A stretch of 32,873 nucleotides of DNA from Clostridia bacterium (GTDB taxonomy: Bacteria > Bacillota > Clostridia > Oscillospirales > CAG-272), in contig JAFQOX010000056.1 in NCBI GenBank assembly GCA_017412045.1, forward strand, positions 1 to 32,873, given 5' to 3'. Made by a program: the position numbers and the translations under genes. This document shows positions 1 to 32,873 of this stretch, in pieces (positions within the stretch are counted from its first letter, which is position 1; the number at the start of each line of letters is the position of its first letter). Below the pieces are notes generated by a model. It saw only the letters and a program-made list of their open reading frames with translations, was not told the origin of the DNA and did not search any database.

Positions 1-64
1 TAATGGAACTTAAAAAATCCAAGCAGATGTTTTCTGCACGATATCCCTCGGGGTTTCGTTTCAT
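1..64 (-). CDS. 5' end of an unidentified gene running off the left edge
   Basis: An ATG at 64-62 on the minus strand opens a frame with no stop to the window edge, giving 21 codons that begin MKRNPEGYRAENIC. A GAGGA ribosome binding site lies five bases upstream of the ATG. The product is not recognised and the fragment is too short for a family call. If real, it is divergent from the ABC-class ATPase gene. The frame could be open by chance. Confidence 0.35.
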   Translation of the reverse strand, partial: MKRNPEGYRAENICLDFLSSI

Positions 65-96
65 AAATCCTCATTCAAAATTTTACAGACAAATTT

Positions 97-125
97 TTGA
101 TTTGTGCGGTCTTGTATGTTAGTAT
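97..125 (+). promoter_or_regulatory. Candidate promoter for the ABC-ATPase/XRE operon
   Basis: TTGATT at 97-102 and TAGTAT at 120-125 are separated by 17 bases, a plausible housekeeping sigma promoter. It would give a leader of about 75 bases before the small ORF at 207. The -10 box is not optimal. Confidence 0.45.
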
Positions 126-206
126 TTTTGCGGGAGATAGGTTCGAAGAAAGCACCGGAATATCAGTCGAAAACGGAAATCTCACCAAACTGAAAGGAGA
201 ATTTTG

Positions 207-257
207 ATGTCTGTTACTAAGGGAATTCGAAAAAAAGAAAGAGGGGATTTTTCATGA
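207..257 (+). CDS. Possible 16-residue leader peptide ORF
   Basis: ATG at 207-209 follows a strong ribosome binding site (AAAGGAG, 193-199) at good spacing. It encodes MSVTKGIRKKERGDFS, basic and without a membrane segment. Its TGA stop (255-257) overlaps the ATG of the ABC-class ATPase (254-256), the arrangement of translational coupling. The ATPase has its own weaker site, AGAGGGG (240-246). The ORF may be a regulatory leader or simply a coupling device. No homology is recognised, and the evidence is the RBS and overlap alone. Confidence 0.4.
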   Translation: MSVTKGIRKKERGDFS

Positions 258-2065
258 AGAGATTAAAAAATAAACTGCTTGCGATGGAATCCGATACGTC
301 GACCTACAGGGAAATGTATGAGGGCAGTATGGTCGTATGCGATCCCGCGCATCCGACGATATTGCCGTATGTGGACTACAGCGCAACCTATTACAGAGAG
401 AGCGTTGGCTTTGCCATTTCCGTCACGCACAAATTGGCGCAGGATAAGCCGACGGTTCTGATCACCATTCCGTGCGCAACGCTGGGCATCGAGATTCCAA
501 GCAGGGAAACGGAGAATGCGGAGGCGGATTTCTGTTTGCGCGCGTTCAAGCCGTATATGGATGAGCTGAATGCCGCTCTGTATAACCGAAGCCGTCCCGA
601 CCATGAAAACGGCAAATATTACGTTTGCACTCCGGGTGGAGAGGTCGTCCGCAGGAACGCGGCGTACTTTGCGCTTTTTCCGCAAAAGGATTATGAAAAC
701 GACGCGGGCTCGGAGGTCTATCTGCTCAGTGACGGTATTTCCCGACCTCCTCTTATGTGTCTTTGCCTTCTCGTTCAGGTGCAGCTGCCGAAAAGGAAGC
801 TTCGCAAGACCATACAAATGCTTTGCCGTGACCTTCCCGATGCGGTTGACCGTTTTATTTTGAATTTCAAGAGGGAGGGCTTGGAGAACGCCGCCGCGCT
901 TGCAAGAAAGCAAGCCGCGATCCGTACGTGGTTGAAGGAGAGTGACTATTGCGCCTTCGTTGCAAACGGCAGTATTTTGCCCCGCGCAAAAGGGACTGAC
1001 TTACCAATGACGGATGCGATTCCGTTTCAATCCACGCCCGGTGATGAAATTGAGATTTTCGGTGTACGCGGAATGGGAATCAAAAAAGGCGTTACCGTGA
1101 TTACGGGTGGCGGCTATTCGGGAAAATCGACTTTGCTGGACGCGATTTCCGCCGGTATATATGACCATGTCCGTGGCGACGGTCGTGAGCTTTGTATCAC
1201 AGACGAAAGCGCCGTTACCATATCCGCAGAGGACGGCAGGAGCGTAAGGCACGTCAATATCTCGCCGTTTATCAAGTGGTTGCCCGGCGGTGACACAAGC
1301 GATTTTTCGACCGAACACGCCTCGGGCTCGACCTCGCAGGCGGCGAACATTATGGAAGCCGTCCATATGGGCGCAAAGCTGCTTCTGATCGACGAGGACC
1401 GAAGTGCCACGAACTTTATGATCCGCGACCGCATGATGAAAGCGCTGATCGAAAAAGAACCGATCACACCCTTTACCGACCGCGTGGACGAATTGTATAG
1501 GGCGAAAGACGTCTCCACGATTCTTGTCATCGGCGGGAGCGGGGAATACCTTTCTGTTGCCGACAAGATCTATATGATGGAGGATTATCTGATTCACGAC
1601 GTAACCGAAAAATCCAAACATATTTGCCATTCCTGCGGCATCAAAACGGAATTACCTCCGATTGCAGATTGGGGACAAAGACGAATTTTGTATTCCGACG
1701 GTTTTACTTCCTATCCGAAGGGCAGCGGTACGGAAAGGCTCGCTGTTTCGGATATGGGCTTTATCATTATCGGAGACGAAAAGATCGACGTTCGGGGGCT
1801 TCATGATATCGTATGCTCCCGTCAGTTGGATACGCTTGGGTTTATGCTTCGCTTAATTGAGGTCACGAACACCGACCGAAAAATCGATATCGAAAAGAAA
1901 ATAAACGAGCTGTATGAGAGAATCGAGGAAGAAGGTATTGATTTTGTGTATTCCTCGTTCTTTACGACCTGCGAAAGATTTCTCGATTTGCCCCGCAAGC
2001 AGGAGTTCATGGCACTAATTAACCGCATGAGAAACATCAATTTGGCAAAGGAGGGCGTGGTGTGA
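254..2065 (+). CDS. Predicted ATPase of the ABC class (ABC_ATPase, PF09818-type)
   Basis: A 603-residue soluble protein of the stand-alone 'predicted ATPase of the ABC class' family, which has no transmembrane domain and no established substrate. An N-terminal domain of about 240 residues precedes the nucleotide-binding core. The Walker A loop GGGYSGKS is at residues 285-292 with Lys291. The family's unusual signature ASGSTSQAANI lies near 357-367, and the Walker B segment LLLIDED ends with Asp380-Glu381. A C-terminal helical domain follows. Length fits the family (about 560-600). The start is supported by AGAGGGG eight bases upstream. The downstream XRE gene overlaps its stop by four bases, so the two are co-translated. 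The family is widespread in bacteria and some eukaryotes, and a role in nucleic-acid or RNA metabolism has been suggested, but nothing here shows it. Confidence 0.85.
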   Translation: MKRLKNKLLAMESDTSTYREMYEGSMVVCDPAHPTILPYVDYSATYYRESVGFAISVTHKLAQDKPTVLITIPCATLGIEIPSRETENAEADFCLRAFKPYMDELNAALYNRSRPDHENGKYYVCTPGGEVVRRNAAYFALFPQKDYENDAGSEVYLLSDGISRPPLMCLCLLVQVQLPKRKLRKTIQMLCRDLPDAVDRFILNFKREGLENAAALARKQAAIRTWLKESDYCAFVANGSILPRAKGTDLPMTDAIPFQSTPGDEIEIFGVRGMGIKKGVTVITGGGYSGKSTLLDAISAGIYDHVRGDGRELCITDESAVTISAEDGRSVRHVNISPFIKWLPGGDTSDFSTEHASGSTSQAANIMEAVHMGAKLLLIDEDRSATNFMIRDRMMKALIEKEPITPFTDRVDELYRAKDVSTILVIGGSGEYLSVADKIYMMEDYLIHDVTEKSKHICHSCGIKTELPPIADWGQRRILYSDGFTSYPKGSGTERLAVSDMGFIIIGDEKIDVRGLHDIVCSRQLDTLGFMLRLIEVTNTDRKIDIEKKINELYERIEEEGIDFVYSSFFTTCERFLDLPRKQEFMALINRMRNINLAKEGVV

Positions 2066-2274
2066 GGGCTTGCCGCATTACGATTGCAGAGAAGATCAAG
2101 GCATACCGCAAGGAAAACGGGCTTTCACAAAAGGAATTCGGTAAATTGATCGGCGTTTCGGCGCAGGCGGTCTGCAAATGGGAGAAGAATATCTGTTATC
2201 CCGATATTAACTTCCTGCCGCAGCTCGCAAAGCTTCTGGAATGTACGACGGATGATTTCTTTGATGAACGGTAG
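2062..2274 (+). CDS. Small XRE-family helix-turn-helix regulator
   Basis: A 70-residue protein that is essentially one Cro/C1-type HTH domain. The recognition region LSQKEFGKLIGVSAQAVCKW lies near residues 20-39 and is followed by the usual 'YPDINFLPQLAKLLE' stretch and a DDFF ending. There is no effector or dimerisation domain. The GTG start (2062-2064) overlaps the TGA of the preceding ATPase gene (2063-2065), and AAAGGAGGG (2047-2055) is well placed for it. Such mini-regulators often control their own operon or a neighbour; the exporter operon about 330 bases downstream is one candidate target. That is inference from position only. Confidence 0.85.
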   Translation: MRACRITIAEKIKAYRKENGLSQKEFGKLIGVSAQAVCKWEKNICYPDINFLPQLAKLLECTTDDFFDER

Positions 2275-2311
2275 TCGGCTGAACCGTTTATCCCCAATGC
2301 GGAGCTTTTAT

Positions 2312-2348
2312 CCCGATCTGTTGAAAACGACGGATCGGGCAGTATAAT
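2312..2348 (+). promoter_or_regulatory. Promoter P1 with an inverted repeat around its -35 box
   Basis: TTGAAA (2321-2326) and TATAAT (2343-2348) are 16 bases apart. A perfect 7-base inverted repeat, CCCGATC (2312-2318) and GATCGGG (2333-2339), brackets the -35 box. It could be an operator for the XRE protein just upstream, or a weak hairpin at the end of that gene. Confidence 0.45.
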
Positions 2349-2426
2349 AAAGGTAGGCGTACAAAGTCCCCGCGTTTTTCACGCAAGCGTTGATTCCAAC
2401 TCAACAAAAGGTAGAGTCGAAATCTA

Positions 2427-2455
2427 TTGACAAAACAGGGTATCCATGCTAAAAT
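2427..2455 (+). promoter_or_regulatory. Promoter P2 of the ABC exporter operon
   Basis: A consensus TTGACA (2427-2432) is followed after 17 bases by TAAAAT (2450-2455). Transcription would begin near 2462, leaving a leader of about 140 bases with strong secondary structure before the first exporter gene. Confidence 0.6.
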
Positions 2456-2459
2456 AATA

Positions 2460-2584
2460 TCGGACGAAAAAGCGGAAGAGTTGCACTCCGCTCCATCAGG
2501 TTGCAGATGCGTCCGAAAACCAATATCGAACATGATCTTGCGGCATGAATCCCTCTTTGGGATTTTTGTCGCAATTTTTATTTT
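2460..2584 (+). promoter_or_regulatory. Structured leader with intrinsic terminator (attenuator candidate)
   Basis: Between P2 and the exporter gene the leader can form a closing stem TCGGACG (2460-2466)/CGTCCGA (2511-2517) with an inner AGCGGA/TCCGCT stem. A long hairpin follows: TTGCGGCATGAATCCC (2538-2553) pairs with GGGATTTTTGTCGCAA (2559-2574), with wobbles, and runs straight into TTTTTATTTT. A full terminator between a promoter and its gene suggests transcription attenuation. I do not match it to a known riboswitch class. The alternative is a plain terminator for the XRE gene, with another promoter serving the exporters. It fills most of the 330-base gap at 2275-2604. Confidence 0.55.
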
Positions 2585-2604
2585 GACAGTGGAGGTGGCA
2601 CAAT

Positions 2605-4434
2605 ATGTCAGAACAAAAAAAGGACGAAAAACCGAAAATATCCTTTCGGCGGACCGTTTCCAACAATTTATTTATGTTGAAATTGCTACACAAGGCAAGT
2701 CCCGGGCGGATCGCCATTGAGATGGGGCTTTGGGCGCTGGAGGCTGTCATCGGCTTTTTCTCATGGCAGTATATGCTGCGCCATATCGTCAACGGCATCG
2801 AGCAGGGCAAGGGCTTTTCCGATCTTGCAGCGCTTCTCGTCGCCATGACGGTGCTGAACGTGGTGCTTGTTCTCGTTCAGCAGCTTTGGTATCAGATCTT
2901 TTCGGGATTTTATTATCAGAAAACGGCAAAATATTTTCAGGAGCTCGTTTATAAAAAGGCGGCAAGCGTGGATCTTGCCTGCTATGAAAATCCCGATTTT
3001 TACGACAAGTATATGAAGGCGCTGAACGAGACCGTTTCGCGCGCGGACGGCGTTGCCTCGTCCTGCTCCATGATGGTATTCGAAACCGTGCGGTTTGCGG
3101 CAAACGCGGCGCTTCTGTTTGCGATCGACCCCGTGTTTTTACTCTTTCTGTTGATTCCGCTACTTTCTTCGATCTTTATTAAGAAGCAGAAAAAGGCGGA
3201 TTTTGAGAAATACGAGCAGACCGTGGCGATGAACCGCCGCTGTGATTATACGCGCCGTACCTATTATCTCGGCGACTATGCCAAGGAAATGCGCCTTTCG
3301 AACATCTACCGCGTCATGGCAAAGAGATTTGCGACGGCAATCAAGGATACGAAAGCCGTGATCCGCAAATACGGATTCAAATGCGCGCTCTACGGATATC
3401 TCATCGAGATCTTCCGCGAGGTTTTCACCTTCCTCGGCGCGACGGTGTACGCGGTTTATCAGACGCTTGTGACGGGGAATATCCTTTACGGTGACTGCCT
3501 TGTCATCATCAATGCGCTGACCACGCTTTCCTGGAGCATTACGGGATCGGCGGACACGTTGTTCCGTTTTCAGGAGCACGCGCTCTATATCGAGAATTTC
3601 CGCTTCTTCCTTGACTACGAGCCGAAGATCCGAGACAGGGAGACGGTGCTTCCGATGAAAAAGGGCGATCTGGTCCTCGAAAACGTCAGCTTCCGCTACG
3701 ACGGCGCAGAGGAAGATACGCTGAAAAATATCCATATTACCTGCGGAGAAAAGGAAAAAATCGCGCTTGTGGGACACAACGGCGCGGGAAAAAGCACGCT
3801 GGTCAAGCTCATGCTCCGTCTGTACGACCCGACGGATGGGCGCATCACGCTCGGCGGCGAGGATATCCGCGACTATTCCGTGAAGGAATACAGAGAGTCG
3901 TTTTCCGCTGTCTTTCAGGATTTCCATGTCTTTTCGCTTTCCGTTTCGGAAAACGTTTTGCTCCGACCCATGCGGGAGGGTGATGAAGCCATCGTAGAAA
4001 CCGCGCTGCAAAAATCGGGCGCGGCGACGCGCGTTTCCGAAATGCCCGAGGGAACGGATAGCATTCTGACCAGAGAATTTGACAAAAACGGCACGGTGCT
4101 TTCGGGCGGTGAAACGCAAAAGCTTGCGATTGCCCACGCTTTTACCAAAGAAAATGCTTTCGTGATTCTCGACGAGCCGACGAGCGCGCTTGACCCGATC
4201 GCGGAATATGAGATGTATAAAAATATGACGGAGGCTTGCGAAAACTGCGGCATGATCTTCATTTCCCACCGCCTTTCCTCTGCCGTGATGGCGGACCGCA
4301 TTTATATGCTGGAAAACGGTGAGGTCATCGAGGTCGGCACACACGGGGAGCTGATGGCGAAAAACGGAAAATACGCCGATATGTTCCGCAAGCAAGCGGA
4401 AAACTACGTGGCATTGGGGGTGAGTTTATCATGA
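2605..4434 (+). CDS. ABC exporter half-transporter, subunit 1 (permease-ATPase fusion)
   Basis: A 609-residue membrane protein with an N-terminal transmembrane domain of about 340 residues fused to a nucleotide-binding domain, the layout of multidrug/peptide exporters. The NBD has all core motifs: Walker A GHNGAGKST (390-398, Lys396), Q-loop VFQDF, signature LSGGE (499-503), Walker B ending Asp523-Glu524, and H-loop His555. The pre-TM motif LACYENPDFYDKYM is typical of clostridial paired exporters. GGAGGTGG (2591-2598) sets the ATG at 2605. Its stop overlaps the start of the next exporter gene (ATGA), so a heterodimer is likely. The substrate cannot be read from sequence; a peptide, antibiotic or lipid is possible. 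No precursor peptide or modification enzyme is adjacent. Confidence 0.93.
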   Translation: MSEQKKDEKPKISFRRTVSNNLFMLKLLHKASPGRIAIEMGLWALEAVIGFFSWQYMLRHIVNGIEQGKGFSDLAALLVAMTVLNVVLVLVQQLWYQIFSGFYYQKTAKYFQELVYKKAASVDLACYENPDFYDKYMKALNETVSRADGVASSCSMMVFETVRFAANAALLFAIDPVFLLFLLIPLLSSIFIKKQKKADFEKYEQTVAMNRRCDYTRRTYYLGDYAKEMRLSNIYRVMAKRFATAIKDTKAVIRKYGFKCALYGYLIEIFREVFTFLGATVYAVYQTLVTGNILYGDCLVIINALTTLSWSITGSADTLFRFQEHALYIENFRFFLDYEPKIRDRETVLPMKKGDLVLENVSFRYDGAEEDTLKNIHITCGEKEKIALVGHNGAGKSTLVKLMLRLYDPTDGRITLGGEDIRDYSVKEYRESFSAVFQDFHVFSLSVSENVLLRPMREGDEAIVETALQKSGAATRVSEMPEGTDSILTREFDKNGTVLSGGETQKLAIAHAFTKENAFVILDEPTSALDPIAEYEMYKNMTEACENCGMIFISHRLSSAVMADRIYMLENGEVIEVGTHGELMAKNGKYADMFRKQAENYVALGVSLS

Positions 4435-6230
4435 TGGAAAAGAAAAAAGAAGAAAAGAAGCTCGGACTCGGCATACTTGTGCGGAACAACGTCTTTTTGT
4501 TCCGTATCGCTTGCAAATACGCGCCCCTTTACGTGATCTGCACGGTTGTAGAGGGAATTGCCTGGGGTATCAATAACGCAATCGAGCTTTATTATACGAA
4601 AATGCTTTTTGATATGATCGGAGAGGGCAAGCCGTTTCTGACGGTGCTGAATCTGATCGTCTTTATGGCGGTCTATAATATGGTTCTGTATCTGTGCCAT
4701 TATTCGTATTGGAAGGTATTGAAGCCCATCATTCAGAAAAATCTGCAATACCGTTTGCATACGGAGCTTTTTGAAAAGGCACGATCTCTCGATCTCGCGT
4801 GCTACGACGATCCCGAATTTTATAACGATTTTATCTGGTCGATCAACGAATCCGACGGACGTGTGACAAAACAGCTCGACGACCTCTCGAAGCTCATCAA
4901 CCGCAGTGTGGCATCGGTTCTCGTTACGGGGCTGATCGTCACGATCCATCCGATCCTGGCGGCGATCATTTTCTTTTTCACTGCGGCGCGTATCGTTTTT
5001 CAAATGCTGGCGGCAAAGGTGGATTACAACCGCGCGCAGGACTTCAATCCCCTCGACAGAAAGACGAATTACGTCAACCGTATGTTCCGTCTTGCCGATT
5101 GTGCCAAGGAGATCCGTCTCACGCGCGTTTCGGAAAATCTGCTCTGCGAGCACGAAAAAGCCGTCGATGAAAAAATGCAGATCGTGCGCAAATACGCGGC
5201 GAAGCGTTATTGGCTCGCCGTTGCCACGTGGGGTATGATGAGCCTTGGCGATGGAATCGTCATTTTGTTTTTGCTTTACGAGCTGCTCGTGACGGGTAGC
5301 GTTGCGCTCGGCGATTTTGCGGCTGGCGTGACGGCGATCTGGCAGCTTTCGTGGCTTTTGCGCGATCTGCTGGACAGGCTCGTGAAATCCAAGGAGCACG
5401 CGCTTTTCGTGGATAAAATGAAAACGTTCCTCGCATATCAGCCGAAGATCGTCGGCGGAACGAAAACACCGGGCGCATTTGAATCTCTCGAGCTTCGTGG
5501 CGTTCGATTTGCTTACAAGGACGACGAGATCCTGCGGGGCATAAGCCTTAAAATTTCCAAGGGCGATAAAATTGCGTTCGTTGGCTACAACGGAGCGGGA
5601 AAGACCACGCTTGTCAAGCTGCTCATGAGGCTCTACGATCCGACCGAAGGGGAAATTCTGTATAATGGTATTAACATCAAGGAATATGATTTGGATGCCT
5701 ACCGCGCTTGCATTGGCGCCGTTTTTCAGGATTACAAGATCTTTGCCTCCACGGTGGCGGAAAACGTGCTTGCGGACGTGGACGACGGCACCCGTCGGGA
5801 TACCGTGCTGACCGCGCTTCAAAAAAGCGCCTTTGAGGAAAAGCTTGTGACGCTCGATAAGGGCATCGACACCGAGCTTACCCGTGAATTTTATAAGGAC
5901 GGAACCAACCTTTCGGGCGGCGAGGAGCAGAAGATCGCCATCGCGCGCGTGTTTGCCAAGCCCTGCGAGCTTCTGATCATGGACGAGCCCTCCAGCGCGC
6001 TTGATCCCATATCGGAATATAAGCTCAATCACAGCATTTCGGAATCCGCATCGGAAAAGACCGTCATCTTTATTTCTCACCGCCTTTCCACCACGCGCCA
6101 CGCAGACCGCGTTTATATGTTTGAATCGGGTAAGGTCATCGAGGAAGGTACCCACGATGAGCTTGTCGCCAATACGGACGGCAAATACTACGGCATCTGG
6201 CACGCGCAGGCGCAATATTATACGGAATGA
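4431..6230 (+). CDS. ABC exporter half-transporter, subunit 2 (permease-ATPase fusion)
   Basis: A 599-residue partner of the preceding exporter, with the same fold: about six transmembrane helices then an NBD. Walker A GYNGAGKTT is at 385-393 (Lys391), Q-loop VFQDY follows, signature LSGGE at 494-498, Walker B ends Asp518-Glu519, and the H-loop His is 550. Both NBDs keep the catalytic Glu, so this is not an obviously degenerate-site heterodimer. The ATG (4431) overlaps the upstream TGA by four bases, fixing stoichiometry by coupling. The helix motif LDLACYDDPEFYNDF parallels that of subunit 1, so the two are probably old duplicates. Transport substrate unknown. Confidence 0.93.
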   Translation: MMEKKKEEKKLGLGILVRNNVFLFRIACKYAPLYVICTVVEGIAWGINNAIELYYTKMLFDMIGEGKPFLTVLNLIVFMAVYNMVLYLCHYSYWKVLKPIIQKNLQYRLHTELFEKARSLDLACYDDPEFYNDFIWSINESDGRVTKQLDDLSKLINRSVASVLVTGLIVTIHPILAAIIFFFTAARIVFQMLAAKVDYNRAQDFNPLDRKTNYVNRMFRLADCAKEIRLTRVSENLLCEHEKAVDEKMQIVRKYAAKRYWLAVATWGMMSLGDGIVILFLLYELLVTGSVALGDFAAGVTAIWQLSWLLRDLLDRLVKSKEHALFVDKMKTFLAYQPKIVGGTKTPGAFESLELRGVRFAYKDDEILRGISLKISKGDKIAFVGYNGAGKTTLVKLLMRLYDPTEGEILYNGINIKEYDLDAYRACIGAVFQDYKIFASTVAENVLADVDDGTRRDTVLTALQKSAFEEKLVTLDKGIDTELTREFYKDGTNLSGGEEQKIAIARVFAKPCELLIMDEPSSALDPISEYKLNHSISESASEKTVIFISHRLSTTRHADRVYMFESGKVIEEGTHDELVANTDGKYYGIWHAQAQYYTE

Positions 6231-6232
6231 CA

Positions 6233-6393
6233 AGCAATGTCGTCAAGTTAATGTTGACAACATTGCTGTGATATATTTCGCCAAAGGCGAAATGTGATAT
6301 TTGGGCTTTTCCCAAGTGATATTCGCGCTTTGCGCGAGTGATATATTTCGCTGACAGCGGAATGTTAAGGTGGAAATTTGCTAAGCAAATTTC
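6233..6393. repeat. Array of short hairpins joined by GTGATAT
   Basis: Four copies of GTGATAT start at 6268, 6294, 6316 and 6338 (steps of 26, 22 and 22 bases). Each is followed by a different small palindrome: TTCGCC-AAA-GGCGAA, TTGGGC-TTTT-CCCAA, TCGCGC-TTT-GCGCGA, and an imperfect TTCGCTG-ACAGCGGAA. A further 13-base stem with a bulge (6233-6267) precedes the array directly after the exporter stop codon, and a perfect GAAATTTGC/GCAAATTTC stem (6373-6393) follows. The spacers are self-complementary, so this is not a CRISPR array. Besides this array, the 6231-6537 gap holds only a promoter. Confidence 0.8.
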
Positions 6394-6491
6394 AAAATTA
6401 TTATATTGCTTCGGAAACTTGACGATATCGGCTTTTTATGGAGATTTGTCGGCAACTCACGCTACGGTTGAGAAATAAGAGTTATGCTTTA

Positions 6492-6524
6492 TTGAAAAAT
6501 CAAAGAAAAAGTGATATGATATCA
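6492..6524 (+). promoter_or_regulatory. Promoter with palindromic -10 region
   Basis: TTGAAA (6492-6497) and TATGAT (6515-6520) are 17 bases apart. The -10 box sits inside the perfect palindrome TGATAT-G-ATATCA (6512-6524), a candidate operator for the XRE-type product of the gene that starts 20 bases later. Confidence 0.55.
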
Positions 6525-6543
6525 GTATAAGAAAGGGGTGGAT

Positions 6544-7170
6544 ATGATGAATATCGGAGGTAACATCAAGCGGTTAAGACAGCGGCACAATCTGACACAG
6601 GATCAAGTTGCCGAAAAATTATGCGTATCGTATCAGGCGGTTTCCAAATGGGAAAATAATATCAATGCTCCCGATATTGCGCTATTGCCGGAGATTGCGA
6701 ATTTGTTCGGTGTATCGATTGACACACTGTTTTCGGATCATCCGGAGGAGGATTCCGACTTACGTTCCGTGATGAAGGAAGACGGTGTGATACGGGTCGT
6801 ACAGATCAGAAACAAAAAGATATTAAAGGTAACCCCTGTCGTTTCTCAGAATATGCCTCCCATCGAAATCGCGTTTCCCCATGATTGCAATAACAGCACG
6901 CAATACTTTAAGGTGGAGGTTTGGGGGCATGTGATCGCGGACGGTTCCATCAACGGCGACGTGGTATGCCATCAGACCATCAAAAGCGGAGAAATCAACG
7001 GCGACGTCAAGAGCGAGGGCGATATCAAGGTCAGCGAATTGAACGCAGATAAAGTTATCTGCCAAAGCATCACAGATTGCTATCGGCTTCACGCAAACAC
7101 CGTGGAATGTGCGGGGGATATTATCTCGGCACATTTGCATTGCGATCAAATTACATACAAGCATGCGTAA
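6544..7170 (+). CDS. XRE-family regulator with a repetitive bactofilin-like C-terminus
   Basis: About 208 residues. The first 65 form a canonical Cro/C1 HTH: RLRQRHNLTQDQVAEKL, then SYQAVSKWE and the usual 'APDIALLPEIANLFGVSIDTLF' tail. From about residue 120 the chain becomes a run of short repeated turns (VIADGSINGDVV, GEINGDVKSEGDIKV, NADKVICQSI). These resemble the beta-helical polymer repeats of bactofilin/DUF342-like proteins. A DNA-binding head on a repeat solenoid suggests oligomerisation or sensing through the solenoid; this is inference. GTG at 6538 is possible, but AAAGGGG (6532-6538) is better placed for ATG 6544 or 6547. The palindrome over its own promoter suggests autoregulation. 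Confidence 0.82.
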   Translation: MMNIGGNIKRLRQRHNLTQDQVAEKLCVSYQAVSKWENNINAPDIALLPEIANLFGVSIDTLFSDHPEEDSDLRSVMKEDGVIRVVQIRNKKILKVTPVVSQNMPPIEIAFPHDCNNSTQYFKVEVWGHVIADGSINGDVVCHQTIKSGEINGDVKSEGDIKVSELNADKVICQSITDCYRLHANTVECAGDIISAHLHCDQITYKHA

Positions 7171-7206
7171 AACCGGCGATAAATCAAAATTTGCAGAGGT
7201 GTTGAA

Positions 7207-7323
7207 ATGCAAAAGCCTGAAATGATTATTTTTGATTATGGACATACATTACTATATCAACCTGATTTTAATACATCAAATGGAAATAAGGCAATTTATC
7301 CATATATAAATACTAAAATATGA
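7207..7323 (+). pseudogene. Truncated HAD-superfamily hydrolase (N-terminal remnant)
   Basis: A 38-codon frame, too short to be a working enzyme, begins MQKPEMIIFDYGHTLLYQPD. This matches the start of a common clostridial HAD hydrolase, including motif I (FDYGHT, where a second Asp would normally sit two residues after the nucleophile). The reading ends at TGA 7321-7323 just after YPYINTKI, so motifs II-IV are missing. An AGAGGTG ribosome binding site (7194-7200) still precedes it. The cut lies 24 bases upstream of the GH78-like gene, which suggests that gene replaced or displaced the rest of the hydrolase. Local A+T is higher than in the flanking housekeeping genes. Confidence 0.65.
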
Positions 7324-7347
7324 ACAGACAACAAAAGGAGGCTCAGT

Positions 7348-9525
7348 ATGCTAAAGATACCACTGATAACTTTCGATAAGGCTGTTCCCGTTTGGGTCCG
7401 GGGACGAGAGAATGAACTGAACCTTTGGGTTTCACTCAGAGTGATTGCCAAGAAAGGAGAAAACTCACTACTTCGTGTAACCGGTCATGCAGCATATCAT
7501 GTTAGAGTTGATGGAGAACTTATTGCTTTCGGTCCTGCTAAATGCGGTGACGGATATTATCGTGTGGACGAACTTGATCTGACTTCTCATATCAAGAAAA
7601 ATTCAGTTATTACGATCACGATTGCAGGTTACAACTGCATTTGTGGGTCTATATTGGACAAGCCATCCTTTATATGTGCTGAACTAATAGAAAATGGGGA
7701 GATCACTGCTGCAACGGGACATGAAGGCTTTGTTTGCCGTTATGTTACGGAACACGTGCAAAAGGTTCAGCGATATAGCAACCAGCGTACATTTGGCGAG
7801 GTTTATGAAATAACACCTATGGTAAATGCGTGGTATAGGGATGCTTTTGCAGATATATCGTTATATGACCTCACTACGTTGACTCCGGTTTCTGATGAAA
7901 AGCTTTTTATTGCCAGAGAATGTGGCTACAACACTTATGATAAAATTTTCCCTGAAGCCATCGTGTCGAGGGAAACATTCACGATTGACACCAAAACAGC
8001 AGAGGATATTTTTTATCCTTACTATATGACATCTTCAGCAACGACTGTATTTTCGCCGAATGAAATTCAGTTGGATACTTATTTGCTTTACAAAAACTTG
8101 GTAACTACCCAAAGTGTTTCTGCAAACGATTTTCCCGAAAATGAATTTTTGACGGAAGGTCATACTGCAACGTACAAATGGAACGGTAACACGACGGGGT
8201 GCATTTGTATGCGCGTGAAATGTAACAAACAGGCGCGCATCGTTGCGCTTTTTGAGGAATATATCACATCTGAAAACGAAATTATTCACTACGGAAGCAT
8301 ACATAATTGTGTCGTTTGGGATCTCGAAAAGGGAAATTACGATCTCTCCACGTTTGAACCATACACACTGCAAGCGCTCAGAGTTTACGTGATTTCGGGT
8401 GAGATCGAAGTGGAAAGCGTATTCGTGAATTATTTCGGTGCCGATAAGCCCGATGTGGAATTTATAGGTAGCGACGATGAGATTCGCAAGCTTTTTGATG
8501 GTGCGATCGAAACATACAGACAAAACACCTTTACGATATTTATGGATTGTCCCTCACGTGAACGCGCAGGATTTCTCTGTGATAGTTTTTTCACCGCAAG
8601 AGTGGAGTATTTGCTAACAGGTAAAAACGAGATCGAGCATAACTTCCTTCAGAATTTTTTTATGCCGGAGCGTTTCCATGATGATATTCCCGACGGTCTT
8701 TTTCCGTGTTGTTATCCCTCTCGTGCGACATTGCTCAATAATTGGGTCATGTGGCTCGTCATTGAACTTCGTGAATATTTTGAGAGAACACACGACGATG
8801 CGTTCCGTGATGCCATATACGCAAGACTGCTGAAAGCATTTTCGCATTTTGAAAAATATGAAAATTCCGACGGGCTTCTTGAAAAACTGGATGGCTGGAT
8901 CTGGGTCGACGGGGATAGAACCAAATGTGCAAAACTGGTTCAGGATGTCAATTATCCGACGAATATTCTGTATGCTCATGCTATCCAAGCCATGGGACAT
9001 ATGTACGGAAAACCGGAATTGATTGAAAAAGCCAAACGCATCAAAGCAACGGTGGAAAATCAGTCTTATATGCCCGAGAAGGGTTTCTACTGTGATAATG
9101 CAATCCGTGGAGAGGACGGCGTTCTCCGCCTTTCGGGAGAGGCAACCGAAACCTGCCAATATTACTATTTTTATTTCGATGTAACGACGCCGGAAAAGCG
9201 TCCCGAACTTTGGGAACGCCTGAAAAACGATTTTGGTCCGAAGCGTGTTGTTACAAACAGATGGCCGACGCTTCGTGATGATGCGCCGTATCCGGATATC
9301 TTTCCTTCCAATATGCTTATAGGGAATCAGTTCCGTTTTTCGCTTCTTTTTCGATATGCGGACAAAGAAAAGTTTCTTTCAGAACTGAAAAATTATTATC
9401 TTCCCATGGCGAACCTTACAAGTACGCTTTGGGAACATGATACCGACAAACGAAGTTGTAATCACGCCTTTACATCTCATCTTTTGTGTTGGCTGTATGA
9501 GCTTGGCATGATAACGACAAAATAG
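7348..9525 (+). CDS. GH78-like alpha-L-rhamnosidase family protein
   Basis: A 725-residue six-hairpin glycosidase-like protein. The N-terminal beta domains contain [20 protein letters not shown], an accessory domain seen in GH78-type enzymes. The catalytic barrel carries [10 protein letters not shown], with Asp400 and Glu405 five residues apart, matching the conserved acid pair of GH78. A late LWEHDTD (Glu696) and CNHAF motif follow, where the family places its general base. There is no signal peptide, so it acts in the cytosol, presumably on imported rhamnosides or related glycosides. AAAAGGAGG lies about 10 bases before the ATG. Codon use is more A+T-rich than in neighbours, and it lies between two gene remnants, so recent acquisition is likely. 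The exact sugar is not certain, since this clade includes uncharacterised members. Confidence 0.83.
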
Positions 9526-9820
9526 ATGCTATATGTACACAATGCGGATTAAAAGGCTTGGTAGAGAAATTAGCTCATGGATATGATACGCAGGTAGATA
9601 AATGGATCGATCCGGAAGGCTTTGAACTCTCCGGAGGAGAAGATCAACGAATTGCCATTGCAAGAGCCTGCTATCATAGCGGAGACATATTTTTGCTTGA
9701 CGAGCCAACGGCTGCGCTTGATCCTGTGGCAGAATATGAAATTTATACTCAATTTAATAACATGATAAATTCGCATAAACAACTGTAAACAATCATTTAT
9801 CATTCCATCGAACTCGCGTT
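9507..9820 (+). pseudogene. 3' remnant of an ABC exporter ATPase domain
   Basis: The frame reads [20 protein letters not shown], then [15 protein letters not shown] (signature), [13 protein letters not shown] (Walker B) and [13 protein letters not shown], and stops at 9786-9788. This is the C-terminal half of an ABC exporter NBD like the two intact ones at 2605-6230, but distinct from them. Walker A and the whole membrane domain are absent. After the stop, a shifted frame still shows a decayed H-loop region (IIY then SFHR, about 9790-9815). Its 5' end overlaps the last codons of the GH78-like gene in another frame, marking a recombination joint near 9505-9525. It cannot make a working transporter. 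Confidence 0.75.
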
Positions 9821-9842
9821 TCTTTACATGATACGACGAAGC

Positions 9843-9893
9843 AAGCGGTTGCTCCATACCTTTTTGGTACGGAACAACCGCTTTACTTTTTCG
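9843..9893 (+). terminator. Intrinsic terminator, repeated hairpin family
   Basis: AAGCGGTTG (9843-9851) pairs with CAACCGCTT (9875-9883); inner CCATACC/GGTACGG pairs with one mismatch around a TTTTT loop. TTTACTTTTT follows. It closes the plus-strand ABC remnant and faces the end of the minus-strand HD-Pnk gene. It closely resembles the hairpin at 27987-28038. Confidence 0.75.
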
Positions 9894-9922
9894 TTTGATT
9901 GATGCCGAATCCAATCGCGGAT

Positions 9923-11095
9923 TTATACGGTCTCCCACGTCACGCGCTCACATTCAAAGCGCTCGGGGATCTCCAGCTTGGAGAGCATTCTTTCGACGGC
10001 GTGGACGGGTACCTCCGCCGCTCTGCCTGCGTTTCTGCGGAGCTGCTCGTTCCATTCCGTTTCCAGAAAAACGGTATGCACGGATGCGCCGTAGTCTTCA
10101 AAAAGGGAGATCTGCCAACCGCGCGTTTTCGCCGTGATATTGGTCGCGTTCCAGACGAAGGGTTGTTTTTTGCGAAGGTATCCTTTTGCCGTTTCGTACG
10201 CCTCGGCAATGACTCTGCCCTGGTTATCCGTCGGTGCGATGCGCAGCTTTTGGCGGATCTCGTCAAGGGAGATCATCGGCAGGTCCGAAAGGTTCTGCGC
10301 GATCCACGTATCCTTTCCCGTGCCGGGCAAGCCCGAAAGCATGACGACCTCGCCCCAGCTGTCGTTGAAGAGCGATTGGTCCTTCCAATCCGTTTTTTCC
10401 TTGAAATACGCTCTCTGCGAAAAATCATCCGTAAACGCGAAGGGGGTATGCAGGCATCCCAGCTCCTCCGCCAGCATTTGGCAATACGCGATCTTTTCCA
10501 GGCTTTCCTCGGTATCGGGGCTGATCCTGCCCAGAATATCCGCCCGCTCCAGCGCGCAAAGCGCCGCAACGGAAAAGCCCTTTGCGAGCGCACCCGCGGA
10601 GGCGATCTTCAGCATTTTCCGCTCGGGATCTGCATCCGTCATGACGAAGGGCGGGAAGGAATGATAACGCACGAGCTGACAAACCGTTTCTCTGAGCCGT
10701 TGCAACTCCTCGCTTCCGCAGAAGCCGAGCTCCCGCCAGAGGATTTCTCTCGTCTGTACCGAGCCGTTGCGCGCGTGGTTGGGCGAAATCCATACGCCAT
10801 CCTCCATGCGCGTGCATCGGATCTTGCCGATATCGTGAAAGAGCGCCGCCAGAAAGAGCGCCGTTTTTTCTTCGTCGCTTCCATCTCTGTATACGGGCTC
10901 GCGGAGAAGCGCTTCGCAGACGGCTTTCGTGTGCGTCAGCACGTCGATCTCCCCGTGGTAGGCGGGGTTCTGCTCCGTGCTCGCCATTGCTTCGAAGATT
11001 GGCTTCATCAGCGTATCGGAAAATCCGTCCCAATCAACGGATTCTCCCGAGAGCGGGATCAGCCGAAGGATTTTTTTGGCTTCTGCGTTTTTCAT
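9923..11095 (-). CDS. HD phosphohydrolase-polynucleotide kinase fusion (HD-Pnk type)
   Basis: A 390-residue two-domain protein. The N-terminal HD domain has His55, the His87-Asp88 doublet in LFHDIGK, His107 (PNHARNG), His145 (RYHSFPP) and Asp186 (ERADILG). The C-terminal P-loop kinase has Walker A GLPGTGKD (255-262, Lys261) and the SLDEIRQKL and WNATN motifs of polynucleotide-kinase-like enzymes. The order HD then P-loop kinase matches the HD-Pnk enzymes described from Runella slithyformis, which combine 2',3'-phosphatase and 5'-OH kinase activity. The start was chosen at the ATG (11095-11093) whose ATGA overlaps the stop of the upstream RNA ligase; a frame extending 26 codons further lies inside the ligase. 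It probably prepares broken RNA (or DNA) ends for the ligase. Activities are inferred from family and context. Confidence 0.85.
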   Translation of the reverse strand: MKNAEAKKILRLIPLSGESVDWDGFSDTLMKPIFEAMASTEQNPAYHGEIDVLTHTKAVCEALLREPVYRDGSDEEKTALFLAALFHDIGKIRCTRMEDGVWISPNHARNGSVQTREILWRELGFCGSEELQRLRETVCQLVRYHSFPPFVMTDADPERKMLKIASAGALAKGFSVAALCALERADILGRISPDTEESLEKIAYCQMLAEELGCLHTPFAFTDDFSQRAYFKEKTDWKDQSLFNDSWGEVVMLSGLPGTGKDTWIAQNLSDLPMISLDEIRQKLRIAPTDNQGRVIAEAYETAKGYLRKKQPFVWNATNITAKTRGWQISLFEDYGASVHTVFLETEWNEQLRRNAGRAAEVPVHAVERMLSKLEIPERFECERVTWETV

Positions 11096-11877
11096 TCCCA
11101 CGACTCCTTTTTGGCGAGCTGGTTGGGAATGATCGGGCGCTGCTGCCAATGGCTGCCCGATTCCATCAGACACTGATAGAAGGAGTTTCTGACGTATTTC
11201 ACGCGCTGCTTGACCACGCCGTCCTCCTCGACCTTGATGTAGAGTCCCTCCATCGTCAGGGCGGGATCGGTCTCTCTGACCTGTCTTTCCACGTCCAGAT
11301 CCTGTTTTTGCGCCAGCATTCTCAGCGTTTCGATATGGTTTTCCGTAATATAGAGGGAATTGCCCAGATATGCGAGGATCTGCTCCTTTTTGGTGAAAAC
11401 ACCTTTTGCCAGCACGGGAACGGAGGAGATGACCCCCATCGGATCCGTGATCTTACGGCGCGATTCCGTATCCAGAAAGACCTTTCGCTCTCTGTCGTAA
11501 ATATCGAATTCCATGAAATAGTCCGGGAGCGCGTCGTAAAAAACGGTATGCTTCGCGTACATCCATTCGCCGTACATGATGTAGCGTTCTCCCAGCGCGC
11601 AGTAGAGCAGATCCATATTGTGATTTGCCCATTGCTTCAGCAGGTTGTAGTGGCGCTCGCTGTAACCGCCGCGCAGATAATGTCCTCGGCTCTGCAAAAG
11701 CAGATTGCAGTCCTCGTCAAACGAGATCGCGGAATTGGCGCCGTCGATCTTTTCTTCAATCACGATATGCTTTCCGAGGATATCTTTGAATGGGACCTGA
11801 CTCAGGTCCTCATCTCCCGCCTGCAATCGGGAGCCCTGTAAATGCTGTGTTCTCGGATATTTTGTGATTCTTTCCAT
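11092..11877 (-). CDS. ATP-dependent RNA ligase family protein
   Basis: A 261-residue nucleotidyltransferase of the RNA_ligase (PF09414) type. Motif I is EEKIDGAN with the adenylated Lys43 and Asp45-Gly46; motif Ia is SRGHYL (63-68); motif III is YGEWMYAKHTVFYD (102-115); motif IV is EGLYIK (Glu210); motif V is RVKYV with Lys227. All core catalytic residues are present, and no clear C-terminal OB or tRNA-specific domain is seen, so it is a minimal ligase. The N-terminal QHLQGSRLQAGDED stretch is typical of a bacterial clade of these ligases. An AAAGGTG site lies about 10 bases before the ATG, and a promoter follows upstream. The coupled downstream gene encodes HD-Pnk, so the two form an RNA repair cassette that reseals cleaved tRNA or other RNA. 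Targets are unknown. Confidence 0.88.
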   Translation of the reverse strand: MERITKYPRTQHLQGSRLQAGDEDLSQVPFKDILGKHIVIEEKIDGANSAISFDEDCNLLLQSRGHYLRGGYSERHYNLLKQWANHNMDLLYCALGERYIMYGEWMYAKHTVFYDALPDYFMEFDIYDRERKVFLDTESRRKITDPMGVISSVPVLAKGVFTKKEQILAYLGNSLYITENHIETLRMLAQKQDLDVERQVRETDPALTMEGLYIKVEEDGVVKQRVKYVRNSFYQCLMESGSHWQQRPIIPNQLAKKESWE

Positions 11878-11912
11878 CTTTTCATCACACCTTTCTTTGT
11901 CGGATCTTTTTT

Positions 11913-11941
11913 ATTGTATCTCTTTTTTCGTTGAATTGCAA
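11913..11941 (-). promoter_or_regulatory. Promoter of the RNA-repair operon
   Basis: On the minus strand TTGCAA (11941-11936) and TACAAT (11918-11913) are 17 bases apart. Transcription would start about 30 bases before the ligase ATG. The same hexamer pair at the same spacing serves the divergent gene at 12163. Confidence 0.65.
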
Positions 11942-12022
11942 GAGTGCGCGTGAATTTGCCGTGCAAAAACGTGAAAAAGTTTATCTTTGGCAAAAAAACG
12001 AAAACAGATTTCCGTAAGCATA

Positions 12023-12051
12023 TTGCAATTTTTTTGGTTTTATGCTACAAT
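12023..12051 (+). promoter_or_regulatory. Promoter of the phosphoribosyltransferase-like gene
   Basis: TTGCAA (12023-12028) and TACAAT (12046-12051) are 17 bases apart. The leader of about 105 bases contains a small CCGCC-TTC-GGCGG hairpin (12134-12146) just before the ribosome binding site. No known riboswitch is recognised in it. Confidence 0.6.
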
Positions 12052-12162
12052 ATCACTATACAACTGTTATCTGTGAATGGCGACGTGTTGCATGATGCCG
12101 AAAACGGTAACAATATTTCAGATTTTATCAATACCGCCTTCGGCGGAGAAACGGAGCTAACC

Positions 12163-12801
12163 ATGGCAATCAAACTTGTTGAAATTCCCCGCAAGCACAG
12201 CAATTTCCCCCTGCGCGTGGCAATGGGTCATTTCGCGACCAGCCACAGCCATCTGAATTATTACATTGATTTCACGATGTCCAAGCACAGACTCTCCGAA
12301 GCGCGCGCGGGCGCACAGCTTCTTTGCGGACAGATCCCCTCCTCCCAGATCGTCGACACGATTCTCTGTCTGGACGGTACGGAAACCATCGGCGCCTGCA
12401 TGGCAAGCGAGTTGACGCGCGCGGGCTATATGAATATGAACGCGCACCGCACCATCTACGTCGTCACGCCCGAATACACCAGCGGAAGCCAGATCATCTT
12501 CCGTGACAATATCGCGCCCATGATCGTCGGCAAGCACGTCCTGATCCTTGCGGCATCGGTCGCTACGGGCTATACCGTAAAATCCGCCATCGAGGCGATC
12601 CGCTACTATCACGGCATCCCCGTCGGCATCTGCTCGATCTTCGCTTGCGCGCAGGAATGCGAGGGCTTCCCCGTTCTCAGCATTTACAATAAAAACGATA
12701 TTCCCGAATACGAGAGCCATTCGCCGCGCGAATGTCCCTTCTGCAAAGCGGGCATCCCGATCGACGGCCTGGTCAACAGCCACGGCATTTCCTGCTTCTG
12801 A
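12163..12801 (+). CDS. Orotate phosphoribosyltransferase-like protein with altered PRPP motif
   Basis: A 212-residue protein with the fold pattern of type I phosphoribosyltransferases. It has an early LCLDGTETIG segment (69-77) and a PRPP-loop-like region LILAASVATGYTV (127-139). In active PRTases the start of that loop carries two acidic residues; here they are Ala-Ala-Ser, while the TGYT part is kept. The C-terminus has a CPFC pair (Cys191, Cys194), possibly a metal or redox site. The frame is open further upstream, but ATG 12163 has GGAG (12153-12156) at good distance and starts the conserved MAIKLVEIPR sequence. It is monocistronic, followed by two terminators. It may be an enzyme with unusual PRPP binding or a non-catalytic nucleotide sensor. 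Confidence 0.65.
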   Translation: MAIKLVEIPRKHSNFPLRVAMGHFATSHSHLNYYIDFTMSKHRLSEARAGAQLLCGQIPSSQIVDTILCLDGTETIGACMASELTRAGYMNMNAHRTIYVVTPEYTSGSQIIFRDNIAPMIVGKHVLILAASVATGYTVKSAIEAIRYYHGIPVGICSIFACAQECEGFPVLSIYNKNDIPEYESHSPRECPFCKAGIPIDGLVNSHGISCF

Positions 12802-12842
12802 TCGGTATCGAAGATAAAAACAATATTATAAAGATGATAAAG

Positions 12843-12881
12843 AAGAAAGAATCCTACGTTCGTAGGATTCTTTCTTTTTTT
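12843..12881 (+). terminator. Intrinsic terminator 1 after the PRTase-like gene
   Basis: AAGAAAGAATCCTACG (12843-12858) pairs perfectly with CGTAGGATTCTTTCTT (12861-12876) and is followed by TTTTT. A second terminator comes 10 bases later. Confidence 0.88.
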
Positions 12882-12891
12882 CGACAGTCTG

Positions 12892-12925
12892 AGCCGATGA
12901 GTATAAGATCCTCATCGGCTTTTTT
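12892..12925 (+). terminator. Intrinsic terminator 2 after the PRTase-like gene
   Basis: AGCCGATGAG (12892-12901) pairs perfectly with CTCATCGGCT (12911-12920), followed by TTTTT. Tandem terminators insulate the ribokinase promoter at 12995. Confidence 0.88.
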
Positions 12926-12994
12926 GTAAGAATTTATCTTCAAAAAATAAATGCGGTTACCCTTTGAAAAATTTTATAAAAACCGCGTCCGGAA

Positions 12995-13045
12995 TTGACT
13001 TTTTTTCCCGTTTGTGGTATGATGATGATATCAATCGCTTGATAT
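12995..13045 (+). promoter_or_regulatory. Ribokinase promoter with an operator-like palindrome
   Basis: TTGACT (12995-13000) and TATGAT (13018-13023) are 17 bases apart. A perfect 7-base inverted repeat, ATATCAA (13028-13034), TCGC, TTGATAT (13039-13045), lies at the expected start of transcription, a typical place for a repressor site. Confidence 0.6.
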
Positions 13046-13069
13046 TTTTTGCGAAAGGAAGTAACCATT

Positions 13070-13972
13070 ATGAAAAAGATTCTCATTATCGGCAGCATCA
13101 ATATTGACCTTGTGATCAATACGGACATCCTGCCGAAGCTCGGCGAGACCGTACACGGAAAGAACTTTATGACCTCTTACGGCGGTAAGGGCGCAAACCA
13201 GGCGGTCGCCGTTGCCAAATTGTACGGAGAAGCCGATATGATCGGCGCGGTCGGAAGCGATGAATTCGGCAAGCTTCTGAAAGCCAATCTCGAAGCCAAC
13301 TGCGTCCGCACGGAGGGCGTCAGAGTAGCGGATACGAACTCCGGTGTCGCCGTCATCACCGTTTGCGGCGGCGATAACCATATCATTCTGGACGGCGGCG
13401 CGAACAACGCCGTTTCTCCCGCATGGATCGATGCCAATACCGATCTGATCAAAAACGCGGATATCGTGATCTTCCAATTGGAGATCCCCATGGAGGCCAT
13501 CATTTACGCGGCGAAAAAGGCGAAGGAATACGGATGCAAGGTGCTTCTCAACCCCGCACCCGCCGCCAAGCTTCCCGAGGAGCTCCTCTCCTATACCGAC
13601 ATCATCATTCCCAACGAGCACGAGGCGGCGATCATCACGGGCTGTGAAAACGAAACGGACGCGCTCAAGGCGCTCTGGAACGACGGCAAGAGAACCGTGA
13701 TCGTCACGCTCGGCGAAAAGGGCTGTCTGTATAACGAGGGAACGGTCCTGAAAACGCAACCTGCCTTCTCCGTCAAAGCCGTAGACTCCACTGCGGCGGG
13801 AGACAGCTTTATCGGTGGATATTGCTCCGCCATCGCGGAAGGAAAGAGCATGGACGAAGCGGTCCGTTTTGCAACCGCCGTTTCCGCCATCACGGTCAGC
13901 CGTCCCGGCGCGAGCGCATCCATTCCCACCAGAGCGGAAGCGGAAGCTTTTCTGAAGGCAAACGCAAATTGA
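13070..13972 (+). CDS. rbsK: Ribokinase (PfkB family)
   Basis: A 300-residue PfkB-family sugar kinase that phosphorylates ribose at O5 in the cytosol. The substrate-binding signature YGGKGANQAVA is at residues 37-47. The C-terminal ATP/anion-hole motif DSTAAGDSF is at 239-247, with Asp245 as catalytic base. Length equals that of typical RbsK. The start is ATG 13070 behind GAAAGGAAG (13053-13061). The gene stands alone, with no ribose transporter or pyranase nearby, so it may serve ribose from nucleoside turnover. The palindrome over its transcription start suggests a LacI-type or other repressor, but no regulator gene is adjacent. Confidence 0.9.
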   Translation: MKKILIIGSINIDLVINTDILPKLGETVHGKNFMTSYGGKGANQAVAVAKLYGEADMIGAVGSDEFGKLLKANLEANCVRTEGVRVADTNSGVAVITVCGGDNHIILDGGANNAVSPAWIDANTDLIKNADIVIFQLEIPMEAIIYAAKKAKEYGCKVLLNPAPAAKLPEELLSYTDIIIPNEHEAAIITGCENETDALKALWNDGKRTVIVTLGEKGCLYNEGTVLKTQPAFSVKAVDSTAAGDSFIGGYCSAIAEGKSMDEAVRFATAVSAITVSRPGASASIPTRAEAEAFLKANAN

Positions 13973-14039
13973 TCTGACAAAAACAGAAGCAAAAAGGACA
14001 GAGAACGCAATGGGTGATGTTCTTAGCGGAGAAATAAAT

Positions 14040-14079
14040 AGCCCCAGCAGATTTTCAATGATCTGTTGGGGCTATTTTT
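14040..14079. terminator. Bidirectional terminator between convergent genes
   Basis: AGCCCCAGCAGAT (14040-14052) pairs with ATCTGTTGGGGCT (14061-14073) with one G-U pair. ATTTTTG follows on the plus strand and ATTTATTTC on the minus strand. It lies between the ribokinase gene and the end of the minus-strand gene at 14083. Confidence 0.82.
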
Positions 14080-14082
14080 GTG

Positions 14083-14334
14083 CTACTCATATATTTTTCC
14101 ACTATATAAGATTCTCGCTATTACGGAGTAATCAATATTATTCCAATCAATATCGTTATATTTGCATTTTGAGAAATCATGAACCCAAGCCATCATTGCG
14201 TCTAAATATTCATCAATAGAATCATGCTCCCATTCTTGCGGATTTTTCCGGTAATCATTGATAAGCATTTTCATAAAGTGCAGTAGAGACTCTTTGTCAG
14301 TAACACTATCTATGTATTTATCCCAATCGTTCAT
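14083..14334 (-). CDS. Small acidic hypothetical protein (DUF7660-like)
   Basis: An 83-residue acidic cytosolic protein beginning MNDWDKYIDSVTDKESLLHF. It is rich in Trp, Tyr and Asp, with a central YLDAMMAWVHDF segment and no signal peptide or membrane helix. GGAGG lies eight bases before the ATG. It resembles a family of small orphan proteins found in Firmicutes and others, possibly DUF7660, whose role is unknown. Scattered single copies of such proteins can be orphan immunity or cargo genes, but nothing adjacent is a toxin. Its neighbour is a dead transposase, so the stretch 14083-14820 looks accessory. Confidence 0.7.
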   Translation of the reverse strand: MNDWDKYIDSVTDKESLLHFMKMLINDYRKNPQEWEHDSIDEYLDAMMAWVHDFSKCKYNDIDWNNIDYSVIARILYSGKIYE

Positions 14335-14381
14335 GCATTTATCCTCCTAAACATTTTTTCTTTTCGTTTATCGCCAGTTTC

Positions 14382-14416
14382 GCCTTTGTATTACAAAGGC
14401 ATCGGGCAAAGCCCAT
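14382..14416. repeat. Paired palindromes beside the dead REP-type transposase
   Basis: GCCTTTGTA (14382-14390) and TACAAAGGC (14392-14400) form one near-perfect palindrome, and GGGC-AAA-GCCC (14404-14414) a second. Twin hairpins of this kind lie immediately downstream of the transposase remnant, where REP-like elements are expected. Confidence 0.5.
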
Positions 14417-14420
14417 ACCC

Positions 14421-14769
14421 CTATTCTTCTGCATATAGTTCGTCGTAGTACCATCGCAGCGGATTTTCGAAAATATAATTAGATCGGGGTTCGTAATCCT
14501 TTTTATTTCGTATCACGTGTTCAATATAGGATTTTTGCCAAATTGATGAGCCAATCTTTTTTGTTACCGCACCTTTGAATTGTTTTACCATCCGTTCCAC
14601 CGTAGGAGTGCCAATCGAACACCTGTGGGTCAATCGATCCATTCCAAAAGTAATTCTTTCCGTTTTCCGTACAGATGGTTACAAAATATGCACCGGGAGA
14701 ACTATAATCATAATTCTTGAGCCGTATATCTTTTCTTTTCGGCAATTCTTTTTCATTATCCATTTGCAT
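14421..14769 (-). pseudogene. Broken REP-associated tyrosine transposase (RayT/TnpA-REP)
   Basis: The 5' part (14769 to about 14640) reads RKDIRLKNYDYSSPGAYFV then TICTENGKNYFW, the start of a Y1 transposase. The 3' part, in a different frame (about 14640-14421), reads GTPTVERMVKQFKGAV, IGSSIWQKSYIEHVIRNKKDY and ENPLRWYYDELY, its C-terminus. The joint lacks about 60-70 residues, including the HUH metal-binding motif (usually MPNHxH), and the frame changes. The protein therefore cannot cut DNA. Single-copy domesticated relatives act on REP palindromes in other bacteria, and two small palindromes lie just downstream here. Confidence 0.75.
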
Positions 14770-14792
14770 CACCTACACCATTATAACACAAA

Positions 14793-14820
14793 TCGGCAGA
14801 GAAAACAAGTTCTCTGCCGA
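14793..14820 (-). terminator. Hairpin after the UPF0340 gene
   Basis: TCGGCAGAGAA (14793-14803) and TTCTCTGCCGA (14810-14820) form a perfect 11-base stem. On the minus strand a weak TTTGTGTT tract follows, so termination is plausible but not strong. The promoter of the transposase remnant (TATAAT complement at 14780-14785) overlaps this tract. Confidence 0.5.
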
Positions 14821-14894
14821 CATTTTGTGCACGCAAATTCTCCGTTAAGAGTATCACGCCAACGTAGGTACAGTTTTTTGATTCACAGGAGATA

Positions 14895-15443
14895 TTAAAG
14901 CAAATTGTCGTCGTAATGCGCGCGGATGCCGCCGATGAATTTCGGACGGGTTCTCGCGGCGAGAAGGATCGCGCCGCCGACGTGATTCAGAGAAAGACGT
15001 ACGGGAACGGCAACCTTTTTAAGATGCATACCGATCAGCGTACCGCCGATATCGAGTCCCGCGTCTGCGCGGATTTCCTCAACGGCGACGGGATTTTCGA
15101 AATGCGCGTAAGCTGCGGTCGCAAAGGAGCCGCCCGCTTTGGGCTGAGGAACAACGTTGACGATCTCCGCGAAGGGAACAGCCGCCTTCTCGATGATGAT
15201 CGCGCGGTTCAGATGCTCACAGCACTGCGCCGCAATATAAATGCCCTTGGGTGTGAATACGCTTGCAAGTCCTTCAAAAATCGCCTCGGCGGTTTCGGGG
15301 CTGGAGGCACTTCCGACCTGATGGCCGCAGACCTCGCTGGAGGAACAGCCGATGACGACGACGTCGCCCTTTTTCAATTTTGCGACCTCGCAAAGGTCGT
15401 TTGCCGCTTGCGCGGACTGGTTTCTGATTTCATCCAATATCAT
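14895..15443 (-). CDS. UPF0340 / TIGR01440 family protein (YwlG-like)
   Basis: A 182-residue soluble protein of the UPF0340 (DUF436) family, conserved in Firmicutes and without an established biochemical function. Recognisable segments are VVVIGCSSSEVCG (28-40), a central AAQCCEHLNRA, and the C-terminal ARTRPKFIGGIRA. Length is typical. The start overlaps the stop of the upstream ECF S-component gene by four bases (15440-15443), so the two are translationally coupled. The link suggests a vitamin- or metabolite-related role, but the protein has no known ligand. It is the last gene before a hairpin at 14793-14820. Confidence 0.88.
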   Translation of the reverse strand: MILDEIRNQSAQAANDLCEVAKLKKGDVVVIGCSSSEVCGHQVGSASSPETAEAIFEGLASVFTPKGIYIAAQCCEHLNRAIIIEKAAVPFAEIVNVVPQPKAGGSFATAAYAHFENPVAVEEIRADAGLDIGGTLIGMHLKKVAVPVRLSLNHVGGAILLAARTRPKFIGGIRAHYDDNLL

Positions 15444-15979
15444 TTTTTATAATCTCTCTTTCTCATTAATTTGTCGATCAGATGAGCGCGGTCAATGAGA
15501 CTCATCAAAAGCGCACCCACCGCAATACCGACGGCTGCCTGCGAAGCGTTCGGCAGAATACCGACGACAGCACCCGCACCGTAGCTCATAAAAACGGCTT
15601 CAAATACGAAATATCCGCCGACCATCAGAATTTCTGCGACGATTCCCGACAGAACGTAGGCGATCCAAGCGTGTTTTTTGAATATCGGCTTGAACGCTTT
15701 CGCCAGCAGAAAGGCAACCAAAGCCATCAAAGATTTGATGATAAACGTCGCAATGGCGTAAACCGGATAGCCGATCAGATCGGCGAGCATGGAACCGATT
15801 CCCGCCGCCAGCGTACCCCAAACGGGACCAAGAATCCATCCGCAAAGCAGAACGAAGCCGTCGCCGATATTGACGTATCCGCCGACTGCGGTCGGTATTT
15901 TTACAATCATCGTCGTGACGGCGACGATTGCCGCAAACAAGGCTGCGTATATGGAAAACAGAAGCTTTTTGTTTCTCAA
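15440..15979 (-). CDS. ECF transporter S component, substrate unknown
   Basis: A 179-residue integral membrane protein with about five to six hydrophobic helices, the size and shape of an ECF-type vitamin-uptake S component. The pattern VNIGDGFVLLCGWILGP followed by GSMLADLIGYPVYA is typical of the PF07155-like group. The energising EcfA/A'/T module is not in this window, as expected for group II ECF systems that share one module. The start is TTG at 15979-15977, with AAGGGG about 12 bases upstream; a stop codon lies just before it and no ATG fits. It is coupled to the UPF0340 gene. The substrate cannot be assigned from sequence alone. Confidence 0.85.
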   Translation of the reverse strand: MRNKKLLFSIYAALFAAIVAVTTMIVKIPTAVGGYVNIGDGFVLLCGWILGPVWGTLAAGIGSMLADLIGYPVYAIATFIIKSLMALVAFLLAKAFKPIFKKHAWIAYVLSGIVAEILMVGGYFVFEAVFMSYGAGAVVGILPNASQAAVGIAVGALLMSLIDRAHLIDKLMRKRDYKK

Positions 15980-16041
15980 GTAAAGTCATCCCCTTCATCG
16001 AATTTTCAAAATGATTCCATATAGGAAAATATATATTTTAT

Positions 16042-16070
16042 ATTTTATTACATTTGTTTCCCTTTTGCAA
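16042..16070 (-). promoter_or_regulatory. Promoter of the ECF-S/UPF0340 operon
   Basis: On the minus strand TTGCAA (16070-16065) and TAAAAT (16047-16042) are 17 bases apart, leaving an A+T-rich leader of about 55 bases. No riboswitch fits in so short a leader. Confidence 0.6.
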
Positions 16071-16129
16071 GCCCTTTTTTTAATTTTAAGGATTTTTTAA
16101 TTGAAAAAGAAAAATTTTATCGGAATCCA

Positions 16130-16167
16130 TTGACAAATGAGAATCATTATGATATCATGATGATATC
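16130..16167 (+). promoter_or_regulatory. SPFH operon promoter with Fur-like box and palindrome
   Basis: Consensus TTGACA (16130-16135) and TATCAT (16153-16158) are 17 bases apart. Between them lies TGAGAAT-C-ATTATGA (16138-16152), differing at two positions from the 7-1-7 Fur consensus TGATAATnATTATCA. A perfect palindrome GATATCA-TGA-TGATATC (16151-16167) covers the -10 box. Both are placed to repress the promoter. Confidence 0.6.
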
Positions 16168-16190
16168 ACTAAAGAAAGGAAGTTTTCACT

Positions 16191-17201
16191 ATGAAAGAAA
16201 TTGTTTTAACAAAGAAAAAGAACGGTATGCTCGCCATGATCCTGACGCTCCTCTTTTTGTGCGCCGCGATTGCACTTATCATCGTTGGCATTGTACAGTC
16301 GGAGAGAAGCGGCGCATCTGCACCGCCGCCCGTTGCGATCGTTGGCATCGTAATGCTCCTTTTTGGATGGATTCCGCTTTGCGGCTTGCGCGTTCTCAAG
16401 CCCCAGGAGGCGCTCGTTCTGACACTGTTCGGTAAATACGTCGGCACGATCAAGGGCGACGGCTTCTATTTCGTCAATCCCTTCTGCACCTCCGTCAATC
16501 CTGCCGCAAAGACCAAGCTCAATCAGAGCGGTGACGTAACCACCCGTTCGCTCGTTACAGGTCAGCAGCAGGCGGTCGAGATGGTAAATAACAAGATCTC
16601 TCTCAAGATCATGACACTCAACAATAACCGTCAGAAGATCAACGATTGCCTCGGTAATCCCATCGAGATCGGTATCGCGGTCACCTGGAGAATCGTCGAT
16701 ACGGCAAAGGCAGTATTCAACGTCGATAACTATAAGGAATTTCTTTCCCTTCAGTGCGACAGCGCGCTTCGCAACGTGGTCCGTATTTATCCCTACGACG
16801 TTGCGCCGAACGTGGATACCACCGGCGACGGCATTGCGGACGAGGGCTCTCTGCGCGGTTCGAGCGAGATCGTAGCCGAGCGGATCCGCAAGGAAATTCA
16901 GGCGCGCGTGGATGAAGCGGGCATTGAAATCGTAGAAGCGAGAATTACGTATCTTGCTTACGCGGCTGAAATTGCCGCAGTTATGCTGCAACGTCAGCAA
17001 GCATCCGCCATTATCGATGCCAGAAAAATGATCGTAGACGGCGCTGTCGGTATGGTGGAAATGGCGCTTGAACGCCTGAACGAAAATAAAGTTGTTGAAT
17101 TGGATGAAGAACGTAAGGCGGCTATGGTCTCCAATCTTCTCGTGGTCCTCTGCTCCAACAACGATGCACAACCCGTTGTCAATTCGGGCAGCCTCTATTG
17201 A
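16191..17201 (+). CDS. SPFH/Band 7 domain membrane protein
   Basis: A 336-residue membrane-anchored protein. Two hydrophobic helices lie near residues 14-35 and 47-66, followed by an SPFH (stomatin/prohibitin/flotillin/HflK-C) domain starting at [21 protein letters not shown] helical stretch with [18 protein letters not shown] and an acidic tail come after. SPFH proteins form large rings in membrane microdomains and often control proteases or lipid organisation. No NfeD or FtsH partner is adjacent. GAAAGGAAG precedes the ATG. A two-base gap separates it from a ribbon-helix-helix gene, a pairing I believe recurs in gut bacteria, so the two probably act together. The Fur-like box suggests regulation by iron or another metal. 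Confidence 0.85.
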
Positions 17202-17203
17202 TC

Positions 17204-17407
17204 ATGGAAGATAATCGAAAAAAACAGGTTCCTCTGCGTCTTTCACCGAAATTATATGCCGCGATCGCACAATGGGCAGAAGATGATTTCCGTTCGATCA
17301 ACGGTCAGATCGAATATTTGCTGACGGAATGTGTTCGTCAAAGAAAGAAAAACGGAAAATACGTTTCCGACGAGATCGACGTTCCCCCGGAATTGGATAT
17401 TTCATAA
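17204..17407 (+). CDS. Ribbon-helix-helix (Arc/CopG-like) small protein
   Basis: A 67-residue basic protein with an N-terminal strand [19 protein letters not shown], then [19 protein letters not shown], the usual beta-alpha-alpha Arc-like DNA-binding fold. The C-terminal extension is acidic ([11 protein letters not shown]). ATG 17204 was chosen; an upstream in-frame TTG at 17198 lies inside the SPFH gene and is less likely. It starts two bases after the SPFH stop, so it is cotranslated. It may bind DNA at the operon promoter palindrome, or act as an adaptor for the SPFH ring. A toxin-antitoxin role is not supported because no toxin is next to it. Confidence 0.82.
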
Positions 17408-17442
17408 TTTTCATAATAAAGAGAATAAATTCCTTGGCATGA

Positions 17443-17487
17443 AAAAGGGCAAGACGGTATTTCTGAGTCTTGTCCTTTTCTTTTTTT
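17443..17487 (+). terminator. Intrinsic terminator of the SPFH operon
   Basis: AAAAGGGCAAGAC (17443-17455) pairs with GTCTTGTCCTTTT (17467-17479) with one G-U pair, then CTTTTTTT. Confidence 0.85.
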
Positions 17488-17562
17488 GGAAAAATATGAA
17501 TTTTTTTTAAAATTTTTGCAACCTTTTCTTCTTTTTTACGAGATGATAGATATAAAACCGCA

Positions 17563-17723
17563 TTGGCAAAGCAAAGATTCCCAAGGCCTCCACCTTCGGG
17601 GGAGGTGGCACGTGCAAGCGTGACGGAGAGGGCTTTTTTGAGCAAGTTTACGCCCTCTCAGTCAGCTTCGCTGACAGCTCTCCCAGAGGGCGAGCCTTGT
17701 GGTATCATTCGCTGCCTTGCCAA
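17563..17723. repeat. MITE-like palindromic repeat with terminal inverted repeats
   Basis: A 161-base intergenic element is bounded by TTGGCAAAGCA (17563-17573) and TGCCTTGCCAA (17713-17723), inverted repeats matching at 10 of 11 positions. Inside are a CCTCCACC/GGAGGTGG-type hairpin (about 17586-17607) and a longer one joining GCCCTCTCAGTCAGC to GCTGACAGCTCTCCCAGAGGGC (about 17652-17693). It carries no ORF of its own, though it can extend the frame of the next gene upstream. Similar elements are abundant in Oscillospiraceae genomes to my knowledge. A related piece lies at 32803-32850. Confidence 0.75.
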
Positions 17724-17757
17724 ATCAACTGAAAAATTTGAAAAAGGAGAAAACGCC

Positions 17758-18594
17758 ATGAGTTTTTTTGAAAAAATGCTTCGGGTGTTCGATGCGCAAA
17801 TGCAACGTCCGGAAGCATGGGGATGGTTTCACCTGCTTTTCTGGGGAATGACCATCGCGTCCGCCGTTCTGCTTTGCGTTTTTCACAGAAAGGACAAGCC
17901 CGACCGCGTCAGAAAGGTCGTGCTGACCGTTGCGGTCATCGTCACGCTTCTGGAAATTTACAAGCAGATCAACTTTTCTTTCGGAAGCGGTACGACGTTT
18001 GATTATCAATGGTATGCGTTCCCGTTCCAATTCTGCTCCACGCCGATGTACGTCGGTCTGCTGGCAGGCTTGATCCGAAAGGGCAAGGTTCACGACGCGC
18101 TCTGCGCGTATCTTGCGACCTACGCCACGTTTGCGGGACTGATCACGATGTGCATTCCCAACGATATTTATACCAATACGATCGGTATCAATATCCAGAC
18201 CTCCGTTTGCCACGGCTCGATGATCACGGTTGCGATCTACCTGTTCTACAGCGGTCACGTCAAGCTTCAGCATAAGACGATTCTTAAAGCCATGCCCGTT
18301 TTCGCCTGCATGATGGGAATCGCCATGATCCTTAACGAAATCGCCTACAGAAGCGGTCTGGAGGAAAGCTTCAATATGTTCTACATCAGCCCTCACCAGC
18401 CGCCTCACCTGCTCGTGTACTCCGATATTCAGAAGATCGTGCCATTCCCCTTCTGCACGGTCATCTATTTTCTCGGCTTCACGCTTGCGGCGTATCTGAT
18501 CCTGCTTGCCGCCATCGGCATTTCCAAGATTTGCGGATTGCGAAAAAAGAAAAAGAACGAAACCGTCAGAGAGCAAGCCGTTCATACGAACTGA
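17758..18594 (+). CDS. YwaF/TMEM164-family membrane protein
   Basis: A 278-residue polytopic membrane protein with about seven hydrophobic segments. The family-type segment FPFQFCSTPMYVGLLAGL lies near residues 91-108, and further hydrophobic stretches and the PHQPPHLL loop agree with YwaF (PF14808). Bacterial YwaF has no settled function; the human relative TMEM164 has been reported as an acyltransferase in ether-lipid metabolism. The start is ATG 17758, which has AAAGGAG (17743-17749). An upstream extension of the frame is only read-through of the repeat at 17563-17723. The next gene is a larger member of the same family. The tail is lysine-rich and cytosolic. Confidence 0.8.
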   Translation: MSFFEKMLRVFDAQMQRPEAWGWFHLLFWGMTIASAVLLCVFHRKDKPDRVRKVVLTVAVIVTLLEIYKQINFSFGSGTTFDYQWYAFPFQFCSTPMYVGLLAGLIRKGKVHDALCAYLATYATFAGLITMCIPNDIYTNTIGINIQTSVCHGSMITVAIYLFYSGHVKLQHKTILKAMPVFACMMGIAMILNEIAYRSGLEESFNMFYISPHQPPHLLVYSDIQKIVPFPFCTVIYFLGFTLAAYLILLAAIGISKICGLRKKKKNETVREQAVHTN

Positions 18595-18607
18595 TATTTT
18601 TCTTTCA

Positions 18608-18636
18608 TTGATTCCTGATTCTGTTCACCGTATAAT
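18608..18636 (+). promoter_or_regulatory. Promoter of the second YwaF-like gene
   Basis: TTGATT (18608-18613) and TATAAT (18631-18636) are 17 bases apart, about 25 bases before the gene. It would allow the larger paralogue to be expressed apart from the upstream gene. Confidence 0.6.
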
Positions 18637-18668
18637 TCCGACATCATTTTGTAACGAAAGGAGACCGT

Positions 18669-20123
18669 ATGTTCTATCCGATATTTTTTTGCGTACTTGT
18701 CGCATTGGTTTGTTTCTGCCTTGCATTGGAAAAAAAGAAAGGTCCCGGCTTTCTTGACGGCGTGATAAAGACCGCCGCCGTGGCTTTTATCGTATTTTCC
18801 ATGGCAGGATTATTATTGCCCGATCTTTTCGCATGCTCTCACGAGCTTCCTACGCTGGAAACGATGATAGGAACGGAATTTCATGCCATGATTCGCTGGA
18901 TGAATGCGGTCTGCTTCACGGTGCTTCCCATCGCCGCTTTTCAGAAAAATCACTATTTTGAGAAGATCGCAAGCTTTTTCTGCCTGCCCATGGCGGTTGT
19001 GAACGTCGCGTGCTTTCACCAATACATCAACTATTTTACGATTGACAGCTATTCCGGATTGCAGACGGTAAGATTATTTTCCAAAGCTTTCAAGACTTTT
19101 CTCATCAATGGAGACTTCCGAGCCATCTTCTTCGGAATCACTTGTATGCTCCAGCTGCTTGCTCTGATTCTTTTGACTTACAGAAACAGAGCAAAGCTTT
19201 CGATTCGGAAGCCCGAGATCATCAAGCTGATCGGCATCTGGGTCGGTGTCACCTATATGTCCGTTCCCATATACGTTCCGCAGTATCTGTTCGGACACGT
19301 CGATATCAAAATGATTCGTTTTACTCCCGTTCATCTTGCATGGATCGTCCTGATCGTAGCGATCATTCTCGTGCTTTATCTCGCTTTCCAATACAAGTCC
19401 TACGAGTCAAAATATCTGCTGGTGCTCTCCATGTCATGGGCGCTCATGCTGCAATTCAGTCAGATGTTCACTGCTACGGCTGAAATCAATATCATGAAGC
19501 TCCCGCTCCAGCTTTGCAACCTCGGTTCGTATCTTGCTCTTATCATGATACTGAAAAAGAGCGATAAGATTTTCCATTTTACCTTGATCGTCAACGTGGT
19601 TGGCGCCGTGATCGCGATCGTGATCCTGGATATCAGCAAAAACGCTTCTCATCTTTCCCGTTTGTGGGTTGTCCATTATATCGTTGAGCATACGAAGGTC
19701 CTCGTCGTACCGATTCTTTGTCTGGTGCTGAGAATATTCAAGCCGATCGAAAAAAGATCGATCAAGCATTTTGCGATCGGATTTACCGGATACTATCTTT
19801 TCGTATTTCTGCTCGGTACGATATCAAACGGCTTCTATCGCATGTATGAGGGTGAATTTATCCAGAATTTCTTTTATGCGAATTTCCTGTTTATGTTTGA
19901 CAAGGAAACCGCGGGAAGTCTCGTCAGCTTCGCAGAGCCGCTTTTTGAAATGAACGTCATAAAAATTGCGGAAGTGTTTGAAATATATCCCGTCGCTCAA
20001 TTTTGGGTGTACGTCATATTTATGAGCGTTTGTCTGCTGGCATACGTTCTGATCCACGCCCTGACCAAAAGGCAGAGAGACGATTACGCCAATAACCGAT
20101 ACTTAAAATACGACTATCGCTGA
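18669..20123 (+). CDS. Large YwaF-like multi-pass membrane protein
   Basis: A 484-residue protein with about 13 hydrophobic segments. The C-terminal half contains INIMKLPLQLCNLGSYLAL (about residues 273-291), equivalent to the FPFQFCS motif of the upstream protein, so it belongs to or near the YwaF/TMEM164 family. The N-terminal 220 residues look like a second, more diverged membrane unit, making it roughly twice the usual length of about 230-280. The start ATG 18669 has AAAGGAG (18656-18662), and a separate promoter lies at 18608-18636. A strong terminator follows. Function is unknown; two adjacent members of different length suggest a complex or successive steps of lipid handling. That is inference. 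Confidence 0.72.
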   Translation: MFYPIFFCVLVALVCFCLALEKKKGPGFLDGVIKTAAVAFIVFSMAGLLLPDLFACSHELPTLETMIGTEFHAMIRWMNAVCFTVLPIAAFQKNHYFEKIASFFCLPMAVVNVACFHQYINYFTIDSYSGLQTVRLFSKAFKTFLINGDFRAIFFGITCMLQLLALILLTYRNRAKLSIRKPEIIKLIGIWVGVTYMSVPIYVPQYLFGHVDIKMIRFTPVHLAWIVLIVAIILVLYLAFQYKSYESKYLLVLSMSWALMLQFSQMFTATAEINIMKLPLQLCNLGSYLALIMILKKSDKIFHFTLIVNVVGAVIAIVILDISKNASHLSRLWVVHYIVEHTKVLVVPILCLVLRIFKPIEKRSIKHFAIGFTGYYLFVFLLGTISNGFYRMYEGEFIQNFFYANFLFMFDKETAGSLVSFAEPLFEMNVIKIAEVFEIYPVAQFWVYVIFMSVCLLAYVLIHALTKRQRDDYANNRYLKYDYR

Positions 20124-20130
20124 AATACGT

Positions 20131-20174
20131 ATGCTCCCCGACAAATTCCAAAAAATTTGTCGGGGAGCATTTTG
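20131..20174 (+). terminator. Intrinsic terminator of the YwaF-like genes
   Basis: ATGCTCCCCGACAAATT (20131-20147) pairs perfectly with AATTTGTCGGGGAGCAT (20154-20170), a 17-base stem, followed by TTTTG. Confidence 0.88.
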
Positions 20175-20202
20175 ATTTCGTATAACGAAAAGTTTATATT
20201 CC

Positions 20203-20243
20203 GCCCGAGATCCTTCGCTACGCTCGAGGATGACACGGAGCAG
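20203..20243. repeat. Fragment of a widespread intergenic repeat
   Basis: GAGATCCTTCGCTACGCTC followed by GAGGATGACA forms a short imperfect hairpin. The same wording recurs between genes in many clostridial genomes to my knowledge. It holds no ORF. Confidence 0.55.
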
Positions 20244-20282
20244 GGGAACAAAGTCAAGCCCTAGTACAAAGTGATAGGATTG

Positions 20283-20317
20283 CGCAAAATCGCCTCCCGA
20301 AAAATATCGGGAGGCGA
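20283..20317 (-). terminator. Intrinsic terminator of the purine permease gene
   Basis: TCGCCTCCCGA (20290-20300) and TCGGGAGGCGA (20307-20317) form an 11-base stem. On the minus strand TTTTGCG follows, 14 bases after the stop codon. Confidence 0.82.
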
Positions 20318-20330
20318 CGAATCATTCCGA

Positions 20331-21731
20331 TCAGATCGTACCGAAAATAAACTTGCAGAGGAAGAGGAGCGCGATGATGGTTACGCCGAGATCCTTCTTG
20401 GTGTATTTGCCGGTGAAGAGAGTGATGAGAACGTAGGAGATACAGCCGATACCGATACCGTTTGCAATGGAGTAGGTAAGGGGCATCATAATGAGCGTCA
20501 GGAATGCGGGAACTGCGCTGCGAAGGTCGGTCATATCAACCTTGGAAAAGTTCTTGAGCATGAGAACGCCTACGTAGATCAGCGCGGGAGCGGTAGCAGC
20601 CGCGGGAATGATGCTTGCGAAGGGAGCGAGGAAGAGGCAGATCGCAAAGCAGATGGAGGTGACCACGCTGGCAAGACCGGTTCTGCCGCCTGCCGCAACG
20701 CCGGAAGCACATTCAACGAAGGTGGTGCAGGTGGAGGTACCGCAAACAGCGCCGGCAACGGTTGCAACAGAGTCACAGGTCATTGCCTTGTCGATGGCGA
20801 TGGGATCGCCGTTGTCGTCGAGCATATTGGCTTCGGCAGCCGCGCCGTAAAGCGTACCTACGGTATCGAACATATCAACGATGCAGAAGGTAACGACAAG
20901 CATGATCGCGCTGAATACGCCGCCCGTGAATTCGGGAGAGAACGCGTTCTTCCAGGATTCGGGATCGAATACGGCGGTGATACCGATTTCGCCGAAGTCC
21001 TTGAAGGACTGACCGAAGTTCTGCATATCCAGGTCAGGGAGCTGCCACGTTGCTACGTACCAGATCACGCTGGTTGCGATAATGCTGATCAGCACGGCGC
21101 CCTTGACGTTGAGCTTGGTCAGAACGACGATGATCAGAAAGCCGAGGAGCGCGATCATCGCGGGAGCAATGTCCTCCCATTTTGCGCCGTTGATCTTAAC
21201 GAACTGAACGAGCGTGTACTCGTTGTCCGTAATGATACCGACGTTCTGGAAGCCGAGGAACGCGATGAAAAGACCAATGCCAGCGGAAATGGATTTCTTG
21301 ATGCATTCGGGCATAGCCTTAGCCAGCATTTCTCTTGCGCCGGTAAGGGAAAGAACAAGAAAGATCAGTCCGGAAATAAGGATGAGAACGAGACCCGCGC
21401 GGTAGCCTTCGATCGTGTCGCCGCCCCTTACGATCTGGGGAAGGACGAAGGATACGAAGAAAAACGAATTGAGTCCCATGCCGCAAGCCTGCGCAAAGGG
21501 CAGATTTGCGTAGAATGCGTAAAGGAGAGTACCGATGACGGCGGCAATGATGGAAGCAATATAGACTGCGTTCCAGATCTTGTCGATGCCTTCAACGCCG
21601 AAACTGAAGCCAACGATCTGGTTGGGGTTTACGACGATGATATAAGCCATCGCAAAGAAGGTCGTCAGACCTGCGATGATCTCCGTCTTGACGTTGGATC
21701 CTCTCTCAGAGATTTTAAAAAACTTGTCCAT
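20331..21731 (-). CDS. NCS2-family purine permease (AzgA/PbuG-like)
   Basis: A 466-residue integral membrane protein with about 13 hydrophobic segments. The N-terminal FFKISERGSNVKTEIIAGL and FFAMAYIIVVNPNQI are diagnostic of the AzgA-like branch of NCS2, which imports guanine, hypoxanthine or adenine with protons. Other family marks are GMGLNSFFF, FDTVGTLYG and GTSTCTTFVECASGV, the last carrying part of the substrate site. Length is normal. The ATG at 21731 has CGGAGGA at good spacing, and its promoter leaves only about 28 bases of leader, so no purine riboswitch regulates it directly. It stands alone with its own terminator. Confidence 0.93.
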   Translation of the reverse strand: MDKFFKISERGSNVKTEIIAGLTTFFAMAYIIVVNPNQIVGFSFGVEGIDKIWNAVYIASIIAAVIGTLLYAFYANLPFAQACGMGLNSFFFVSFVLPQIVRGGDTIEGYRAGLVLILISGLIFLVLSLTGAREMLAKAMPECIKKSISAGIGLFIAFLGFQNVGIITDNEYTLVQFVKINGAKWEDIAPAMIALLGFLIIVVLTKLNVKGAVLISIIATSVIWYVATWQLPDLDMQNFGQSFKDFGEIGITAVFDPESWKNAFSPEFTGGVFSAIMLVVTFCIVDMFDTVGTLYGAAAEANMLDDNGDPIAIDKAMTCDSVATVAGAVCGTSTCTTFVECASGVAAGGRTGLASVVTSICFAICLFLAPFASIIPAAATAPALIYVGVLMLKNFSKVDMTDLRSAVPAFLTLIMMPLTYSIANGIGIGCISYVLITLFTGKYTKKDLGVTIIALLFLCKFIFGTI

Positions 21732-21765
21732 GATTTTCCTCCGAAAATTTTATTTTGACCATAGC

Positions 21766-21794
21766 ATTATACAACATAATTTTGGAAAAAGCAA
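21766..21794 (-). promoter_or_regulatory. Promoter of the purine permease gene
   Basis: On the minus strand TTGCTT (21794-21789) and TATAAT (21771-21766) are 17 bases apart. The short leader rules out a guanine aptamer. Confidence 0.65.
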
Positions 21795-21849
21795 TATGTT
21801 TGTGAACAAAAAATTAACATTTTCGAAAGAAAAACTCTTTTTTCGCGTT

Positions 21850-22758
21850 TTATGCGATTTCGATGAAGCTTTCCGCTTCCTTCGTCAGCTCGCTGACGGC
21901 GCGCAACTCGTATGCGACGGCGGGAGCATTGGTATCCTTTGCCGAGCGGCAGACGTCCGTGATCGGGAGCCCCTCGTATTCGCGGAGATAACGCTTGGCG
22001 ATGATGGGATAGGAGCGCGCTTCAATGACGGAGGTCATGGCGATATAGTGAATCAGTCTGTCCGCGCGCGGATCGTCCGTATGCGCAAAGAGCCAGACGT
22101 AAAGAGAAGGATGGATATTCGCCATCACGCCGGAAAAGCCCGCGTAGCCTGCGCGCAAGGAATCCAGAACGGTAGCGGCATTGGCGTTGAAAAGCCCGAA
22201 GGGATAGCCGCGGACGATCTCAGCGCGGCGGCGCATGAGGTCCATATCACAGCAGGTGTCCTTGATGAAGGCGAAACGGCCGCTTTTCGCCATAAACGAC
22301 AGCTCTGCGTCCGTGATCAGCCGTTTATAGGGAACGGGAATCTCGTATATACCGAGCGGCAGATCCTCGGGGAGCGCCTGCATGAGAATTTTCAGCTTTT
22401 CGGTCAGCGTATGGCGTTCGTCGCTATCAATGCGGTTGGAAAGCAGAACGAGCGCATCGGGCTTCAGAGCGGCGATCATTTTGGCTTCCTTGATCTGCCC
22501 TTCCAGGGTGTCTGCCGTCATACCGGACATGACGACGGGAACTCTGCCCGCGACCTTGTCCATGACGAATTTTCCGAGCTGCAAGCGTTCCTCCAAGGAA
22601 AGATACGCGATCTCCGTCGATTGACATAGCGCAAAAATGCCGTGAACGCCTTGCTTGATATACCATTCGATCAGCTCGCCCATTGCGCCGTAATCAATTT
22701 CTCCGCTTTCCTTATATGCGACGAGCATGGTGGGATAGATTCCTTTTTTGATTTCCAT
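21850..22758 (-). CDS. DapA/NanA-superfamily aldolase
   Basis: A 302-residue TIM-barrel protein of the dihydrodipicolinate synthase/N-acetylneuraminate lyase superfamily. The Schiff-base lysine is Lys166 in FAFIKDTC and the partner Tyr is Tyr138 in GIYEIPVP. The loop that in DapA reads GTTGE is here CQSTE (45-49), so a role in lysine synthesis is unlikely; cleavage of a 2-oxo-acid aldol is more probable. It lies 21 bases after mutY on the same strand with a GAAGGG-like ribosome binding site, and is probably cotranscribed. No sialic acid or other sugar-acid genes are nearby. The substrate is not known. Confidence 0.85.
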   Translation of the reverse strand: MEIKKGIYPTMLVAYKESGEIDYGAMGELIEWYIKQGVHGIFALCQSTEIAYLSLEERLQLGKFVMDKVAGRVPVVMSGMTADTLEGQIKEAKMIAALKPDALVLLSNRIDSDERHTLTEKLKILMQALPEDLPLGIYEIPVPYKRLITDAELSFMAKSGRFAFIKDTCCDMDLMRRRAEIVRGYPFGLFNANAATVLDSLRAGYAGFSGVMANIHPSLYVWLFAHTDDPRADRLIHYIAMTSVIEARSYPIIAKRYLREYEGLPITDVCRSAKDTNAPAVAYELRAVSELTKEAESFIEIA

Positions 22759-22779
22759 GATTTTCCCTTCTTTCCATGA

Positions 22780-23838
22780 TTACAGTAATTTTTTCATATA
22801 TTCCGTGTATGCACGAAACGCTGAAGGAATCGCATAATTCTTCAGAATCTCTTCCGCGCTTTGCCAGACGAAGCCGTCGGTCGGCGTCATGCACTCCGCG
22901 GCGTATCCGCACATATGCCATTCGATATGCGTAAAGATGTGTACCGCATCGCCGCACGGCGTTACGCCGACGGGAGAAAGTCCGAGTGATTGCAGATAGG
23001 AAAAGGCTTCCTCCTCCGAGAGCCGACCTTGCACGTTGGGAAATTCCCAGAGCTTTGCGAGCAGTCCCGTGGCGGGACGCTTGCAAACGGCATACCGACC
23101 TCTGCAAGAGAGAAGAAATACCGTTTTTTGCTCCTGCTTTCTCGGCTTTTTCGGGCTTTTGACGGGAATCGTGTCGGTCAGATTTTCATTTTTGGCTTTG
23201 CAGAACGCGGCGAGCGGGCAAACGCCGCATTTTGGCTCACCGTTGGGAATGCAGACGGATTCGCCCAGCTCCATGACGGCTTGCGTCAGATTGGCGGCAT
23301 CCGCTCCCTCGGGATAGATCTCCCGAAGCGCGGCGGCAGTCTCTTTTTTCGTGGCTTGCAAGGCGATGTCGTCCTTTTTTCCCAGATAGCGCATGATCAC
23401 GCGCAGGACGTTTCCGTCCACGGCGGGCTCGGGCTTACCGAACGAGATCGAGGCGATCGCGCCTGCGGTATAGTCGCCGATGCCGGAAAGCGCTCTCAGC
23501 TCCTCAAAGGACTCCGGCAATTTTCCGCCGTGACGCTCCATGACGGTCAGCGCGGCCTTTTTGAGATTGCGCGCGCGGCTGTAATAGCCGAGACCTTCCC
23601 AGAGCTTCATGAGCTTATCGTCGTCCACGGCGGCAAGGGAAGCGACGTCGGGAAGCTCCCGAAGAAAACGCTTATAATAAGGGATCACCGCTTCGATGCG
23701 CGTTTGCTGAAGCATGATCTCCGAAATCCAGACGTGATAGGGCGATGGATCGTCACGCCACGGAAGCGGTCGCTTATGCGCGCCGTACCAGGAAAGCAAG
23801 AGCGGGACGAGCTTTTCAAGTTCTTTTTTGGAATTCAT
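22780..23838 (-). CDS. mutY: A/G-specific adenine glycosylase MutY
   Basis: A 352-residue DNA repair enzyme that removes adenine paired with 8-oxoguanine. The catalytic Glu40 is in SEIMLQQT, the helix-hairpin-helix LSGIGDYTAGAIA spans 118-130, and the catalytic Asp141 is in AVDGNVLRV. The iron-sulfur ligands are Cys196, Cys204, Cys207 and Cys213, with one extra residue in the first spacing compared with the E. coli enzyme. A C-terminal NUDIX-like 8-oxoG recognition domain follows (about 235-350), with LWEFPNV and the FTHIEWHM segment. GGAG lies eight bases upstream of the ATG. It heads a probable two-gene transcript with the aldolase gene. Confidence 0.95.
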   Translation of the reverse strand: MNSKKELEKLVPLLLSWYGAHKRPLPWRDDPSPYHVWISEIMLQQTRIEAVIPYYKRFLRELPDVASLAAVDDDKLMKLWEGLGYYSRARNLKKAALTVMERHGGKLPESFEELRALSGIGDYTAGAIASISFGKPEPAVDGNVLRVIMRYLGKKDDIALQATKKETAAALREIYPEGADAANLTQAVMELGESVCIPNGEPKCGVCPLAAFCKAKNENLTDTIPVKSPKKPRKQEQKTVFLLSCRGRYAVCKRPATGLLAKLWEFPNVQGRLSEEEAFSYLQSLGLSPVGVTPCGDAVHIFTHIEWHMCGYAAECMTPTDGFVWQSAEEILKNYAIPSAFRAYTEYMKKLL

Positions 23839-24061
23839 AGTGGTCTCCGTTTATCTTTGTTTTGTATGGGATCATGGGAGAAAACCCATGTTTTTACCCG
23901 TTTTTTCAATAAGATTTGTTTTGTTTTTACTTTTTGTATAATAAATTGTACATTTTTTTTGGTAAAAAATCAATGGATTTTTTGATTTTTTTATAGTAAT
24001 ATAAAGTCATATGGTACATTCCGTAAAATATTTTTGTATATATATTAAGGAGAACTGTTTT

Positions 24062-24700
24062 ATGGCAAACGCAATTCTGACTGAAATTTCCGAAAAGATC
24101 CAGAAGGGTAAGACCAAGGACATCAAGGCGCTCGTCCCCAAGGCGCTCGAAGAGGGCGTTCCCGCAAGCGAGATCCTCAACGACGGCTTGCTCGACGGTA
24201 TGAATATCATCGGCGTAAAATTCAAAAACAATGAGGTTTTCGTTCCCGAGGTTCTGATCGCGGCAAGAGCGATGAAGGCGGGCACGGAGATCCTGAAGCC
24301 CTATCTGATTTCCGACAACGTCAGCGCAAAAGGAAAGGTCGTTCTCGGAACGGTACGCGGCGACTTCCACGACATCGGTAAGAACCTCGTCAAAATGATG
24401 ATGGAGGGTCACGGTCTCGAGGTCATCGACCTCGGCGTGGACGTAGATCCCGCCGCCTTCGTCAGCGCGGCAAAGGAAAACGGCGCGGATATCATCGCCT
24501 GCTCCGCTCTGCTGACCACGACCATGGCGGAAATGAAGAACGTCGTCGAGCTCTGCAAGGCAGAGGGCATCCGTGACAGCGTGAAGATCATGATCGGCGG
24601 CGCGCCCATCACCGATGCTTACAAGGCTGAAATCGGCGCGGACGTTTATACCTCCGATGCCGCTTCCGCGGCAGAAGCGGCAGCCGCTTTCTTTGCGTAA
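24062..24700 (+). CDS. Corrinoid (B12-binding) protein of a methyltransferase system
   Basis: A 212-residue two-domain protein of the MtaC/MtbC/MttC type. An N-terminal four-helix cap (about 1-88) precedes a Rossmann B12 domain. The cobalt-ligating motif is D-F-H-D-I-G (Asp101, His103, Gly106). SAL (148-150) and IGGAP (178-182) complete the DxHxxG-SxL-GG signature, so base-off/His-on cobalamin is expected. It would carry a methyl group between a substrate-specific methyltransferase and an acceptor enzyme. AAGGAG (24047-24052) sets ATG 24062; an upstream frame extension lacks an RBS. The UroD-family gene starts 15 bases later. No reductive activator (RamA/MtaA-type) is in the window. Confidence 0.92.
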   Translation: MANAILTEISEKIQKGKTKDIKALVPKALEEGVPASEILNDGLLDGMNIIGVKFKNNEVFVPEVLIAARAMKAGTEILKPYLISDNVSAKGKVVLGTVRGDFHDIGKNLVKMMMEGHGLEVIDLGVDVDPAAFVSAAKENGADIIACSALLTTTMAEMKNVVELCKAEGIRDSVKIMIGGAPITDAYKAEIGADVYTSDAASAAEAAAAFFA

Positions 24701-24715
24701 GGAGATAGGACTGCT

Positions 24716-25834
24716 ATGAAATGGACAAACAGAGAGTACGTCGATCTGATGACGTACAATCATCCGAAGCGTCCGATGTTTTCCGAGCTGTTCGGACCGA
24801 TCGTCGGACTTCCTGATGAATGGCGCGCGCAGGGCGCAACGGAGGACATGATCGCCATGCGCGGATTTGCCTTTGATTACGTCCCCTATTACAATCTCGG
24901 CAATCTGGATTCCGTTCACCGTCCGAAGGACGTCGTGCTGGAAAATACGCCTACCCGTTACGTCGGCATCGATCATTACGGCAGAAGAGTCCGCATGGAT
25001 AAGAGAACCTCGACCATCCCGCTTCCCGAGTCCTATCCCGTGGAAACGATGGATGATTGGCTGAAGATCAAGCATATGTTCGAATACGATCCCTGCCGCA
25101 TTTCCGACGACGAGATCGAGAAGGCAAAGCGCTTGCAGGACGAGGGCGTGGTGATCCGATCCGAAATTCTCGGCGGCTTTGACATCCTGCGCGAGCTGAT
25201 GGGCGAGGAAAATTGTTGCATCGCCTTCTACGAGGATCCCGAGCTGATCGAGGATATTCTCCGCACGATCTCCGAGACCAATGTCAGAGTCCTCTCGCAG
25301 ATCTCGAAAAAGCTGACGATCGACCAGCTTTCCGTACACGAGGATATGGCGGGCAAAACGGGTCCCATGATCGGACCGAACCTCGTTTCCGAGTTCATCG
25401 TGCCGTATTATCTGCAATCCTGGGAGCTCGTCAAGGATGCGGGTACGAAGCTTTTCTGCCAGGACAGCGACGGCAATATGAATCCCGTTATCGATGCCTT
25501 CATCGAAGGCGGCGTCAATATCTTCTATCCCTGCGAGCCTGCGGGCAATATGGACATCGTCGCGCTTCGCAAGAAATACGGTCACAAGATCGCGTTCCGC
25601 GGCGGCATCGATAAGCACGTAATCCGCAGAACCAAGGAAGAGATCGACAGGGAGCTGGCATACAAAATGCAGCCCTGCATGACCGAGGGCGGCATCGTAT
25701 TCAGTCTGGACCACCGTATTCCGAACGGAACGCCGCTGGAAAATTATATTTACTACGTCCGCAGAGCCAGAGAGCTTCTCGGGCTCGATCCCTTTGAAGA
25801 CTGCGAGCCTTCGTGGGGAAGAATGGCGTTTTAA
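24716..25834 (+). CDS. Uroporphyrinogen decarboxylase-family methyltransferase
   Basis: A 372-residue UroD-superfamily TIM barrel, the family that also includes MtaA, MtbA and CmuA corrinoid methyltransferases. Possible thiol or metal ligands are Cys248 (LFCQDSDGN), Cys273 (YPCEPAG) and His333 (LDHRIPNG). The HxC pair of MtaA is not present, since Gln249-Asp250 occupy the region. A GGIDKHVIRR segment and the C-terminal ENYIYYVRRARELLG are typical of the orphan UroD-like proteins found next to corrinoid proteins. AAGGAG (24699-24704) precedes the ATG, 15 bases after the corrinoid gene. It probably methylates or demethylates its partner corrinoid protein, with a substrate not yet known, and is not a heme enzyme. 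Confidence 0.87.
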   Translation: MKWTNREYVDLMTYNHPKRPMFSELFGPIVGLPDEWRAQGATEDMIAMRGFAFDYVPYYNLGNLDSVHRPKDVVLENTPTRYVGIDHYGRRVRMDKRTSTIPLPESYPVETMDDWLKIKHMFEYDPCRISDDEIEKAKRLQDEGVVIRSEILGGFDILRELMGEENCCIAFYEDPELIEDILRTISETNVRVLSQISKKLTIDQLSVHEDMAGKTGPMIGPNLVSEFIVPYYLQSWELVKDAGTKLFCQDSDGNMNPVIDAFIEGGVNIFYPCEPAGNMDIVALRKKYGHKIAFRGGIDKHVIRRTKEEIDRELAYKMQPCMTEGGIVFSLDHRIPNGTPLENYIYYVRRARELLGLDPFEDCEPSWGRMAF

Positions 25835-25848
25835 TGATGCAGAACGAT

Positions 25849-25885
25849 TTCCGTGGAACGTTTTTACGTTCCGCGGAATTTTTTG
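25849..25885 (+). terminator. Intrinsic terminator of the corrinoid operon
   Basis: TTCCGTGGAACG (25849-25860) pairs with CGTTCCGCGGAA (25867-25878) with one G-U pair, then TTTTTTG. Confidence 0.88.
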
Positions 25886-25893
25886 TATTTTCC

Positions 25894-25925
25894 GTGACCA
25901 AATACCTTTTTTCGCGATTATATAG
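25894..25925 (+). promoter_or_regulatory. Possible ECF-type promoter of the sigma-serpin operon
   Basis: GTGACC (25894-25899) and a TATATAG region near 25920 stand about 20 bases apart, with CGCG between. This resembles autoregulated ECF sigma promoters more than a housekeeping promoter, but the match is loose. Confidence 0.3.
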
Positions 25926-25984
25926 ATGTAAAGACTTATAGAATAACGCCGTCGGAAGCGTGCGAACGCAGGGAGGTGAGAGAG

Positions 25985-26545
25985 ATGGACGACGAAAGGA
26001 TCATCGCGCTGTATTGGGCGCGGAACGAGGATGCAATCAAGGAAACCCGCAATAAATACGGGCGCTACTGCTATGCGATCGCTTATAAAATTCTGGGCAA
26101 CGATTTGGATGCCGAGGAATGTGAGAGCGACACGTATTTTGCCGCGTGGAACAGCATTCCGCCCGCAAAGCCAACCGCGCTGTCGGTTTTTCTGGGCGCG
26201 ATCACGCGCAGGCTCTCGCTCGACCGATGGCGCAGGCAATACGCGGAAAAGCGCGGGCATGGCGAAACGGCGCTATCGCTTTGCGAGCTGGAGGAATGTA
26301 TTCCTGCCGGAAAGAGCATCGACGAGGCGATGGAGGAAAAAGAGCTCTCGGCGGCAATTTCCGATTTTTTGCGGAAGCTGCCTCAAGCGCAGGCATCCGT
26401 ATTTGTCCGACGTTATTGGTATTTTGATTCCGTTTCCGATATTGCGGAGCGCTACGGATTCGGTGTAAGCAAAGTAAAAATGATGCTGAAACGAACGAGA
26501 GATCAACTGTTAATGAAACTGGAAAAGGAGGGATTTTTCATATGA
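25985..26545 (+). CDS. ECF-type sigma-70 family sigma factor
   Basis: A 186-residue sigma factor with region 2 (about 15-85, including YAIAYKILGNDLDAEECESD) and region 4 (about 120-175, including SVFVRRYWYFDSVSDIAERY and a KVKMMLKRTRDQL recognition helix). Regions 1 and 3 are absent, as in ECF sigma factors. GGGAGGTGAG (25970-25979) gives ATG 25985; an in-frame GTG at 25976 is less likely. Its stop overlaps the start of the serpin gene by four bases (ATGA). In such pairs the second gene usually encodes a membrane anti-sigma factor, so the serpin protein takes that position. The leader may hold an autoregulated promoter. Confidence 0.92.
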   Translation: MDDERIIALYWARNEDAIKETRNKYGRYCYAIAYKILGNDLDAEECESDTYFAAWNSIPPAKPTALSVFLGAITRRLSLDRWRRQYAEKRGHGETALSLCELEECIPAGKSIDEAMEEKELSAAISDFLRKLPQAQASVFVRRYWYFDSVSDIAERYGFGVSKVKMMLKRTRDQLLMKLEKEGFFI

Positions 26546-27945
26546 AATCCGAAAAATTACAGAACGCGATCGGCGGAATTGACCCCGATCTGATCGCAAA
26601 AAGCGAGCAACCGCTCCGAAAAAAGCGCGAGCATCGAATCGTATCCGCCATCGCCGCCATGCTGGTATTGGCGATCGGAATCGGCATACTTTTCTGGAAT
26701 CCGGGCTATTTCGATGATACCGTCTATGCCGGGGATATGCTTGCCGTTTATCCGACGACGGTTCCTTATGCGGAATATCTGACCGACCCCGAGGGATACG
26801 ATGCATGGAGGAAGGATCAGGAAAAGAAGTGGGAATATTTCGGCGAAGCTGAAAATATGGAAAGTTTCATCAAGGTGACCGCCGCGGAACTCCTTTCGGG
26901 CGAAGGGGAAAATATCGTATATTCTCCCCTGAACGTCTATATCGCACTTGCCATGCTCGCGGAAACAACGGACGGTGATACGCGAAAACAGCTTTTAAAC
27001 TTACTTGATGCAAGCGATATCGAAGTGCTTCGCAAGCGTGCCAATACGCTTTGGAACGCCAATTACAACGATGACGGATTGACGTCGAGCATTCTCGCAA
27101 GCTCACTCTGGATGAATGAAAAATATTCTTTTTATAAGGAAACGCTCGAAATATTAAGAGACAATTATTACGCTTCCTCCTATCAGGGAAACATGGGCTC
27201 CAAGAAATTTGAAGATGCGTTACACGCATGGCTGAACGAACAGACTCGCGGCCTTCTTTCGGATCAGATCGAAGAGCTTGCGCTTTCACAGGATACGATT
27301 TTGGCGATTGCGACAACGGTATATTTCCAAGCGAATTGGCACGATCCATTTTCGAAAAAGAATACGGAAAAAGGCGTTTTTCACGGCACGGCTGGCGATA
27401 CGGAAACGGACTTCATGCATCAGGCATACGTCGGCTCCTACTATCAAGGCGGGAATTTTTCCGCCGTTGCCAAGAGTATGAAGGGAAGCGGCAATATGTG
27501 GTTCATATTGCCCGAAGAGGGTGTTTCCGTAAACGAGCTTTTAGAGAATCAAGAAGCGCTTTCATTTCTCGGAAAAAGCGATACCTTTAGCAATCAAGAA
27601 GCCGGAATTGATTTATCGGTACCGAAATTCGAGGTATCCTCCAAGCTCGATCTGAAGGAAGCTCTGAAAAATTTGGGTGTGACCGATTGCTTTGACCCGT
27701 CCCGCTCGGATTTTTCTCCGTTGATCACGGGGGAGGACGATATTTACGTCGGCAAGATCGATCACGGCGCGCTCGTCAGCATTGACGAAAACGGTGTGGA
27801 AGCAACGGCTTATACGTTTTTGCCGATGTACGGCACATCTTCCAATAAAATCACGGTAAAGTTTACCGCAGACAGACCCTTTCTTTTCGTCATCACGGGC
27901 GAGGACGGGACGGTCATGTTTATCGGCGTTGTCAATCAGATGTGA
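26542..27945 (+). CDS. Membrane-anchored serpin with anti-sigma-like N-terminus
   Basis: A 467-residue protein. Residues 1-32 are a cytosolic segment (LQNAIGGIDPDLIAKS) like the start of clostridial proteins encoded after ECF sigma genes. A transmembrane helix spans about 33-52. From about 105 a full serpin domain follows, with IVYSPLNVYIALAMLAE, TTVYFQANWHDPF and the C-terminal FTADRPFLFVI. The reactive-loop hinge is ENGVEATAY (416-424), close to the EEGTEAAAA pattern needed for inhibitory loop insertion, though Val419 replaces Thr and Tyr424 replaces Ala. The scissile bond is probably within TFLPMYGTSS (425-434). The serpin domain would face outward. Gut Clostridia serpins (siropins) inhibit host serine proteases; coupling to a sigma factor suggests sensing as well as inhibition. 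Confidence 0.9.
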   Translation: MKSEKLQNAIGGIDPDLIAKSEQPLRKKREHRIVSAIAAMLVLAIGIGILFWNPGYFDDTVYAGDMLAVYPTTVPYAEYLTDPEGYDAWRKDQEKKWEYFGEAENMESFIKVTAAELLSGEGENIVYSPLNVYIALAMLAETTDGDTRKQLLNLLDASDIEVLRKRANTLWNANYNDDGLTSSILASSLWMNEKYSFYKETLEILRDNYYASSYQGNMGSKKFEDALHAWLNEQTRGLLSDQIEELALSQDTILAIATTVYFQANWHDPFSKKNTEKGVFHGTAGDTETDFMHQAYVGSYYQGGNFSAVAKSMKGSGNMWFILPEEGVSVNELLENQEALSFLGKSDTFSNQEAGIDLSVPKFEVSSKLDLKEALKNLGVTDCFDPSRSDFSPLITGEDDIYVGKIDHGALVSIDENGVEATAYTFLPMYGTSSNKITVKFTADRPFLFVITGEDGTVMFIGVVNQM

Positions 27946-27986
27946 AATCCTCAGCCGAGACCGATTCAATCTCATACCATATCATA

Positions 27987-28038
27987 AAGCAAGCGGTTTT
28001 CCATACCGAAAAGGTAAGGAAAACCGCTTGCTTTTTTT
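27987..28038. terminator. Strong terminator between convergent serpin and metA genes
   Basis: AAGCAAGCGGTTTTCC (27987-28002) pairs perfectly with GGAAAACCGCTTGCTT (28018-28033) and is followed by TTTTTGG. The inner ATACC/GGTAA is nearly paired. The hairpin shares AAGCGGTT, CCATACC and AACCGCTT with the one at 9843-9893. Confidence 0.9.
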
Positions 28039-28067
28039 GGCTTATCCTTGATGGGACAGCCCTGACT

Positions 28068-28988
28068 TTATTTGGAGATATCCGTAATGTCGTACGGCGT
28101 CGTCTGATAGACGAAATAATTCAGCCAGTTGGAATACAGCAGGTTTGCGTGCGCGCGCCAGGTCACGCGGGGCGCTTGGGAGGGATCGTCGTCGGGAAAA
28201 TAATTTTCGGGCACGTCGATCTCTTTTCCGAGGTTGACGTCGCGGAAATATTCCTTTGCCAACGTATTCTGATCGTATTCGGAATGTCCCGTGATGAAGA
28301 TCTGACGGTTATTTCTGGATTTCACGGCGTACACGCCCGCTTTTTCGGAAACGGCAAGAATCTTCAGCGCGGGCTCGGCGAGAATATCCTCCTCCGCGAC
28401 CGTGGTATGTCGGGAGTGCGGAACGGGAAAATGATCGTCAAATCCGCGGAAAAGCATGGACGTTTTTTCTCTGACGGTATGGTCAAATATGCCGAACATC
28501 TTCGCGGGGAGCTGTCTTTTGCGGATACCGTAGTGGTAATAAAGTCCCGCCTGCGCGCCCCAGCAGATATGGAACGTGCTGTAAACGTGAGTCTTGCTCC
28601 ATTCCATGATCTCGCAGAGCTCGTCCCAATATTCCACGTCCTCAAAGGCGAGGTGCTCCACGGGCGCGCCCGTGATCACCATGCCGTCGAAGTTTCGGTC
28701 ACGGATTTCGTCAAAGATCTTATAGAAGGCAAGCAAGTGCTCCTTGGAGGTATTTCTGGACTGATGGGTTTTCGTATGAAGTAAGGTCAATTCCACCTGA
28801 AGCGGTGTGTTGCCGAGCAGTCGGGAAAGCTGGGTTTCCGTGTCGATCTTCGTCGGCATAAGGTTCAGCAGAAGGATCTGCAGGGGACGGATATCCTGCG
28901 TTCTCGCGCGGGTCTCCGTCATGACAAAAATGTGTTCTTCCGTCAGCGTTTTCGTCGCGGGAAGCTCGTTTGGTATGCGAATCGGCAA
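28068..28988 (-). CDS. metA: Homoserine O-acetyltransferase, MetA family
   Basis: A 306-residue enzyme that acylates homoserine in methionine synthesis. The catalytic triad is Cys142 (FHICWG), His235 and Glu237 (TGHSEYD), at the same numbers as in the characterised family. Residue 111 in GAPVEHL is Glu, which in MetA enzymes marks acetyl-CoA rather than succinyl-CoA use, so the product should be O-acetylhomoserine. This fits the upstream metY. The start is TTG (28988-28986), supported by the conserved N-terminus [11 protein letters not shown] and an AAAGGAA site about 10 bases upstream; no ATG fits. It lies 118 bases after metY, separated by hairpins, and ends at a bidirectional terminator. 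Confidence 0.94.
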
Positions 28989-29106
28989 GGTCGGGGGTTC
29001 CTTTCTTTACGGGCAACGCCCGCGGGATATTGGTCGCCCGAAAGGGCGCGGCAACGCCGTCAACTGAAAATAAAAGACGTTGCCGTGATATTGGATAAGA
29101 GTGGTA
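28989..29106 (-). other. Hairpin-rich metY-metA spacer
   Basis: The spacer contains GCGCCC-TTTC-GGGCG, GGGCAACGCCC, and a longer CGGCAAC...GTTGCCG stem (about 29050-29084), with GTGATATTGG/GGGATATTGG words either side. No U-tract follows, so read-through is expected. The words resemble the hairpin array at 6233-6393. Confidence 0.5.
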
Positions 29107-30390
29107 TCAGATATTTGCCAGAGCGTTTGCGATATCCTCGATCAGGTCCTCGCTGTTCTCCAGACCGCAGGAGAAGCGGATCAGATCGGGGGATACGCCT
29201 GCCGCCGCAAGCTCCTCGTCGTTCATCTGACGGTGGGTTGCATTTGCGGGGTGCAGACAGCAGCTGCGCGCGTCGGCAACGTGCGTTTCGATCGCCGCGA
29301 TATGGAGGTTTGCCATAAAGCGTTCTGCCGCTTCTCTGCCGCCCTTGACGCCGAAGCTGATGACGCCGCAGGTGCCGTTCGGCATATATTTCTGCGCCAG
29401 CGCGTAGTCACCGTCGGAGGGGAGAGAGGGGAAGCGTACCCAGGAGATCTTTTCGTGACCTTCCAGATAGGTCGCCACGGCAAGCGCGTTTTCGTAGTGG
29501 CGCTTCATTCTGACGTGGAGGCTTTCCAGACCGAGATTCAGGATGAACGCGCTCTGAGGAGCGGGCGTGCAGCCGAAGTCTCTCATCAGCTGAGCGGTCG
29601 CCTTCGTGATGAATGCGCCTGCCTGACCGAATTTTTCCGCGTAGGTAATGCCGTGGTAGCTGTCGTCGGGTGTGCAGAGTCCCGGGAACTTGTCCGCGTG
29701 CGCCATCCAGTCGAAATTGCCGCTGTCAACGATACAGCCGCCGACTGCCGCGCCGTGTCCGTCCATGTATTTCGTCGTGGAATGGGTGACGATATCCGCA
29801 CCCCATTCAAAGGGACGGCAATGTACGGGCGTTGCGAAGGTATTGTCGATGATCAGCGGAACACCGTGCTCATGCGCCGCGTTCGCGAATTTCTCGATGT
29901 CGAGAACGTTCAGCGCGGGATTGGCGATGGTCTCGCCGAATACAGCCTTGGTGTTGGGGCGGAATGCCGCGCGAAGCTCCTCCTCGGAGCAGTCGGGGGT
30001 TACGAAGGTAAATTCCACACCCATCTTCTTCATAGTAACGGCAAAGAGGTTATAGGTACCGCCGTAAAGCGCGGAGCTGGAGACAACGTGGTCACCGCAG
30101 GTCGCGATATTGAAAACGGAAAAGAAGTTTGCCGCCTGACCGGAGGAGGTCAGCATTGCCGCCGTACCGCCCTCCAGCTCGCAGATCTTCGCCGCGACGG
30201 TATCACAGGTGGGGTTCTGCAAACGGGAGTAGAAATAGCCGGAAGCCTCCAGGTCAAAAAGCTTGCCCATTTCGGCGCTCGATGCATATTTGAAGGTCGT
30301 GCTCTGTACGATCGGAATCTGACGGGGCTCGCCGTTTCCGGGGCGATAGCCGCCCTGTACGCATTTGGTTTCAATTCTGTAATTGTTCAT
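29107..30390 (-). CDS. metY: O-acetylhomoserine sulfhydrylase (MetY)
   Basis: A 427-residue PLP enzyme of the Cys/Met metabolism family, making homocysteine from O-acetylhomoserine and sulfide. The PLP lysine is Lys207 in HSTTKYMDGHG, Asp182 of DNTFATP binds the pyridine nitrogen, and YSRLQNPT (54-61) and LTSSGQAA (80-87) supply cofactor and phosphate contacts. The length of about 430 separates it from the shorter MetB/MetC enzymes, and the N-terminus ETKCVQGGY is typical of MetY. It uses the product of the downstream metA. A promoter lies at 30457-30485; no SAM riboswitch or T-box fits between promoter and start, so control is by another route. Confidence 0.95.
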   Translation of the reverse strand: MNNYRIETKCVQGGYRPGNGEPRQIPIVQSTTFKYASSAEMGKLFDLEASGYFYSRLQNPTCDTVAAKICELEGGTAAMLTSSGQAANFFSVFNIATCGDHVVSSSALYGGTYNLFAVTMKKMGVEFTFVTPDCSEEELRAAFRPNTKAVFGETIANPALNVLDIEKFANAAHEHGVPLIIDNTFATPVHCRPFEWGADIVTHSTTKYMDGHGAAVGGCIVDSGNFDWMAHADKFPGLCTPDDSYHGITYAEKFGQAGAFITKATAQLMRDFGCTPAPQSAFILNLGLESLHVRMKRHYENALAVATYLEGHEKISWVRFPSLPSDGDYALAQKYMPNGTCGVISFGVKGGREAAERFMANLHIAAIETHVADARSCCLHPANATHRQMNDEELAAAGVSPDLIRFSCGLENSEDLIEDIANALANI

Positions 30391-30456
30391 TTTTCACATC
30401 TCTTTTCTGTATGGAATCAAAATTGTTCATGGAATACGAAACAAACTGTAGGATAT

Positions 30457-30485
30457 AGTATACCATTCTTTTTCTTTGATTTCAA
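30457..30485 (-). promoter_or_regulatory. Promoter of metY-metA
   Basis: On the minus strand TTGAAA (30485-30480) and TATACT (30462-30457) are 17 bases apart. The leader of about 60 bases is A+T-rich and unstructured. Confidence 0.6.
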
Positions 30486-30540
30486 TAGAAAAAGAGGAAG
30501 TTTTTGCTATACGGCAAAGAAAATTTCCGCGACGTCTCCG

Positions 30541-30583
30541 ACAAAGAAAAAACGTCCGCAAAACGGGTTTTCGTTCTGCGGAC
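30541..30583 (-). terminator. Intrinsic terminator of folT-folC
   Basis: GTCCGCAAAACG (30554-30565) and CGTTCTGCGGAC (30572-30583) pair with one mismatch; on the minus strand GTTTTTTCTTTG follows. It lies 16 bases after the folC stop. Confidence 0.82.
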
Positions 30584-30599
30584 AATTTCCGATATAAAA

Positions 30600-31838
30600 T
30601 CAAAGATCCTTATAAAGATAGAGCGAACCGCAAGCCAGCGTCAGATTGCCCTTGCTTCTTGCGAGCGCGAGCGCTTCGCGGAGGTTGGGTGCCCATTCGC
30701 CGACGATACCGCCCTCGGCAGCCTTTTTGCAAAGCGCCTGCGCGCCCATCGCGCGGGGGTTATCCTGTACGGTCGTAAAGACGAAGCTGCTGTAGCCGTC
30801 GTTCAGCATATCGAGAGAGGGCATAAAATCCTTGTCCGCCATGCAGGCGAATACGACGGTGCGCTTCACGTTCGGATAATAGCGGTCGAGCGACGCCTTG
30901 AGCGAGCGCACGCCGTTGGGATTATGTCCGCCGTCGTAGAGCGTCACGGGCTCCGTTCCGATCATTTCAAAACGCGCGGGGTTCTTTGCCTCGGCAAGTC
31001 CGCGGCGGATCGCGTCCTCGGAGAGTCCGAGCGCCCTTGCGCATTCGATCGCGGTGCAAGCGTTCTGAATCTGATAGATACCGCCCAGACCGAGTCGGAG
31101 ATGCTTCATGCCTCCGTAGGAGATGATCTCGTAGATCTCCTCCGTTCCTTCGCAAACGGCTTGTTCGGGAATGATGAGCCTCGTGCCCTGTCTTTCCGCC
31201 TCCTCGCCGATCACGCGGATCGCCGTTTCATCCTGCGCGGAAACGATCGTCACGCCGCTTTCGCAGTCGGCTTTGATGGTTTTGCTTTTCGTGGTCGCGA
31301 TCTTTTCGATCGTGTCGCCGAGATATTCCACGTGGTCGATGTCGATCTGCGTAAAGACGGACATCACGTTGCGGGAGATGACGTTGGTCGCATCAAATTC
31401 GCCGCCGAGCCCCGTCTCCAGCACCACGTAATCGAGATTCTTTTCGGCGAAATAGCAGAATGCCGCCGCCGTCCAGATTTCAAATTGAGAAATTTTATCG
31501 CCCAGCGCCTTCTCCGCGTCGGGAACGATCTTCTCGATGCGCGCCAGAAGCGCGTTCAGATCGCCATCGGAGATCTCCTCGCGGCAGACCGTGATTCTCT
31601 CGTTCACGCGAACGAGATTCGGAGAAATGTATTTGCCGACCTTGTATCCCGCCGCGAGCAGCATGGATTCCGTAAATGCGCAGACGGAGCCCTTTCCGTT
31701 CGTTCCCGCTACGTGGATACAGCGCAGGGAGTCCTGCGGATTGCCGAGCAGATTCATGAGATAGGTGATTCTTTCAAGACCGAGGCGCGGAACCGCCTGA
31801 AAGCCGTTGGCATAATTTGCAAATTGACTATTATTCAT
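30600..31838 (-). CDS. folC: Folylpolyglutamate synthase / dihydrofolate synthase
   Basis: A 412-residue Mur-ligase-like enzyme that adds glutamate to folates (and often to dihydropteroate). The P-loop GTNGKGS is at 45-51. YISPNLVRVNERI follows where the family usually has SPHL, so His is replaced by Asn here. The ETGLGGEFDATN and TTKSKTIK motifs cover the omega loop and catalytic lysine region, and the C-terminal domain holds ARFEMI and DGGHNPNG. Length is normal. The ATG overlaps the stop of folT (ATGA at 31838-31835), so uptake and retention of folate are translationally coupled. Both genes sit behind the THF riboswitch. Confidence 0.95.
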   Translation of the reverse strand: MNNSQFANYANGFQAVPRLGLERITYLMNLLGNPQDSLRCIHVAGTNGKGSVCAFTESMLLAAGYKVGKYISPNLVRVNERITVCREEISDGDLNALLARIEKIVPDAEKALGDKISQFEIWTAAAFCYFAEKNLDYVVLETGLGGEFDATNVISRNVMSVFTQIDIDHVEYLGDTIEKIATTKSKTIKADCESGVTIVSAQDETAIRVIGEEAERQGTRLIIPEQAVCEGTEEIYEIISYGGMKHLRLGLGGIYQIQNACTAIECARALGLSEDAIRRGLAEAKNPARFEMIGTEPVTLYDGGHNPNGVRSLKASLDRYYPNVKRTVVFACMADKDFMPSLDMLNDGYSSFVFTTVQDNPRAMGAQALCKKAAEGGIVGEWAPNLREALALARSKGNLTLACGSLYLYKDL

Positions 31839-32383
31839 ACTCTGTTTTTCCTCACGTATTTATAGATTGCAGGAAGCAAAAATTGATCCGTCAAAGCCGT
31901 CAGAATAATACGCATGAGCGTATTTACGGAAAACGCGGCAAGTCGGAAAATCAGCGCCGATTCCCAAGTATGACCGAACATAAAAACGAAGATCGGCGTC
32001 ATCATCACGATATCGACGGCAAAGCCGATAAAAACGAAGAAGAGCACGTTTCTCGGCAGACCGATCCTTTCCCTTCCGTGAAAGGCAAGCCCCATCAGAA
32101 GACCGAAAACGATCTTACAAAGAAGAATAAAGGGATTCACGCCCGTCCAGATCAGCGCGCCGATCAGATCAGCCATCCCATAAGAGAGGGCGGACCAAAC
32201 GGGGCCATAGAGGATCGCGACGACGAGGATCGGCAAAAAGCTGATCTCCACGCGCCACATTCCCGACGAGGGAAATCCGAGATAACGGCAGAAAATAATG
32301 GCGAGAGCAACCATCATTGCCGAGGTCGTCGCTTTGAGAAGCGTTTCGGACCCTTTTTTGCGGTTTGAACGAATTTTGGACAT
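31835..32383 (-). CDS. folT: Folate ECF transporter S component (FolT)
   Basis: A 182-residue membrane protein with about six hydrophobic segments and a basic N-terminus. The conserved stretch LGFPSSGMWRVEISFLPI (36-53) and ADLIGALIW match folate-specific S components. It binds folate outside the cell and needs a shared EcfAA'T module encoded elsewhere. Its coupling to folC and the THF riboswitch upstream agree with the folate assignment. GGAGGTG (32397-32391) lies seven bases before the ATG. Six basic residues among the first 20 (SKIRSNRKKG) follow the positive-inside rule. Confidence 0.93.
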   Translation of the reverse strand: MSKIRSNRKKGSETLLKATTSAMMVALAIIFCRYLGFPSSGMWRVEISFLPILVVAILYGPVWSALSYGMADLIGALIWTGVNPFILLCKIVFGLLMGLAFHGRERIGLPRNVLFFVFIGFAVDIVMMTPIFVFMFGHTWESALIFRLAAFSVNTLMRIILTALTDQFLLPAIYKYVRKNRV

Positions 32384-32462
32384 AAAAAAGCACCTCCGTA
32401 AAAACAGACGCGCAATCTACACAAAGCCCTACTCCTCCATCAGAGGATCGGAACAAATATGT

Positions 32463-32563
32463 AACAGCGGGATGCAACGGCAGCACAGCAACGTTATTTG
32501 TTTTCGTCCGGAAGTCAACTCCCCGTATTTCCGGCACTTCAACTCGCTGTCGTTTACTCTGTT
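32463..32563 (-). ncRNA. THF (tetrahydrofolate) riboswitch, class I
   Basis: Read on the minus strand, the leader has P1 AACAG/CTGTT, then GAGTA, P2 ACAGCGA/TTGCTGT, GTTGAAGTG (family GUUAAGUG), P3 CCGGAA/TTCCGG with GGGGAGTTG in its loop, ACGAAAACAA (family ACGAAGCGA) and TTGCATCC near the 3' end. The order and wording agree with the Firmicutes THF aptamer. It lies about 80 bases before folT. I see no strong terminator after it, so control of translation near GGAGGTG is likely. The TCCTC/GAGGA hairpin (about 32430-32445) may be part of the switch. Confidence 0.75.
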
Positions 32564-32577
32564 TATTTTATACATTC

Positions 32578-32605
32578 ATTATAGCACGTTTTTTCGGAAA
32601 TGCAA
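32578..32605 (-). promoter_or_regulatory. Promoter of the folT-folC operon
   Basis: On the minus strand TTGCAT (32605-32600) and TATAAT (32583-32578) are 16 bases apart. Transcription would begin within about 10 bases of the aptamer's first stem. Confidence 0.65.
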
Positions 32606-32700
32606 TATCTTTCTGTTGAATTTGTCGTTTTTTTGCTGAAAATCGACGCTATACGGCGGGTTCTACCGCCAATCAATCGCGCATCGCGAGCGCACCAAGA

Positions 32701-32734
32701 CAAAAGGCGGCGCGTCTTTTCAGACGCGTCGCCT
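32701..32734 (-). terminator. Terminator for a minus-strand gene beyond the right edge
   Basis: AGGCGGCGCGTCT (32705-32717) pairs with AGACGCGTCGCCT (32722-32734) with one G-U pair, loop TTTC. On the minus strand TTTTGTCTTGG follows. No complete gene is visible between it and the right edge. Confidence 0.65.
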
Positions 32735-32802
32735 CAGCTTGTCGATAAAGTCAGTTAAAAAATTCAGTTTCGTCAATTTCGCTAAAAGATGAGATGCTAA
32801 AA

Positions 32803-32850
32803 AGCCTTCCTCCGGGAGGAAGGTGCCGAGTTTACGAGGCGGAAGGAGCC
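32803..32850. repeat. Partial palindromic repeat at the right edge
   Basis: CCTTCCTCCGGGAGGAAGG forms a tight palindrome and is followed by TGCCGAGTTTACGAGGCGGAAGGAG. The layout copies the left half of the element at 17563-17723 (pyrimidine stem, GGTG(G)C, then a GGAGAGGG/GGAAGGAG end). The rest may lie beyond the window. Confidence 0.55.
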
Positions 32851-32873
32851 CGCGTCACTTAAAATTTTGATCA

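Follow-up and report, generated by a model that had tools for sequence, protein, structure and literature searches.

A sigma factor gene coupled to a membrane-anchored serpin gene suggests a protease-sensing switch in gut Clostridia

Introduction

Why should a serpin stand, behind a short cytosolic segment and a membrane helix, in the position of an anti-sigma factor? The question is raised by two genes in a stretch of 32,873 nucleotides from a Clostridia bacterium, the whole of which is called the window here. A preliminary description of this DNA had proposed that an external protease attacking the reactive loop of the serpin alters the activity of a sigma factor encoded just upstream. Read from the sequence itself are the two genes and their conservation as a pair, the layout of domains, the common module, and also hinge, promoter motif and terminator, all presented below. 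They suggest that a serpin anchored in the membrane may act in gut bacteria as a trap that reports attacking proteases when these spring it.

Results

Layout of the two-gene unit

The window is contig C50 of a genome assembly of 2.57 Mb (158 contigs, completeness 87.7%), presumably that of a gut species of Clostridia, as its nearest named relatives are Clostridia of animal guts. The pair and its flanking signals are as follows.

25849-25878, forward strand: terminator-like hairpin after the upstream gene (13-pair stem, then a T-run)
25894-25922, forward strand: predicted ECF-type promoter, GTGACC-N15-CGATTATA (motif match)
25985-26545, forward strand: ECF sigma-70 factor of 186 aa (Pfam and NCBIfam matches)
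26542-26545, forward strand: ATGA start/stop overlap of the sigma and serpin genes (reading of the open frames)
27986-28034, forward strand: strong intrinsic terminator closing the two-gene unit (fold of -36.4 kcal/mol, z of -9.1, then a T-run)

The sigma frame runs from the ATG at 25985, immediately preceded by a ribosome-binding-site-like GGGAGGTG within which the alternative GTG start at 25976 falls, to the TGA at 26543-26545. The serpin frame, of 467 codons, begins with the ATG at 26542 and ends with the TGA at 27943-27945, and the overlap of the two genes claimed in the preliminary description is thereby borne out. The first product has regions 2 and 4 of an ECF sigma-70 factor: Sigma70_r2 was matched above the Pfam cut-off (E 1.3e-10), region 4 fell marginally below the cut-offs (24.3 against 25.7 bits and 24.0 against 24.1 bits), and the NCBIfam model sigma70-ECF (TIGR02937) was matched with 61 bits against a cut-off of 42.9. 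The hairpin at 25849-25878 is weak alone, three such sites having been found in the scan against a mean of 3.5 in shuffled sequence. The promoter motif has its sole match in the window at this place (shuffled mean 0.02) and is presumably read by the unit's own sigma factor. Given the hairpin, the promoter and the closing terminator, the unit looks self-contained, and the sigma and serpin genes look like a two-gene unit with a predicted ECF-type promoter and a terminator of its own.

Two other features of the window were recorded. A gene pair for a corrinoid protein and a URO-D-type methyltransferase lies directly upstream of the sigma gene (24011-25834, forward strand), and a tetrahydrofolate riboswitch lies at 32463-32563 on the reverse strand (Rfam THF, 76.9 bits).

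Conservation of the pair in relatives

Recorded genomes yielded 204 relatives, of which the best 80 were retained. A same-strand sigma gene was found adjacent upstream of the serpin gene in 59 of the 80, as expected of a membrane anti-sigma factor, which is coded beside its sigma factor and conserved there in relatives. In these 59 the end of the sigma gene lies anywhere from 22 bases ahead of the assigned serpin start to 88 bases beyond it, and the 4-nt overlap is present in 50, as counted with a script that gave overlap no bonus. The remaining 21 relatives show no sigma gene, with two of them (L156 and L179) having fewer than 600 bases of upstream sequence, and 15 of the 21 unlinked serpins carry a lipobox-like site and resemble lipoproteins.

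A second survey, partly overlapping the first, covered the genome of the window and 58 relatives. Serpins were found in 34 of these 59 genomes; the 55 match rows gave, after two fragments were dropped, 53 serpin places including that of the window, at four of which the frame is cut by the contig end, so that no upstream gene could be seen. An adjacent upstream sigma gene was present at 16 of the 53, of which 13 were recognised by similarity to the window sigma and the other three, which are more divergent, by their Pfam matches (G017 C118, G054 C31 and G023 C32). At two of the 16 (G029 C5 and G023 C32) sigma and serpin genes are 15-20 bases apart without overlap. Within the genus, the pair occurs in five of the six other genomes, with sigma factors 61-70% identical to that of the window, and no serpin was found in the sixth. 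A single-sequence scan of the genome contigs returned 16 pattern matches, with no relative among them. The adjacency, whose absence from relatives had been set beforehand as grounds for refuting the proposal, thus came out favourably in both surveys, and the placing of the serpin protein in the anti-sigma position holds far beyond one genome.

The phylum-wide sample comprised 299 genomes, 44 of them with a serpin match at E 1e-20, and 29 loci besides the window were examined. Two of these are coupled to a sigma gene (L236 and L237), 25 are without one, and two have a sigma-like frame farther upstream, at 145 and 795 bases. The pairing is therefore largely a trait of one serpin clade, with the other serpins as a control. 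The 80 relatives come from Clostridia, many of them of animal guts. Roe deer, goat, sheep, water deer, water buffalo, rabbit ('Lapin') and chicken are among the sources recorded for linked pairs, and one linked pair comes from a named strain, Pseudoflavonifractor phocaeensis An507 (L141).

Two loci were noted in their own right. In the G029 C5 pair, an in-frame TGA stands early in the sigma gene (L058, 2141-2143, forward strand), which may reflect a broken gene, a sequencing error or something else. At L042 (932-2910, forward strand), a divergent sigma gene overlaps the gene of a serpin anchored by a transmembrane helix; this serpin resembles the lipoprotein serpins, its N-terminus is different and longer, and the pair looks like an independent recruitment.

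An anti-sigma-like module at the N-terminus

The serpin protein of 467 aa consists of about 33 cytosolic residues, one transmembrane helix, a linker and a complete serpin from about residue 105. Its parts, all on the forward strand, are listed below.

26542-26640, forward strand: cytosolic module, residues 1-33, anti-sigma-like (34-aa model; covariation with sigma)
26641-26700, forward strand: single transmembrane helix, about residues 34-53 (hydropathy)
26722-26754, forward strand: membrane-proximal segment, from a possible signal-peptidase site at V61-Y62-A63 to the conserved Y70-P71 (A-x-A pattern)
26854-27942, forward strand: serpin domain, about residues 105-467 (Pfam Serpin, E 9.8e-67)
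27784-27846, forward strand: hinge and reactive-centre loop, residues 415-435, DENGVEATAYTFLPMYGTSSN (column conservation and counting)

This is the build that the preliminary description had given, namely a short cytosolic segment and one transmembrane helix followed by a complete serpin with a near-consensus hinge. Neither zf-HC2 nor a Class I anti-sigma domain was found in the protein, Serpin being its only Pfam match at E 0.001, and its start of about 34 residues has no Pfam or NCBIfam name or match.

Such a start could be a simple signal anchor, with the sigma factor merely aiding the expression of a secreted or anchored serpin through plain operon coupling; a 4-nt overlap alone is often seen where genes are functionally linked and would fit this. 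The sigma paralogues bear on the matter. The genome of the window (G000) holds five further close ones (E below 1e-45), behind each of which lies an overlapping gene that starts similarly and encodes no serpin (contigs C116, C126, C119, C88 and C45, loci L103-L107; the gene on C88 starts with TTG). Across the seven genomes of the genus, 34 sigma hits were obtained at E 1e-30 and 31 loci were examined, three hits being without a locus. One of the 31 lies at a contig edge and 30 have a downstream frame, encoding six serpins and 24 other proteins; the script used here favoured overlapping starts, and overlap counts from these loci were left unused. A hydrophobic core follows the start in all 24 non-serpin partners. 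A model was built from the first 34 residues of linked serpins and applied with the best of 480 shuffles (6.4 bits) as threshold; 19 of the 24 scored above it, as did none of the 21 sigma-free serpins (maximum -0.1 bits). The ectodomains of the 24 are in some cases mutually related and in most far apart; one has a beta-propeller domain, and in another the start is followed by several transmembrane segments.

Covariation was then measured over 60 linked pairs. The module and the sigma factor covary with a rho of 0.574 (permutation maximum 0.146), which is at the level of within-protein benchmarks (0.549 between two halves of the serpin and 0.473 between two halves of the sigma factor), while the module and the serpin of its own chain reach 0.172 and sigma and serpin 0.147. 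Removal of near copies left 48 pairs and values of 0.571 for module and sigma and 0.200 for module and serpin. Within the sigma factor, covariation with the module is strongest in region 4 (0.58, region 2 reaching 0.43), which adjoins the module on the DNA, so that joint recombination could contribute to the covariation. A cross-test against the non-serpin partners was weakly positive (row-wise r 0.226, permuted mean 0.142, p 0.012).

From a generic signal anchor we would expect neither a conserved sequence, nor its occurrence in non-serpin partners, nor a match to the sigma factor, nor its lack in the 21 unlinked serpins; we regard plain operon coupling as very improbable. The cytosolic segment, with its basic cluster and the membrane helix behind it, is instead an unnamed, putatively anti-sigma-like module, and the interpretation given in the preliminary description is supported in part. 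Since the module is common to the non-serpin partners and covaries with the sigma factor over its own serpin, the simplest reading of these sequences would be that sigma and module form one functional cassette into which the serpin is plugged as a sensor.

A strictly vertical pairing of one sigma lineage with one serpin lineage was also considered and rejected, given the low sigma-serpin covariation, at least 11 linkage changes on the serpin tree and the scatter of serpin-linked sigma factors over several branches of the sigma tree, on which eight changes were counted, at least two of them forced by well-supported branches (both being quick trees).

Membrane helix and juxtamembrane segment

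The basic cluster before the helix predicts an N-in topology. In all 59 linked relatives the hydrophobic core begins between residues 29 and 67, and the 16 aa before it hold 3-9 K/R. At the position of V61-Y62-A63, a site of A-x-A type is present in 42 of the 60 linked proteins and in 3 of the 21 unlinked ones (Fisher p 1.9e-5, uncorrected for kinship). Rival sites of this type lie two residues on (33/60 linked, 8/21 unlinked) and four residues on (41/60 and 11/21). The pattern is thus suggestive of a conserved signal-peptidase site after the helix, the position of which is not unique. Genes for an M50 (site-2-type) protease and for signal peptidase I are present in the genome of the window; both are ordinary genes found in nearly all bacteria.

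Serpin domain and reactive loop

The serpin is a whole domain: the Pfam match covers residues 121-465 and profile positions 19-368 of 370, and the best solved relative is conserpin-AATRCL (6ee5, E 7.3e-42). Its hinge reads DENGVEATAYT (residues 415-425), of which ENGVEATAYT forms an inhibitory-type P17-P8 segment that is conserved in the clade and near, though not exactly at, the consensus. We take the conserved E-x-G to be P17-P15 in alpha-1-antitrypsin numbering, and counting from it places P1-P1' of the window serpin at T432-S433. Mean entropy is 0.68 in hinge columns 415-424 against 1.55 for the domain and 2.11 for the loop at 425-437, which is variable, but other stretches of the domain vary more. 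A small P1 residue is found in 52 of 60 linked and all 21 unlinked proteins and glycine at P2 in 48 of 60 linked ones; this points to elastase-like proteases as candidate targets of the serpins of this clade.

Some animal serpins are non-inhibitory and bind hormones, and the domain might likewise be a non-inhibitory sensor that binds a ligand or peptide. Such a function would accommodate the clade's residues at two positions where the textbook hinge has T and A: P14 is V or C in most members, and P9 is as a rule bulky (Y or F). It is harder to reconcile with conserved hinge columns, small residues at P12-P10 in most of the clade, variable loop columns and the prevalence of a small P1. A non-inhibitory domain is judged quite unlikely.

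Promoter motif and candidate regulon

The strict promoter motif also occurs at L118, L121, L122, L124, L126 and L133, and variants of it were seen by eye in other close relatives; among the seven genomes of the genus it is confined to G000 and G005. A looser motif was found at 17 of the 60 linked loci, where shuffled sequences gave 0-7, and distant relatives must therefore use other promoters. The genome of the window holds two strict matches, one at the sigma-serpin unit and one within a long same-strand frame, and seven looser ones that include both. As each of the six matches other than that of the unit falls within an open frame of 162-745 codons on the same strand, no second target of the sigma factor is in sight among them.

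A regulon of this kind would also suit a serpin that is output only, in which case the module would be a real anti-sigma module, some other envelope signal would free the sigma factor, the anchored serpin would be a shield whose amount the sigma factor sets, and its reactive loop would be silent towards that factor. The sigma-free serpins of the same clade likewise indicate that the domain can work without signalling. In the genome G042, moreover, sigma, a zinc-finger (zf-HC2) anti-sigma factor and an anchored serpin without the module follow one another; such a row stands at L068 (2938-5902, reverse strand). It is a second arrangement by which a serpin comes under sigma control, and the serpin there need not be the anti-sigma factor, as suits an output role. 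Against it, the serpin of the window occupies a slot that several different ectodomains hold behind paralogous sigma factors, which is the usual position of a sensor. We rate an output-only serpin as unlikely, if the most serious of the alternatives.

The second serpin of the genome of the window (L078, G000 C7) is lipoprotein-like and without a sigma gene. Upstream of it stands a CGACTATAT box resembling the -10 element of the sigma promoter, with no GTGACC at the right spacing from it; this is a lead only.

Discussion

A proposed protease-sensing switch

We consider it probable that the two genes form a sigma/anti-sigma switch, in which the serpin protein would act as a membrane anti-sigma factor with a serpin sensor outside. 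What we infer is how it would operate: the binding of the sigma factor, the inhibition of a protease, the trigger, the route of cleavage and autoregulation. The steps would proceed as follows. The cytosolic module of 33 residues would hold the ECF sigma factor, the helix would span the membrane, and the inhibitory-type serpin would act as sensor on the outside. An external serine protease favouring a small P1, hence elastase-like, would cut the reactive loop, upon which the serpin would snap into its relaxed or protease-bound form, a one-way change close to the membrane. This collapse would expose a juxtamembrane site and mark the serpin protein for proteolysis, most likely by a site-1 cut after the membrane helix followed by a site-2 protease, and the sigma factor would be freed. 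This cleavage route is proposed from the RsiV-like order of the parts, the A-x-A site and the signal peptidase and M50 genes. The freed sigma factor would then transcribe its own operon from the GTGACC/CGA promoter and yield more serpin, so that the sensor would also be the remedy.

The likeliest logic by analogy would be that of RsiV, with sensor and inhibitor in one and probably positive feedback, rather than a simple loss of the serpin. More tentatively, and at somewhat less than even chances, the jump from the stressed to the relaxed state would itself be the transmembrane signal; the serpin would then be a single-use covalent detector that disarms the attacker while freeing the sigma factor, and one of several plug-in ectodomains carried by a still unnamed anti-sigma module of gut Clostridia.

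The pairing with a sigma factor ties a clade of serpins to transcription control. If the switch reading is true, the protein would be a protease sensor working by suicide inhibition, a signalling principle that, to our knowledge, is known nowhere else in bacteria. The data also suggest that gut Clostridia hold a family of paired ECF sigma and anti-sigma factors with a common cytosolic module of about 34 residues and different ectodomains.

Comparison with known systems

The RsiV family is marked by the Pfam domains DUF3298 and DUF4179 and the RsgI family by the RsgI cytosolic Pfam domain; neither RsiV-type nor RsgI-type domains were matched in the window protein, in which Serpin is the sole Pfam match. 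The protein is thus not a member of the RsiV family, though it may work in an RsiV-like manner.

Siropins, the B. longum serpin and saburopin share with the window protein the serpin fold and an origin in gut bacteria, elastase-type targets are reported for them, and they are described as inhibitors, with no mention in the passages compared of an anti-sigma module or a sigma partner (PMC6718151, PMC5127057, PMC8201313). A large serpin phylogeny reports that some prokaryotic serpins are membrane anchored, and neither 'sigma' nor 'operon' occurs in its main text (PMC8233489); in the review PMC8103513 there is no occurrence of 'serpin'. Class II anti-sigma domains are shorter than 50 aa, with two helices in CnrY (PMC7406223); the module, which is similarly short, has no Pfam or NCBIfam match. 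No published description of the sigma-serpin pair was found among the papers searched. Sensory ectodomains are familiar in anti-sigma factors; the conserved, modular placing of a serpin at that position appears to be new.

In the SigI/RsgI system of Clostridium thermocellum, a set of paralogous sigma/anti-sigma pairs likewise carries sensor ectodomains on the outside, but the signals are polysaccharides, unlike the putative protease here (PMC3990059). The closest analogue of the sigma-serpin switch is RsiV. In Bacillus subtilis, where it pairs with sigma-V, RsiV is a single-pass membrane anti-sigma factor of an ECF sigma factor; its ectodomain binds, senses and inhibits a host enzyme, lysozyme, and a signal-peptidase site lies just outside the membrane, at which signal peptidase cuts before RasP acts (PMC5014341, PMC6066255). 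RsiV/sigma-V is also reported from Clostridioides difficile. The window protein has its parts in a like order, with a possible signal-peptidase site, and differs from RsiV in that its ectodomain is a serpin, a protease is its putative target, and capture is expected to be covalent and irreversible.
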